A stretch of DNA of 55,850 nt, taken from Pseudomonadota bacterium. Lineage in GTDB: Bacteria > Bdellovibrionota_C > UBA2361 > OMIW01. Positions 1-55,850 of this stretch are shown in pieces. Location of the stretch: positions 1 through 55,850 of the forward strand of contig OMIW01000129.1 of the NCBI GenBank assembly GCA_900299205.1. The letters are read 5' to 3'. The notes under the pieces were generated by a model. That model worked only from the letters and a program-made list of their open reading frames with translations. It searched no databases and was not told the origin of the DNA. The translations under genes were made by a program, and so were the position numbers. Positions within the stretch are counted from its first letter, which is position 1. Each line of letters opens with the position of its first letter.

Positions 1-255
1 GAGGGATTTATTCGATGTATAATCGCTGACACCGGCGAGGGTATCCCCACCGAAAAACTTGATTCGATTTCCAGACCGTTCCATCAAGTTCAGGACTCGA
101 TCATGGATGGAGTGGGGCTAGGACTTGCAATCGCTAAGCTTTTAACAGAGACAAATCGCGGAGTTTTTTCGGTGAGTTCAGTGGTGGGGTCAGGAAGTCA
201 ATTCTCGGTTGATTTGCCAGTATGGCAGTCACCCGAAACTGCTCGCGAGGAATAA
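1..255 (+). CDS. Sensor histidine kinase, C-terminal fragment (truncated by window edge)
   Basis: The first 84 codons read without a stop and end at TAA 253-255. The peptide holds the end of a HATPase_c domain: a G1-type box DTGEGIP near the start and a G2-type box GVGLGLAIAK around residues 47-56, followed by the usual GSGSQFSVDLP ending. These boxes bind ATP in histidine kinases, which phosphorylate a conserved His and pass the phosphate to a response regulator. The sensor, dimerisation and phospho-acceptor parts lie outside the window, so the signal cannot be inferred. No receiver domain or regulator gene follows; the next gene is on the other strand. Confidence 0.85.
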   Translation, partial: EGFIRCIIADTGEGIPTEKLDSISRPFHQVQDSIMDGVGLGLAIAKLLTETNRGVFSVSSVVGSGSQFSVDLPVWQSPETAREE

Positions 256-624
256 AGTCAAAGCTGGGCCGCGATTGAACATGAGGAGTATCCTCGCCAT
301 GTTACCTCCTCCAACACTGGAGGTGCATAGTCGCAAACAAGGGGATATTTACGCAGCATTCTACGACCCTTACTCGAGAAGAACGCCACCGATTCGTCAG
401 CGGTGTAGTTCTCTCCCTCCGTATCACAGCTTCCATCTCCGATGCCCGCCTGTCCTCACGATAAGGTCTGCATCCAGATAATACCGTCGACGCGCTGGTA
501 CGAGAACCGATGCGCGGCAAAAAAGAAGAGGGGACTTATCGTAAGTGATTCAGCATGTCAGAGTAAGAAGGGGAGCACGCAGGTCCCATGGTAATTACTC
601 GGCAACGGTGCACAGTATCTCTGG
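256..624. other. Intergenic region between convergent genes, no gene seen
   Basis: This stretch separates the rightward kinase tail from the leftward SGNH hydrolase, so two transcription ends are expected. Short ORFs exist on both strands, but none has a convincing ribosome binding site or a recognisable protein. Two small hairpins are visible: GAGG/CCTC at 283-295 and ACCTCC/GGAGGT at 304-324. Neither has a T-tract. An AG-rich run at 521-537 would give a T-rich RNA end on the minus strand. Confidence 0.4.
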
Positions 625-1485
625 CTAGGGCCGCTGATCCAGAATGCCCGACCACATACGCGGAACCACCTTCGTCAGATAATAGACAAACACCTCTGTT
701 ACCGCTTCGTAACCAAGTGCCGTTGGGTGCAGTTGATCTGCGTTGTAGAGCCGTTTACTGACAAGATCAAACCGGAGATTCGCGGGAAGGTACAGCGAAC
801 TTGTTGCCGCGAATCTCGCATTTAATCGTCCAACCCAAGGCCCTTGCCCCCCCCGATTCGGCAGCAGAAGCCGAGAAACAACCACGATGGGGGTTCTCCC
901 TGAAAGCGCAGTCAGACGGTCACGAAGGTATTTTTGAAGTCGGCGAATTCTGCCATACGTCGGCGAGGTAGGGGGCTCTTTTCTTCGCGCGACACTCCAC
1001 CAATCGTTGCGGCCGATATCGAGAACTATCACATCAGCATCAGAGAGGGTTGCTCTCAACTTTGGAAACGATGATGACGAGCCCGCCAGGGTGGTTTTGA
1101 CTAAACGGTAGAGCTGCTCGGTCGTCTGACCCGGCTTTCCCAGCCCCGCAAAGGAGACGGAAGGCAAACGAATCCTGGCCCTAGTAACATAGCCCCCGCC
1201 GCTGTCTCCATACTGTTCGTCCCCAACTCCCGCGACGATGCTGTCACCGAGTACCGCGATTCGCACCTCCCCATCGCAAGAAATATCAGGAACTCCCTCT
1301 TTCGCCAGACATTCCTGCGAGTCTATCGATGATGCGAAAACCCAGGGTGTCGCTGCCACCCCACACCCACTTTGGTCGCAAGGCTGTGCGGTGGCCGGGG
1401 CGGGACAAATCCCCCCCCAGCCACCAACTGCAGCCACGAGCACAACCACCAATTCTCTGCAGCAACAAGCTAACGACAACCTCAT
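625..1485 (-). CDS. Secreted SGNH/GDSL-family hydrolase
   Basis: This 286-residue protein has an N-terminal hydrophobic stretch (about residues 10-33) that looks like a signal peptide. It then shows the SGNH blocks: GDS at 80-82 (Ser82 the expected nucleophile), GRND at 158-161 (Asn160) and DQLH at 250-253 (Asp250, His253 of the triad). The family cleaves esters of lipids, acetylated sugars or peptidoglycan; the substrate here is unknown. The ATG at 1485 has GGAGG about 7 nt upstream. It lies 46 nt downstream of metG and may be co-transcribed with it. Two runs of eight C/G (847-854 and 1411-1418) lie inside the gene, one near the signal peptide. Confidence 0.82.
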   Translation of the reverse strand: MRLSLACCCRELVVVLVAAVGGWGGICPAPATAQPCDQSGCGVAATPWVFASSIDSQECLAKEGVPDISCDGEVRIAVLGDSIVAGVGDEQYGDSGGGYVTRARIRLPSVSFAGLGKPGQTTEQLYRLVKTTLAGSSSSFPKLRATLSDADVIVLDIGRNDWWSVARRKEPPTSPTYGRIRRLQKYLRDRLTALSGRTPIVVVSRLLLPNRGGQGPWVGRLNARFAATSSLYLPANLRFDLVSKRLYNADQLHPTALGYEAVTEVFVYYLTKVVPRMWSGILDQRP

Positions 1486-1531
1486 CTTATGCCTCCACTC
1501 CTCGGCTCAACTCTATCACCCGGCGAACTAC

Positions 1532-3076
1532 CTACTCCGAGAGTAGCGGCAGCTCCAGTCGCGGGAACAGTGGACCAGCTGTCACCACTGAACGGCCCGC
1601 TAATTCACCCCATTGAGGGCATTCGGCCATCAGCCGCCCTTCGAGCCCCCCCCCAAGGCTGTCCGCCAACTGAGCCATTTTTTTCGGCATCACAGGCGAA
1701 AGCAGAAATGCTGCCATATGAAGAACAGAAACAACCGCCGCCAAAGATTCAGCCGCGACAGCCCGGTCCTCTTTGACAGCCTTCCACGGAGCCATACCGT
1801 CAATGTATTGATTGGTCCTTGATAGCAATTCGACCACCGCACCGATAGCGTGATGCGGCGCAAGCTCGTTAATTGATCTCTTTACTTTTGCAGGAAGCCG
1901 CTCAACGAGCTCTCGCAGATTGACAGTCGCCTCAGTGGCCGTCGATGCAGACGGGATAACGCCACCGAAGTGTTTAGATATAATCGCGATAGTTCGATTC
2001 GCAAGATTTCCCAGATTATTCGCGAGTTCCGCGTTGAGCCTCGTTACCACCAGCTCCTCTGAAAAGCTGCCATCATTCCCAAAAACTATATCGCGCGCCA
2101 ACCAATACCGCGCCGAGTCGATACCTATGGCGTCACACAAGTTCTGCGGAGTCACTACAGGCCCCTCAGACTTTGACATCTTGCCCCCAACCGCATTGAG
2201 AATCCACCCGTGAGCGAAGATCGTGCGGGGCAGCGGAACCCCGAGCGCCATCAACATCGTCGACCAATACACTGCGTGCGTCGTTAGGATATCCTTCCCT
2301 ATCAGGTGGACGACCCCTGACCACCATGTGCGGAACTCCTCCTCCTTTTCTGAACCTTGGCGAAATCCAACCGCAGAGGCGTAGTTGAGAAGCGCATCGA
2401 ACCAGACATATGTGACGAACTCTTCGTCGAACGGGATCGGAATACCCCAGGATAACCGCTTTTTCGGGCGTGATATGCAGAGATCGGTCAAAGGCTGACG
2501 GAGAAAACCAAGGACCTCGCTCCGTTTTCCCTCTGGCTGAATATACTCTGGGTGCTCCTCCAAATAAGCGATGAGAGCGTCTTGGTATCTCGACATCCGG
2601 AAGAAGTAATTTTTCTCGGTTACCCGCTGAACCGGCTTACCCATCGGGCTCAGACCATTTACGAGCTCCTTCTCGGTGAAGAACATCTCCTCACTGACCG
2701 AGTACCATCCCTCATACTCGGAGGCGTAGATATCGCCCCGCTCATAAAGATACGCAAGGCAATCCTGCACCACCCGTTGATGATACGGGAGGGTTGTGCG
2801 CATAAAGATATCGTAGGAAATACCGAGCTCTTGCCACGCCTTTTCAAACGAGGCCGCCATGTCGTCGCAATGCGCCTGGGGAGAGAGCCCGCGCTGATGC
2901 GCGGCTTCCTCAGCCTTTTGGCCGTGCTCATCGACCCCCGTTAAGAAGAGGGTACTGTCTCCGAAAAGTCGATGATACCGGGCGAGAATGTCCGCGATAG
3001 TGGTCGTGTAGAACGTACCGAGGTGTGGCGCCCCGTTAACGTAATAAATCGGGGTGGTAACGTAGAAAGATGACAT
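1532..3076 (-). CDS. metG: Methionyl-tRNA synthetase, short form
   Basis: This class I aminoacyl-tRNA synthetase charges tRNA-Met with methionine. The 514-residue length fits the short type without the C-terminal tRNA-binding/dimerisation domain. HLGT at residues 18-21 is the HIGH signature and KMSKS sits at 299-303. The helical anticodon-binding region follows. The connective segment, where many MetRS have zinc-binding cysteines, reads EGWYSVSEE (122-130) without any cysteine, so a zinc-free CP domain is expected. It lies 91 nt downstream of nuoB and 46 nt upstream of the SGNH gene. A run of nine C/G (1646-1654) lies near the 3' end of the gene. Confidence 0.95.
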   Translation of the reverse strand: MSSFYVTTPIYYVNGAPHLGTFYTTTIADILARYHRLFGDSTLFLTGVDEHGQKAEEAAHQRGLSPQAHCDDMAASFEKAWQELGISYDIFMRTTLPYHQRVVQDCLAYLYERGDIYASEYEGWYSVSEEMFFTEKELVNGLSPMGKPVQRVTEKNYFFRMSRYQDALIAYLEEHPEYIQPEGKRSEVLGFLRQPLTDLCISRPKKRLSWGIPIPFDEEFVTYVWFDALLNYASAVGFRQGSEKEEEFRTWWSGVVHLIGKDILTTHAVYWSTMLMALGVPLPRTIFAHGWILNAVGGKMSKSEGPVVTPQNLCDAIGIDSARYWLARDIVFGNDGSFSEELVVTRLNAELANNLGNLANRTIAIISKHFGGVIPSASTATEATVNLRELVERLPAKVKRSINELAPHHAIGAVVELLSRTNQYIDGMAPWKAVKEDRAVAAESLAAVVSVLHMAAFLLSPVMPKKMAQLADSLGGGLEGRLMAECPQWGELAGRSVVTAGPLFPRLELPLLSE

Positions 3077-3167
3077 ACCAGTCTCACAACCCTAAACAGC
3101 GGAGTGGTGGCAGGAAACTATCATCGGTCCATCACCAGACACACTCACACAATTACAAAAACGGCTG

Positions 3168-3725
3168 CTATACCCGAGGAATGAGCGACGTATCTATCTC
3201 ATCCCCAAGTAGCTCGGGAAGATCGGGGTGCGGTTGAGCACCTCCATGACTATGAACGAGGGGCTGGCGAGAGCGCTGTATGTCCCGTTGCAGCCGGAGC
3301 AATGCATCGATAACCGTCTCAGGTCGGGGTGGACATCCGGGAATGTACATATCCACCGGCAAAATTTTGTCGATACCTGCAACGGTCGTATAGTTGTCGT
3401 AGAAGCCGCCGGAAGACGCACACGCCCCGAACGCGACGACCCATTTCGGCTCTGCCATCTGCTCGTACACCCGCAAAAGGACAGGAGCCAGCTTGTGATT
3501 GATTGTCCCCACGACAAAGAGCAGGTCCGACTGTCGCGGGGTAAACCGAGGCAGCGCCGCCCCGAACCGGTCGGTATCATAGTGGGAGCAGCTCACCGCC
3601 ATAAACTCCATACCACAGCACGCCGTCACAAAAGGGTACGGGAACAGCGAATATTTCCGCGCAAACCCGACAAAACTCTCGAGCTTCGTGACGAAGAATC
3701 CAGGATTATCCTGCGGTATTTCCAT
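3168..3725 (-). CDS. nuoB: NADH-quinone oxidoreductase subunit B (complex I)
   Basis: NuoB carries the N2 4Fe-4S cluster, the last electron carrier of complex I before quinone. The expected ligands are visible: tandem Cys36-Cys37 in ACCGMEF, a Cys in the FGACASSGGF region and the Cys of PGCPPRPE. Length is 185 residues from the ATG at 3725, chosen because GAGGGG precedes it and family members start only a few residues before this point. An in-frame GTG at 3764 would add 13 residues. Other nuo genes are absent: metG follows and hldD lies divergently upstream. The rest of complex I must be encoded elsewhere, or this is an isolated copy. Confidence 0.9.
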   Translation of the reverse strand: MEIPQDNPGFFVTKLESFVGFARKYSLFPYPFVTACCGMEFMAVSCSHYDTDRFGAALPRFTPRQSDLLFVVGTINHKLAPVLLRVYEQMAEPKWVVAFGACASSGGFYDNYTTVAGIDKILPVDMYIPGCPPRPETVIDALLRLQRDIQRSRQPLVHSHGGAQPHPDLPELLGDEIDTSLIPRV

Positions 3726-3993
3726 CTCCCCTCTTATCAAAACTTTCCCGTTCGGCCACCTCACCGACTTGACTGAATCAAGCCCAAGAATGAAACAAAA
3801 AATGCAGTGACACCGGACCCTTATTTTAGCCCTCCGACACCCATCGTGTCAAAGAGGAGCTATGTGTTGAGCCTTCCGGTTTTATTTGTCTTTTACCCAA
3901 TCCCATGCGATCATTTGAATAAATAACGACATTCTGCTCACCCCTCAAAGGGTCAGCCCCCTCGAACACCCCCTTCGGACCACAGATACCCCC

Positions 3994-4977
3994 ATGAGCA
4001 TCATCTTGATCACCGGCGGGGCCGGTTTTATCGGAAGTAACCTTGTCCGCACCCTCAACGAAGAGGGACTGAACGATATCGTCATCGCAGATAATCTCGG
4101 CAATCAGGGGGGGACCGCCGGCAAATGGCGCACCCTCCTTGGCAAGAAGTTCCGCGACATTATCCCAAAATCAGCGACTATTCAGTTCATTGAGAAGCAT
4201 CGGCGAGATATCGGCGCAGTTATACACCTCGGCGCATGCTCATCCACTCAGGAAATGGACATGGACTTCCTGATGGAGAACAACATTCGGCTTTCCCAGA
4301 AGATTATCCTCCTCGCCGCTGAATTCGGCATTCGGTGCATTTACGCGAGCAGCGCTGCCACTTACGGAATCGGAGAAATTGGCTTCGACGACGATCCTTC
4401 CGTCATTGGGTCCATCCGACCGATTAATCCTTACGGATTCTCGAAACACTTCGTAGATTGCTGGCTCCTTGAAAACCATTTGGAGCAAGCTGCATGTGGG
4501 CTGAAGTTTTTTAATGTCTACGGACCGAACGAATATCATAAGGGGAAAATGAGGAGCCTTGTGCTCACCGCATACCCTCAAATCCTCGATACGGGCATGA
4601 TTCGCCTTTTCAAATCAACCGATCCGCAGTATCCCGACGGCGGTCAACGTCGAGATTTCATTTATGTAAAAGATTGCTGTGACGCCGTTTTGTGGCTTTT
4701 AAAGAATCCCCAAGTGAACGGAATTTACAATGTTGGCACCGGAGCCTCCCGCACCTGGAACGATCTGGCCAACGCTCTCTTCGCAGCTATGGGGTTGCCC
4801 CCCCAGATTGAGTATATCGATATGCCTTCCTCGCTCGTCCCTGGCTACCAGAACTTCACCGAGGCAACCATGACCCGTCTTCACCGCGCCGGATGGAGCG
4901 GCGCAAAGATCACGCTCGAGGAGGGTGTACGAGATTATGTGCAAGGGTATCTTGCCCCGGGAGGAGGGATTCGCTGA
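3994..4977 (+). CDS. hldD: ADP-L-glycero-D-manno-heptose 6-epimerase
   Basis: This short-chain dehydrogenase/reductase-type epimerase inverts C6 of ADP-D-glycero-D-manno-heptose to make the inner-core LPS heptose donor. It has the N-terminal dinucleotide motif GGAGFIG (8-14), the family-typical HLGACSST, the SSAATYG segment, a YGFSK active-site pair, and FNVYGPNEYHKG with the second conserved lysine. At 327 residues it is full length. It implies an outer membrane with heptosylated LPS. No Shine-Dalgarno sequence precedes the ATG; the leader is C-rich. It stands alone, with rpmH 166 nt further on. Confidence 0.93.
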   Translation: MSIILITGGAGFIGSNLVRTLNEEGLNDIVIADNLGNQGGTAGKWRTLLGKKFRDIIPKSATIQFIEKHRRDIGAVIHLGACSSTQEMDMDFLMENNIRLSQKIILLAAEFGIRCIYASSAATYGIGEIGFDDDPSVIGSIRPINPYGFSKHFVDCWLLENHLEQAACGLKFFNVYGPNEYHKGKMRSLVLTAYPQILDTGMIRLFKSTDPQYPDGGQRRDFIYVKDCCDAVLWLLKNPQVNGIYNVGTGASRTWNDLANALFAAMGLPPQIEYIDMPSSLVPGYQNFTEATMTRLHRAGWSGAKITLEEGVRDYVQGYLAPGGGIR

Positions 4978-4998
4978 GAGAGCAACCCCCTTCACCCC

Positions 4999-5027
4999 TT
5001 GATTTTCAAACTCGAGTCAATTAAACT
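4999..5027 (+). promoter_or_regulatory. Candidate sigma-70 type promoter for rpmH-rnpA
   Basis: TTGATT at 4999-5004 and TAAACT at 5022-5027 are separated by 17 nt. They lie about 117 nt upstream of the rpmH start in an otherwise non-coding gap. The match was made by eye and is moderate. Confidence 0.4.
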
Positions 5028-5143
5028 CCAAGGTCTCGATTGAACTAGGAACGAGGGAAGGGTCACCTGAAATCCAACACGACCTACATACCGTCCCCTT
5101 TCAACTCCTTGTTTCAACAGAATTCTCTAAGGATTTCAACGTC

Positions 5144-5305
5144 ATGAAACGCACATATCAACCTCACACAAAGAGCAGAGCCACAACCCACGGCTTTCGC
5201 GCCCGGATGGCAACAAAGGGGGGGCGGAAAATCATTAACGCTCGACGAGCTCGTGGCCGGAAGCGTCTCGTCCCTTCGGTTTACCGAAAAGGACATTACA
5301 AGTAG
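5144..5305 (+). CDS. rpmH: 50S ribosomal protein L34
   Basis: The 53-residue, strongly basic protein begins [12 protein letters not shown] and continues with [25 protein letters not shown] in pieces typical of L34, which binds 23S rRNA in the large subunit. The usual family length is 44-50; the extra residues are at the C-terminus (SVYRKGHYK). AAGGA lies about 11 nt before the ATG. It heads the conserved block rpmH-rnpA-yidD-yidC-mnmE. A G7 run is present in the gene. Confidence 0.95.
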
Positions 5306-5356
5306 GCCAGTCGCGGGTAGCACGTCTCCCCGCCATGCCCTCTCCCGCAGCTCCTC

Positions 5357-5839
5357 ATGAAGGATTTTTCTTTTCCGAAAACGGCTCGGCTCCTCAAGCG
5401 GGCCGAGTTTCTGCGGGTTCAAAATAACGGAAGAAGAGTGCATGGTTCTACACTGATGCTCTTCATTCGCCCAGCTCGCGCTTCCAATGCTCGCCCACGT
5501 CTTGGCATCACCGTAACAACCAAGATCCATAAGCGTTCCCACATTCGCAACAGGATAAAGCGAAGCATTCGTGAGGCGTTTCGACACCACCAGCACAACC
5601 TGAAAAGGGGGATCGAGCTTGTAGTGTCAGCTCGGCCTGAATGTGTTACCCTGCTTCCTCATCAACTTCGCGGGGATTTTATCGCCATACTTTCCCACGC
5701 AGGTTTGATGCTGAGGGGAGACCCTACTATCGAATCGCTTGGTTCGGGGGGGCACCGGTACGAAGGTGGCCGAGGTCGGAGAAACGAAGAGGTCGGCTTG
5801 CGCATGAGGCCTCGTTCGCGGCCTCCGGCACGAACCTGA
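5357..5839 (+). CDS. rnpA: Ribonuclease P protein component
   Basis: RnpA is the protein cofactor of RNase P, which removes 5' leaders from pre-tRNAs. The sequence has the N-terminal [13 protein letters not shown] start, an RPRLGITV strand and the RNR helix ([10 protein letters not shown], with RNR at 64-66). The conserved domain ends near residue 115. A 45-residue G/R/P-rich tail follows, making this 160 residues against a usual 115-130. It lies 51 nt after rpmH, and the ATG has no clear SD. The next gene, yidD, starts 13 nt after the stop, so the tail may reflect drift near the junction. Confidence 0.93.
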
Positions 5840-5852
5840 AGGGAGCCAATCC

Positions 5853-6251
5853 GTGAGATGCCCAAACCCGATGGAAAAATCACAGAAAGAGAAAGCATCA
5901 CTCGAAGGCCTTTCGAAATCCGTGAGAGCGCGCCTCGAACACCAAAACTTCTCTCCTATCCGGTGGGTCCACAAGGTCTATAAGGTGACTCTCTCTCCGC
6001 TCTTCGCCTGTTTTGGCGCCGAGTGTCGCTTTATCCCTGACTGCTCAAGTTATGCACTTGATGCGATAGAGTCTCGCGGATTCCTTCATGGAGGCATGCT
6101 CGCAGTGCGCCGTCTCTGTCGCTGCCATCCTTGGTGTGCAGGAGGGCACGATCCTGTGCCGAGAGAGGCTGTATCTGACATCCGGTTCGTCTCCCCAGAT
6201 ATACGTAACCAAGTCAACTCTTGCAGAGATCCATGCAAGATTTCGAGCTGA
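5853..6251 (+). CDS. yidD: Membrane protein insertion efficiency factor YidD
   Basis: YidD is a small amphipathic inner-membrane-associated protein that assists YidC/Sec insertion and is nearly always encoded between rnpA and yidC, as here. The core is clear: [15 protein letters not shown], then [15 protein letters not shown] with the conserved cysteines and tyrosine, then [15 protein letters not shown]. The GTG at 5853 gives 132 residues; an ATG at 5871 would remove six. Beyond the roughly 75-residue core there is a non-conserved N-terminal segment and about 25 extra C-terminal residues. Confidence 0.9.
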
Positions 6252-6352
6252 GGTAACTCCAGATTCCTACGAACACGCGATGAACTCGATCTGATTAGCA
6301 AAGCTTTTAACCTGTTGAGATAAATTCTCCTCCCTCCCTGCTGGAACAACTC

Positions 6353-8059
6353 ATGGAAGATAGACGCACCGCCTTCGCTATCGTGCTCAGCATCATTGTT
6401 GTCATGATGTACTCTCAAACGGTTCTTACACCACCACCGAGCACGCAACTTCCCCAACAACAATCTCCTTATCCGTCAGCAGGACAGGGGACCGTGGCGC
6501 AACCATCGGCCGGCCTTACCCCCACCACTCCTCCTGCTCCATCGATACAATCCGGCTCAACCCTCACGACGATTACCGCTGACCAGGTGGATGCGGCGGG
6601 GTCTGTGCGGGTCAGGACTCCTGTCATGGCGCTCGATATCTCTCTCCTGGGCGCACGACTTCGGAAACTGACCCTCTCTCGCTACGCAGAGACCCTCGGG
6701 AGTGAGAATGGGATAAATCTGGTTGAAGAGGAACCGAATCACCCCTTTCCGCTCGGTGTTTACACACATTCCGATGCTGACGGAGCAGTTCTGTACGCAG
6801 TCACCAGTCTCGCCGGAGTTCAGCAAACAGCCGATGGGTATCAGCTCGAAGCGAACGAGGGGACAATTACCTTCACGGGAACGCATCCAAATTGGGGAAC
6901 GGTCAGTAAAACCTTTCGCGTAAACAACGATGGATACCTCATCGGGATAGATGTGACTATCACCAATCGAGCAACCGTTCCCCTCTCACTGGAATGGAGC
7001 CACTACATCCCCACCGATCCCGCCCGTGTCCGTAGCGATCCGTGGAATGTAACTCTGCTTGATACAAAAGGTTCAATTTCTCACCTCGCTCCGGACAAGG
7101 TCGCTCTTGGGATAACCGACAAGGGAATCCTCCAGTGGGCCGCGCTGGGCGACCGATATTTTCAGACCGCCCTTATTTCAAAAAATCCCTCAACTCCGTT
7201 CGCTCTCGGCCGCGAGAGCAATACCATGACGGTCCGGAACTTTGGCACTCCAGAATCAGGGAGCTTTCTCCTCTACGCGGGACCAAAAGACCAACAAAAG
7301 TTGAAGGCGACTGGTTTTGATCTTCATCGAACGATAGATCTTGGCTTTTTCACCTTTCTCGCTGACCCACTCCTCCAACTCCTCAGATTTTTCCACTCCC
7401 TCCTCGACAACTACGGACTCGCCATCATTCTTCTGACCCTTGTCATCAAGTTAGTCTTGTATCCCCTTACTGCCGCGAGCTTCAAGTCGATGCAGAAGAT
7501 GCAAGAGGTTCAACCGGAGGTAGAAAAACTGCGGGCAAAATATAAAGATGCCACCGAGCTGAATCATGCAATGATGGAGCTTTACAAGAACAAGGGCGTT
7601 AATCCACTCGGAGGCTGCCTCCCGATGTTCGCCCAGATTCCGGTATTTCTTGGCCTTTACAACGCGCTCCTTCAGTCGATAGAGCTCCGTCACCAACCAT
7701 TTGCGTTTTGGATCACGGATCTTTCATCCCCTGAAAAACTAATCCTCTTTGGTATCCCAATCCCCCTCATGATAGTGATTATGGGCGCGACGATGATCTG
7801 GCAACAGTGGACCACCCCCTCGTCGATGGACCCACAACAAAAAAAGATCATGATGATGATGCCGGTTATTTTTACCGGGATGTTTATTATTTTCCCAATG
7901 CCGGCGGGGCTCGTGCTGTATTGGCTTATAAATAACATCACGAGCATTACTCAGCAGATTTATCTCAAGAACGCTCACGGCACTCATCCGATGATAGCGA
8001 CTCTCGTAACCAGCGTGGTTCTCTTCGTCTTGGGATTTGTGGCGGTTTTGGCCTCATAA
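6353..8059 (+). CDS. yidC: Membrane protein insertase YidC
   Basis: YidC (Oxa1 family) inserts and folds inner-membrane proteins, alone or with SecYEG. This 568-residue form has the Gram-negative layout. It starts with an N-terminal membrane anchor (about residues 7-25), then a P/Q/S/T-rich linker and a large periplasmic beta domain (about 75-330). The conserved helical core follows, with the hydrophilic-groove region, SMQKMQEVQPE and the NPLGGCLPMFAQIPVF motif, then the final membrane helices. It sits between yidD and mnmE in the conserved order; mnmE starts 10 nt after its stop. Confidence 0.95.
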   Translation: MEDRRTAFAIVLSIIVVMMYSQTVLTPPPSTQLPQQQSPYPSAGQGTVAQPSAGLTPTTPPAPSIQSGSTLTTITADQVDAAGSVRVRTPVMALDISLLGARLRKLTLSRYAETLGSENGINLVEEEPNHPFPLGVYTHSDADGAVLYAVTSLAGVQQTADGYQLEANEGTITFTGTHPNWGTVSKTFRVNNDGYLIGIDVTITNRATVPLSLEWSHYIPTDPARVRSDPWNVTLLDTKGSISHLAPDKVALGITDKGILQWAALGDRYFQTALISKNPSTPFALGRESNTMTVRNFGTPESGSFLLYAGPKDQQKLKATGFDLHRTIDLGFFTFLADPLLQLLRFFHSLLDNYGLAIILLTLVIKLVLYPLTAASFKSMQKMQEVQPEVEKLRAKYKDATELNHAMMELYKNKGVNPLGGCLPMFAQIPVFLGLYNALLQSIELRHQPFAFWITDLSSPEKLILFGIPIPLMIVIMGATMIWQQWTTPSSMDPQQKKIMMMMPVIFTGMFIIFPMPAGLVLYWLINNITSITQQIYLKNAHGTHPMIATLVTSVVLFVLGFVAVLAS

Positions 8060-8069
8060 GAAGACTTTT

Positions 8070-9458
8070 ATGGCGCAAAGGCACACAACTACCATTGCAG
8101 CATGCGCCACTCCCGCAGCACCTGGGGGGGTAGCAGTCGTTCGTATCAGCGGTCCCGATAGCCGCTCAGCGCTTGCCACGATTTTTCGCTCTACGAAGGA
8201 CCCAGTATCTCATCCTCGGTCGGTGGTGTTCGGTGATGTGATAGATTTTGCGACAAAGGAGATTCTCGATCGCGCGCTCGTTTTTTTCATGCCGGGACCT
8301 GCCAGCTTTACCGGGGAAGATGTTGCAGAAATTCAATGCCACGGAAGTCCTTTACTCGTCCGAAAGATACTTCGTTCGCTCTACGCATTCGGCATTCTTC
8401 CGGCCAACCCGGGTGAGTTCACCAAGCGAGCGTTTCTCAACGGGAAGCTCGATCTTGTTCAGGCGGAGGCCATCGCCGATCTTATCGCGGCATCGACGGA
8501 GCAAGCTCTGAAACTCGCAGCCGAGCAGCTGAACGGACGGCTCAGTAGCGCGATCTCTGAGGTAGGTTCGCCCCTGAGAGATTCACTCGCTGAACTTGAG
8601 GCGTCAATCGATTTTCCAGAGGAAGATATTAATCCCGCCTCTCAAAGCAGAATAATAGCGGCGGTCGAACAGACGACGAAAAAAGTAGAAACTCTTATAA
8701 ACTCCTATGCGTATGGGCAAGTCGTTCGAGAAGGTTTTAGGGTGCTTCTCGCAGGCCCACCAAATGCCGGGAAATCCAGCCTTCTCAATCTATTCGTTGG
8801 ACATCAGCGAGCAATAGTGACCCATATTTCCGGGACCACTCGTGACCTGCTCGAGGAGGAGGTCACTCTTGACGGGCTTCGATTTATTTTTTGCGACTCT
8901 GCTGGATTGCGTGAAACAACCGATACTGTTGAACAGGTGGGAATTGAACTCGCAAAGAATCGAGTGCCGTGGGCCGACCTTGTGCTGTTCGTAATTGATG
9001 GGGGTGATACGGGGGCTGAATGGCAGCTTGCAGTGAACCACCTTCGCGGTCTTGCCCGGCGAGTATGGCTAGTTGTCAATAAGGTTGATATTGCGCCAAA
9101 TGCCTTTTCGACGATCGCAATAGAGCCGACCCTGTTCAGCCAACGATTTTTTCTATCTGCAAAAACTGAGAGTGGCTTCTCTGCGCTTCAGGAGGCGCTT
9201 GTAGAGGAGGTAAAAACAACAAGCCTCGAAGCCTCAGCAGGCAACACAACTATCACGAACGAAAGACATCGTCTCGCTCTCATAAGTGCTCGAGATGCCC
9301 TGGGGCGCGCCGTTGCAGGACACCTAGGCGGTCAACCAACGGAGATACTCGCCCTCGAGCTTCGTCATGCCCTCGCAAATCTTGATGAAATTGTAGGCAA
9401 GACTTCTACCGAGGATATTCTTGGGAGAATATTCTCGAAATTTTGTATAGGAAAATAG
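8070..9458 (+). CDS. mnmE: tRNA modification GTPase MnmE
   Basis: MnmE with MnmG installs the 5-carboxymethylaminomethyl group on wobble U34 of several tRNAs. The 462-residue protein has the N-terminal formyl-THF-binding domain (start TTIAACATPAAPGG), a helical domain and an inserted G domain with GPPNAGKSS (G1), GTTRD (G2/K-loop side), DSAGLRET (G3) and NKVD (G4). It ends in the catalytic FCIGK tail. The ATG at 8070 was chosen because the conserved N-terminus begins at once; an upstream in-frame start at 8037 would overlap yidC. Confidence 0.95.
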   Translation: MAQRHTTTIAACATPAAPGGVAVVRISGPDSRSALATIFRSTKDPVSHPRSVVFGDVIDFATKEILDRALVFFMPGPASFTGEDVAEIQCHGSPLLVRKILRSLYAFGILPANPGEFTKRAFLNGKLDLVQAEAIADLIAASTEQALKLAAEQLNGRLSSAISEVGSPLRDSLAELEASIDFPEEDINPASQSRIIAAVEQTTKKVETLINSYAYGQVVREGFRVLLAGPPNAGKSSLLNLFVGHQRAIVTHISGTTRDLLEEEVTLDGLRFIFCDSAGLRETTDTVEQVGIELAKNRVPWADLVLFVIDGGDTGAEWQLAVNHLRGLARRVWLVVNKVDIAPNAFSTIAIEPTLFSQRFFLSAKTESGFSALQEALVEEVKTTSLEASAGNTTITNERHRLALISARDALGRAVAGHLGGQPTEILALELRHALANLDEIVGKTSTEDILGRIFSKFCIGK

Positions 9459-9527
9459 TACCGAGCCTGATAGGAATTGGGGGACAGCCCTGTCAAGTGA
9501 GAGTTTCATCGACAAAGATGGCTGGCC

Positions 9528-10787
9528 TTGTCTTCGACTAGTCCCATTCCAAAAATGATGCTCTATCCAAAGCTCAGAAACCCGCTCGATATAACCATCC
9601 ATACTGAGGGAACGGACCCACATCTGGAGTCCTATCTGGTATTTCGATGCCCCCTTGGGCTTGTACGGCCATCTGTCCTTGTCTCTGCGGTCGGACCCGT
9701 GATTTCTCGGTTTACAGGGGAACATTCGATAGATGAGATAGCCGCGGCCCTCAGCCATCTTGGCGCAACTCGCCAGCTTATCTCCGACGTTGTTCGTCTC
9801 TGCGATGATAATCTACTTCTTGATTCGCCCCGTTTTCAGGAACAGCTTCAATCAACGCTCGAAGCGTTTCGGAACAATCCCGTCCGTCCGCCGGCCCATG
9901 CTGGTGTGACATACCCTAACGAAAAGGTTCAGCTTGAACACCTTATCGCCTCTTACCTCAACCCCCATAAGGGAACGTCTACGTCTCCGCTGATCGGGCT
10001 AATGGTTCCTCACATCGATTTTAGTCGAGGTGGTCGAACATATGGAATCGGTTATTCCGCCCTCCGGTCGACCCACCCCGATGTGATTATTCTTCTTGGT
10101 ACCGCCCATCAGGCATCTCGCCACCTCTTTCATCTCTCCACGAAAGATTTTGCCCTCCCATTTCGGACCTTTGTGAATGACTCGGAGTCGACGAACTTAT
10201 TGGCAAATCACTACGGAAGAGCTCGTAGCTTCGAGGATGAGTTCCTTCATAAGCACGAACACTCTCTCGAACTACAACTACCATTCCTTAACTCGAGTGT
10301 CGGAACATCGGCTAAGATAGTTCCCATCCTCATCGGTAGCTTTCATTCCTTTATACTCGGAGGAAGATATCCCGACGAATCCGAACCCTATCAGAGTTTT
10401 ATCGGAGCTTTGGAAGAAATGTGTCGCTCAATACTTCGCCGGGGCGAGTCATTTCTCCTCCTTGCGGGGGTAGACATGGCTCACTGCGGTATGGCATTCG
10501 GCGAAAAATCTGCGCTTACCGCACAGGATCTCGAAAACATCGAGCAACGTGACACCCAATATCTTTCCCATTTAGAGCGGCGTGATCCTCGAGCAGTCTT
10601 CGAACACATCGCCGAGGACGGTGATGCACGTCGTATCTGCGGATTTCCGACGATGTACTTGATGCTCGATCTCCTCAATATTCTTCAACCCTCTGGAACG
10701 CCTTGCATTCTGGACTACCAGCAAGCAGTCGATCCGAAAACGGACACCTGTGTCACCTTTGGAGCAGCATCATTTCCTCTCGCGTAG
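9528..10787 (+). CDS. Memo-family protein (AmmeMemoRadiSam system protein B-like) with N-terminal extension
   Basis: The C-terminal two-thirds is a Memo domain, a fold related to extradiol/DODA-type dioxygenases. It shows PHIDFSRGG, LLGTAHQ, KHEHSLELQLPFL and a late DMAHCG block, whose histidines and acids could bind metal. About 110 residues precede it and resemble a small helical PqqD-like module (YLVFRCPLG ... IDEIAAAL). In many genomes Memo genes neighbour AMMECR1 and a radical-SAM gene; neither is here, so only the family can be given. The best start is the TTG at 9528. An ATG at 9555-9560 is possible, and the SD signal is weak for all. Confidence 0.8.
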   Translation: MSSTSPIPKMMLYPKLRNPLDITIHTEGTDPHLESYLVFRCPLGLVRPSVLVSAVGPVISRFTGEHSIDEIAAALSHLGATRQLISDVVRLCDDNLLLDSPRFQEQLQSTLEAFRNNPVRPPAHAGVTYPNEKVQLEHLIASYLNPHKGTSTSPLIGLMVPHIDFSRGGRTYGIGYSALRSTHPDVIILLGTAHQASRHLFHLSTKDFALPFRTFVNDSESTNLLANHYGRARSFEDEFLHKHEHSLELQLPFLNSSVGTSAKIVPILIGSFHSFILGGRYPDESEPYQSFIGALEEMCRSILRRGESFLLLAGVDMAHCGMAFGEKSALTAQDLENIEQRDTQYLSHLERRDPRAVFEHIAEDGDARRICGFPTMYLMLDLLNILQPSGTPCILDYQQAVDPKTDTCVTFGAASFPLA

Positions 10788-10853
10788 GCAAAATACCTAG
10801 AAAATTTTGCGATCAGATTAAACTCAGTACATTCAGCAACTTAAGAAGCTAGA

Positions 10854-10878
10854 ATGAGGATTTGTAAAATCTCCTCAT
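10854..10878 (+). terminator. Imperfect hairpin downstream of the Memo gene
   Basis: ATGAGGATTT (10854-10863) can pair with AAATC(TC)CTCAT (10867-10878) across a 3-nt loop, with a 2-nt bulge. No T-run follows at once; T7 appears only 22 nt later. It could end the Memo transcript or structure the next leader. Confidence 0.3.
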
Positions 10879-10915
10879 CCTCCACACGAAAAAGGAACAT
10901 TTTTTTGCTGAACAC

Positions 10916-10944
10916 TTGAACCAATCGCCTTGTTGGGCTAGATA
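10916..10944 (+). promoter_or_regulatory. Candidate sigma-70 promoter for the 10986 gene
   Basis: TTGAAC at 10916-10921 and TAGATA at 10939-10944 are separated by exactly 17 nt. They lie about 42 nt before the start codon of the next gene, in a gap of about 200 nt. This is one of the best promoter matches in the window. Confidence 0.55.
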
Positions 10945-10985
10945 AGTGTTTGTAACCGCGTTCTTTTGGCTTGGAGGCAGTACAG

Positions 10986-11303
10986 ATGGAAGGAACCGCT
11001 CAAAACTTTTTTGAACAGCACGGGCTTGAGGTTACCTCGGGAGAGGTTGAGATTGGGAAGACTTATCCAATCTATGGGATGATAACAAACGTCATCTCTG
11101 ATGAGCCCGGGAAGGTGCTTGTTGAAATCAATTTCCACATCCAGGCGTCGATGGCTATCCCTGAGGCCGACAAAGTGACTCTCATAAAGGAAAGGGCGTT
11201 TGAACCTGGAATATTCGTGTCAACGATCCTCGAAAAAGAGGGCACACTCAAAGTTAGATGTTCAACGGTAGTTTTCGGCAAAAGAACTGGGTTCGATGCC
11301 TAA
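10986..11303 (+). CDS. Small conserved-looking cytosolic protein of unknown function
   Basis: I do not recognise this 105-residue protein. It is acidic to neutral, has no signal peptide or membrane segment, and alternates short hydrophobic strands (VEIGKTYPIYGMI, KVLVEINFHI, GIFVSTILE, TLKVRCSTVVFG), suggesting an all-beta fold. The ATG at 10986 is supported by GGAGG 8 nt upstream. A good promoter sits just before the gene and a strong hairpin just after it, so it looks like a single-gene transcription unit. Function cannot be inferred from context. Confidence 0.65.
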   Translation: MEGTAQNFFEQHGLEVTSGEVEIGKTYPIYGMITNVISDEPGKVLVEINFHIQASMAIPEADKVTLIKERAFEPGIFVSTILEKEGTLKVRCSTVVFGKRTGFDA

Positions 11304-11356
11304 ATTGAATAATGGCGCGACGAGAGACAGTCGGTTACAAGCGGTCATATCCAAAG

Positions 11357-11393
11357 GGGGTCATCAGGTACAACGCGGGTACCAGATGACCCC
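11357..11393 (+). terminator. Strong hairpin, probable terminator of the 10986 gene
   Basis: GGGGTCATC (11357-11365) pairs perfectly with GATGACCCC (11385-11393). An inner GGTAC/GTACC arm could extend it, giving a long stem. It is followed by TTCGAATTTTG, a weak T-rich tail. It also blocks any reading of the short ORF across it as a gene. Confidence 0.45.
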
Positions 11394-11586
11394 TTCGAAT
11401 TTTGAAAAAACTCCCCTCACTGATAATTCCAACAGCCTGACCTCACTTTTCGGCTCAGCCACTTCTCTGATAGAGTGACCTCTGCCCTTGTTTAGCCGGA
11501 ACGGCACCGTCCTCCAGGCAGATTGAGGGATCTTTTCTCGGGTGAGGAACCCCTTTCAGCATTATCCCTCCATCTAAAGGCCCCCC

Positions 11587-12240
11587 ATGGTCGATCAGAC
11601 CGCACCCCCCGCGTCGCAGACTGTATCCGCTGTCGAGCATTCTCTCGCTCACGAGCTGTGGTCGTTCGTAAAGTCCCTGCTCCTTATACTCATTCTCGCC
11701 GTTGTTATAAGAGGAGTTGCTCTCGAGGCTTTCTACATACCCTCGAGTTCAATGGAACCGACTCTCCAGGTTCGAGACCGCATTTTCGTTTCAAAGTTTT
11801 GGTACGGTTTCCGCATACCCTTCAAGCGTACAACCCTCATTCCCGTTCGCAATCCTCGGAGACGCGATGTCGTCGTTTTCTATCGCGCTGATGACCCGCA
11901 AACCCTAGAAAACGAGGCAAAAGATGCCATTATTAAGCGTGTGATTGGACTCCCCGGAGATGTTGTTGAGGTGCGGGGAACCTCCGTTATTGTGAACGGA
12001 GAGACATTGGTCGAGCCTTACGCGAGGTGGGCAGAAGGGGGGAGGATTCCAGGAGGTGACTTTGGACCTCAGACCGTACCTGAAGGAAGGATATTCTTGC
12101 TCGGAGACAACAGGGATCACTCCAAAGATTCACGATTCTGGCAAGATTCTCATTTTTTACCCGTAGAAAATGTAGTGGGGAGAGCGTTTATCATCTTCTG
12201 GTCGACGTTCGATTTCTGGCGCATCGGTAATCTTCTGTGA
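11587..12240 (+). CDS. lepB: Signal peptidase I
   Basis: Signal peptidase I removes signal peptides from exported proteins at the outer face of the inner membrane, using a Ser/Lys dyad. Visible parts are one N-terminal membrane segment (about 28-48), box B PSSSMEPTL with catalytic Ser55, box C RRDVVVF, box D KRVIGLPGD with Lys117 as the general base, and box E GDNRDHSKDSR. The 217-residue length is normal for a single-anchor enzyme. The leader is C-rich with only a weak AAAGG before the ATG. manA follows 38-44 nt later, apparently by chance. Confidence 0.95.
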   Translation: MVDQTAPPASQTVSAVEHSLAHELWSFVKSLLLILILAVVIRGVALEAFYIPSSSMEPTLQVRDRIFVSKFWYGFRIPFKRTTLIPVRNPRRRDVVVFYRADDPQTLENEAKDAIIKRVIGLPGDVVEVRGTSVIVNGETLVEPYARWAEGGRIPGGDFGPQTVPEGRIFLLGDNRDHSKDSRFWQDSHFLPVENVVGRAFIIFWSTFDFWRIGNLL

Positions 12241-12284
12241 GCCAGCCGATTTTGGCATTTCTTGTCTTTCGTATTTGAGTGACT

Positions 12285-13559
12285 ATGCTTGGCCCCATTC
12301 GTCTCATCCCCACCGTTCAGAACTATTCTTGGGGTAAACGCGGGGTGGAATCTGCGCTTGCCCCTCTTCTTGCCTCCGTATCCCCCGAGCATCCGTACGC
12401 AGAGCTTTGGGTAGGCGCTCATTCGAGTGGAACAGCAAGTCTTGACTCGACGACAGGACTATCCCAACTTTCCGATCAAAAAAACCTACCTGTATCCCTT
12501 CCCTCTAATCTCAGATCACTAATCGAAAACGAGCCCCTCTTGTGCCTCGGAGAGAAAATCAGGCGCACCTATGGGGAACTCCCGTTCATGCTCAAAGTTC
12601 TTTCAGTCGCCGAACCTCTCTCGATTCAGGCACACCCCAATCGCGTGCTCGGTGCGGAACTGCACCAAAAAGATCCCACTCATTACCCCGATCGCAATCA
12701 TAAACCTGAGATGGGGATAGCCCTTACTCCCGTTCATCTTCTGTGTGGATTTAAGGGGCGCGACGAGATTGTCGCGACTCTTCGACGTCATCCGACTCTG
12801 TGGTCGTTGCTCCCTCAAGAGGTGGTGTCTCAGTGCGAGGGCGACATTGCCTCAGTATCCGAAGATGAACTGAGGCGTGCTACATACCGCTCGTTCCTGA
12901 CGGCCCCCTCTATCGAGAGAGCCCGAGCGGCCGATGATATCCTCCGTACCATCATTGACCAAGGGCCCGTCGGAACCTTTGAGTCCCTTATTCCAAATCT
13001 GATTAATAGGTACGGTGAAGATGATATCGGAATAATATCCGGACTTATTCTGAATGAAATAATTATCGAGCCCGGGAAAGCTCTCTTCATCGGGCCCAAC
13101 ATTCCCCATGCCTATCTTTGGGGAGACCTGATCGAATGTATGGCGGCATCCGATAATGTGGTTCGCGCTGGACTTACGCGCAAATATCAAGATATTGAGA
13201 CACTTCTGTTCATGCTCGACTACGGAGCAGGGAGACCACAAATTATTGAGCCTTACCGATTGAATGATGACTCCGCGACAGCCTTCTATCCCGCTCCTGT
13301 CGATGAGTTTTTCGTTTCTGTTTCCTCCACAGCCAACCGACCCACCTCCCATCAAACAGATGGAAGTCCCGAGATCCTCCTAATTCTTGCGGGTAAAGCA
13401 GAGGTAAAAACCTCTGATACCGGGCTTGTTGATTTGGGTCCAGGGAATGGGCTTTTCGTACCCGCAGCGGTGAGTCGCTACGAAATATTCCCCCACGAAT
13501 GCACCTTTGTGCGAGTTTCAATTCCCTATGCGAACGGCACGCGGAGCTATGCTGATTGA
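12285..13559 (+). CDS. manA: Mannose-6-phosphate isomerase, type I
   Basis: This zinc enzyme interconverts fructose-6-phosphate and mannose-6-phosphate, feeding mannose-containing polysaccharides and, with the PMM/PGM downstream, GDP-mannose synthesis. The N-terminal VQNYSWGKRG, zinc-site QAHPN and NHKPEMGIAL blocks, and the late PNIPHAYLWGDLIECMA and AGLTRKY blocks are all typical of type I enzymes. At 424 residues it is full length. The ATG at 12285 was preferred; a GTG two codons earlier (12279) is possible. Neither has a clear SD. Confidence 0.93.
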   Translation: MLGPIRLIPTVQNYSWGKRGVESALAPLLASVSPEHPYAELWVGAHSSGTASLDSTTGLSQLSDQKNLPVSLPSNLRSLIENEPLLCLGEKIRRTYGELPFMLKVLSVAEPLSIQAHPNRVLGAELHQKDPTHYPDRNHKPEMGIALTPVHLLCGFKGRDEIVATLRRHPTLWSLLPQEVVSQCEGDIASVSEDELRRATYRSFLTAPSIERARAADDILRTIIDQGPVGTFESLIPNLINRYGEDDIGIISGLILNEIIIEPGKALFIGPNIPHAYLWGDLIECMAASDNVVRAGLTRKYQDIETLLFMLDYGAGRPQIIEPYRLNDDSATAFYPAPVDEFFVSVSSTANRPTSHQTDGSPEILLILAGKAEVKTSDTGLVDLGPGNGLFVPAAVSRYEIFPHECTFVRVSIPYANGTRSYAD

Positions 13560-13616
13560 CTCGATCACAAACAATCCCTTATCGTGCCGAGGTATTTTCT
13601 CCGATGAGGTTTATCT

Positions 13617-15164
13617 ATGCCCCCAAAAGCCAAAAAAAGCATCTCCTCCAGCTCTTCAATTTTAGCGGACAGAAAGAGTGGAGTACTTCTGCATCCCACC
13701 TCACTTCCGGGCCCCTACGGCATCGGAGACCTCGGCCCCGAAGCGGAAAAGTTCCTCTCATTTCTCGCCGATGCAAACCAGCGATTCTGGATGATGCTTC
13801 CAACGTCACCAACATCGGAACCAGATTTTCATAGCCCATACTCCTCCTATTCGGCGTTTGCGGGAAATCCTCTCCTGATATCGCCGGATCTTCTCGTTGA
13901 ATCGGGGCTGTGCACTCGAGGTGATGCTGCGCGGCTCGCGGAGCGCTCTCCCACGAAAAATCCGGACCGTGCCGACCTGAGGCGGGCAGCGCGGGAGAAA
14001 GAGCACTTCCTTCGCGAGATCTTTGGCAAACTGCCCGCAAAAAGTAAGGTGCGCCGAGAAATGGAGAGGTTCAGCGCTGAACACAACTGGCTCGAAGACT
14101 TCGCTCTCTTTACCTCGATCCGAAAGAGCCAGAAAAAACCCCGAAGTCAGTGGTCGTTGGACCTTCGGGTCAAGGATAAGCGACGAGCACCTGCATTGAT
14201 AAACGCTCATGAAGAGGCGATGCAGTTCGAGGTCTTCTGCCAGTGGCTCTTCTTCTCTCAATTCGCCCGTCTTAAGGGACTCGCTGCCGAGAAGGGTATC
14301 GCAATGATAGGTGATTTGCCGATATATGTTTCGGATGATAGCGCCGATGTTTGGGCGTCGCCGCAGTATTTCGCCCTTGATAAGGAGAAACGGCCAACAC
14401 TGGTCTCGGGATGCCCGCCTGATGCGTTTGCCACAACGGGTCAGTTATGGGGACATCCAATATACAACTGGAAAGCACTCCAACGGGATAACTTCTCATG
14501 GTGGGTTGACCGGATGCGCACCACCCTCCAGCTCGCTGATATCGTGCGGATAGACCACTTTCGCGGGCTCGCAGCGTACTACGCGATTCCGTACGGACAT
14601 CCGACAGCAGAGCATGGAAAGTGGCAGAAATGCCCAGGGGATGGCCTTTTGACTGCTTTTCAGGAGGCATTTGGCTCGGTTCCGGTGATCGCCGAAGATC
14701 TGGGGTTTATCACCGATGACGTCCATGAACTGCGGGATAAGTTTGGGTTGTATGGGATGCGGATTTTACAATTTGGTTTCGGCAAGGATGATTATCCGTC
14801 CAATATTCATGCCCCATTCAATATTCCTCCTCAGTCAGTCGTTTTCACGGGCACACACGATAACGATTCCGCTCAGGCTTGGATCTCATCGATCCCCTCC
14901 GAGGAGAAAAAAAGAGTATTCTCATTGCTGGGGCAACCTACCTCTCGCGATTTTTCCCGCGCTTTTGTAAGACTTGCCCTGTCAACACCCGCAAAAATCG
15001 CGATAATTCCGATGCAAGATTTGCTATCACTCGGAAAATCCGCCCGCATGAATCGCCCGGGCTTCGCCCGCTGGGATAACTGGAGCTGGCGGTATGATTG
15101 CGCGCTCAAAGAAGCAGGGCGATGGCTCGGGGAGGTTACCGTCGCGACGGGCCGAGCCGGATAG
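13617..15164 (+). CDS. malQ: 4-alpha-glucanotransferase (amylomaltase)
   Basis: This GH77 enzyme transfers alpha-1,4-glucan segments between maltodextrins or glycogen-derived chains. It has the N-terminal GVLLHPTSLPGPYGIGDLG block, DLPIYVSDDSADVW, the CPPDAF loop with GQLWGHPIYNW, the nucleophile region RIDHFRG and the acid/base region AEDLG. At 515 residues it is the standard length. GAGG precedes the ATG by about 7 nt. It lies 57 nt after manA and runs convergently into the phosphohexomutase. Together these suggest a storage/envelope carbohydrate group, but no glycogen synthase or phosphorylase is present here. Confidence 0.94.
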   Translation: MPPKAKKSISSSSSILADRKSGVLLHPTSLPGPYGIGDLGPEAEKFLSFLADANQRFWMMLPTSPTSEPDFHSPYSSYSAFAGNPLLISPDLLVESGLCTRGDAARLAERSPTKNPDRADLRRAAREKEHFLREIFGKLPAKSKVRREMERFSAEHNWLEDFALFTSIRKSQKKPRSQWSLDLRVKDKRRAPALINAHEEAMQFEVFCQWLFFSQFARLKGLAAEKGIAMIGDLPIYVSDDSADVWASPQYFALDKEKRPTLVSGCPPDAFATTGQLWGHPIYNWKALQRDNFSWWVDRMRTTLQLADIVRIDHFRGLAAYYAIPYGHPTAEHGKWQKCPGDGLLTAFQEAFGSVPVIAEDLGFITDDVHELRDKFGLYGMRILQFGFGKDDYPSNIHAPFNIPPQSVVFTGTHDNDSAQAWISSIPSEEKKRVFSLLGQPTSRDFSRAFVRLALSTPAKIAIIPMQDLLSLGKSARMNRPGFARWDNWSWRYDCALKEAGRWLGEVTVATGRAG

Positions 15165-15173
15165 GGAGATAGC

Positions 15174-16598
15174 TCAGGGAAGATCTGGATAGTGAGGCGC
15201 CCCCTCAGAAGCCAACTTCCCTTTAATTTCCTCTATCGCCTCCACCATCAGTCGGTGGTACTCTTCAAGGCTCTCCTGCGTCTTTGCTTCAAACCGAAGC
15301 ACAAGAACCGGCTGTGTATTCGATGCCCGCACAAGCCCCCACCCATCAGGGAATCTTACCCGTGCTCCATCGGTGGTATCGACCGGATACTCCGCGAAGG
15401 CTCTCTTCGCCTCCTCGGCGATCCTAAACTTGATATCATCGGGACAATCAACTCGGATTTCGGGGGTCGATTTCATCGGTGGGATGTCACTGAGTATCGC
15501 TGATACGGGACCGCTCCAGTTACTCACCACTTCACAAAACCGTGCACTCGCGTACAGAGCATCATCAAACCCGAAGTAACGATGCTTGAAGAAGATGTGC
15601 CCACTCATCTCCCCCGCAAGATCCGCCCCTTCCTCCTTGAGCTTTGCCTTTACGAGGGAATGACCCGTCTTCCACATAATCGGACGGGCACCCCGAAGGG
15701 CAAGATCTTCAAAGAGTATTGAAGAGCATTTGACATCACCGATAACCGTCACTCCGGGCTTTTCCCCTAGGAGGGCGCGGGCGAAGATGAGGAGGAGCAT
15801 ATCACCATATATCGGCACCCCCCGTTCATCGACCACCCCGATCCTATCTGCGTCGCCATCCCAACCGATACCAAAGTCAGCTCCCTCCGTGACAACCCGC
15901 GCTGCGAGGGTCTCGATATTTTTCAATTCGGTCGGATCGGGGTGATGATTCGGAAATCTCCCGTCTGGTTCACAGAACAGTTCGATAACCTCAACCCCCA
16001 AACCTCGCAGAAGCGCAGGACCAACCAATCCCCCAACACCATTTCCGGCATCAACCACAACCCGCAGAGGACGGACCCCCATCACTGATTTGCTATTGTT
16101 TATCAGCATCTCGGTGTATCGATCACGCATCGGGAGTGATGAAATGGAGCCCCGAGATATGATCGCATCTTCACCACGCTGCTCGGCTCCCTGTTCCTCA
16201 ATGACCCGCTGATAGAGCTCTTGTATCCCTTTTCCAGAAAGAGTCTCCTTACCGAGACAGAGCTTAAAGCCATTCATATCTGCCGGGTTATGACTGCCCG
16301 TAACCTGAATTCCACCGCCAAGTTCTTCCGCGAATATCGCATAATAAAGCTGCGGGGTAGGTCCCATACCAGTCATCACAACATCGACCCCATGGACAGC
16401 GATCCCTCGAGCAAGATTATTCGCGTAATCTTCCGAGCTCAGACGACAGTCCCACCCGATCCCAATCCGATTTTTCCCGAGACTCCGCGCAAGAGCGCCA
16501 TATCCCCTGCCGAGAAGGTACGCAAACTCGGGAGTTAACCCCTCACCGACAACACCACGAATATCGTTTTCCCGAAATACTCCCCGATCTACCTTCAT
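15174..16598 (-). CDS. Phosphomannomutase/phosphoglucomutase
   Basis: This alpha-D-phosphohexomutase interconverts 6- and 1-phosphates of mannose and glucose through a phosphoserine. The 474-residue protein shows the phosphoserine loop TGSHNP (100-105, Ser102), the metal loop DGDADR (247-252), the sugar-specificity loop GEMSGH and the phosphate-binding RASNTQP. It resembles AlgC/ManB-type bifunctional enzymes. I chose the ATG at 16598 because AGGA precedes it at good spacing and the conserved domain begins there; the frame stays open upstream for 38 more codons. It ends only 9 nt from malQ, on the opposite strand. Confidence 0.92.
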   Translation of the reverse strand: MKVDRGVFRENDIRGVVGEGLTPEFAYLLGRGYGALARSLGKNRIGIGWDCRLSSEDYANNLARGIAVHGVDVVMTGMGPTPQLYYAIFAEELGGGIQVTGSHNPADMNGFKLCLGKETLSGKGIQELYQRVIEEQGAEQRGEDAIISRGSISSLPMRDRYTEMLINNSKSVMGVRPLRVVVDAGNGVGGLVGPALLRGLGVEVIELFCEPDGRFPNHHPDPTELKNIETLAARVVTEGADFGIGWDGDADRIGVVDERGVPIYGDMLLLIFARALLGEKPGVTVIGDVKCSSILFEDLALRGARPIMWKTGHSLVKAKLKEEGADLAGEMSGHIFFKHRYFGFDDALYASARFCEVVSNWSGPVSAILSDIPPMKSTPEIRVDCPDDIKFRIAEEAKRAFAEYPVDTTDGARVRFPDGWGLVRASNTQPVLVLRFEAKTQESLEEYHRLMVEAIEEIKGKLASEGAPHYPDLP

Positions 16599-16744
16599 GA
16601 TTCGTCCTAAGATAAGCGCAAAAATCTGCTCATATGCGCGCCTGCGCGGTCTCGGCGACAGTTTTCGACCGTCACCTGACTCACCGTATCTCGATACCGT
16701 CCCGCGAGTCAAAGGCTCAGACAGACCGCCGAATCGCCCTGAAA

Positions 16745-16760
16745 GACCCTCTTCAGGGTC
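16745..16760 (-). terminator. Hairpin downstream of the SurA-like gene
   Basis: A perfect 6-bp stem GACCCT/AGGGTC closes a 4-nt loop 19 nt past the stop codon of the minus-strand gene. It is followed on that strand by TTTC, so it is a weak but well-placed terminator for the mfd/SurA-like unit. Confidence 0.4.
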
Positions 16761-16778
16761 AGCTTAACCCTGGATTGA

Positions 16779-17801
16779 CTAAAATTTTCTGTCGACAGAG
16801 TGTTTCTTCATGATTTCTTCGGAAAAAAAACCTGCCATTCGCTCCTGCATTCGCTGCTGCTCGATAATCGCTCGGACCTCTTCACGCCGGTCATGACTGA
16901 CACCTTCAGTGTCGCTCTCGCCAGCTAAATGACCCCGATCCTCCTCGTCCTCTGATTCCCCATCAGCACGTTCGTTCACCCTAAAGATACGAATTCCATC
17001 TCCAATTCGAACTGGTTTCGACACCTCGCTCTCATCAAGCCCATCTATGGCTTTAAGGATGTCATCACTGAGATCGGACTCCGCCACCATACCCGAGGAT
17101 TCGGTCACCGTTACTCCACGAAAGTCGGGGGCAATTTCCTCAAAATCCTCATCATCGTCGAGTCTTTCCGATATTTCCTCGAGCAACTTCTCAAGTTCAT
17201 CCGATGAGCGCCCCTCGGTGGGTATCACGAGGTGCCCGAGATCCACAGAGCCTGAGGCGAGCTTGTTGCGAGCCTGTCCTCCCCCCACGGCAAGCCGATG
17301 CTCACCCAGATATTCGGCAATGTCGGTATCAGAAACCGAAACAGATCCTCGAAGAACCGAGCTGGCCAACTTTGACTTCAGAATATCGAGCTCGACCTCT
17401 TTTCGGTAATCATCAAATCTCTTTCCGCCCTTTTCAACCATCCCCCTTACTTCCTCAACAGATATATCGTTTCGGGAGGCAACTTCTCTTATGTAACTTT
17501 CGACCTCATCCCCTGTGACTGAAAGATGTCGAGCCTCAGATTCAAGTCTCACAACCTGTTCCTCAATGAGGAAATCAAGTGCGCTTTTTACATCCGAATC
17601 TGTTTTTACGGCGGCCAATGAAATAGGACGACCAGCCTTTCTACTTACATCGCGGAGGGTAATGGGCTGCCCATCAACACTCGCCACTATTGAATCAATG
17701 ACAACTTGCTCCTTCCCCTTACCCTCCGCATAAGCGAGCTCTGCTCCCATCAAAGAGAGTCCGAGAATTCTTACGAAGAGACAGACGACCTTTTTCATCA
17801 T
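16779..17801 (-). CDS. SurA-like periplasmic chaperone/peptidyl-prolyl isomerase
   Basis: The 340-residue protein starts with a signal peptide (MMKK plus a hydrophobic core ending near AYA). It then has a SurA N-terminal helical domain (DSIVASVDGQPITLRDV; the next helices include LDFLIEEQVVRLE) and one shortened parvulin-like region (about 190-290). An acidic tail rich in E/D follows. SurA proteins chaperone outer-membrane proteins in the periplasm. The parvulin segment lacks several usual histidines, so PPIase activity is uncertain. It begins 22 nt after the mfd stop and is probably co-transcribed. The frame stays open into mfd, but the signal peptide fixes the start. Confidence 0.8.
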   Translation of the reverse strand: MMKKVVCLFVRILGLSLMGAELAYAEGKGKEQVVIDSIVASVDGQPITLRDVSRKAGRPISLAAVKTDSDVKSALDFLIEEQVVRLESEARHLSVTGDEVESYIREVASRNDISVEEVRGMVEKGGKRFDDYRKEVELDILKSKLASSVLRGSVSVSDTDIAEYLGEHRLAVGGGQARNKLASGSVDLGHLVIPTEGRSSDELEKLLEEISERLDDDEDFEEIAPDFRGVTVTESSGMVAESDLSDDILKAIDGLDESEVSKPVRIGDGIRIFRVNERADGESEDEEDRGHLAGESDTEGVSHDRREEVRAIIEQQRMQERMAGFFSEEIMKKHSVDRKF

Positions 17802-17823
17802 GCATCCCCAATCTTGAATACTT

Positions 17824-20800
17824 TTATGACTGCCGATTATCAACCATCGATTTTGATGGTTTAGCCTCTGCCTCAACACTTCCGACGGCAACAGACTTGT
17901 GTCGAATCCCCTCCAGAAGGGACTCCGTAGTTTTATACAATACACTCATCGGGAGATTCTCAGAGCTGAGTTGTACCCACAAGGTGAGATTTCTCCCCAG
18001 ACGATAGGTCCGAGGCTTTGACTCCGCAAGATCGAGCAGAGCTGTGAGGTCAATGGGCGACCGCTGGGTCAACCACAATGCAAGCCGAGTCCCTGCTACC
18101 TCTGCCTTCGCGATAGCGAATCTTCGACACAGCCCCCGATACCTCATGATCTCGACAAGATGACACACCTCGTCAGATGGACAACCGAATCGGTCAGAAA
18201 GCTCTGCTAGGATATCATCTGCTTCGCTCGATTCTTCCACCATCGCAAGCCGCTGGTACATCAGAAGCCGCTCGGAAATATCGGGAATATATGGCTCTGG
18301 AATGCACGCATCGAGTGGTATTTTAACCTCGGGATCAATGCTCTCCTGGCCACCCTCAGGATCACCTTTGAGCTGAGCGACCGCCTCCCTCAATAGGTCG
18401 GTAAACATCTCGAAACCGACCGTATCAATCTTGCCTGACTGTTCTTTACCAAGGAGATTACCTGCTCCTCGCAATTCCAAGTCTCGCATTGCCAGAACAA
18501 AGCCTCCTCCCAGGCCCTCAAAAGACTGCAGTACCTGAAGCCGCTCTCGAGCCTGAGGCGGTAGCTTGCCACGTTGAGGCACAAGAAAGTAGGCATACGC
18601 CTGCCGAGCTCCACGGCCAACCCGTCCGCGAATCTGATAGAGTTGAGCCAAGCCGTACAAATGGGCATTATCAACAATAATCGTATTTGCGTTCGGGACA
18701 TCGAGCCCCGACTCAATAATGGTCGTCGTCACCAGGATATCAATCTGTCCCTCAAGGAACTTCTGCATTACGCGCTCGAGGACACTCTCCTGCATCTGCC
18801 CGTGAGCATGAAAAACTCTCGCCTTAGGAAAAAGTTCTTGAAGAAGCTTCGCCCGATTGCTGAGTGTCTCCACCCGATTATGGAGGAAAAAAACTTGCCC
18901 ACCCCGATTTAGTTCTCTATCTATCGCATCGCGGACCACCCCAGAATCATCATGAGCAACACAGGTTCGAATGGGTCGGCGGTCAACCGGTGGGGTTCGG
19001 AGGACGCTGACATCTCGTGCCCCGATCATCGCGAGATGTAGGGTACGAGGAATCGGGGTCGCGGTCATGGTCAGCGTATCCACTCCTGAAGCAACCTGGC
19101 GTAGCCGTTCCTTCTGCCGAACACCAAACCGCTGTTCCTCGTCAATCACGAGAAGGCCTAAATCATGAAAATGGATATCAGGCTCGAGCAGTCGATGGGT
19201 ACCAATTATGATGTCGATTTTTCCTGATGCGAGATCCTCGACGGTCTTCCTGTTTTGCGAATCGGAGTAAAAACGGCTCACCGCCCCGATAACAGCGGGA
19301 TATCCCAAGAAACGCTCCTCGAACGAGCGCCTATGTTGTTCGACAAGAATCGTTGTTGGGACCAGCACGGCCGTCTGTTTTGCATGCTGAAAGGATTTAA
19401 AGGCTGCCCGAATTGCCACTTCGGTTTTCCCGAATCCGACATCACCACAGATCAGCCGATCCATCGCTTTGTCGCTCGCCATATCATTCAGGGTCTCTCG
19501 AATCGCCTCTGATTGGTCGGGAGTTTCATCATAAGGAAATCCATCCGCGAACCTTTCATCCTCGGCTCCGATAAAATCAAAGTGCCAACCACGCTGAACG
19601 GTGCGTGTCGCGTACAATCTCAAAAGGTCGCCTGCCAGACTGATAGTAGCCTCACGAGCCTTTTGACGCGCCCTGAACCAACGCTTTGATCCGAGACGAT
19701 CGAGCTTCGGTCTGTGACCATCAGCACCAAGAAACCGCTGCACCTTTCCGATAAGCTGAATCGGAACAAAAAGGCGGCTGTCGGCATACTCTATCGCGAG
19801 AAAGTCCTCCACATGTCCCTCAACACTCCGCTGTTGAAGCCCTCGGTAAATACCAATTCCATAATCTCGATGCACTATGAAGTCATCCACCTGCAACTCA
19901 CGGAGTGAATGCATTATTCGACGATGTGAGACCGCCTTCATCTTTCGGCGACGCACCGACCTGTCGTGAAATATCTCATGCTCGCCAATTACTATCAGAC
20001 GCTCGTCGGGCATCTGTACACCCTCCGAGATAGTACCCTCCATAATTGCGATGACTGGGCCAGTCTCATCCCTGAGAAAATCTCTGAGGGGCCGGTGATC
20101 CACTAATGCTGTTACCTTCACAGTGGCAAGGATTGAGCTTAATCGTTCGGCTCTCGCGAGGGAGCCAACGACAAAAACTATCCGATATTTCTTCCGCTGC
20201 CATACTTGTACCGCTTTTTTGAGGGGGTTGAGTGCATTACCACTTCCGGCACTAGACTTAAGAGCGAGCTCGAGCTCGGTATTTCTCTCGGTTCTGTATA
20301 CTTTGCGTTCGATATCGTCTGCTCCGCGAACTGCCATGCCATTAAGATCCGCGAAGAATCCCCTCCGAAACCGACGACGGAGCTCCTCCGGCGATAGGTA
20401 CTGGTGGATTAGACGAGGGTGCAAAACTTTCTCGGACATCAGGAACTGAGTTCGCTCCTCTAACTTTTCCCAAAAAATATCCAGCGACTGCTCGCACCCT
20501 AATCTATCGTCAAAAAGAATGGGGGTATCTGGTCCAAGATAATCAGTGATCGTGACCATATCTTGATAAAAGAGTGATTGAAGAGATTCCATACCGGGAA
20601 AGGAGAGGTCCTCCCGAACAATATCCTCAAACTCACGAACAACCTTGCTTGGTAAATGAAGTTCACCACCCCGCTCTCGAATACGGGAGAGAATCAGCTC
20701 GGTATCAATCTGAGCATTAAGCGGTGCCACCCATTCAGAGACGGGGAGAATCTCAATCTGCGTAACATCTGAGATAGTCCTTTGCGTCTGAGGATCAAAA

Positions 20801-21360
20801 AGTCTTAAATTTACGACTTTGTCATTCTCAACGTACACCCGAGCAGGGTATTGCTCTGATGGAGAGAATATATCAATTACGAGGCCCCTGGTCGCATAGT
20901 CACCCACCGACTCGACAAGACTGGTTGGACGATAGCCTGCCCGTGCGACAAATTTCTCAAAATCCTCTCGTTCGAGATTTTCACCAACAGAGACTCGGCG
21001 GTACAGAGGCAGCAATCGCTCTGGTGGGTGAACGAGCTGGGCCACGACCTCAACACTTGCGACCCAAATTGTTCCCCGACCCTGCGCTGCCCCCAATAGC
21101 AACCCGAGCCGACTTGCCATGAGCTCCCGCTCCGGAGATACCCGCTCAAAGGGAAGGAGCTGCCAGGAGGGGAAGAGGCGCGCCCTATCTCCCCCGACAA
21201 AGAACTTTAACTCGTCGGCAAATTGCTCTGCCCGGCTATAATCAGGGCATACAACCAATGCAGACTGTTGATCGCTGAGATTCTGCGCAACCCACCAAGC
21301 TCGCGCTGGCCCTTGAAGCCCAAGACAACAGATCGGTTTTGTACTCACTCCTTCTCCCAC
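17824..21360 (-). CDS. mfd: Transcription-repair coupling factor
   Basis: Mfd displaces RNA polymerase stalled at DNA lesions and recruits UvrA for nucleotide excision repair. The 1178-residue protein has the UvrB-like N-terminal domains, the RNA-polymerase-interacting domain (DFIVHRDYGIGIYRG) and RecG-like translocase domains. These carry GDVGFGKTEVA (Walker A), DEEQRFG (motif II), TATPIPRTL (motif III), and the later VGRGARQAYAYFL region with the TRG relay. The C-terminal D7 domain (ISERLLMYQRL) follows. The start codon is a GTG with purine-rich sequence just upstream. It is divergent from pilT across about 200 nt. Confidence 0.96.
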   Translation of the reverse strand: MGEGVSTKPICCLGLQGPARAWWVAQNLSDQQSALVVCPDYSRAEQFADELKFFVGGDRARLFPSWQLLPFERVSPERELMASRLGLLLGAAQGRGTIWVASVEVVAQLVHPPERLLPLYRRVSVGENLEREDFEKFVARAGYRPTSLVESVGDYATRGLVIDIFSPSEQYPARVYVENDKVVNLRLFDPQTQRTISDVTQIEILPVSEWVAPLNAQIDTELILSRIRERGGELHLPSKVVREFEDIVREDLSFPGMESLQSLFYQDMVTITDYLGPDTPILFDDRLGCEQSLDIFWEKLEERTQFLMSEKVLHPRLIHQYLSPEELRRRFRRGFFADLNGMAVRGADDIERKVYRTERNTELELALKSSAGSGNALNPLKKAVQVWQRKKYRIVFVVGSLARAERLSSILATVKVTALVDHRPLRDFLRDETGPVIAIMEGTISEGVQMPDERLIVIGEHEIFHDRSVRRRKMKAVSHRRIMHSLRELQVDDFIVHRDYGIGIYRGLQQRSVEGHVEDFLAIEYADSRLFVPIQLIGKVQRFLGADGHRPKLDRLGSKRWFRARQKAREATISLAGDLLRLYATRTVQRGWHFDFIGAEDERFADGFPYDETPDQSEAIRETLNDMASDKAMDRLICGDVGFGKTEVAIRAAFKSFQHAKQTAVLVPTTILVEQHRRSFEERFLGYPAVIGAVSRFYSDSQNRKTVEDLASGKIDIIIGTHRLLEPDIHFHDLGLLVIDEEQRFGVRQKERLRQVASGVDTLTMTATPIPRTLHLAMIGARDVSVLRTPPVDRRPIRTCVAHDDSGVVRDAIDRELNRGGQVFFLHNRVETLSNRAKLLQELFPKARVFHAHGQMQESVLERVMQKFLEGQIDILVTTTIIESGLDVPNANTIIVDNAHLYGLAQLYQIRGRVGRGARQAYAYFLVPQRGKLPPQARERLQVLQSFEGLGGGFVLAMRDLELRGAGNLLGKEQSGKIDTVGFEMFTDLLREAVAQLKGDPEGGQESIDPEVKIPLDACIPEPYIPDISERLLMYQRLAMVEESSEADDILAELSDRFGCPSDEVCHLVEIMRYRGLCRRFAIAKAEVAGTRLALWLTQRSPIDLTALLDLAESKPRTYRLGRNLTLWVQLSSENLPMSVLYKTTESLLEGIRHKSVAVGSVEAEAKPSKSMVDNRQS

Positions 21361-21460
21361 CCCTTCTCAATCAAAAGGTCGTAACCTTTTCCCCAGTCAA
21401 GCACTAATGCATACTAGCGTTTTATTTAATCAAACAAAAGAGAATCTAACAAGGAGCGCG

Positions 21461-21571
21461 ATGGACACCAAGCTCATGAACAAAACTGCATCTACCGATA
21501 AGCAAAAGGCTATCAGGTACATTACATCATCCCCGTCCATCCCTTTCTCTCGACTCTATGGACATCACTGA
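21461..21571 (+). CDS. Possible 36-codon upstream ORF overlapping the pilT start
   Basis: An ATG at 21461 has AAGGAG 4 nt upstream and opens a 36-residue frame (MDTKLMNKTASTDKQK then a short tail) ending at TGA 21569-21571. It overlaps the pilT start by 14 nt in another frame. The pilT ATG itself has no SD and a pyrimidine-rich run before it, so translation of this leader could bring ribosomes to pilT. The peptide resembles nothing I know. It is a candidate, not an established gene. Confidence 0.35.
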   Translation: MDTKLMNKTASTDKQKAIRYITSSPSIPFSRLYGHH

Positions 21572-22619
21572 ATTACTCATCTTCACCTGCGAGCAGCAGG
21601 CCTCTGACCTTCACATCAGCGCGGGAGAGCCTCCGATGATTCGGCTGGATGGGGATATCAAAAAAATCAAGGCCGATCCCCTCACTCCCGAGCAATGTCA
21701 GACCATGTTGTACGACATCATGAACGACCAGCAACGGAATCATTTCGAGGAGCACAGTGACATCGATTTTTCTTTGGCGATGGGAAATATCGCCCGATTT
21801 CGGGCTAATATCTTTCGTCAACAAAGGGGGTTGGGGGCAGTTTTCAGGAAAATACCCGCCACAGTTCTGACACTTAATCAACTGGGGTTGCCCCCCGTCT
21901 TGGCAGAGCTCTGTCGAAAAGAAAAGGGGCTAATTCTTGTTACCGGGCCGACCGGTTCGGGAAAATCAACGACCCTCGCCGCCATGGTTGATTTTATCAA
22001 TTCAGAGAAAGAGGGCCATATCCTGACGGTTGAAGATCCTATCGAATTCGTCCACCAGTCGAAAAAATGTATCGTAAATCAGCGAGAAATTGGTGGGCAT
22101 ACTAAGTCATTTGCTCAGGCGCTGAGGGCTGCTCTGCGAGAGGACCCCGACATCATCCTCGTTGGTGAAATGAGGGACCTAGAGACAATACAGCTAGCCC
22201 TCACAGCCGCAGAGACGGGCCACTTGGTTTTTGGAACCCTTCATACCTCTAGTGCCCCTAAAACAGTGGACCGCATCATAGATGTTTTCCCACCGAATCA
22301 ACAGGCACAGGTTCGAGCCATGTTTTCTGAGTCGATTCAGGCCGTAGTGACGCAAAGCCTCTGCAAGAAGGTAGGCGGAGGAAGGATTGCCGCGCTTGAA
22401 ATTCTGATCGGAACTGCCGCTGTTCGTAATCTTATTCGAGAGGGGAAGGTGCATCAGATACCGAGCACCATGCAGACCTCGCAGGGAGTAGGCATGCAGA
22501 CGATGGATATGGCATTACGAGACCTTTTTCAGAAGGGCCAGATTACCAGAGGAACGGCAGTGGACAAGTCCGGCAATCCAGAGCTCATCAAGGACGGCGA
22601 GATGGGGAGGCGACGGTAA
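21558..22619 (+). CDS. pilT: Type IV pilus retraction ATPase PilT
   Basis: PilT is the hexameric motor that depolymerises type IV pili for twitching. The 353-residue protein has a PAS-like N-terminal domain with ASDLHIS, Walker A GPTGSGKST (130-138), an Asp box (VEDPIEFVH), the Walker B region (ALREDPDIILVGEMRD), a His box (TGHLVFGTLHT) and the PilT-specific AVRNLIREGKVHQI near the C-terminus. A pilU paralogue follows after 16 nt, as in many twitching bacteria. pilB and pilC are about 7.5 kb away, with an unrelated stretch between. Confidence 0.95.
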   Translation: MDITELLIFTCEQQASDLHISAGEPPMIRLDGDIKKIKADPLTPEQCQTMLYDIMNDQQRNHFEEHSDIDFSLAMGNIARFRANIFRQQRGLGAVFRKIPATVLTLNQLGLPPVLAELCRKEKGLILVTGPTGSGKSTTLAAMVDFINSEKEGHILTVEDPIEFVHQSKKCIVNQREIGGHTKSFAQALRAALREDPDIILVGEMRDLETIQLALTAAETGHLVFGTLHTSSAPKTVDRIIDVFPPNQQAQVRAMFSESIQAVVTQSLCKKVGGGRIAALEILIGTAAVRNLIREGKVHQIPSTMQTSQGVGMQTMDMALRDLFQKGQITRGTAVDKSGNPELIKDGEMGRRR

Positions 22620-22635
22620 TAGGGGAGTGCAGCTG

Positions 22636-23817
22636 ATGGGCGCGGAGTTTCTCGAGCAGATTCTTTCAAGGATGGTAACTTCTGGAGCATCAGACCTTTA
22701 CCTAAGCGTGGCCAGTCCGCCCGTCTACCGGATTGCGGGGACGACAAAGACATTTGAGGATAAAGCGCTCTCCTCTGATGATACCGAGCTTCTTGCCAGA
22801 GAAATAATCCCAGAACATCAAAGAGAACTTTTTCTCGCTCAAATGGAGTTAAACATTCCCGTGCACCGCGCTGGAATCGGTCGCTTTCGAGTAAACCTTT
22901 TACGGCAGAGAAATACGACCGCCCTCGTAATTCGACACATCAACTCAGAAATACCCTCCTTCGACAAGCTCGCTCTGCCACCCATTCTTGAGAGAATTTC
23001 GTTGTCCCAACGGGGACTTGTTCTCATAGTAGGAGCGACCGGATCGGGAAAATCGACGACTCTAGCGGCGATGATTCACCACAGGAATCTGACCTCATCT
23101 GGGCACATCATCACCATTGAGGATCCGATAGAATTTATCCATGAGCATCGGCGATCCATCGTTACCCAGCGAGAGGTAGGGATCGACACTTTGAGTGTTG
23201 AGAGCGCTTTAAAAAACTGCCTTCGTCAAGCACCCGATGTGATTGTTGTCGGTGAAATCAGAACTCTTGAAGCAATGGAGGCTGCTCTCACCTTTGCAGA
23301 GACAGGCCATCTTTGCCTCGCTACCCTTCACAGCACAAATACGAACCAGGCAATGGAGCGAGTTATTAGCTTTTTTCCTCCGGAGCGACACCGTCAAATA
23401 TATCTTCAACTAAGCCTTAACCTGCGAGCAGTAATCAGTCAGAGACTTGTAATGACGGACACTGAAATAAGAAGTCCAGCCGTTGAGATACTTCTTGATT
23501 CTCCCCGAGTGAAGGACCTAATTTTAAAAGGGGAAATATACGAACTTAAGGAAGCTATGGAAAAGGGAGAGCTCCTCGGAATGCAGACGTTCGATCATGC
23601 TCTCTTCAATCTTTATGCTAACGGAACAATCTCTCTTGATGAGGCTCTCAGAAATGCGGACAGCGCCAACAATGTCCGTCTTCGAGCGAAGCTTTCCGAG
23701 GATCAGAAACTCACCGGCAATCAATCTGATGAGTGCCATAGTTCATCGAGACGCTCGTCAGAGATGGTTGATACCACCCCGAAAGCGGACAAGGTAAAAT
23801 TCAAACTGGAGAGATAG
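22636..23817 (+). CDS. pilU: PilT-dependent accessory retraction ATPase PilU
   Basis: This second PilT-family ATPase (393 residues) has ASDLYLS, Walker A GATGSGKST, IEDPIEFIH, CLRQAPDVIVVGEIR and TGHLCLATLH. The C-terminal AIRNLIRE-like motif is replaced by PRVKDLILKGEIYELKEAM, as in PilU. PilU works with PilT to strengthen retraction. The ATG at 22636 is favoured by GGGGAG 8 nt upstream; a GTG at 22627 is in frame. The tail beyond residue 345 is polar and Ser/Asp-rich. It converges with the heme oxygenase gene across only 6 nt. Confidence 0.88.
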   Translation: MGAEFLEQILSRMVTSGASDLYLSVASPPVYRIAGTTKTFEDKALSSDDTELLAREIIPEHQRELFLAQMELNIPVHRAGIGRFRVNLLRQRNTTALVIRHINSEIPSFDKLALPPILERISLSQRGLVLIVGATGSGKSTTLAAMIHHRNLTSSGHIITIEDPIEFIHEHRRSIVTQREVGIDTLSVESALKNCLRQAPDVIVVGEIRTLEAMEAALTFAETGHLCLATLHSTNTNQAMERVISFFPPERHRQIYLQLSLNLRAVISQRLVMTDTEIRSPAVEILLDSPRVKDLILKGEIYELKEAMEKGELLGMQTFDHALFNLYANGTISLDEALRNADSANNVRLRAKLSEDQKLTGNQSDECHSSSRRSSEMVDTTPKADKVKFKLER

Positions 23818-23823
23818 GATCGC

Positions 23824-24423
23824 TTAAACTAGGACACCCGTTGTGAATGCTCCGTCGCTCTGGAGCAGAGTCTGGAAGCATTTGAGATGCCATTGAAAGG
23901 AGTCCTTCGCCGCCAATGTTAGCCGTGAAACATCGGCGGGAGCGACCATCTCCTCGCACATTGAGCAAAAGTCAGACCATTCAGCCTTAGTGCGACGGCC
24001 ACTTCCAGAGAAGTACGAGTACCCCATTCCATTGCTAAATTTAAAGTGCTTCTCGAGGTGGCCCGATAAATAGATACCTCCCAGACGGGACCCCTCAGAT
24101 ACATACAACATTCCAATCCATGCTAATTCAGTACTCAGTGACGGGGGTGGTGGTACAATCGGAACGGAAAGAGACACAACTCCTAATGAAGAGAGGTACT
24201 CTCGATCCTTATCGAGTGCCGGCGTCCGCCGACGCATGTCAGCAAATGTACGAAGGCGTTCTGATGGGCATTCAGGGATACTTTCCTCAACTCTTGTATG
24301 CATAACACTGAGTAACTCAAGAATAGTTCGGTATTGGCTCAGATTCAGATCTTTGCGCATAAGCGGAAATACTCTCTCGGTGTCTAGATGCAACGACTGT
24401 GTCTCTCGCCGCAACGTCATCAT
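23824..24423 (-). CDS. Biliverdin-producing heme oxygenase, BphO type
   Basis: Heme oxygenases open heme to biliverdin, CO and iron. The N-terminal MMTLRRETQSLHLDTE contains the likely proximal heme ligand (His12 from the start used), and the later WIGMLYVSEGSRLGG block is typical of the bacterial BphO branch, usually linked to bacteriophytochromes. Length is about 199 residues. The start was set at ATG 24423, with AAGGGG upstream; the frame remains open to a TTG at 24477. No phytochrome gene is present, so chromophore supply is not supported by context; iron release from heme is the other option. It diverges from the UvrA-like gene. Confidence 0.8.
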   Translation of the reverse strand: MMTLRRETQSLHLDTERVFPLMRKDLNLSQYRTILELLSVMHTRVEESIPECPSERLRTFADMRRRTPALDKDREYLSSLGVVSLSVPIVPPPPSLSTELAWIGMLYVSEGSRLGGIYLSGHLEKHFKFSNGMGYSYFSGSGRRTKAEWSDFCSMCEEMVAPADVSRLTLAAKDSFQWHLKCFQTLLQSDGAFTTGVLV

Positions 24424-24558
24424 TACCCCTTCGCCATCCTTTTCCTCGAACACTCGCCCCTCCGTGATTAATTTCAAGAGCTGATATCGATTGTCAACTT
24501 TTCAATCGGCTTGTACCCTTACTAACGTCACCCTCATAAAAAAGGCTCTGAATTCCCC

Positions 24559-26466
24559 GTGAAATTATCTCTCCGTCAGCCCGACCCGACAATCATCTCC
24601 TTCTGTACTCCAGCGGGCAAGCAAGGGGTTATTAGCATCCCACGGCATGGGCTCATCGCATTGCCGATATCACCCCTTACCCGAAGTATTTTTCGCTCCA
24701 TCGTCGCTGAGACCCGATCAAGAGCGGAGCTTGATGCTGAATCATTCGTCCTTCGGAGAACAGGAAGCATTCTCTCCTCTGCCCCTCCTCCGTCAATTGT
24801 GATCAGTCTGCACGGCTTCTCTCAAGCACGGCAATCCCTCGCTGAGATGCTCAACCTCCTCGATTTCTTGACAGAGCAAGGACGCCTCCAAGGAGCACGC
24901 TGTCCAGATTGTGATCTAAAAGCTGAGGCAACATCGTCCGACAACCTTGCTGACGTAGTTTTAAATATTGTCCAGGGAACGCCCGCGATTATCTCAATCT
25001 CACCGAGCCTTTCACCAGATGAATTTTGCCGAATCTTTTCCCACCTGATCGTTGACGATCACCGATGGGATGTATTCGATATCCCCAACGGTTTGCTAGC
25101 CGCTGCCCGTTCAGTTTCCGGCATTATATTTCAGGGCTTAATGACTGAGGATAAAATTCCTCTTCTTAGAAACCTGATATCGAAACACAGCCAGCTATTA
25201 GCGGCCCCTATTGAGATTCGACAAACTAACGAGCCTTACACACTTTCACGATTTTTGGGGATTTTGCCCACCTGCCCCTCATGTGGCCGCTCCACTCCGC
25301 CGATTTCGTCTTCCTCTATTCTCGACACCCTTCATTCAACAAACGAAACAGCGCTTAATCAACCACTTTCATGGTATCCAAGCATTCAACATTTTCTGCA
25401 TAATCCCCCATCGTCAATACCCAAGACATCGCTACCCCCATCTATTGCGGATCGGATTGGTAGTTTCCCAGTAGGTTCCTCGCTGACAACTCGGGTGGCT
25501 GATATGCCCCTCGAAGAACGGTTGGCCCTTCGATTCCAAACCACTCCGCATCTTGCCGAGGGGCTACTCCTCATTGAACTTCCGTCCTATGGCCTGACCG
25601 AAACCCAAGCTCTATCGCTTCAGGAGTGGATTACCCATCAGAAGGAATACTATCTTGGTGTCATTACGCTCGGAGGTTCGGAGGTGCTTTCGACAATAGC
25701 CGATGCCGGACCGAATATGACAATCCTTGAGGAACAGCCGCAACGAGCCCACCCTGCACCTCGTCGCCCTCCACCCGCTCCAACTCTGCCAACTACTCCT
25801 CCGAATAAGGCGACTGAACTCGACCTTGCGCATTACCTTTGCGACCGGCAACCATCTCGAAATCCTTTTCTCTGCGCACTCCCTCTCTTCAAACGGTTGA
25901 CAGCCCTTTACGCGAAACTAACCGCGGCCAAGGTTCTGGGTATATCCTCTAGTTGTCTCTCGCTCTTTGGACAACGCTCACTGCGCTGCGATGAGTGTGG
26001 AGGCCAAGGACGGGCAGAGTCCAAAACTATTCTTCTCCCCTGCAATATCTGCCTCGGCTCAAGATATCAATCATCCGTAAATCAACTTGTTTATCGAGGA
26101 CTTCCTTTCACCGCACTCTTTAATCATTCCGCAGATTCGCTTTTGCCAATATTTGAGAACATCCTTCCTGTTCAGCACGATCTCACGGCTCTTTCATTAG
26201 CAGGCTTGGGAGGAATTGCCTTGGGAACGAGCGAAGATACGATGACGATTGAAGACCGTTGTCGATTTGCCCTCATGGTATGCCTCAGTAATCAAAAAGG
26301 GGGAAGAATCTCGATTCGTGGGATGGCAGGGATTTTTTCGGATGAAGAGCGAACCTCCCTTGAGCTATGCTTTCAATGGTTCGCCCAAAGGGGGGGGGTA
26401 TCTTTAACGGTGGATGGGGTGTTAACCGACTTATCCACTGGTCGCGGTGCCTGTCTTTTCGGATGA
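24559..26466 (+). CDS. Degenerate UvrA-like protein lacking ATPase motifs
   Basis: This 635-residue protein follows the plan of UvrA (about 940 residues), the damage-sensing ABC ATPase of excision repair, at low identity. Retained are CPDC (115-118) and CPSC (239-242), matching the first zinc module, and CDECGGQGR (477-485) with LPCNICLGSRY (493-503), matching the last. Also kept are RQPSRNPF (430-437, as in the NPAT linker) and FENILPV with LAGLGGIALG (548-556). Lost are Walker A in module 1 (PISPLTRSI at 36-44 in its place) and the whole second Walker A region, replaced by a Pro-rich linker (394-416). The LSGGE signature reads MTIED and Walker B reads LLLIELPSYGL (336-345). The frame is intact, so it is probably a functional non-ATPase. 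The start is a GTG without SD. A G9 tract (26390-26398) lies near the 3' end. Confidence 0.7.
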   Translation: MKLSLRQPDPTIISFCTPAGKQGVISIPRHGLIALPISPLTRSIFRSIVAETRSRAELDAESFVLRRTGSILSSAPPPSIVISLHGFSQARQSLAEMLNLLDFLTEQGRLQGARCPDCDLKAEATSSDNLADVVLNIVQGTPAIISISPSLSPDEFCRIFSHLIVDDHRWDVFDIPNGLLAAARSVSGIIFQGLMTEDKIPLLRNLISKHSQLLAAPIEIRQTNEPYTLSRFLGILPTCPSCGRSTPPISSSSILDTLHSTNETALNQPLSWYPSIQHFLHNPPSSIPKTSLPPSIADRIGSFPVGSSLTTRVADMPLEERLALRFQTTPHLAEGLLLIELPSYGLTETQALSLQEWITHQKEYYLGVITLGGSEVLSTIADAGPNMTILEEQPQRAHPAPRRPPPAPTLPTTPPNKATELDLAHYLCDRQPSRNPFLCALPLFKRLTALYAKLTAAKVLGISSSCLSLFGQRSLRCDECGGQGRAESKTILLPCNICLGSRYQSSVNQLVYRGLPFTALFNHSADSLLPIFENILPVQHDLTALSLAGLGGIALGTSEDTMTIEDRCRFALMVCLSNQKGGRISIRGMAGIFSDEERTSLELCFQWFAQRGGVSLTVDGVLTDLSTGRGACLFG

Positions 26467-26584
26467 TTCTTCGCCCCCCAAATATTACGCTGCGATGAGA
26501 ACAGCGAGATCATCGTTACTCATCTTAATATTCCACTCTTGCTGCGTTTAAAAAATAATTGCTCTGTTATCCCAAAAATCCCCC

Positions 26585-27268
26585 ATGGTCAGAAAAAAAA
26601 TTCTCCTCCCTCTCCTTAATATTTGTTTCGTCGGTCAAATATCATCTGCTGATGATAACCTTATCATTTTCCCTCAGAGGGTCGGGGAAATATCTGCGCA
26701 GCTTGGTGAGGATAAGCTCGCGACTATTTACGGCAAGAATAATTTGACGCGAGAAATCTTGCTTGAGGATGATGGCCGATCTCGGTGTGCTACCATCCTT
26801 TTTAGAGGCACCCAACGAGAACTCAGTATCTTCTGGAGAGATGATTCCTCTGACTATGACTCAACTCCCCCGTCGCAGGCTCAGGAAAAGTGTGCGGCGA
26901 ATGGGCACTATCGTAAACCGGAGAGGATTGATATCACCCTAGGCGCCGATCGAAAGCCGTCCGCTTGGAGGACGGTGGAGGGAGTCTTTGTGGGTATCTC
27001 CCTTCTGTCGCTCGAAAAGATAAATGGGGCACCAGTAGAATTCGAGGTAAGTGAAAGCTGCGGAAATGGGGGAATTTTAAGCTGGAGGGGAGGATCTCTG
27101 GAGAAGTCGCACAAGCTTTTCTCAGACTCCAGAATTTCATTTAATCCGGAGGATGTAGAGGTGGCACGAAAGAGGGATGTCGTTTCGTCAACGGACCTCT
27201 CAGATTCAGTCAAGTCGGGTATGTTTCTCGATCGAATCAGCTTTTACCTCTTACCCGCAACAGAATAA
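26585..27268 (+). CDS. Secreted protein of unknown function
   Basis: The 227-residue protein has a signal peptide (basic start, hydrophobic core, likely cut after ISSA near residue 22), so it is exported. The central part, EGVFVGISLLSLEKINGAPVEF followed by a tryptophan/glycine-rich GGILSWRGGSL, resembles a conserved domain of unknown function seen in other secreted proteins; this is a weak recognition. There are three cysteines after cleavage. The ATG at 26585 has no SD and a C-run before it. It follows the UvrA-like gene after 118 nt and may share its transcript. Confidence 0.6.
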   Translation: MVRKKILLPLLNICFVGQISSADDNLIIFPQRVGEISAQLGEDKLATIYGKNNLTREILLEDDGRSRCATILFRGTQRELSIFWRDDSSDYDSTPPSQAQEKCAANGHYRKPERIDITLGADRKPSAWRTVEGVFVGISLLSLEKINGAPVEFEVSESCGNGGILSWRGGSLEKSHKLFSDSRISFNPEDVEVARKRDVVSSTDLSDSVKSGMFLDRISFYLLPATE

Positions 27269-27459
27269 GGAGAAGCCCATACGAAAGGGGTCAAACCCCA
27301 CGACTCCGAGAACAGGGCAGCAATCGCAGGAGTTACTCGACAGTCTCGGGGAGCATGATTGTATGGCAATAGTCGCCAGCGAGGGCTACCCTATCCACCG
27401 ACTTGTCCACTGAGAAGGGATGCCCATACTTCTGGTGGTGGTCATATCGATAGATCAGG

Positions 27460-27465
27460 TATAAT
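27460..27465 (+). promoter_or_regulatory. Candidate -10 element for the 27527 gene
   Basis: A perfect TATAAT hexamer lies about 60 nt upstream of the start codon in a 258-nt gap. No good -35 is present at 16-18 nt, so an activator or an unusual -35 would be needed. Confidence 0.3.
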
Positions 27466-27526
27466 TAGGGGTTGCAGTGTATCTATCAGATTGGCGCCGT
27501 AGCTTGGGAGAACCAATGGAGGGGGC

Positions 27527-27751
27527 ATGACTTCTCGGAGAAATTCGCAGGGGGGGTTCACTGATACCAGCGTATTATTGAAACTGCTCGGCTTGACTGT
27601 TGTCATAGCGGTGGTAACCTGCTGTAATCGTTGGATTAAGACTACGAACATGAAGCGGAACGGCTATGTGGAATACGACCCAAGCAATCCGGCTTTTGAT
27701 GATCCCGATAAAGGTCGTGGATTTACCGTTCGGGGAGGGGGGGTTAGATAA
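27527..27751 (+). CDS. Small single-pass membrane protein, unknown
   Basis: This 74-residue protein has one hydrophobic segment (about residues 16-37: VLLKLLGLTVVIAVVTCC). A polar region with YVEYDPSNPAFDDPDKGRG and a glycine-rich end follows. I do not recognise a family. The start is convincing, with GGAGGGGG ending one base before the ATG, and a TATAAT about 60 nt upstream. It is followed 60 nt later by ygfZ. It could be an inner-membrane anchor or small regulatory subunit; nothing more can be said. Confidence 0.55.
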   Translation: MTSRRNSQGGFTDTSVLLKLLGLTVVIAVVTCCNRWIKTTNMKRNGYVEYDPSNPAFDDPDKGRGFTVRGGGVR

Positions 27752-27811
27752 GGCGTCTGAGAGACCTGCTATTCAGCTGAGACATCGAGATTTCCTTATA
27801 CCTTTGAGCCT

Positions 27812-28765
27812 ATGACCGATCCTGTTGTGAGCAATCCCCTCTACTTATTTCCCCTGCCCCACACCTCCGTGTTTCATGTCCACGGAAAGGATGCTCCTCG
27901 CTATCTCCACTCCCGGCTCACCAACTCGATTCGAACCCTAACCGTTGGAAATTCATGTCAGGCGGCAGCACTAACTCCTCAGGGAAGGACCGAAGGGTTG
28001 TTCACCTGCCTACGCACTAATGAGTCTGAATATTTTCTATCGTGCGATGGGGGAGGTCGCGAGGAACTACTTACGGCACTCCGAAGATATGTTGTTGCCG
28101 ATCGGGTCACAATAGAGCCAACGGATCGAATCGGTTCCGTGATTCACGTTTCGGCATCGGTGAAAGCACACCTTCATACGGCTGCACTCATTGACCCCCT
28201 TTTTTTGCCTGAACTCTTACCGGAAAATCCTCTAAGGATAGCTGCGATTATCCCCAATCTGAGGCTTGGGGAGCTAGGTTTCGATATTTGGACCTGGGAG
28301 CCATGGGAAGCGGCGGAAGCGTTAAGGAAAACGCTTTCTGAATTTCAGTGCCTCACCTCTGAAGAATTCGAAATCCAGAGACTTTCCCAGGGATTTCCCT
28401 CTTTTCCCTCCGAGCTCAATCCTTCCCGGCTTTTAACAGAGGCACCGATTGGCCGAATGGTTGCGAAAAACAAAGGGTGCTATGTCGGACAAGAAGTGAT
28501 TGAAAGAGTTGAGTCGCGAGGTGCGACCCCCCGATTACTCGCGCGATTCTCATGTGAATCAGTGCAAAACCTAACTCCAGGGGCAGCTATCTCAGTGAAA
28601 CGAATTGATGGTGGCACCGAAAAAATGGGCGAAGTGCTGTCCTCCGCGTCGACAGGAGATGAAGTCTTTGGTTTCGCGAGCATCCGGCGACAAGCCGAGC
28701 CCGCCGAGCCGATATTCGTGGAGGGTCGTAAGGGAAAATTCGACTGGGTAGTTGAGAAATTATGA
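27812..28765 (+). CDS. ygfZ: Folate-binding YgfZ/GcvT-type protein
   Basis: YgfZ proteins bind tetrahydrofolate and assist maintenance of certain iron-sulfur enzymes, including the tRNA methylthiotransferase MiaB. The 317-residue sequence contains the defining KGCYVGQEV motif, with its conserved cysteine, at about residues 223-231. It also has an N-terminal GcvT-like start (VFHVHGKDAPRYLHSRLTNSI) and a beta-barrel end. It is close in length to E. coli YgfZ (326). It lies convergent to rpoH with a terminator between. Confidence 0.88.
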   Translation: MTDPVVSNPLYLFPLPHTSVFHVHGKDAPRYLHSRLTNSIRTLTVGNSCQAAALTPQGRTEGLFTCLRTNESEYFLSCDGGGREELLTALRRYVVADRVTIEPTDRIGSVIHVSASVKAHLHTAALIDPLFLPELLPENPLRIAAIIPNLRLGELGFDIWTWEPWEAAEALRKTLSEFQCLTSEEFEIQRLSQGFPSFPSELNPSRLLTEAPIGRMVAKNKGCYVGQEVIERVESRGATPRLLARFSCESVQNLTPGAAISVKRIDGGTEKMGEVLSSASTGDEVFGFASIRRQAEPAEPIFVEGRKGKFDWVVEKL

Positions 28766-28802
28766 GCAGGATAGGCCGAGAAGTAGCCTGACGCGTCCTG
28801 CT
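28765..28802 (+). terminator. Rho-independent terminator after ygfZ
   Basis: AGCAGGA (28765-28771) pairs with TCCTGCT (28796-28802), and an inner AGGC/GCCT arm extends the stem. TATTTTCT follows directly. It begins at the last base of the ygfZ stop and would serve the rightward transcript before the convergent rpoH gene. Confidence 0.6.
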
Positions 28803-28822
28803 TATTTTCTCGCTCTTGGGCA

Positions 28823-29890
28823 CTATTGGTGCTCGATCACCAATTCCAGGTTCTGACCGAGACGCTTGAGAAGAAACGACCTCAACTTATCCTTAATGCG
28901 ATTTTCAATCTGTCGAATCCGCTCTTTACTTACCCCGATTTTATCAGAGAGGTCCTGGAGAGTCGCTTTATCCTCAGCTAGAAGTCGTTCTTGGAATATA
29001 AGGAGCTCTTTGTCGTTTAGCTCGAGAGCAAATGCAGCAAAGCTCTCCCTCAATAAATTCTCCCGCTCCCTATCTGCGACAACATCCTCCGCTGACGGCA
29101 AGTTCGTCGGAAGAACCGAGACCAAACTAGTTTCACCTTCGCCCGGCAGTGGCGCATCGAAACTCAGATCCGCGCCCTCCATCCGCTGCTCCATCTCAAC
29201 AACATCACTCTCCCGAACGTTCAACTTTTCCGCAATAAGGCGCGAACTTGGATAGTATCCTTCCCGCTCGAGCCGCTCCTTTTCCTTGCTGAGATTGAAG
29301 AAGAGCTTCCTTTGGGCCTGCGTGGTGCCTATCTTCACCATCTTCCAATTTGCGATAACATATCGGATGATATAAGCCTTTATCCACCAGATAGCATAGG
29401 AAGGAAAACGGACTTCCCTTTCCGGATCGAAGTTTCTTACCGCCTCCATGAGGCCGATATTACCCTCTTGAATGAGGTCTAACACACTCCGTGCCGCGCG
29501 CTCATAATCTCGAGCCACCCGGACGACCAACCACAAGTTGCCCAGGACGAGGCGACGAGCGGCCTCAGTATCACCATCCTGACGATACCGGATGGCCAAG
29601 CTTCGTTCTTCATCGCGACCGAGGGGAGGGATGCGATTAATTTCTCTTAGATAGGCCGTCAGCGGGTCATAACGAACAAGCCCATGCTCAGCCGATGCCG
29701 AATCATCGCCCCCTCCCTCCAATGCCACCTCTGACGGGACTAACTCACTGAAGCCAGGATCACCCAATACGACGTCGTCAATATTGACGTCGTCCCCCTC
29801 GGTGGCCTCCCCCTCTCCTCTCAGTGGTTCCTCCCCCTGATCGGCCTCCGGGTTGCGTCTCGGCGTTTTTTCAGCGGAATCGGAGCTCAT
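28823..29890 (-). CDS. rpoH: RNA polymerase sigma-32-like factor (RpoH family)
   Basis: RpoH directs RNA polymerase to heat-shock promoters. Visible are region 1.2 (PLTAYLREINRIPPL), region 2 (NLWLVVRVARDYE ... DLIQEGNIGLMEAVRNFDP ... FPSYAIWWIKAYI), the RpoH box (QRKLFFNL), region 3, and region 4.2 with the GVSKERIRQIE helix-turn-helix. The 355-residue length is greater than usual because about 70 acidic, low-complexity residues precede region 1.2. The ATG at 29890 was chosen; an in-frame TTG at 29962 is less likely. It converges with ygfZ and diverges from pilB. Confidence 0.88.
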   Translation of the reverse strand: MSSDSAEKTPRRNPEADQGEEPLRGEGEATEGDDVNIDDVVLGDPGFSELVPSEVALEGGGDDSASAEHGLVRYDPLTAYLREINRIPPLGRDEERSLAIRYRQDGDTEAARRLVLGNLWLVVRVARDYERAARSVLDLIQEGNIGLMEAVRNFDPEREVRFPSYAIWWIKAYIIRYVIANWKMVKIGTTQAQRKLFFNLSKEKERLEREGYYPSSRLIAEKLNVRESDVVEMEQRMEGADLSFDAPLPGEGETSLVSVLPTNLPSAEDVVADRERENLLRESFAAFALELNDKELLIFQERLLAEDKATLQDLSDKIGVSKERIRQIENRIKDKLRSFLLKRLGQNLELVIEHQ

Positions 29891-30083
29891 GGTGAGGACC
29901 ACACGGTTGAAATTAAGAGGATATAACTCATTCACATTAGTCCACCGGTCCTTCTTGTTCAAGATTTAGACCACTCGAGCCGAAATAACGGGAGGTGTTT
30001 TATAGAAAGCAACACAAAGAAGCCCAAAAGGGAATTCACGAGCCACTAGAATTACCCCTTTTTCACCCTCTCGTTCCTCAGTC

Positions 30084-31778
30084 ATGAGCGTTCGACTCGC
30101 CGATATCCTCCTTAAAAACGGCATCATATCTGCCGAGCAGAGGGATTCTGCCTTCAGCAAGCAGGCCGTAGATTGTGAGATGTCGTTCTCCTCCATAATC
30201 ATTCACTCGGGATACACCTCGGAGGAGCTCCTTCTCCGATTTCTATCATCCCACTTTGGGATACAAGAGGTCGATCACCGTCAGTCCTCAATCGACAAAT
30301 CGGTGATTGAGCTGTTAGAGCCCAAGTTCTGTCGAAAGCACTCAATCATTCCCCTATCCCGAGCAAACAACCGACTTACCCTCGTAATGAGCGACCCCTC
30401 TGACTATTCGACCGTCGCTCACGTCAAATTCATCACCGGCCTCGATATAGACATTCAGGTGGGACCCGAATCGTGGATTCGCTCCCGAATTGACGAATTA
30501 TTCCCGGAGATTGGCGATTTCTCGGCCATTCTCGGAGATATACATAATGAAGTAGAGTTAATAGAGGACACAGTAGACGATGATATTCCAGAACTTACCC
30601 TGCCAACAGAAGATGCGCCGGTTGTAAAATTGGTGAATGCCATCCTTGCGGATGCCATCCGAAAGAATGCCTCTGACATTCATATTGAGCCGTTCGAGAA
30701 GACCCTTCGGATCCGACTTCGTATCGACGGGGTCTTATATGAACTAATGACTCCCCCCGCAAAACTCAAGAATGCTATCGCATCTCGCCTTAAAATAATG
30801 GCCGCTCTTGATATCGCTGAACGGCGACTCCCCCAAGATGGACGGATAAAACTAACCCTCAATGGCAAACAGGAGATGGATTTTCGGGTGAATATTCTAC
30901 CCACGCTCTTTGGGGAAAAGATTGTTCTTCGTTTACTTGATAAGACGAATCTCCAGCTTGATATGACCAAGCTTGGATTGATGCCAGAGCAACTTTCGCA
31001 CCTTAAAAATGCCCTTGCTGAACCCCATGGCATGATACTCGTAACAGGCCCAACCGGATCCGGTAAGACAACCACTCTTTATTCAGCACTAACCGAGCTC
31101 AACCAGTTATCAACCAACATATGTACTGCTGAGGACCCGATTGAATTTAATATTCATGGCATAAATCAGGCTCAGATTAATGAAGATATCGGATTCTCTT
31201 TCGCCGCTGCCCTCAGGGCGTTCTTGAGACAAGATCCTGACGTTATTATGGTCGGCGAAATACGGGACTACGAAACGGCAGAGATCGCCATAAAGGCATC
31301 ACTAACCGGGCATCTGGTACTCTCCACCCTTCACACGAATGACGCACCGTCTACTATAAATCGGCTTCTAAACATGGGAGTTGAACCATTCCTGGTTGCC
31401 TCCTCTATAAATATTATCATCGCTCAGCGTCTAGCAAGACGAATTTGCATTCAATGCAAAATACCATCTCCCTTGAATCCAGAGATACTCGTCAATTCAG
31501 GTATGCGAGTTCCTGACGCCCGATCCCTCATCAGCTACCACGGCAAAGGGTGCCAGGCTTGTGCAGGCACGGGATATAAGGGACGGATAGCGCTCTATGA
31601 GGTTATGGTTATGACTGATGAGCTACGAGAATTTGTCCTTAATGGAGTCTCTTCTGCTGAGCTCAAAAGAAAATCTATTTCAGCAGGAATGATTACCCTT
31701 CGTACATCAGGACTGATCCGATTGAAGGAGGGCCTCACTACCCTTGAAGAAGTACTTCGTGTTACCGCACCGGATTAG
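30084..31778 (+). CDS. pilB: Type IV pilus assembly ATPase PilB
   Basis: PilB powers pilus extension. The 564-residue protein has an N-terminal MshEN-like domain (LADILLKNGIIS), then a secretion ATPase core with ASDIHIEP, Walker A GPTGSGKTTT, an Asp box (AEDPIEF), LRQDPDVIMVGEIRD and TGHLVLSTLHT. A tetracysteine zinc site (ICIQC ... GCQAC) is typical of PilB/GspE. PilB is preferred over GspE because pilC follows 8 nt downstream and PilT/PilU are nearby. The ATG has no SD; its leader is pyrimidine-rich. Confidence 0.95.
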   Translation: MSVRLADILLKNGIISAEQRDSAFSKQAVDCEMSFSSIIIHSGYTSEELLLRFLSSHFGIQEVDHRQSSIDKSVIELLEPKFCRKHSIIPLSRANNRLTLVMSDPSDYSTVAHVKFITGLDIDIQVGPESWIRSRIDELFPEIGDFSAILGDIHNEVELIEDTVDDDIPELTLPTEDAPVVKLVNAILADAIRKNASDIHIEPFEKTLRIRLRIDGVLYELMTPPAKLKNAIASRLKIMAALDIAERRLPQDGRIKLTLNGKQEMDFRVNILPTLFGEKIVLRLLDKTNLQLDMTKLGLMPEQLSHLKNALAEPHGMILVTGPTGSGKTTTLYSALTELNQLSTNICTAEDPIEFNIHGINQAQINEDIGFSFAAALRAFLRQDPDVIMVGEIRDYETAEIAIKASLTGHLVLSTLHTNDAPSTINRLLNMGVEPFLVASSINIIIAQRLARRICIQCKIPSPLNPEILVNSGMRVPDARSLISYHGKGCQACAGTGYKGRIALYEVMVMTDELREFVLNGVSSAELKRKSISAGMITLRTSGLIRLKEGLTTLEEVLRVTAPD

Positions 31779-31786
31779 GAGTTTTT

Positions 31787-33004
31787 ATGCCAGTTTATCT
31801 TTGGTCGGGAACAAAGGCAGGGATACGGGTAAATGGCGAGCTCAATGGAGAAAACCCTCGGGATATTTTTGAAAAACTTCGTCAAAGAGGAATTATACCC
31901 GATGCCTCCTCAATTAAACCCAAAGCACTACTCCAACGAGAGGTTACCATACCAGGGCTCGGACCTCGGGTTCGACAAAAGGACCTCGTCGTATTCACCC
32001 GGCAATTCGCTACTATGGTCGATTCCGGACTACCAATAGTTCAAAGCCTCGACATTCTGGGTCGTCAAGCCGATAACCCCGCCCTTAAAAAGGTGATTTC
32101 GGGTATAAAAGACACCGTGGAAACCGGTGGAACACTTGCTGAGGGACTAGGAAGATATCCCGCCATATTTGATAACCTTTATGTAAACATGGTCGTTGCG
32201 GGAGAGAAGGGGGGGATTCTCGATACCATTTTTGAGCGGCTTTCTCTTCATCTTGAGAAGTCGATGAAATTGAAGCGGGAAGTCCAGACCGCGATGATTT
32301 ACCCAGCCGTTGTCGTTGGTGCGGCATTCATCGTAACGGCAGTGCTGATGATATTTGTCATTCCCACCTTCAAGGATATGTTCGCCGACTTCGGGGCAAC
32401 CCTTCCAATGCCCACTCTAATTGTGGTCAGTATAAGTGATTTTGTCTCATCCTATTGGCACGTAATCTTCGCTCTTATCGGAACATCGATATTCTTTCTT
32501 ACCCGATTTTCAAAAACGCGTCGTGGTAGGGAAATTCTTCATCCAATTTTCCTCAAGATGCCGATATTCGGCAGTCTCTTTCGAAAGGTTGCGGTTGCTA
32601 GGTTTACCCGGACGCTTGGTACGATGGTGTCCTCTGGAGTTCCAATATTAGAGGCTCTCAGTATTTGTGCAAAGACTTCAGGAAATGTCATCGTTGAAAG
32701 AGATGTTCTTAAGGCAAGAGCCGCAATCTCAGAGGGGCAATCAATCACAGAGCCCCTCTCCGAGTCGCCCGTTTTCCCACCGATGGTTGTGCAAATGATT
32801 GCCGTAGGAGAGGCAACAGGAGCACTCGACACGATGCTCCGAAAAGTTGCAGATTTTTATGAGGAAGAGGTCAATATCGCGGTTGCTGGAATGAAACAAC
32901 TGATCGAACCTCTCATGATTCTCTTTCTAGGGGTGATAATTGGCGCCCTCGTGATCGCTATGTATTTACCAATATTTAAGATGGGAGCAATTGTCGATAG
33001 ATAG
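31787..33004 (+). CDS. pilC: Type IV pilus inner-membrane platform protein PilC
   Basis: PilC (T2SF family) is the membrane platform on which PilB and PilT act. The 405-residue protein has two repeated cytosolic T2SF domains, with RQKDLVVFTRQFATMVDSG in the first and KVAVARFTRTLGTMVSSGVPI in the second. It has three membrane segments (about 170-195, 220-240, 375-398). TAGGAG lies 6 nt before the ATG. pilB immediately precedes it and the hybrid regulator follows after 71 nt. No pilin, prepilin peptidase or secretin is in the window. Confidence 0.95.
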   Translation: MPVYLWSGTKAGIRVNGELNGENPRDIFEKLRQRGIIPDASSIKPKALLQREVTIPGLGPRVRQKDLVVFTRQFATMVDSGLPIVQSLDILGRQADNPALKKVISGIKDTVETGGTLAEGLGRYPAIFDNLYVNMVVAGEKGGILDTIFERLSLHLEKSMKLKREVQTAMIYPAVVVGAAFIVTAVLMIFVIPTFKDMFADFGATLPMPTLIVVSISDFVSSYWHVIFALIGTSIFFLTRFSKTRRGREILHPIFLKMPIFGSLFRKVAVARFTRTLGTMVSSGVPILEALSICAKTSGNVIVERDVLKARAAISEGQSITEPLSESPVFPPMVVQMIAVGEATGALDTMLRKVADFYEEEVNIAVAGMKQLIEPLMILFLGVIIGALVIAMYLPIFKMGAIVDR

Positions 33005-33075
33005 GCTTCATGATTTGAACACACGATTAAAAGTCGCGATGAAAGGATATTCCTGACAGGGGAAAAACATATCGC

Positions 33076-35055
33076 ATGAAACAACGAGCTCCATCCTCCA
33101 CCCTTTTTTTTCTGGTACGAACCAGCCTCATCGTGATGGCCCTTGCGGCAGCTTTTTTTCAATCAACACTCTCATTCGGTTCATATCATGGGCAGCCCGC
33201 TTTTAGCCTTCCTTTTTTTGGAACTCTTTTTCTTCTTGCGATATTAGTCGAACGGGCGATTCATTTTCGCTTCAACTCATGGATTATATCGACAATTGAT
33301 ATTTGCCTGGATCCATCCATCGTGACCGGTGTTGTTTATATGACCGGTGGACCAGTAAGCCCATTTCTATTCCTGTACATCCCATTGACAATGCTTTGGT
33401 CATTTTTAGGTACCTCACGGACCCAATTGATCATCATTTTCCTGAGCGGCATCCTCTATCTTTCTCTCATAGTGGGCATGCAATTCTCTCTCATCTCACC
33501 GACGTCCTATTTCGATCCATCCGAAACGTCGCTTGGATTCCTTATTCTTCAGGGAGTTGGCCTTACCGGTGCGATGGTAATCGTTGGGCTTGGAACAAAC
33601 ATTCTTAGATCATCAATTGAGAGGAGAGAACAACTAGTAGCTGAGTCCGCCCGATCAATGAGAAGCATGGGCGAAGAGCACCGCTCCATTCTGGACAGCG
33701 TTCCGGATGCGGTGATTACCGTCGATGGCGATGGAATCATAACCTGTGCAAATGCCCCGGCTCACACGATCTTTGACTGTACCACCGATATGGTCGGTCA
33801 ATCATTTTTTAAAATAGCTTGTAATATCCTCCCCACCTTCTCAGAACATTCACAAACGGGATCACAAAAGGGAAAGTCACGGGAATTCGCCGTTAACCGC
33901 GGCCCGAAGCGAGGCAGGTGGTTAGAATCTTTTCAGCAAGCGATAGGCTCCTCTTCCGACTCCTCCCCTGGAGTGTTCTACTATTTTAGAGATATAACCT
34001 CCCAAAAGGAGAGTGAGCGCCAAAAGGAGATTGAGATCCAATATGTTCAAGCCACTGAACGTCGTGATTCTGCCAAATTTATAGTAAAGGGCACTTCTGG
34101 ATTGGTCGGTGAGAGCAAGCTTTTTCTCAAAGTTATTGATCTCGCAGAGCGAGTATCGAAAAGCGATGCGACCGTCCTGCTATACGGAGAATCTGGAACT
34201 GGTAAAGAGTTGATTGCTCGAGCGATCCATCAGGGGAGTCGATGGAGTGATGGCCCATTCGTTGCCGTGAATTGTGGCGCCATCCCAGAGTCATTGATAG
34301 AGAGTCAGTTGTTTGGCCATAAACGTGGCGCATTCACCGGAGCTGTTTCTGACCATACTGGATTCTTCCGCGAGGCAATGAATGGGACCCTGTTCTTGGA
34401 TGAAATCGGCGAGCTCCCTCTTCATGTTCAGGCGACTCTGTTGCGAGCTCTCCAAGAGAGAACCGTCCGGCCAGTCGGCGGAACAAGCGACATCCCGATC
34501 AATAGCAGAATAATTGCGGCTACCAACAAGAATCTCCGACGCGAAGCCGAATCAGGCACCTTCCGAGAAGATCTGTACTACCGAATAAATGTAGTCAACA
34601 TAACTATCCCTCCTCTCAGAGAGAGGCGAGAAGATCTTCCGATGCTCATTAGCCACTTTGTACACAGACGAACTGAAACCGGGCGAGCCCCGCCCGATAT
34701 CACATCAGATGCCCTGAGACTCCTCGTATCATATCACTACCCCGGAAACATCAGAGAGCTCGAAAATATACTGGAACGCGCAATGGTTCTCGGTGGTTCG
34801 ATAATCCTTCCAGAACATCTCCCCGAGTATCTCCAATCATTTGAAAAAGGGTATTCATCCTCAAAGACTGAAAATCATGTTACGGATCTGCCGTGCAGCT
34901 TAGATTCTATTCTGGCCTCCATCGAGCGCGAATACCTGAACGCCGCGCTCGCACAGGCAAACGGATCGAGAAAAATAGCCTCTCAACTGCTGGGCGTAAA
35001 TATGAGATCCTTGCGCTATCGGATTCAGAAGTACGAGCTCGATTCGGTGGACTAA
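33076..35055 (+). CDS. Membrane-anchored sigma-54 activator, PilS sensor/PilR output hybrid
   Basis: This 659-residue protein joins parts usually split between PilS and PilR. Residues 10-178 form about six membrane segments and include a PilS-like GGPVSPFLFLYIPL. A PAS domain (about 200-310, starting ILDSVPDAVITVDGDG) and a short coiled linker follow. Then comes a sigma-54 AAA+ domain with GESGTGKE (371-378), GAFTGA (418-423) and LFLDEIGE (439-446), and a C-terminal Fis-type helix-turn-helix (QLLGVNMRSLRYRI). No HisKA, HATPase or receiver domain is present, so control is probably direct, without phosphotransfer. Position after pilB-pilC suggests pilin gene activation; that is inference. Confidence 0.85.
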   Translation: MKQRAPSSTLFFLVRTSLIVMALAAAFFQSTLSFGSYHGQPAFSLPFFGTLFLLAILVERAIHFRFNSWIISTIDICLDPSIVTGVVYMTGGPVSPFLFLYIPLTMLWSFLGTSRTQLIIIFLSGILYLSLIVGMQFSLISPTSYFDPSETSLGFLILQGVGLTGAMVIVGLGTNILRSSIERREQLVAESARSMRSMGEEHRSILDSVPDAVITVDGDGIITCANAPAHTIFDCTTDMVGQSFFKIACNILPTFSEHSQTGSQKGKSREFAVNRGPKRGRWLESFQQAIGSSSDSSPGVFYYFRDITSQKESERQKEIEIQYVQATERRDSAKFIVKGTSGLVGESKLFLKVIDLAERVSKSDATVLLYGESGTGKELIARAIHQGSRWSDGPFVAVNCGAIPESLIESQLFGHKRGAFTGAVSDHTGFFREAMNGTLFLDEIGELPLHVQATLLRALQERTVRPVGGTSDIPINSRIIAATNKNLRREAESGTFREDLYYRINVVNITIPPLRERREDLPMLISHFVHRRTETGRAPPDITSDALRLLVSYHYPGNIRELENILERAMVLGGSIILPEHLPEYLQSFEKGYSSSKTENHVTDLPCSLDSILASIEREYLNAALAQANGSRKIASQLLGVNMRSLRYRIQKYELDSVD

Positions 35056-35063
35056 GGTCAAAT

Positions 35064-35098
35064 GAAGGGGAACGATTAGAAATCGATAACCCTACTTC
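35064..35098. terminator. Hairpin between convergent regulator and speA genes
   Basis: An inner stem CGATT/AATCG (35073-35077 and 35081-35085) is flanked by an outer GAAGGG/CCCTACTTC arm. It lies in the 36-nt gap and overlaps the speA stop, so it could end transcription from both sides. T-tracts are weak. Confidence 0.35.
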
Positions 35099-36993
35099 AC
35101 AAGATAGGTATAGCCTGCTAAAGCATCTCGATACCTACGAAGCAGATGAGCCGACTCATCCGGTTTTATTTCGTTCAGCTTGATTGCTCGTTCAAGTGAA
35201 CGTCTGTACATTTCTTCAAGGTCTGCGACGTCGTACTCAACGTAAGAAAGGACCTCCCGAATCGTATCGCCCCTGACCACTTCGCAAATATCAATCTCTT
35301 TATCCTCTCCTATTCTCACGTGAACTGCATTGGTATCCCCGAACAGATTGTGCAATCCCCCAAGAATCTCCTGATAGGCACCGACCAGAAATACTCCCAA
35401 ATAATAAGAAGAAGATTCAAAGGCACCGCGATTGTACGGAAGGTCGCTTCGGACATCACGGGAATCAATGAAGCGCGCTATTGTGCCATCACTATCACAG
35501 GTCAAGTCAGCCACTATCGCCCGACCCTCAGGCTCATCCTTTAACTTCTGAATGGGCATGATCGGGAACAGCTGGTCAATAGCCCAGGAATCCAACATGC
35601 TCTGAAAGAGCGAGAAATTACAGAAAAGGGTATCTCGCAAATCAGAGGAAATTTTGGATATCTCCTCGGGTGCATTTTTCATCCCCCTACTCATCTCAAC
35701 CATCCGGCCACAGAGGTGACGATACATCAGATCCCCGCGAGCTCGATCCTGCAAGCTCTGCTGACCACTAACAAATTGATGAAACATCTCCTCGCGAAGA
35801 CTCAACACTTCGTTCAGGGTTTCCCGGAGATTCTTAACGGTAAGCTCATCTCCTAACTCCTGAAAGCGCACGAGGATCTCATTCGACGACGCCCCCTGGG
35901 TTAACTCCTCTGGCCGAGGTGGCACAGCACTCGCAACATCGATTACCTCGGTAACAAGTACGGCATGATGCGCCACCACCGCTCTCCCCGACTCCGTAAT
36001 AATATCAGGATGGGGAACTCCCGCGCGTTCGCATGCCTCAAAAATGGCACCGACAACACTATCAGCATATTCGTCCATCGTGTAATTCATCGAGGACTCG
36101 TAGTTGCTTTTCGACCCATCATAATCGATTCCCAATCCACCACCGACATCCATCAGGCAGAGGGAGGGACAGAGGCGCGCAACTTCGACATACATCCGGG
36201 TTGCCTCTTTAAGAACTCTGCGCACGCTATTGATATTCGGTATCTGACTACCAACGTGGAAATGAAGAAGTTTGACCCAATGGTCACAGCCCTGAGCTTT
36301 AAGGGTCTCTATTGCCGCAAGAAGCTCAGTGGTCGTCAACCCAAATTTAGCCTGATCACCCGCCGACTTGTCCCAGTATCCCCCACCCCGCGTGAGGGGT
36401 TTCATCCGAATGCCAAGCTCAGGTTCAACCCCAAGTTGTCGAGCGGCCTCAATGATGTATTGAAGCTCATAAAACTGCTCGACGATGATGATTGAACGCC
36501 GGCCAATCTTCCGGCCGGTTAGTGCAAGCTCTATGTATTCAGCATCCTTGTAGCCGTTGCAAAGCAAAAGGGTATCGGGGAGATCGTGCAAAGCCAGCAC
36601 CGCGAGAAGCTCTGGTTTACTTCCCACCTCGAGCCCTATGTTCCTCGTATATCCCGACTTTCGGAGGGTATCGACCACATGTCGCAGCGGATTCACCTTA
36701 ACGGGGAACGCAGTCCGATACACCCCTCGATACCCCCAAGCGGCTATCGCATCGTCGAAGCTTGTTTGAAGAAGCCTTACTCTGTCCTCGATAATTCCGT
36801 CAAATCGAAAGAGAATCGGGGCTGATATCCCGCGATGCTCGAGGGAGCGAGTAAGCTCGAATAAATCGATCTCGTCTCCGTTCCGTCCGGGTCGAACAAC
36901 CACATTACCGTCCGCATTGATGTCGAAGTAGCCTGAGCCCCATTCTCTGACTCTATACAGCTCCCTGCTCCTCTCGACGTTCCATGAATCCAT
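35092..36993 (-). CDS. speA: Biosynthetic arginine decarboxylase
   Basis: SpeA converts arginine to agmatine, the first step of the agmatine route to putrescine and spermidine, using PLP. The 633-residue protein shows an N-terminal SRELYRVREWG start, the PLP-lysine motif FPVKVNP, the HFHVGSQI block and DVGGGLGIDYDGS. Late blocks are CDSDGTIARF with its substrate-binding cysteine and the QEILGGLHNLFGDTNAVHV segment. Length matches the family (about 630-660). GAGGG lies 6-7 nt before the ATG. Agmatine-processing genes are not in the window. Confidence 0.94.
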   Translation of the reverse strand: MDSWNVERSRELYRVREWGSGYFDINADGNVVVRPGRNGDEIDLFELTRSLEHRGISAPILFRFDGIIEDRVRLLQTSFDDAIAAWGYRGVYRTAFPVKVNPLRHVVDTLRKSGYTRNIGLEVGSKPELLAVLALHDLPDTLLLCNGYKDAEYIELALTGRKIGRRSIIIVEQFYELQYIIEAARQLGVEPELGIRMKPLTRGGGYWDKSAGDQAKFGLTTTELLAAIETLKAQGCDHWVKLLHFHVGSQIPNINSVRRVLKEATRMYVEVARLCPSLCLMDVGGGLGIDYDGSKSNYESSMNYTMDEYADSVVGAIFEACERAGVPHPDIITESGRAVVAHHAVLVTEVIDVASAVPPRPEELTQGASSNEILVRFQELGDELTVKNLRETLNEVLSLREEMFHQFVSGQQSLQDRARGDLMYRHLCGRMVEMSRGMKNAPEEISKISSDLRDTLFCNFSLFQSMLDSWAIDQLFPIMPIQKLKDEPEGRAIVADLTCDSDGTIARFIDSRDVRSDLPYNRGAFESSSYYLGVFLVGAYQEILGGLHNLFGDTNAVHVRIGEDKEIDICEVVRGDTIREVLSYVEYDVADLEEMYRRSLERAIKLNEIKPDESAHLLRRYRDALAGYTYLVK

Positions 36994-37328
36994 AAGTCAC
37001 CCTCTCCCCCAGGACTCGCCCTTCGTCTCGTCCTGATAAAGCCGTCCCCGTGCCCGGTTTTGCTGATTAACACTGAGCCATTCAGGCCAAAACGGCGAAA
37101 ATCTTCCCTTTCTCACTCTTCTTAAGAACTTTTTTCTCAATTTCGGCACTCGGTGAATGATACCACCGTTTGTTCGTCTACCAAAGAGCAGTAGGTCGCC
37201 GAAACCTCTCATCAAGTTCGATTTATTCGCTCGCGTCTGGAAGTGTTGCTGAAATTCTTCGCAGGGTTACAATACGGCTTAGTGGCCCAATCGAATCCGA
37301 GTCACCCCCCTTTGCAAGGAACTGAGCT
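36994..37328. other. Intergenic region between divergent speA and lipoprotein genes
   Basis: These 335 nt must hold the speA promoter (minus) and the lipoprotein promoter (plus, described separately). ORFs seen here are short, lack a ribosome binding site and resemble nothing. I see no RNA gene or strong repeat. Confidence 0.4.
37246..37273 (+). promoter_or_regulatory. Candidate sigma-70 promoter of the lipoprotein gene
   Basis: TTGCTG (37246-37251) and TACAAT (37268-37273) are 16 nt apart and lie about 55 nt before the ATG at 37329. Confidence 0.5.
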
Positions 37329-37814
37329 ATGCAGACATCACGGATCGCCCCTCTATCCATTTTCACCCTTGCCCTCCTGCTTACCGCAGGGTGTACGCCA
37401 ATAAACGCCGACCCATACGATCCCTATGATCCATACGGTAGCTATCCCCCCGGGCGATATGACCCATACTCCCGTCCGGCTCCGCAACCGGGATACGGCT
37501 ATGGCGGGGGATATCCGGGTTACGGCGACCCGTATAGACGCGACCAAATCCGTCGCGAACATCGAGAATTGGACCGAGAGCGGGAGCGCCTTGAGGACGA
37601 GAGGGAAGACCTTGAGCGGTACCGCCGTGAAGAGGAAAGGCGACAGAGGGAGGAAGAACGTCGTCAGAGGGAGCAACTCGAACGCGAGCGTCGCCGACCG
37701 GAGGTTTGTCCTCCCGGATTCTCACCGAGCGAGCAGAAATGTTCCCCTGAAGAGCGCCAACGTGGCTGCAAGGACATCAGACTCCCGGGGGGTCTTGGCT
37801 GCGTTCGTCGATAA
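37329..37814 (+). CDS. Lipoprotein with Tyr/Pro/Gly repeats and a charged helix
   Basis: This 161-residue protein begins with a lipoprotein signal peptide; LLTAGC places the lipidated cysteine at residue 22. Residues 27-70 are a low-complexity run of DPYDPYG and PGYGYGG-type repeats. About residues 72-123 are almost only R, E, D, Q and L and should form a long charged helix. The last 35 residues carry four cysteines in a compact CPPG...KC...GC...GC pattern, likely disulfide-bonded. I do not recognise a family. It may span from a membrane to another envelope layer. It lies 69 nt upstream of pepA, with an independent promoter. Confidence 0.75.
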   Translation: MQTSRIAPLSIFTLALLLTAGCTPINADPYDPYDPYGSYPPGRYDPYSRPAPQPGYGYGGGYPGYGDPYRRDQIRREHRELDRERERLEDEREDLERYRREEERRQREEERRQREQLERERRRPEVCPPGFSPSEQKCSPEERQRGCKDIRLPGGLGCVRR

Positions 37815-37883
37815 TTAGGTCGTAACCGGATATCCTTTTTTGGGGGAATCTCCTCGAAAAAGCCCCCCTCTCGAGGTCCATCA

Positions 37884-39380
37884 ATGAAAGTTACTTTTCA
37901 CGGGGACAGAATAGCTCCCCACGGGTTCACTCTCGTCATTATTCCGCGATTCGAGGGAGAGGCATCAGTCGGTCGAATCAATCCGGTCTTTCCCTCGTGG
38001 CTCTCAAAGCCACACCGAGACGCTCTCAAGAGACGGGTTGAGAGTACCGATTTTGCGGGCAAGGCTGGTCAGCGATGCGCTCTTGACCTCGACAATGGAT
38101 CACAACGGATCGTCCTTCTTGGGCTGGGCAAGGCACCAGGCGATGCCATCGCCTCAGCTCTCCGTCGAGTCGGAGCGGCTGTGTGGAAGGAGTGTGCGGA
38201 TCTCCAAGCCAAATCGGTCGCGATATGGTTCGATTCTGGCGGTGCGCCCGTTGCAAAATCGGAGTCATCTGCCCTCATTGAGGAGTTTTTCGGTGCTCGC
38301 TACCGCTTTACCCGTTATCAGAGTGGGAAACAAAAAGGCTTATTTGAGCCCCAAAAGATCGCGATTTGGGGGCTCCCCTCGCTTTCGGCAAAGGAGCTCT
38401 CGACGCTCCAATCTCTCCAAGACGCGGTTTTCATCGCCCGCGACTTGGTAAATATGCCTCCGAACGATTGTCACCCGAGCTACCTCGTTGATGTGTGTCG
38501 CAACTTGGCTCGGCGCACCTCGCTCTCCTGCCGAGTCCTTGATGGGAAAAAGCTCGAAAGGCTGGGCGCAGATGCACTTCTGGCAGTCGGAAAAGGGAGT
38601 GAACAACCACCTTTTTTAATTACCCTGAGCACTCCGAAATCGGCGCGCAAAGTGCCCATTGTCGCCCTTGTTGGAAAAGGCGTTACCTTTGACAGCGGTG
38701 GTCTTTCGATAAAAACCGCTGCATCCATGATGGAAATGAAGGCGGATATGTCGGGAGCCGCCGCCGTCATCGGGGCGATGAAGGCTCTTGCTGAAAAGAA
38801 GCTCGCTATCGAGGTTCGAGCCTACCTTCCGGCGGTCGAAAACATGATAAATGGGAGTGCGACGAGACCGGGAGATGTCGTAAAAACTTTATCGGGCAAA
38901 ACTGTCGAGATCCTCAACACCGATGCGGAGGGGAGGCTGATTCTTTGTGATGCCATTGCTCTGGCAGAACGGGAAGGTGCCGACATCATCATTGATGTGG
39001 CGACCCTTACTGGTGCCTGTGTTGTTGCCCTCGGCACAAAGTATGCGGGGCTTTTTTCAGATGATGACGGGTTGAGTCAAACAATTCTCGCCGCAGCGCG
39101 TGACTCAGGAGAGCTCTTTTGGCGATTGCCCCTTGCAATGGAATATAATGACCTCCTCAAAAGCCCCATTGCCGATATGAAAAACATCGGGAACCAGTGG
39201 GGTGGAGCAATCACTGCTGCGCTTTTCCTAAAAAGATTCGTAAAAAAGGCGCGGTGGGCCCATCTCGATATCGCAGGTCCCGCGTTTGATGAATCGGGGG
39301 GAGGAACAATCCCAAAGGGTGGTGCAGGTTTTTGCGTTAAAACCCTCGTTCGAACGGTCGAGGCCCTCGCTGGTCGATGA
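37884..39380 (+). CDS. pepA: Leucyl aminopeptidase, M17 family
   Basis: This cytosolic two-metal aminopeptidase releases N-terminal residues from peptides. The metal and catalytic blocks are clear: GKGVTFDSGGLSIK (metal-binding Asp and catalytic Lys), MKADMSGAAAV and the signature NTDAEGRL. At 498 residues it has the usual two domains: a variable N-terminal macrodomain-like part to about residue 170 and the conserved catalytic part. Some PepA proteins also bind DNA, but that is not visible here. It stands between the lipoprotein gene and gyrA. Confidence 0.95.
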   Translation: MKVTFHGDRIAPHGFTLVIIPRFEGEASVGRINPVFPSWLSKPHRDALKRRVESTDFAGKAGQRCALDLDNGSQRIVLLGLGKAPGDAIASALRRVGAAVWKECADLQAKSVAIWFDSGGAPVAKSESSALIEEFFGARYRFTRYQSGKQKGLFEPQKIAIWGLPSLSAKELSTLQSLQDAVFIARDLVNMPPNDCHPSYLVDVCRNLARRTSLSCRVLDGKKLERLGADALLAVGKGSEQPPFLITLSTPKSARKVPIVALVGKGVTFDSGGLSIKTAASMMEMKADMSGAAAVIGAMKALAEKKLAIEVRAYLPAVENMINGSATRPGDVVKTLSGKTVEILNTDAEGRLILCDAIALAEREGADIIIDVATLTGACVVALGTKYAGLFSDDDGLSQTILAAARDSGELFWRLPLAMEYNDLLKSPIADMKNIGNQWGGAITAALFLKRFVKKARWAHLDIAGPAFDESGGGTIPKGGAGFCVKTLVRTVEALAGR

Positions 39381-39523
39381 TTCTTTCGAGCATTCCGGGG
39401 CGGATTACCGATTCTCTCCCCCGGTGCTTGCTTCCCCCTTCATTCAACGGGTAGGCTTAGGGGCTTGAACTGCAATTTTTCGGCTCGGTCTCTCTCTGTC
39501 CAGTTTTATAAACCCAAGACCCT

Positions 39524-42025
39524 ATGGAAGCGCTCTCCCTCGTAAACATCGAAGATGAAATGCGGCAGTCTTACATGGACTACGCGATGTCAGTCATCGT
39601 GGGAAGAGCTCTTCCTGATGTGCGGGACGGCCTCAAGCCGGTGCAGAGACGGGTGCTCTTTGCCATGTTTGAGGAGGGCCACCTTCCAGGTAAGAAGCAC
39701 TCAAAATGCGCTGGAGTCGTCGGCGAGGTGTTGAAGCGGCTCCACCCGCACGGCGACCAGCCCGTCTATGATGCTCTCGTCCGACTCGCGCAACCGTGGA
39801 ACATGCGATACCCCCTGATTGATGGACAGGGTAATTTCGGGTCAGTTGATGGCGATCCGCCGGCAGCCTATCGGTACACCGAGTGTCGGATGACCAAGCT
39901 GTCGGAGCGCCTTCTTGCCGATATCGGTAAAGATACGGTCGACTTTCTGTCCAACTTCGATGACTCGAGTGAGGAGCCGTCTGTGCTCCCATCGATAGCC
40001 CCCAACCTCCTTATTAACGGAGCTCAAGGGATCGCAGTGGGTATGGCGTGTCGAATGCCCCCCCACAACCTTGCCGAGGTTATATCTGCCGTTATAGCCC
40101 TCATAAACGACCCTGACATCTCCGCCGAAGAGCTTATAAGAATAATTCCCGGCCCCGATTTCCCAACAGGGGGCTCCATCCTTGGCCGATCAGGCATACG
40201 GCAGAGCTTTCTCACCGGGCGCGGTAACATACAGGTTCGAGCCAAGGTCGAGGTTGAACGAATAAAGACCGCTACCCGCGAGGTTGATGCGCTTATCGTG
40301 ACTGAAATTCCCTATCAGGTTAATAAAACAACCTTGATAGAGCGTATTGCCGAATTGATGACTGAAAAAATCGTCGAGGGCATCTCAAAACTTCGCGATG
40401 AATCAGACCGCTCGGGGATGCGGATCGTCATGGAGTTAAAACGAGACGCGACCGCCGAAGTCGTGCTTAACCAACTCTACAAAAGTTCTCCTCTCCAGGT
40501 TGGTTTTGGCGTCAACAATCTAGCGATTGTCGAGGGTCAGCCGGTTACCCTCTCGACCCGCGACCTAATCAACCGTTTTGTCGATCATCGTCGTGATGTT
40601 GTCACGAGGCGCACCCAGTTCGAGCTTAAAAAGGCTCAGGAGCGGATGCATATTTTAGAGGGCTTCAGGATCGCTCTGCTGAATCTTGATGAAGTGATCC
40701 AACTTATTCGAGGCGCTGAAAGCCCCAAAGATGCCCGCGACGGACTCATGGTACGCTTTGAGCTCACGGAGCTCCAAAGTCAGGCCATTCTCGACCTTCG
40801 GCTGCAGAAACTAACCGGGCTCGAGCGTTTGGCGATCGAGCAGGAGCACGCCGAATTAACAGCGGAAATCGAGCGCCTTATCGGCATACTTGCCGACGCA
40901 AAAAAGGTTGACACGATAATAATCGGCGAACTTGAATTACTTCGGGAAGAGTTTGGTGATGAGCGCCGGACACAAATCATAGATGATGAAGGAGACGAAA
41001 TACTTCTCGAAGACCTGATTGAAGATCGAGAGATGGCAGTCACCATCAGTCACGCCGGCTATGCAAAGAGCACCCCCCTCAAGGAATACCGTCAACAGCG
41101 CCGAGGTGGAAAGGGGATTAGTGGTGCTGCAACAAAAGAACAAGATTACATTGAGCACCTCTTTGTAGCGAGCGCGAAGTCCTATATTCTCTTCACAACT
41201 TCGCGGGGAAGGCTTTATTGGCTGAAGGTCTACCAGATTCCAGAGTCCGGGCGAGTATCTCGTGGACGTGCTTTAGTCAATCTCCTCAATCTTGAGCCAA
41301 ACGATAAAATAACTGCGATCATCCCGATCCAGGCATTCACGGAGAACTCCTATCTTGTCATGGCGACGCGCCAGGGGATCATCAAGAAATCAAGCCTTAC
41401 CGATTTTGTGAGGGCAAAGAACCACGGAATTATTGCGTGCTCTCTGGATGAGGGCGATCTTCTTGTCGGTGTTGGCGTCACAAACGGTCAGGACGATGTC
41501 GTACTTGGCACACGGCAAGGTATGTCGATACGGTTCAATGAGGATAACGTCAGGCCGATGGGACGGACCGCCCGTGGGGTTAAGGGAATCGCCCTCGAGG
41601 ATGGTGACGAAGTAATATCGATGACGACCGCCGCTCGTGGCTCCGAGGATCAAGGGGAAGGTATCCCGACAGACTCCGAGGAAGATATCGTGGTTTCGGA
41701 CAGCGATCTAACCCTCTTTACGGTTTGCGAGCGAGGCTTCGGAAAACGGACCCCCCTCTCGAGCTATCGGGTCCAGAATCGGGGCGGAAAAGGATTAATC
41801 GATATTCAAACAGGGGAGAGAAACGGAGCCGTTGTGAGCTCATTCCTCGTCCCTCCCGAAGCTGCGGTCCTCCTCATGACTTCAGGAGGGAAAGCAATCC
41901 GATTTTCTGCCAAAGATGTTCGGGTCTTGGGAAGAAACACTCTCGGGGTCAAGCTCGTCAATCTGGATGAAGGTGAGCAGGTGCTTGCCGCAACCCCTCT
42001 GATCGTTGAAGAGGAAGAGTCCTAA
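39524..42025 (+). CDS. gyrA: DNA gyrase subunit A
   Basis: GyrA with GyrB introduces negative supercoils. It has the N-terminal IEDEMRQSYMDYAMSVIVGRALPD in pieces, the winged-helix DGLKPVQRRVLFAM, the catalytic tyrosine in AAYRYTECRM and a long coiled-coil. The C-terminal beta-pinwheel contains the GyrA box QRRGGKG, which marks gyrase rather than topoisomerase IV. At 833 residues it is complete, with an acidic insertion in the pinwheel (about 705-730). The leader before the ATG is pyrimidine-rich without SD. gpsA follows 26 nt later. gyrB is not in the window. Confidence 0.96.
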   Translation: MEALSLVNIEDEMRQSYMDYAMSVIVGRALPDVRDGLKPVQRRVLFAMFEEGHLPGKKHSKCAGVVGEVLKRLHPHGDQPVYDALVRLAQPWNMRYPLIDGQGNFGSVDGDPPAAYRYTECRMTKLSERLLADIGKDTVDFLSNFDDSSEEPSVLPSIAPNLLINGAQGIAVGMACRMPPHNLAEVISAVIALINDPDISAEELIRIIPGPDFPTGGSILGRSGIRQSFLTGRGNIQVRAKVEVERIKTATREVDALIVTEIPYQVNKTTLIERIAELMTEKIVEGISKLRDESDRSGMRIVMELKRDATAEVVLNQLYKSSPLQVGFGVNNLAIVEGQPVTLSTRDLINRFVDHRRDVVTRRTQFELKKAQERMHILEGFRIALLNLDEVIQLIRGAESPKDARDGLMVRFELTELQSQAILDLRLQKLTGLERLAIEQEHAELTAEIERLIGILADAKKVDTIIIGELELLREEFGDERRTQIIDDEGDEILLEDLIEDREMAVTISHAGYAKSTPLKEYRQQRRGGKGISGAATKEQDYIEHLFVASAKSYILFTTSRGRLYWLKVYQIPESGRVSRGRALVNLLNLEPNDKITAIIPIQAFTENSYLVMATRQGIIKKSSLTDFVRAKNHGIIACSLDEGDLLVGVGVTNGQDDVVLGTRQGMSIRFNEDNVRPMGRTARGVKGIALEDGDEVISMTTAARGSEDQGEGIPTDSEEDIVVSDSDLTLFTVCERGFGKRTPLSSYRVQNRGGKGLIDIQTGERNGAVVSSFLVPPEAAVLLMTSGGKAIRFSAKDVRVLGRNTLGVKLVNLDEGEQVLAATPLIVEEEES

Positions 42026-42051
42026 CTGAGAAAAAGGGAGACCCCGTTGGG

Positions 42052-43065
42052 ATGAGCGATAATTCAAAAGGCACGCCAAGAATAGCCGTCATTGGGCTTG
42101 GCAACTGGGGGACTGCTCTTGCTCATTGTTTGAGTCAGCAGGTCGGCTCCGTACTCGCCTGGACAAAAGACTTCGCCGTTCGTGATTCGATCCGCAAGCA
42201 CAGTCTCAACATCCCCTACAAGATTCCTCATGAGCTTGATAGGGGCATCCATGTGGTGAATACCATTGACGAGACACTCGGCTCTCAAATCGTCTTCTTA
42301 GCTCTTCCTGCCCGAGTTATCAGCCATATTGCCCCCCTTTTGAGAACTCTTGACCGAGATGCCATCCTGGTTAGTGCCTCGAAAGGGTTTGATCCAGAGA
42401 CTTGCGAAACTCCTCTTCAGGTCCTAACCCGGCTGCTTCCTGAGCATCCTCGTCGCGTTGTCGTCTCAGGACCATCCTTCTCGGCCGATGTTTTGCGAGG
42501 CCTACCAGCTGCATTGGTAGCGGGGACGCTTGATCCTTTTGCCGCCCGAGCTGTTGCTGATTTATTCTCGGGCACTTCCCTAAGGGTCTATACCTCGGAC
42601 GATCCCCTCGGGGTTGAGTTAGGGGGTATCCTCAAGAATGTCATCGCGATAGCTGCTGGCGTCAGTGACGGACTTGGGCTCGGAGATTCGGCACGCGCGG
42701 CCGTAATCACTCGGGGCCTGGCTGAGATGCGCCCCTTCTGTGCTGCGGCGGGAGCCAAGGCTGAGACTATTTTCGGATTGTCTGGATTAGGCGACCTCAT
42801 CATGACAGCATCGAGCGCACAAAGCCGAAATCGGACCGTTGGCTTCCGACTCGGACAGGGGGAATCATTGGAATCGATAACCAAATCACTTGGCTCCGTC
42901 GCTGAGGGAATCAGTACCGTCTTCCGAGTGATGGAATTGGCCACAAGCTATCGGGTGTCGATGCCGATTTGCGCCGAAATGGAAAAGATAATTTCGGGCA
43001 CCGCCTCTCCCTCTGACACCTTACAAAACCTCTTACGACGACCTTATCGTCCCGAATTTTCGTAA
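42052..43065 (+). CDS. gpsA: Glycerol-3-phosphate dehydrogenase, NAD(P)+
   Basis: GpsA reduces dihydroxyacetone phosphate to sn-glycerol-3-phosphate, the backbone for phospholipids. Markers are the Rossmann motif GLGNWGTALA near the N-terminus, GPSFSADVLRGLPAALVAG, the catalytic-lysine helix GGILKNVIAIAAGVSDGLGLGDS and ISGLGDL-like GLSGLGDLIMTASS. Length 337 is standard. It is followed by a probable terminator, so it likely ends a gyrA-gpsA unit. Confidence 0.95.
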   Translation: MSDNSKGTPRIAVIGLGNWGTALAHCLSQQVGSVLAWTKDFAVRDSIRKHSLNIPYKIPHELDRGIHVVNTIDETLGSQIVFLALPARVISHIAPLLRTLDRDAILVSASKGFDPETCETPLQVLTRLLPEHPRRVVVSGPSFSADVLRGLPAALVAGTLDPFAARAVADLFSGTSLRVYTSDDPLGVELGGILKNVIAIAAGVSDGLGLGDSARAAVITRGLAEMRPFCAAAGAKAETIFGLSGLGDLIMTASSAQSRNRTVGFRLGQGESLESITKSLGSVAEGISTVFRVMELATSYRVSMPICAEMEKIISGTASPSDTLQNLLRRPYRPEFS

Positions 43066-43115
43066 AGAATTACTGGACCTACGAGGCTCCACAATTCGAC
43101 AGGCTCCGCTCCCTG

Positions 43116-43144
43116 AGCTATAATTTTCCCAATTAGCTTTTTTT
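43116..43144 (+). terminator. Rho-independent terminator after gpsA
   Basis: AGCTA(ta)ATT pairs with AATTAGCT across a 5-nt loop, and seven T residues follow (43138-43144). The stem is AT-rich, but the position 50 nt after the gpsA stop and the long T-run are typical. Confidence 0.6.
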
Positions 43145-43179
43145 CGATAACAATTTGAGGTTTCCGAAGAGGAGCGTAC

Positions 43180-43202
43180 CCCCTGAACGAGGGGTTCTTT
43201 TT
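43180..43202 (+). terminator. Terminator-like hairpin in the cyoE leader (possible attenuator)
   Basis: CCCCT (43180-43184) pairs with AGGGG (43190-43194) around GAACG, followed by TTCTTTTT. It ends only 11 nt before the cyoE ATG and lies 36 nt after the gpsA terminator, so it could control read-through into cyoE. Confidence 0.45.
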
Positions 43203-43213
43203 CCGGATTATCC

Positions 43214-44197
43214 ATGGACGAACGGTCATTGAGCAAAGACGCACCTCGTCTCCATTCTAAAGAAGATTCATCCTGCTCTTTTCAGGCGGATAATCCTCCC
43301 TCTTCGAGGAGCCTCCCCACACCATCAAAAAGTCAAACAGCAGGTCTTGCGTTAGCCTACCTTGAGCTGACAAAGCCACGGATTATGACGTTAGTTCTGG
43401 TCACTACAGTCTTGGGATATTTCCTTGCCGGAGGCCCGCTTGGTTTCACAAAAAACCTATGGATCTGCCTTCTTGGCACAGCACTTTGCTGTGGGGGATC
43501 TGGTGTGCTTAATCAATATCTCGAGAGAGATGCGGATCTCCGCATGGTCAGAACCCGGAGACGACCCATACCTGCCGGGATCATAGCACCGGCACACGCT
43601 CTTAGCTTCGGAGTCCTTCTCGTCCTATCCGGCACAGGGCTACTTCTTTGGCAAGTCAATCTTCTCACCGCATTCTTGGCCATTTTGACCGCATTTTTGT
43701 ATGTAATCGTGTACACGCCATTAAAACGGCTCACCTGGCTCAATACTCTCATAGGAGCTATTCCTGGTGCTCTTCCACCAGTAGGGGGGTGGGCGGCAGC
43801 CTCTGGGGAACTTGATATCGGCGCTTGGGTACTTTTTTTGATTCTCTTTATCTGGCAGCATCCTCATTTCTACGCCATCGCTTGGATGTATCGGGATGAC
43901 TATTCTCGAGGCGGCTTTCGAATGCTATCGGTTGTCGATCCCTCGGGAGATAGCATGTTTCGTCAGGTGGTGCTGTTCTCGGTTGCCTTGATTCCGATTG
44001 CCATCCTTCCTTCGGTAATCGGAATGACGGGAACCACCTATCTGGGAGGGTCTCTGATCCTGGGCGCATACATGCTTCAAGCGAGTGCGAAAGCTGCTCG
44101 TTCGCGAAGTGTTTCAGACGCAAGAAATCTCCTCAAGGCATCTATTTTTTACCTTCCCCTCCTTCTCGTCCTCATTGTAGTTGATGCGAAGTGGTGA
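43214..44197 (+). CDS. cyoE: Protoheme IX farnesyltransferase (heme O synthase)
   Basis: This UbiA-family membrane prenyltransferase adds a farnesyl group to heme B to make heme O (then heme A) for terminal oxidases; it is also called ctaB. The 327-residue protein has about eight membrane segments and the Asp-rich motif NQYLERDADLRMVRTRRRPIP. LNTLIGAIPGALPPVGGW, WQHPHFYAIAW and the YRDDYSRGGFRML motif follow. A 45-residue Ser/Pro-rich cytosolic extension precedes the first helix; no better start lies after it. No oxidase genes are in the window; ccm genes follow. Confidence 0.94.
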   Translation: MDERSLSKDAPRLHSKEDSSCSFQADNPPSSRSLPTPSKSQTAGLALAYLELTKPRIMTLVLVTTVLGYFLAGGPLGFTKNLWICLLGTALCCGGSGVLNQYLERDADLRMVRTRRRPIPAGIIAPAHALSFGVLLVLSGTGLLLWQVNLLTAFLAILTAFLYVIVYTPLKRLTWLNTLIGAIPGALPPVGGWAAASGELDIGAWVLFLILFIWQHPHFYAIAWMYRDDYSRGGFRMLSVVDPSGDSMFRQVVLFSVALIPIAILPSVIGMTGTTYLGGSLILGAYMLQASAKAARSRSVSDARNLLKASIFYLPLLLVLIVVDAKW

Positions 44198-44259
44198 TGA
44201 TCAAAAGAGGAAAGATGGCTGATTCCGCCAGTTTAGACGCCATACTTTCCCGCATCAGA

Positions 44260-44718
44260 TCATTCTGGGCCATCTCCCTCAGTTCGACGACGCAAGAGCC
44301 ATAGTGCTCCAGCCACCAACGCGATGATAAAAAATATCGGAGGAATGACCCAAGCAACGAGCCCCATTCCCGCTCCTGCCGGCATCGCTAGTACTGCAGG
44401 GCCGAACCGTCCCTCAAGTTGATGAAGAACCTCTTTTGATGTCTTCCCGGAATTGAGATCATCAAGGATCTGGTCCTTAAGTCTTGTTGCCTGTTCGCTG
44501 GGGCAATCCGAGAGCAATCGTCCTGGACAGAAGGGACTCATCACTAGCCCATAGACTCTTCTCGCCTCTTCATTCGCATCTCCGCGAGCAATAGGGGACC
44601 CAACCGAGACGTGCGCCATCACCAGAATCAGGCAAACCAAGAAAAAACGAATATCTAACAGTCCGGCACCCTCAATATTTCTTTTCCGAGTGAGATTGAA
44701 CACCGAGAACTTCCTTAC
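44260..44718 (-). CDS. CcmH-like cytochrome c biogenesis protein with C-x7-C motif
   Basis: CcmH/NrfF proteins handle the apocytochrome thiols during system I maturation. Here a signal anchor is followed by VYGLVMSPFCPGRLLSDCPSEQA in two pieces, where the usual LRCPxC is replaced by two cysteines seven residues apart (Cys64, Cys72). The following helical part (LKDQILDDLNSGKTSKEV) and the C-terminal membrane helix with a basic end match CcmH. The ATG at 44718 has AAGGAG just upstream; an in-frame GTG at 44748 is possible. It directly follows pyrE and is about 3.9 kb from the other ccm genes, on the opposite strand. Confidence 0.75.
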   Translation of the reverse strand, partial: VRKFSVFNLTRKRNIEGAGLLDIRFFLVCLILVMAHVSVGSPIARGDANEEARRVYGLVMSPFCPGRLLSDCPSEQATRLKDQILDDLNSGKTSKEVLHQLEGRFGPAVLAMPAGAGMGLVAWVIPPIFFIIALVAGALWLLRRRTEGDGPE

Positions 44719-44753
44719 CATGATCTCCTTAACCAAATACTGGGTCACCTGCC

Positions 44754-45455
44754 CTAATCAGCTCCATATTCGAGAAGGTACTGGAGGCAGCCATCTCGCT
44801 CTGAATTCGACAACACTTTGCCGGAGGAGTTCGAATTCGATAGGTAGTCAACTATCTGTCGCATCGAGACAAGAGGCATGACTCGAGTACCGAATGCCTG
44901 CTCGGCTTCGGCTCTCGCCGAGAGGGACTCGCCTCTTTCATTGCGATCTACGCCGACAACCACCCCGCCAAAAGTTGCCTGCGCACACAGCTGCATAACA
45001 GCCGGGAGCATCTCACGAAGGGTTGTTCCGGCCGTCACCACATCATCCACCAAAACTACTGTTTCACCCGATTCAGGTAGCTTTCCGACATACAAACCTC
45101 CATCCCCGTGCGCTTTTTTTTCTTTCCTATTGAACAGGTAACGCGCCTCGTAGCCCAGCTCAGCCAACCCCACGACCGTCGCCACCGCCAACGGAATCCC
45201 CTTGTATGCTGGTCCAAAAATGACAAATCTCCGTCTCCCAAAAAGCTCGATAATCCATCGGGCATAGAGGATTCCCAACCTTTTAACCGCTTCACCCTCG
45301 CAAATTTGGCCAAAATTGAGAAAAAATGGGGAATGCCTTCCCGATTTAGTAACAAACTCCCCGAATAAAAGGACCCGATTATGAACCAAAAACGAAACAA
45401 ACTCCTTTTGGTTATCGGTAATCCGAGAATCAGAATTTTCCAAATCTTTAATCAT
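44754..45455 (-). CDS. pyrE: Orotate phosphoribosyltransferase
   Basis: PyrE joins orotate and PRPP to make OMP in pyrimidine synthesis. The PRPP-binding signature VVLVDDVVTAGTTLREML is near the middle. Upstream are FGPAYKGIPLAVA and an FNRKEKKAHGDGG loop typical of the flexible catalytic loop. The 233-residue length includes about 20 extra N-terminal residues; a later start is possible. The ccmH-like gene begins within about 40 nt downstream. It diverges from the Ser/Thr kinase gene. Confidence 0.92.
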   Translation of the reverse strand: MIKDLENSDSRITDNQKEFVSFLVHNRVLLFGEFVTKSGRHSPFFLNFGQICEGEAVKRLGILYARWIIELFGRRRFVIFGPAYKGIPLAVATVVGLAELGYEARYLFNRKEKKAHGDGGLYVGKLPESGETVVLVDDVVTAGTTLREMLPAVMQLCAQATFGGVVVGVDRNERGESLSARAEAEQAFGTRVMPLVSMRQIVDYLSNSNSSGKVLSNSERDGCLQYLLEYGAD

Positions 45456-45529
45456 GATTTGACCTTCGATGATATTTTTGTCGGTTTTCCAGAGTAAAAT
45501 TCATCTTTAAGCGCATCAAGTAGTTTATC

Positions 45530-46552
45530 GTGCATAGTTGGTGTGAATATACTCCTCAGGAGGCGAAGATTTCTCACTCTCCGGACCCTACCTTACTTGC
45601 CCCTGAAACAGTCTGGGCTGAAAGATACACGATCCAGCAAGTGCTCGGCTCGGGCGGGATGGGGAACGTGTACCTCGCCCATGACAATCTCCTCAGCAAC
45701 CGACCTGTCGCCTTAAAAATACTCCATTATTCTCTCGCCGTCGACGCCGATCAGCGAGAGCGTTTCATGCGCGAGTTCGTTGTCTCACGCTCAATCACTC
45801 ATCCATCAGTAATTCGCGTGTACGATTGGGGGAATGATCGCGGCATTCCCTTCTATTCAATGGAATACCTCGAGGGTGAATCCCTTCAAAAGTTAGCTCA
45901 CACTCACTCCCTGAAGTTCGAAGAGATTTGTCGTATGGTCCTGCTTATTGCAGAGGGCCTAGAAGCGGTACACGGCGCAGAAATAGTCCACCGGGATATA
46001 AAGTCATCAAATATTATCTGCGACGTCTCAGGGGGCATACGGATTATCGATTTCGGGGTCGCGTCCGCAAGCGGTATGACAGACCTCTTCAGTGACCGAA
46101 TCGTCGGCTCAACTCACTATCTTGCCCCCGAGCTCTGGAGGAAGAAGGTCGCCGACCCCCAAACTGACCTATATGCTCTCGGCATTCTTTGCCACGAATT
46201 ATGCTCGGGACATTTACCTTTCGATGCCGAATCGACAGAGGGTCTCATGTACCAGCATGTGAGCAAAAAAATCCCGCCGCTCCACAGCGAGAACCCCGGA
46301 ATTCCTGCGTGGTTTTCACAATTAGTAACAAGCCTTGTTGCCAAAGATCCTAATCAAAGGCCTCGGACCGCCATGGAGGTGGCGAATTGCGTGAGAAGCC
46401 ATGTCTTAAAACCCCCAGACCAGATCCTAATAGCTGGAAAAGTAGCTCCTCAGAAAAAACCTAACTCCCCTTGTCTCAAATATAAATACCTACTTACCCT
46501 CTCGATAATCGGCCTCTCTGTTCTCGCTCTCACATTTCTACTCAAATCATAA
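45530..46552 (+). CDS. Membrane-anchored Ser/Thr protein kinase
   Basis: This bacterial Hanks-type kinase has a G-loop GSGGMG (40-45), Lys63, HRDIKSSN (154-161, catalytic Asp156), DFG (174-176) and an APE-like LAPELW. All catalytic residues are present. A single membrane segment (about 320-338) ends the protein, leaving almost nothing outside, so no periplasmic sensor is present. The frame begins at GTG 45530 without SD. A perfect AGGAGG at 45558-45563 lies inside it and is followed 5 nt later by an in-frame ATT (codon 14), so the true start is unclear. No phosphatase gene is adjacent. Confidence 0.85.
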   Translation: MHSWCEYTPQEAKISHSPDPTLLAPETVWAERYTIQQVLGSGGMGNVYLAHDNLLSNRPVALKILHYSLAVDADQRERFMREFVVSRSITHPSVIRVYDWGNDRGIPFYSMEYLEGESLQKLAHTHSLKFEEICRMVLLIAEGLEAVHGAEIVHRDIKSSNIICDVSGGIRIIDFGVASASGMTDLFSDRIVGSTHYLAPELWRKKVADPQTDLYALGILCHELCSGHLPFDAESTEGLMYQHVSKKIPPLHSENPGIPAWFSQLVTSLVAKDPNQRPRTAMEVANCVRSHVLKPPDQILIAGKVAPQKKPNSPCLKYKYLLTLSIIGLSVLALTFLLKS

Positions 46553-46978
46553 GGTACGGATCAAAGCCCCCCCCCTTCTTCTCGGAATCCGCAGTCAAAT
46601 TAAAACAGCACCACAAGAATGGGATTGCATGATTTGGAAACCTGAGGTTAGTTAAACCTGAGCCGTTACACACCTGGAATAGCCCTATCCCGTTCCCGAA
46701 TCTGTGGTTGGGCTATTGTTTGGTCAAGCATCGCTTTCACCACTTGTCGCATCCTTTCATCGAAACCTTTGGCGAAAGAGATACATAAAGTCGTGTCTTT
46801 AAGATTGAACAAATGCTCTGACGTCGACTGCTATAACGGACGGAGAGTTTCGTCTGGGCTGCGCTTCGACCAGTTTGCGGCCATGAGCAGATGGGGCATA
46901 AACACAAACCGAAGACACATCTGGTCGGCCAGCGGTGTCCCGTTCTCTTGATATGCTAGATGTCTGGAGGCTTTTAGC
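46553..46978. other. Intergenic region, no gene seen
   Basis: These 426 nt contain a C9 tract (46567-46575) and a direct repeat of AAACCTGAG at 46638-46646 and 46654-46662. The first copy also forms the odd palindrome AACCTGAGGTT. GGAGG at 46966-46970 serves the next gene. ORFs here are short and unlike proteins. I find no tRNA. Confidence 0.4.
46638..46662 (+). repeat. Direct repeat, possible operator
   Basis: Two copies of AAACCTGAG start 16 nt apart in the long leader upstream of the M23-like lipoprotein gene. Two half-sites with 1.5-turn spacing could bind a regulator, but no cognate is known. Confidence 0.3.
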
Positions 46979-48328
46979 TTGAGATTTTCTCATATTTCTC
47001 CCCTTTTGAGTCTTACCTTCGCAATCCTCACCCTCGGCCCCCTTGGCTGTCGAGATGGCCTACAACTATGGGGCTCCTCAATTTCCCTGCAACAGCTTCG
47101 TCCCGTTGGTCTGGCCCCCTCCCCGGTTATTGTGACGGTTGGGGATAGCCAGGGCATTAGGTTAATGACGGTTCAAAGAGTCGATGGTAAGAGAAAAAAA
47201 ACTATTCTATCCCAGAGCTACTCTCCTCCAGCACAACCTGCTGTTGAGGAATTACTTCTAAGCGTCGCGTCGGATCCCCCGTCACAGGGTCAGCTAATTC
47301 TCCGGGTCGCCGTTGAGGATGGGCAGGGTAATCAATCATCTCAAGATTTTGCAATTCCTCACTCAGACGAGACTCCGGGCATCTCGCTGTTCAAAGGCCC
47401 TCAATCTCTCACCGAGGCAGAACCCGCGGTTGCCATTATCCAGACCTCAGGGGAAGGTGTAGAATCTGCGGGGATCATGATCGGAACGCGAAAAATTCCT
47501 GGTATTCCAATATCCCTGCGAGGCTCCGCCGGCAGAGCTGATAAATTTCTAACCCTTTTTGCACCACCATCAGCCTCTGATGGCTCCACCATTCGCATCT
47601 ATGCCCAGAATCGGGCTCTTAATACCGCCTCCACCCCTCTCGGAATTGCCGTTCGCTCGGCAAGTGCTCCCGAGAAAACTATCAGGATCCGTCAAGACGA
47701 CGTATTAGGCATGATATCCTCTTCGGTTTCCCTCCTCCGAAGAGAATCAAACCTTTATGACGCATCGCTGTTATTTCAGGGGGAAACCCTCAGTCCAGAA
47801 ACTTCTCTCAAGCAGTTTTTTGGTTCATTTCTCGAGGTAAACCTGGCAGTAATTTCCCGGTTACTTGCCGTAAAGCCCCGGTTACCCACGCCCCTCAAGG
47901 GCCCGCTTACAAAACCTTCAGGTCGGCTTGTCGCCCCCTTTCGGAGCCGGTTGACAATAGCGACAGAGACAGAATCCTTCCGTACCAGTCCCATGCCCTT
48001 TCAATTACGAGAGGGCGAAGCCACCGGTGTAAAATCAATCGGACAAGGGACCGTAGTTTTCAACGAACATTTAGGACCTCTCGGAAACGCAGTAGGGGTT
48101 GATTCTGGCTCTGGTCTCGTGCTCGTTTACGGCCTTCTTGAGTCTTCACCGCTGTCCTTGGGCTCACGAGTCATAGTCGGGGCAAATATCGGAAAACCGC
48201 AGCGCCACTTTGGCCAAAATGTGGGGCGGTACCTGATAGGCGCGTTTATCAATGGCGATCCAATCAACCCCGCCCCCTTTTTCAACAAGGAGTGGATCGA
48301 GAGCTCTCTCAGCCCGTACCTCAAGTAA
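46979..48328 (+). CDS. Lipoprotein with degenerate M23 (LytM) domain
   Basis: The TTG at 46979 is supported by GGAGG 8 nt upstream. A lipobox LGPLGC puts the lipidated cysteine at residue 24. The central part resembles Ig-like repeats. The last 130 residues follow the LytM/M23 order, with GTVVFNEHLGPLGNAVGVDSG, then VYGLLE, SLGSRVIVGANIG and NGDPINPAPFFNKEWI. The metal ligands and the catalytic His are missing: the HxxxD site reads FQLREGE and the HLHF site reads YLIGAF. LytM relatives without ligands (EnvC, NlpD) activate amidases, so a regulatory or structural envelope role is likely. Confidence 0.75.
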   Translation: MRFSHISPLLSLTFAILTLGPLGCRDGLQLWGSSISLQQLRPVGLAPSPVIVTVGDSQGIRLMTVQRVDGKRKKTILSQSYSPPAQPAVEELLLSVASDPPSQGQLILRVAVEDGQGNQSSQDFAIPHSDETPGISLFKGPQSLTEAEPAVAIIQTSGEGVESAGIMIGTRKIPGIPISLRGSAGRADKFLTLFAPPSASDGSTIRIYAQNRALNTASTPLGIAVRSASAPEKTIRIRQDDVLGMISSSVSLLRRESNLYDASLLFQGETLSPETSLKQFFGSFLEVNLAVISRLLAVKPRLPTPLKGPLTKPSGRLVAPFRSRLTIATETESFRTSPMPFQLREGEATGVKSIGQGTVVFNEHLGPLGNAVGVDSGSGLVLVYGLLESSPLSLGSRVIVGANIGKPQRHFGQNVGRYLIGAFINGDPINPAPFFNKEWIESSLSPYLK

Positions 48329-48570
48329 ACATACGGAACAGCCCTCTCTTTTTTATCCCGCTTCCATACCAGCATATCCCGACGTCGAGTTGTTGTTATT
48401 TTTCAAATAATCGCTATAATTCAAGGGTCAAGATTAATTATTTCTGGGTAGGCGCACCAACTCCGGCGCTTTAACCCACCTAATGCTCAGGTGCCTTATC
48501 CAGCCCTCAGTGTTCGATATTTGGTGAAGCGGTTAAGGCTTCAGTCACGTTTTTTCGGCTCGGTCGGTCT

Positions 48571-48978
48571 ATGTCTGGCCAAACGCGTCTTCTCAGTATT
48601 ATCGTCGGTGCCATTGCCGTAGGGGCTGCTCTCATCTGGCAGGCCACAATGAGCACCGCCTCGGTGATTCTGACTCCCTCCGAGATAATCAACCTTAAGC
48701 AAGAAAGTAGGATGAGGATCAGAATGGGAGGAAAAGTGGCTGCGGAAGGCCTCTCATATGCGGTTTCACCATCATTCGTGCTTTCGTTCCGTTTAGCTGA
48801 CAGGGACGCATCTGACAAGTCGATTCCCGTTATTTATCGGAATATTAAGCCAGACATGTTTGCCCCCGGTAGGGACGTTTTGATCGATGGGGATTGGAAA
48901 GATGGAGCGTTCCATGCGACGAGTCTCCTGACTCAATGCCCCTCAAAATATGAACCGAGCGTGGCGACCCCAGATTGA
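48571..48978 (+). CDS. ccmE: Cytochrome c maturation heme chaperone CcmE, CxxxY type
   Basis: CcmE binds heme covalently in the periplasm and passes it to CcmF. The 135-residue protein has an N-terminal membrane anchor (about 5-28) and the OB-fold with MRIRMGGKVA and VIYRNIKPDMFAPG, both recognisable in CcmE. The heme-binding segment reads TQCPSKYEP: Cys123 replaces the usual His of HxxxY, with Tyr127 kept. This CxxxY form is known from some deltaproteobacteria and archaea. It heads the ccm run here; ccmF follows after about 50 nt. Confidence 0.88.
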   Translation: MSGQTRLLSIIVGAIAVGAALIWQATMSTASVILTPSEIINLKQESRMRIRMGGKVAAEGLSYAVSPSFVLSFRLADRDASDKSIPVIYRNIKPDMFAPGRDVLIDGDWKDGAFHATSLLTQCPSKYEPSVATPD

Positions 48979-49030
48979 GAGCAAGCCATTTCCTTATCTG
49001 ACGTCAGTCTAGTAGTTGCGAGCACCTTTT

Positions 49031-51007
49031 ATGTCTTCAGAGCTTGGTCATTTAACCCTGATGCTCGCATGGTTGTTTTGCTGCTCTTCTCTTCTGCTCG
49101 CGATCACGGCCGCTCTCCGCTCCTCATCCGCTCTCTTCCTCGCATCCACGAGAGCTACCATTTCATGTGGCGCGCTTCTTCTTATATCTCTTGCGAGTCT
49201 CGCTGGGGCATTCCTTGCCGAGGATTATACCAACCAGTTCGTTTGGCAGTTCTCAAGCCGCGATATGCCATGGATTTACAAAATTACCGCGGTATGGGGA
49301 GGTATGGATGGCTCGATGTTATTGTGGGCGAGCTTCCTTGGCCTTGGGGCTGCGTTGCTCGCCATTCAGCAACGTCAGGCCAAGAGCGAGATGATGGCTT
49401 GGGTTATCGCCGCGGCAAATTCATCCACCTTCTTCTTCACATCGGTGACCCTCTTTAGCACAAACCCTTTTCGATATCTTCAGACGCCGATCGTACCTGC
49501 CGATGGAAATGGACTCAATCCTCTCCTCCAGAATCCATACATGGCGATTCATCCTCCGATGCTATATGCGGGCTTTACCCTTTTCGCCGTTCCTTTCGCC
49601 TTTTGCTTAGGAGCTCTGGCATCAGGCAACCTTTCCAATAAATGGATCATGTTGACGAGGCGATGGACCCTTGTTGCCTGGGCATTCCTCACCGTGGGTA
49701 TCACACTCGGAGGTCATTGGGCATACCTGGAACTTGGCTGGGGCGGGTTTTGGGCGTGGGACCCGGTAGAGAACTCATCGTTTCTTCCCTGGCTGAGCGG
49801 GACGGCATTTCTTCATTCCGTGATGATCCAGGAGCGCAAACAGATGCTCCGATTCTGGAACGTGTGGCTGATTGGATTAACCTACGGGCTGACCGTTTTC
49901 GGGACGTTTCTTACCCGATCAGGCATTGTTCAAAGCATACATGCCTTCGCATCAACCGACATCGGGTGGCTGTTCCTAACGTACCTCTCAGTACTTGCCG
50001 TGGGCTTAACATGGCTGAGCTATTACCGTAGAGCCCTCTTACGCTCAGAGCGCTCACTTGAAAGTTTGTTATCTCGGGAGGCCTTTTTTCTCTTTAACAA
50101 TCTCGTGTTTCTCAGCATCTGCTTCTCGGTGCTCTGGGGAGTCATGTTCCCGGTGATATCTGAGGCGATAACAGGGGTAAAACAGACGATAGGGGCCCCG
50201 TTTTTCAATGCGGTGACGATACCTTTTTTCCTCTTGATGTTATTTCTTATGGGAGTTGGACCAGCGGCGGCGTGGAGACGTTCAAATGGACGTCGCCTCT
50301 TTCATTTGTGCGCCACCCCTGCCATCGGAGGATTGGCGATTGGTGTGTTTCTGCTCATAATCGGGGTTCGTGGTTTTTATCCGACTCTTGCCTACTCACT
50401 TAGTTGGTTCGTAGTTCTCTCGGTACTACGTGAATTGTATCGGGCCGTCAGAGCTCAGCGACCGACCCACCCATCTCTCCTTAGCGCCACTACATCTGCA
50501 CTCTCAAAACATCATCGAAGGTTTGCGGGAGCTCTTGTGCATATAGGAGTGGCATTAACCGCCGTAGCTATTACCTCGTCAATGGCCCATAAAACGGAGC
50601 AAGAGCTAAGTTTAAAACCGGGAGAATCTGTCACCATCGGCCGATACTCCATCACTCTCAGGGAACTCTCAGAGGAGCGAAGGCCAAATTATCAGGCACT
50701 GGCCGCCCATCTCGATGTCACACAAATCAGTAACAAGAGCTCCCCCCCGTTTTCTCTAACCCCCGAGATGCGCCGATATTTCCGTAACCAAGAAACAACA
50801 TCAGAGGTTGCTCTGAGAATGGATTGGTTAGAAGACCTTTACATCGTCTTAGCTGGGGTTCACGGAGATGATAGTGGTAGCGTGGCGTTGAAAGTTTTCA
50901 TAAACCCTCTTCAGGTATGGCTCTGGGTGGGGGTCTTAATCATGACGATGGGGACCCTAGCCGCCCTCTCGCCGAGGGCGATGTTTGTGCATTCTTCAGA
51001 GGTCTAG
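49031..51007 (+). CDS. ccmF: Cytochrome c heme lyase subunit CcmF
   Basis: CcmF is the polytopic heme lyase that attaches heme to apocytochrome c. The 658-residue protein has many membrane helices, the WWD domain WGGFWAWDPVEN (237-248) and likely heme-ligand histidines at 174 (IHPPMLY) and 229 (GGHWAYLE). A large periplasmic loop lies near the C-terminus (about 520-620). The ATG at 49031 was chosen; an in-frame TTG at 49016 is less likely. The small CcmI-like gene follows after 5 nt. Confidence 0.94.
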   Translation: MSSELGHLTLMLAWLFCCSSLLLAITAALRSSSALFLASTRATISCGALLLISLASLAGAFLAEDYTNQFVWQFSSRDMPWIYKITAVWGGMDGSMLLWASFLGLGAALLAIQQRQAKSEMMAWVIAAANSSTFFFTSVTLFSTNPFRYLQTPIVPADGNGLNPLLQNPYMAIHPPMLYAGFTLFAVPFAFCLGALASGNLSNKWIMLTRRWTLVAWAFLTVGITLGGHWAYLELGWGGFWAWDPVENSSFLPWLSGTAFLHSVMIQERKQMLRFWNVWLIGLTYGLTVFGTFLTRSGIVQSIHAFASTDIGWLFLTYLSVLAVGLTWLSYYRRALLRSERSLESLLSREAFFLFNNLVFLSICFSVLWGVMFPVISEAITGVKQTIGAPFFNAVTIPFFLLMLFLMGVGPAAAWRRSNGRRLFHLCATPAIGGLAIGVFLLIIGVRGFYPTLAYSLSWFVVLSVLRELYRAVRAQRPTHPSLLSATTSALSKHHRRFAGALVHIGVALTAVAITSSMAHKTEQELSLKPGESVTIGRYSITLRELSEERRPNYQALAAHLDVTQISNKSSPPFSLTPEMRRYFRNQETTSEVALRMDWLEDLYIVLAGVHGDDSGSVALKVFINPLQVWLWVGVLIMTMGTLAALSPRAMFVHSSEV

Positions 51008-51012
51008 AACAG

Positions 51013-51237
51013 ATGGTGCTGATAATCCTGTGCCTCATCACATCAGGGCTCGTGCTATGGACCTTGGCCCCGTTGATCAGAGACCAAGCGGATCCTGCTC
51101 CTTTCCTCACATCCGGTTCCGATGAAGAAGCAGCACGACTGGCTCGAAGAAGCCAGAGGATCGCTGATTTATCTGCCGACCGAGAACTCGGGAAGGTGGA
51201 TGAACGGGAATTTTCTAAACTTCGCGAGGAGGATTAG
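51013..51237 (+). CDS. Small CcmI-N-terminal-like protein
   Basis: The 74-residue protein has one N-terminal membrane helix (MVLIILCLITSGLVLWTLAPL). A cytosolic helix with RIADLSADRELGKVDEREFSKL follows, the pattern seen in the N-terminal part of CcmI/CycH and in short stand-alone versions within ccm operons. It lacks the periplasmic TPR part that binds apocytochrome. It starts 5 nt after ccmF and lies just before ccmA. The role is inferred from context and this motif. Confidence 0.7.
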   Translation: MVLIILCLITSGLVLWTLAPLIRDQADPAPFLTSGSDEEAARLARRSQRIADLSADRELGKVDEREFSKLREED

Positions 51238-51307
51238 CTGAACCGTCGAGGGGGCAGCACCACGATTGATCTGCTCACAGTCATCACCTCGGTATGGAAT
51301 CGCTCGT

Positions 51308-51997
51308 ATGCTTGGAAACAAAACGTCCCCTTCGCTCACAGATGATTGTACCCTCATCTCTCTGCGCGATATCGGTCTGAAGCGGGGATTTTTTTCTCTT
51401 TCTCAGATTACTCTTTTGGGGCAGCGAGCACAGGTAATACTGATCGTGGGACACAACGGGGCTGGCAAAACCACCTTAATCCGAACACTGGCTGGGCTTA
51501 TTAAGCCATCAATAGGCTCGATTACTCGACGGCATCGTGGGATCGCGATTGCGACGACCGACGCATTGGCGTTCGGGGGCCTCACCGTAGCGCAGAACCT
51601 TTCCCTGTTTGCCAGACTGGAGGGTTCTCCCATTCCCCAGGAGAGCGTGGAAAATTGGGGACTGGCAGCCTCGCTAAATTCCAAACTCTCAAACCTGTCC
51701 CGAGGGCTAACCGCTCGCGTTTCCCTCCTGCGCGCTTTTAGCTCTTCCGCTGAGCTACTCCTCTTTGACGAGCCCACGAGCAATCTTGATGATGCAGGTG
51801 GGAAACTGTTCGCTGATTCTGTTCAAGCACGAAAGGGTCTTGGTCACCTGACCATTATAGCAACTCATGACCTGACTCGATTACTACCTCTTGCTTCGAG
51901 CGTTATCGTCCTTGAACGAGGCACTATCCAACATCACGCTGAAAATCGAGCCGAAATTGACTTGGCTCTTGATTACTACCATTACTCCAATAGGTGA
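51308..51997 (+). CDS. ccmA: Heme exporter ATP-binding protein CcmA
   Basis: CcmA is the ATPase of the CcmABCD complex that releases holo-CcmE. The 229-residue protein has Walker A GHNGAGKTT, a Q-loop region reading ATTDAL rather than a clear glutamine, signature LSRGLTAR, Walker B LLLFDEPTSNLD and the H-loop IIATHD. The signature differs slightly from LSxGQ. ATG 51308 was used; an in-frame TTG at 51266 would add 14 residues. Its stop overlaps the ccmB start by four nt (GTGA), so they are translationally coupled. Confidence 0.9.
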   Translation: MLGNKTSPSLTDDCTLISLRDIGLKRGFFSLSQITLLGQRAQVILIVGHNGAGKTTLIRTLAGLIKPSIGSITRRHRGIAIATTDALAFGGLTVAQNLSLFARLEGSPIPQESVENWGLAASLNSKLSNLSRGLTARVSLLRAFSSSAELLLFDEPTSNLDDAGGKLFADSVQARKGLGHLTIIATHDLTRLLPLASSVIVLERGTIQHHAENRAEIDLALDYYHYSNR

Positions 51998-52728
51998 GCG
52001 TTCCGATGAGCACGTCCCCCTCGCCCTGTTTTCCGCCTCGCAAACCCTCGCCGGGACGCATCTGGTATATTCTTGTTCAAAAAGATATCTCCCTCATGCT
52101 GTTCTCCCGAGAGGGCGCGACGGGGCTTGTAACGCTTTCGCTCATGAACGCCACCATACTCGCTATCGGAACAACGAGTGCAATGTTGATAAGAGAGCAC
52201 ATACTCCGAATTGCCCCCGCGCTGCTGGTGGCAAGCTTCATCTTTTCGATCCTCACTTTTGTCGAGCACGGCTGCGCGGTCGACTATCGTGAGCGTGCTA
52301 TCGATGCTCTCCGCGTCATGGGGATTCCTCCTGCTTCTTTGTTCCTTGCGAAGGTATGTGCAATTTCTCTCTTTATCGCCGGTGGGGCGATGGTAAGCGC
52401 ATCAACCCTCTCGCTTCTCCTCGATTTATCCCTTTTTAAGGTGTGGGACCAACTCCTTGTTTGCGCATCGCTTCTTTCGATTGGATTTTCCTCTCTTTTA
52501 GTACTCCTCTCTACGATCACGATTAGTGCGCGCCTCCAAGGTATTATTCTACCCCTTCTCGCAATCCCCCTGTCCTTTCCTCTCACCCTTTCCGGAATTG
52601 AACTAACTCTTGAGTCCTTGGTAGGAGGTGGTATTTGGCAGTCTCCATGGCTTCCTCTCCTCATTATTGCCGATGTAGTGTACCTTGTCGGGGGCATTAA
52701 TCTTTTTGAATTTGCGGTGAAATCATGA
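51994..52728 (+). CDS. ccmB: Heme exporter permease CcmB
   Basis: CcmB is a membrane subunit of the CcmABC transporter. The 244-residue protein has about six membrane segments and an N-terminal KDISLMLFSREGATGLV stretch equivalent to the KDLxxExRxxE start of the family. It begins with GTG overlapping the ccmA stop, although an ATG follows at 52006. It ends overlapping the ccmC start by four nt (ATGA). The sequence is divergent, so order in the operon adds much of the confidence. Confidence 0.85.
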   Translation: MSVPMSTSPSPCFPPRKPSPGRIWYILVQKDISLMLFSREGATGLVTLSLMNATILAIGTTSAMLIREHILRIAPALLVASFIFSILTFVEHGCAVDYRERAIDALRVMGIPPASLFLAKVCAISLFIAGGAMVSASTLSLLLDLSLFKVWDQLLVCASLLSIGFSSLLVLLSTITISARLQGIILPLLAIPLSFPLTLSGIELTLESLVGGGIWQSPWLPLLIIADVVYLVGGINLFEFAVKS

Positions 52729-53408
52729 TTCCATCTTGGCATGACACAACCGAGCGGCTCTCAGCCTTGGTTGCATCGGCACTAATTCCCCTCTCGTTGT
52801 GGATCATCTTTATGAAGGTCCCTAACGAACAGGTCATGGGAGCCGTCCAGAGGATCTTCTATTTTCACGTGGGCTCTGCAATAGCCGCATATGCTGCGGT
52901 CGGTATCTCATTCATCGCCGGGATTAAGTTTTTGCTTTTTGGAAATGTAAGCGACGATGCAATGAACGAGGCTGCAGGTGAAGTGGGCCTGCTTCTTTGC
53001 ACTATCGTCCTCGGTTCCGGAATGATTTGGGGACACGCCGCGTGGAATACCTGGTTCAGGTGGGAGCCCCGCCTCGTAACATTTCTCCTGTTATGGCTGA
53101 TATTTGTGGCATTCGTCCTTCTTCGCGCTTTCGGGGAACGGGAGGTTATCGGACCGCAGGCGGCTGTGCTCTCTATAATAGGCTCAGCTACCGTCCCTCT
53201 TGTCTGGATTTCTGTCAAACTCCTTCCTCAAGCAGCTCAGCTTCATCCCCAGGTTATTGAGAATCAGGGGCTCCGACACCCCCTTTTTACCGTAGCCTTT
53301 CTCGTCTCCACGGTAGCTATTATGTCCTTCATGGTATGGCTTGTGCTCGCAAGAGCCCGGATAGGGATTCTTGAAAGAACATTAAGCAGCTCTCGTTTTA
53401 CTAACTAG
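52725..53408 (+). CDS. ccmC: Heme export/loading protein CcmC
   Basis: CcmC presents heme to CcmE through a WWD domain and two histidines. The 227-residue protein has six membrane segments, the family's QRIFYFHVGSA (His48) and a second histidine in AQLHPQ (about 196). The WWD domain reads WNTWFRWEPRLV (108-118 region), with Glu in place of the usual Asp of WxWD. The start overlaps the ccmB stop (ATGA). ccmD follows 26 nt later. Confidence 0.9.
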   Translation: MIPSWHDTTERLSALVASALIPLSLWIIFMKVPNEQVMGAVQRIFYFHVGSAIAAYAAVGISFIAGIKFLLFGNVSDDAMNEAAGEVGLLLCTIVLGSGMIWGHAAWNTWFRWEPRLVTFLLLWLIFVAFVLLRAFGEREVIGPQAAVLSIIGSATVPLVWISVKLLPQAAQLHPQVIENQGLRHPLFTVAFLVSTVAIMSFMVWLVLARARIGILERTLSSSRFTN

Positions 53409-53434
53409 AAAACTCTCTGATTTCCCCTCAAAAG

Positions 53435-53620
53435 ATGAATATCATGCCTGAAATTGCCACTCCTGATACGTTTCCATCCCTCCTTGCGGGGTACTCAGTG
53501 ATTTGGGGCCTAATCGTTGCTTACCTTATCTTTCTATCGAAGAGGGTTCGCCTCCTCGAGGGACAGATTAAGTCCTCTTATTTGCCCAAGGGAGTCTTAA
53601 CGAATGAACCAACGGAATGA
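53435..53620 (+). CDS. ccmD: CcmD-like small membrane protein
   Basis: CcmD is a short single-pass protein that helps release holo-CcmE from CcmABC. The 61-residue product has one membrane helix (LLAGYSVIWGLIVAYLIFL, about 16-34), with the aromatic AYxxxW pattern, followed by a basic amphipathic helix (KRVRLLEGQIKS). This is the CcmD layout. A second ATG lies three codons in. Its last 17 nt overlap the start of engB. Confidence 0.75.
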   Translation: MNIMPEIATPDTFPSLLAGYSVIWGLIVAYLIFLSKRVRLLEGQIKSSYLPKGVLTNEPTE

Positions 53621-54239
53621 GCCTTTCTCTGCCCCTATTCGGATAATTAACGCCACCTTTATGCGCGGAGCCGATGAATCTGCAGACTTACCGCTGACAA
53701 CAATCCCTGAAGTCGCATTTATCGGACGAACAAATGTTGGCAAATCAACGCTCATTAATCGAGTAACCGGTCGTCGCTCCATCGCTCGTGCAAGTTCGAC
53801 TCCGGGTCGTACACAGCAGTTCAACCTTTATCAGGCAGAGATTGTTGAAGGGGAGCATCGGTGGCCGATAGTATTTGTTGACTTGCCGGGGTTCGGCTAC
53901 TCACAGTTTTCCAAGAAAAAACGGGTTGCCCTCGAAAAAGCTACTGTAACTTACCTCACTCAGCGTCCCTCGCTATCCCTCATCTGTTTGCTCAACGACA
54001 TTAGGCGAGACCCCGAGGAGGACGAGTTATTTGTGGCCTCGATAGCCCGGGAAAGAGATATTCCGCTCATCACCGTGATTACCAAAGGTGACAAATTAGC
54101 TACCAACGAGGCCATGAAGAGGAGGCGTGAAATTGAGCGACACTTCTGCCTTCCGGCTGGCGAAAGTTGTCTGACTGGGACTAAAGTTGACGCAGGCGGG
54201 TTGATTGCGCGAATCCTGCGAGAGATTCAACCAGGATAG
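53604..54239 (+). CDS. engB: Ribosome biogenesis GTPase EngB (YsxC/YihA)
   Basis: EngB is an essential TRAFAC GTPase needed for 50S assembly. It has G1 GRTNVGKST, G2 TPGRTQ, G3 DLPGFG and G4 TKGDK. At 211 residues it is standard. A GGGAG about 9 nt before the ATG lies inside ccmD, and the genes overlap by 17 nt, so translation is probably coupled even though the functions differ. It is the last gene of the ccm run before the tRNA region. Confidence 0.94.
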   Translation: MNQRNEPFSAPIRIINATFMRGADESADLPLTTIPEVAFIGRTNVGKSTLINRVTGRRSIARASSTPGRTQQFNLYQAEIVEGEHRWPIVFVDLPGFGYSQFSKKKRVALEKATVTYLTQRPSLSLICLLNDIRRDPEEDELFVASIARERDIPLITVITKGDKLATNEAMKRRREIERHFCLPAGESCLTGTKVDAGGLIARILREIQPG

Positions 54240-54361
54240 CCATTCTCTTGAGGCGCCATGGCTCCCGTTTGCTAAAATAAGGGGTTAAGAATCAGGGATT
54301 TTTAGGACCTTGGATCGAACGACCGGAAGGTAATAATCCGGCAACTGCCCTAAAATATGCT

Positions 54362-54448
54362 CGGAGAGAGAGGGATTCGAACCCCCGTCACGGTTTCCCG
54401 TGAACCTGATTTCGAGTCAGGCACCTTCAGCCACTCGGCCATCTCTCC
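54362..54448 (-). tRNA. tRNA-Ser(CGA)
   Basis: The minus strand folds as a class II tRNA: acceptor GGAGAGA/TCTCTCC with G discriminator, anticodon CGA within ACTCGAAA, a long variable arm (TCACGGG...CCGTGA) and T-arm GGTTCGAATCC. Length is 87 nt. CCA is not encoded. Confidence 0.95.
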
Positions 54449-54630
54449 GCAGAGCGTTCTCAACCCCAAAAAACCAAACCTATGAATAATAGAAAAGATT
54501 AGTAGCCAACTACCCAAAGCGACCGCACTTATACCATGTTGGACAGAATCATCAAAGCAACTCCTTGCCTGAATTGCAGGCTGAGGCGAGAAACTCACCC
54601 GTCCCACCTCGGAAGGCCCCGCCCTACGCT

Positions 54631-55110
54631 TTAGTCGCTACGGATCCCCTCGAAGAAAGAATGAAGCAACTTGCGACTCTCGCTTTCTCGCACTCCCCCG
54701 ACGACCCGAGGCCTCGTAGCCTCAGGAACCGCGAGACTCACATCATAGAGGGAGCCGAGGGCACCAGTCCGAGGTTCGCGAGTGCCAAATATGACCCCCT
54801 CGACCCGGGCCAACAGTAACGCACCGGCACACATAGTACACGGCTCTACTGTCACCACGAGCACGCAACCCGCCAAGCGCCAATCACCAATACGAGCGGA
54901 TGCGGCCTCTAGAGCAATTAACTCTGCGTGAGCCACTGGACTCCGCCGCTCCTCGGTCCGATTTCGCCCCCGAGCAACCACCTCCAGCCCCCGGACAACG
55001 ACCGCGCCGATGGGTACCTCCCCATCAGAGGCGGCCTCCGAAGCCTCGTCGAGAGCAAATCCCATCCACGAGGAAACCAATTCAGGAGTCCACTCGGATA
55101 TAAGACTCAT
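54631..55110 (-). CDS. tadA: tRNA-specific adenosine deaminase
   Basis: TadA deaminates A34 of tRNA-Arg(ACG) to inosine. The zinc site is complete: HAE (His61, Glu63) and PCTMC (Cys91, Cys94). PIGAVVV and an ALGSLYDV segment are also typical. The 159-residue length is normal. ATG 55110 is used; a TTG one codon earlier is in frame. It sits between serine tRNA genes, and its substrate tRNA-Arg(ACG) is about 440 nt away on the other strand. Confidence 0.94.
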   Translation of the reverse strand: MSLISEWTPELVSSWMGFALDEASEAASDGEVPIGAVVVRGLEVVARGRNRTEERRSPVAHAELIALEAASARIGDWRLAGCVLVVTVEPCTMCAGALLLARVEGVIFGTREPRTGALGSLYDVSLAVPEATRPRVVGGVRESESRKLLHSFFEGIRSD

Positions 55111-55136
55111 CAATCGTCCAGAATTCCACTGAGAAT

Positions 55137-55227
55137 CGGAGAGAGAGGGATTCGAACCCTCGGTACGGTTTAAAAGCCGTACACTCGCTTAGCAGGCGAG
55201 CGCCTTCAGCCACTCGGCCATCTCTCC
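55137..55227 (-). tRNA. tRNA-Ser(GCU)
   Basis: A class II fold on the minus strand: acceptor GGAGAGA/TCTCTCC with G discriminator, anticodon GCT in CCTGCTAAG, a long variable arm (GTACGGC...GCCGTAC type) and T-arm GGTTCGAATCC. Length is 91 nt. It reads AGC and AGU codons. CCA is not encoded. Confidence 0.95.
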
Positions 55228-55279
55228 ACAATCCCCCCCCCGACTCGAAGCCAGCGGTCGAAAGCTCAAGCAAGAAACT

Positions 55280-55366
55280 CGGAAGGAGAGGGATTCGAAC
55301 CCCCGGACCCGTTTCCGAGTCACTGGTTTTCAAGACCAGCGCCATAAACCACTCGGCCATCCTTCC
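55280..55366 (-). tRNA. tRNA-Ser(UGA)
   Basis: A class II fold on the minus strand: acceptor GGAAGGA/TCCTTCC, anticodon TGA within TCTTGAAAA, a variable arm of CGG/CCG type and T-arm GGTTCGAATCC. Length is 87 nt. The acceptor differs from the other serine tRNAs. Confidence 0.95.
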
Positions 55367-55545
55367 TCAATCATCCAGGGAAAGGTACCTGAAAAAACCC
55401 TCCTCGTGCAAGTGTTGCCGGAACAGGCCCTCGACTCCGATATCTATCCGATGACTTAAAGCAACTTATTCTCCCGAGCCCTTCACGTTTTTTGCCCCTC
55501 GAAACTTTGCGTCTTTCCGCAGATTCAGTCTACAATGACGCTCAA
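55367..55545. other. Intergenic region between divergent tRNA genes
   Basis: These 179 nt separate the leftward tRNA-Ser(UGA) from the rightward tRNA-Arg and should hold promoters for both. I see no gene or strong hexamer pair. Confidence 0.35.
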
Positions 55546-55619
55546 GCGCTCTTAGCTCAGTTGGATAGAGCATCTGACTACGAATCAGAAGGTCGGGAGT
55601 TCGAATCTCTCAGAGCGCG
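55546..55619 (+). tRNA. tRNA-Arg(ACG)
   Basis: A 74-nt class I fold: acceptor GCGCTCT/AGAGCGC with G discriminator, D-arm GCTCAGTTGGATAGAGC, anticodon stem TCTGA/TCAGA with anticodon ACG (A34 edited to inosine by TadA) and T-arm GGGAGTTCGAATCTCTC. CCA is not encoded. Confidence 0.96.
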
Positions 55620-55684
55620 TTTTCAACCAGTCGGTGCTTGTTTTAGGCGAGCGGGGTCAACCGACAATCACGGTCCTCTCGATT

Positions 55685-55739
55685 TTGTTCTCCCAATCGA
55701 CACCCAAGCTCCGATTAAAGTGGGTGATTGGGAGGACAA
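55685..55739 (+). other. Long hairpin between tRNA-Arg and tRNA-Ser(GGA)
   Basis: TTGTTCTCCCAATC (55685-55698) pairs with GATTGGGAGGACAA (55726-55739), one G-T pair included. A 3-nt bulge is followed by ACCCA/TGGGT, closing a 14-nt loop. The total is about 19 bp. No T-run follows, so it is not a simple terminator. Confidence 0.5.
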
Positions 55740-55772
55740 TCAGAGGGTTGAAAAAGAAGTGGGTAACTTTGA

Positions 55773-55850
55773 GGAGAGATGGCCGAGTGGCTGAAGGCGC
55801 ACGCTTGGAAAGCGTGTATAGGCTAATCCCCTATCGAGGGTTCGAATCCC
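55773..55850 (+). tRNA. tRNA-Ser(GGA), cut by window end
   Basis: The 5' 78 nt are visible: acceptor strand GGAGAGA, D-arm GGCCGAGTGGCTGAAGG, anticodon GGA within GCTTGGAAAGC, a long variable arm and GGGTTCGAATCCC. The 3' acceptor strand lies outside. It reads UCC and UCU codons. Confidence 0.93.

Follow-up and report, generated by a model that had tools for sequence, protein, structure and literature searches.

A UvrA paralogue near mfd that lacks its ATPase motifs and keeps two zinc modules, possibly one subunit of a non-catalytic UvrA-like pair

The window analysed here, i.e., the whole stretch of 55,850 nucleotides of contig OMIW01000129.1 (assembly GCA_900299205.1, positions 1 to 55,850 of the forward strand; GTDB lineage Bdellovibrionota_C, UBA2361, OMIW01), harbors a UvrA-like gene without ATPase motifs, which we term alpha. 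It starts with GTG and runs in one open frame of 635 aa; on re-reading, this agreed with the initial annotation, which had reported a single frame of 635 instead of ca. 940 aa. The gene, its parts and the neighbors relevant to it are as follows.

15174..16712, minus strand: phosphomannomutase/phosphoglucomutase (PMM; Pfam PGM_PMM I-IV)
16779..17945, minus strand: SurA/PpiC-type chaperone (Pfam Rotamase and SurA_N)
17824..21360, minus strand: Mfd, first gene of the mfd-surA-PMM cluster, which in relatives includes alpha
24559..26466, plus strand: alpha, UvrA paralogue without ATPase motifs, 635 aa (translation, NCBIfam, phmmer, AlphaFold/Foldseek, tree)
24664..24690, plus strand: Walker A site of NBD-I, reading PISPLTRSI, no P-loop (alignment)
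24901..24912, plus strand: CPDC, residues 115-118, first half of Zn1 (invariant in ten alphas of a single genus and the window protein)
24934..25260, plus strand: predicted UvrB/Mfd-binding domain, residues ~126-234 (maps to E. coli UvrA 131-248; Foldseek)
25273..25284, plus strand: CPSC, residues 239-242, second half of Zn1 (cysteines conserved)
25672..25806, plus strand: low-confidence, partly Pro-rich linker at the NBD-II Walker A site, residues 372-416 (pLDDT <50; K646 replaced by P)
25843..26310, plus strand: signature domain II region with Zn3, residues 429-584 (phmmer to 3pih; pLDDT mostly >90)
25987..25998, plus strand: CDEC, residues 477-480, Zn3 (cysteines conserved)
26041..26052, plus strand: CNIC, residues 495-498, Zn3 (cysteines conserved)
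26242..26256, plus strand: MTIED at the LSGGE site of signature 2 (alignment)

In 19 genomes alpha lies directly after PMM, i.e., in genetic linkage with mfd, but in the window it is found ~8 kb from PMM, beyond mfd and pilTU. Mfd had been placed about 3 kb upstream of alpha; the distance is right (the mfd start is 3.2 kb off), but the two genes are on opposite strands and divergent, and do not form one operon. A heme-oxygenase-like ORF (217 aa, named by eye; 23824-24477, minus strand) is divergent from alpha; in relatives, no such ORF was seen at this locus. Near the 3' end of alpha, a run of nine G (window ~26388-26399) is a possible spot of slippage or assembly error; downstream of it the frame still aligns with relatives.

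Alpha is homologous to UvrA far beyond chance. The NCBIfam UvrA model (TIGR00630) matches residues 439-583 at 2.8e-13 (49 bits, below the family cut-off of 729.8 bits) and phmmer aligns residues 429-584 with Thermotoga maritima UvrA (PDB 3pih) at 2.2e-14, both matches spanning the last zinc module and signature domain II, while Pfam gave no significant match. The UvrA likeness proposed by the initial annotation, with a structure search as its check, is also borne out by the AlphaFold model (mean pLDDT 75.8, pTM 0.64): all 38 Foldseek matches at E<=0.001 are UvrA chains (best 1.8e-20), aligned across residues 7-633, and VIA-align Z-scores are 14.8-19.3 for UvrA vs 13.0 for the first other ABC protein, bearing in mind that the AlphaFold input alignments held intact UvrA-like rows that may have drawn the models towards UvrA.

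Residues of the window protein, of other alphas and of a second eroded paralogue introduced below as beta were mapped on E. coli UvrA numbering, with residue roles taken from PMC3025350, PMC6486640 and PMC7835731. In the window protein all six ATPase motifs (both Walker A, both signatures and both Walker B) are missing, and the earlier claim that both ATPase modules had been erased thus stands. K37 and E514 are replaced by L, K646 by P and position 857 reads R; signature 1 has become TRVADMPL and signature 2 TMTIEDRC. The strand-strand-helix of NBD-I is still predicted around PISPLTRSI. The four CxxC motifs are where they had first been noted, and both Zn1 (C115, C118, C239, C242) and Zn3 (C477, C480, C495, C498) are invariant in the ten single-genus alphas and the window protein, and predicted as zinc sites. 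UvrA has three zinc modules, so that the initial annotation, according to which all zinc pairs were kept, holds for Zn1 and Zn3 but not for Zn2, at whose columns the window protein has no residues at all. The insertion domain (E. coli 290-400) is reduced to ~8 residues and the Zn3 loop is shortened, the signature domain II and Zn3 region being the best conserved part of alpha.

Between the two halves of Zn1, the window protein is predicted to retain the fold of the UvrB/Mfd-binding domain: Foldseek aligns it with the isolated domain structures 4dfc (UvrA/TRCF core, TMt 0.67) and 3fpn (UvrA-UvrB domains, TMt 0.62), at weaker E-values than the UvrA chains. Given this predicted fold and an adjoining mfd in relatives, docking to Mfd or UvrB is possible; the tested interface residues R216 and E222, however, are both lost in the window protein (L and S). 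It had been proposed that alpha acts as a stand-alone decoy or regulator occupying UvrB or Mfd, which would require no beta. The retained domain and the linkage to mfd speak for such a role, as does R216, still an arginine in six of the ten single-genus alphas, but E222 is gone from all ten as well as from the window protein, and wherever both loci were seen, beta almost always accompanies alpha; we consider a decoy of this kind improbable. The domain fold behind that proposal is thus predicted to persist, but not the interface pair. The other suggestion, a new ATP-independent sensor of DNA damage, appears very improbable. In UvrA, Zn3 bears the hairpin that senses damaged DNA (PMC7835731), and alpha has kept this module. 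Nevertheless, the DNA-contact arginines 712, 722, 724 and 730 read T, K, L and C, i.e., three of four are lost, namely R712, R724 and R730 (PMC3025350), and R730 is an aspartate in most alphas and betas, which makes DNA sensing unlikely; the shortened Zn3 loop and the missing insertion domain point the same way.

Besides a tandem UvrA, relatives of the same class carry alpha as a UvrA-like gene of 590-900 aa behind mfd-surA-PMM. The ten alphas from a single genus share a mean mutual identity of 27%, and all ten lack both Walker A motifs while their frames are open and all eight cysteines are kept, as expected by the initial annotation for orthologues of a protein under selection at its structural zinc sites; the zinc cysteines make up 8 of the 21 invariant columns in the alignment of these ten and the window protein. 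For three pairs of single-genus alphas, pN was 0.34-0.46 against a pS of 0.73-0.80 (pN/pS was used rather than dN/dS proper owing to saturation of synonymous sites), and the PMM genes of the same pairs had a pN of 0.05-0.08, i.e., alpha evolves ~10 times faster than PMM. Given this rate and the absence of alpha and beta from several families, selection is not strong. Still, frames remain open over ~2 kb in ten species despite saturated synonymous divergence. Alpha is a fast-evolving but constrained protein, neither a one-off nor a simple pseudogene with a disrupted frame and no constraint.

Across the class, ATP sites and zinc modules are lost stepwise. In one family, the alpha locus is occupied by full UvrA paralogues (L083, L084, L108; 861-901 aa) in which neither Walker A nor any of the three zinc modules is missing, and these intact genes of ~900 aa are basal relatives. 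Another alpha (G005, 830 aa) has both ATP sites and no Zn2, three (G001, G038, G031) have only Walker A1, and the fully eroded forms (G034, the ten alphas of the single genus and the window protein; 595-635 aa) have neither Walker A. In several families the position of the locus, recognized by synteny, is without the gene. Two copies deviate from this series: the alpha of G007 (L086 6057-8132, minus strand) has kept Walker A motifs and wholly lost Zn3, the opposite of the window pattern, and in that of G011 (L078 6087-7991) an in-frame TAA leaves two pieces of 454 and 180 codons, each still with its CxxC pairs, which could reflect a broken gene, a sequencing error or a two-piece protein. Outside the class, a search of 337 genomes at E<=1e-45 returned no comparable protein. 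The alpha family has so far been found in one phylum, which is represented in this set by a single class.

The main rival to a selected function is slow decay, i.e., alpha as a relic of a redundant UvrA paralogue that erodes in parallel across the phylum under residual constraint on its fold and is now inessential. Such a history would produce a stepwise loss like the one seen here, which begins at 901 aa with two ATP sites and ends at 595-635 aa without any, as well as outright absence from several families, the stop in the G011 copy and the very fast evolution; moreover, the window protein has no close relative, and selection is known from the single-genus alphas. On the other hand, ten Walker-less genes open over ~2 kb with pN below pS at saturated synonymous sites, eight invariant cysteines, and the cysteines and frames that a second, independent paralogue has likewise kept in most of its copies speak against it, and we consider a relic rather unlikely. 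Orthologues with intact Walker motifs, which had been named in advance as the sign of a decaying pseudogene, do exist, but they are confined to distant lineages, and throughout one genus the Walker-less form has kept an open frame and its cysteines.

This second paralogue, beta, was recognized in four genomes (G001, G005, G007, G009), where another UvrA-like gene shares its own conserved locus, between a MoxR-TPR-transglutaminase-DUF58 cluster and a CDP-alcohol phosphatidyltransferase (TPR, transglutaminase and phosphatidyltransferase are Pfam matches; MoxR and DUF58 are what we take the remaining genes to be). Locus look-up then recovered beta in the genus-level group of the ten alphas as well as in the genome of the window itself (G000), where it was found by synteny first:

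L121 (G000:C141), 5843-8041, minus strand: beta, 733 aa

This copy has kept Zn1, has lost most of Zn3 and is without Walker A; it has no NCBIfam match, is weakly recognizable by the A1 profile (4e-8), and its low-confidence model still has UvrA as best match. Most beta copies retain cysteines and open frames. Alpha and beta occur together in 15 genomes, are both absent from nine and are discordant in two, namely G032 (alpha with both ATP sites intact) and G043 (partial alpha with Walker A1), which have no beta at the usual place. As independent changes number one pair on supported branches and three on the best tree, which is not significant, the link between the two genes is suggestive. That the window protein might itself be a beta was rejected, since beta has its own locus in this genome, and the cysteine pattern and tree position of the window protein are those of an alpha.

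The way in which alpha and beta have lost their motifs follows the architecture of the UvrA ATP sites, of which the proximal one is formed by ATP-binding I and signature II and the distal one by ATP-binding II and signature I (PMC6486640). Fisher tests on 36 family members, run without regard to shared ancestry, couple Walker A1 to signature 2 (p=1.4e-5) and Walker A2 to signature 1 (p=2.2e-5), but not the mismatched pairs (p=0.29 and 0.10). Proteins with a single Walker A have A1 if they are alphas (3/3) and A2 if they are betas (8/8; p=0.006). Partly eroded alphas thus hold Walker A1, together with signature 2 in two cases (the proximal site), and the less eroded betas Walker A2 and signature 1 (the distal site). 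Read most simply, the two copies would have shared out the two ATP sites before some lineages lost both. In its fuller form, in which UvrA split into a heteromer with alpha proximal and beta distal, and later lineages, including that of the window, became nucleotide-independent under selection, we put this proposal forward tentatively, as a possibility that falls short of even chances.

In the phylogeny, alpha, beta and the window protein make up a single clade (100/100), with canonical and tandem UvrA outside it. With all long branches in, the first tree gave the window protein no supported place inside this clade; with three very long branches left out, it joins the single-genus alphas at 87/91. 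Neither is it the sole UvrA of its genome, which also encodes:

L081 (G000:C40), 6785-12394, minus strand: tandem UvrA, 1870 aa, four intact Walker A

The same long form is present throughout the class and presumably performs nucleotide excision repair, and the tree rejects the window protein as one half of it. A look-up in the genome contigs yielded nothing but tandem UvrAs of the ordinary kind, apart from a spurious match within an aminotransferase (L025). UvrB is present in the genome; UvrC (RNase H domain), present in 41 of the 45 genomes of the class, was not found, which may reflect missing sequence as the assembly is ~90% complete.

How does this pair compare with known systems? With class I UvrA (~940 aa), alpha shares the fold, domain order, Zn1, Zn3, the position of the UvrB/Mfd-binding domain and signature domain II, but at 635 aa the window alpha lacks both composite ATP sites, Zn2 and the insertion domain, as well as the DNA-contact arginines and the UvrB-interface pair. 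Like UvrA2/class II UvrA (Deinococcus UvrA2, Ecm16), it is a shortened UvrA paralogue beside a canonical one. Class II proteins, however, are without the UvrB-binding domain and have kept their ATPase sites, and alpha is the reverse, the UvrB-binding domain being present in the alignment and the model. Tandem UvrA (PRK00635-like, ~1800 aa) likewise comprises two UvrA units and occurs in the same genomes (L081, L082, L109, L110), but has four intact Walker A motifs and branches as a separate clade. Asymmetric ABC pairs with a degenerate site (TAP, MRP1) also divide labor between two nucleotide sites; those are transporters, though, and each UvrA-like protein here once held both sites and eventually lost both. 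The searchable literature, outside which most subscription journals lie, turned up no description of a degenerate, inactive or paired UvrA, in line with the impression of the initial annotation that no such family had been described.

Taken together, we give about even chances to the window protein being an ATPase-dead subunit of UvrA fold that works with beta as a non-catalytic scaffold. On this account, alpha and beta would descend from an extra UvrA gene of the phylum, separate from the tandem UvrA, and would be in contact as a UvrA-like heteromer that initially shared catalysis between its two members and later lost it, leaving a zinc-stabilized, nucleotide-independent scaffold. With less weight, alpha might dock a partner via the UvrB/Mfd-binding domain held by Zn1, and could then regulate Mfd/UvrB-dependent repair or serve it as an adaptor, instead of scanning DNA.

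The two kinds of ATP site in UvrA have been dissected with point mutants. Here, one site seemingly was given to each paralogue and both were then removed, in a series of living intermediates. If true, this would show which parts of UvrA have an ATP-independent job and would offer a natural system to separate proximal-site from distal-site function, and the heteromer, if it exists, would be the first non-catalytic UvrA complex. Should the alpha-beta pair act on Mfd or UvrB, it would constitute a new layer of control on transcription-coupled repair.
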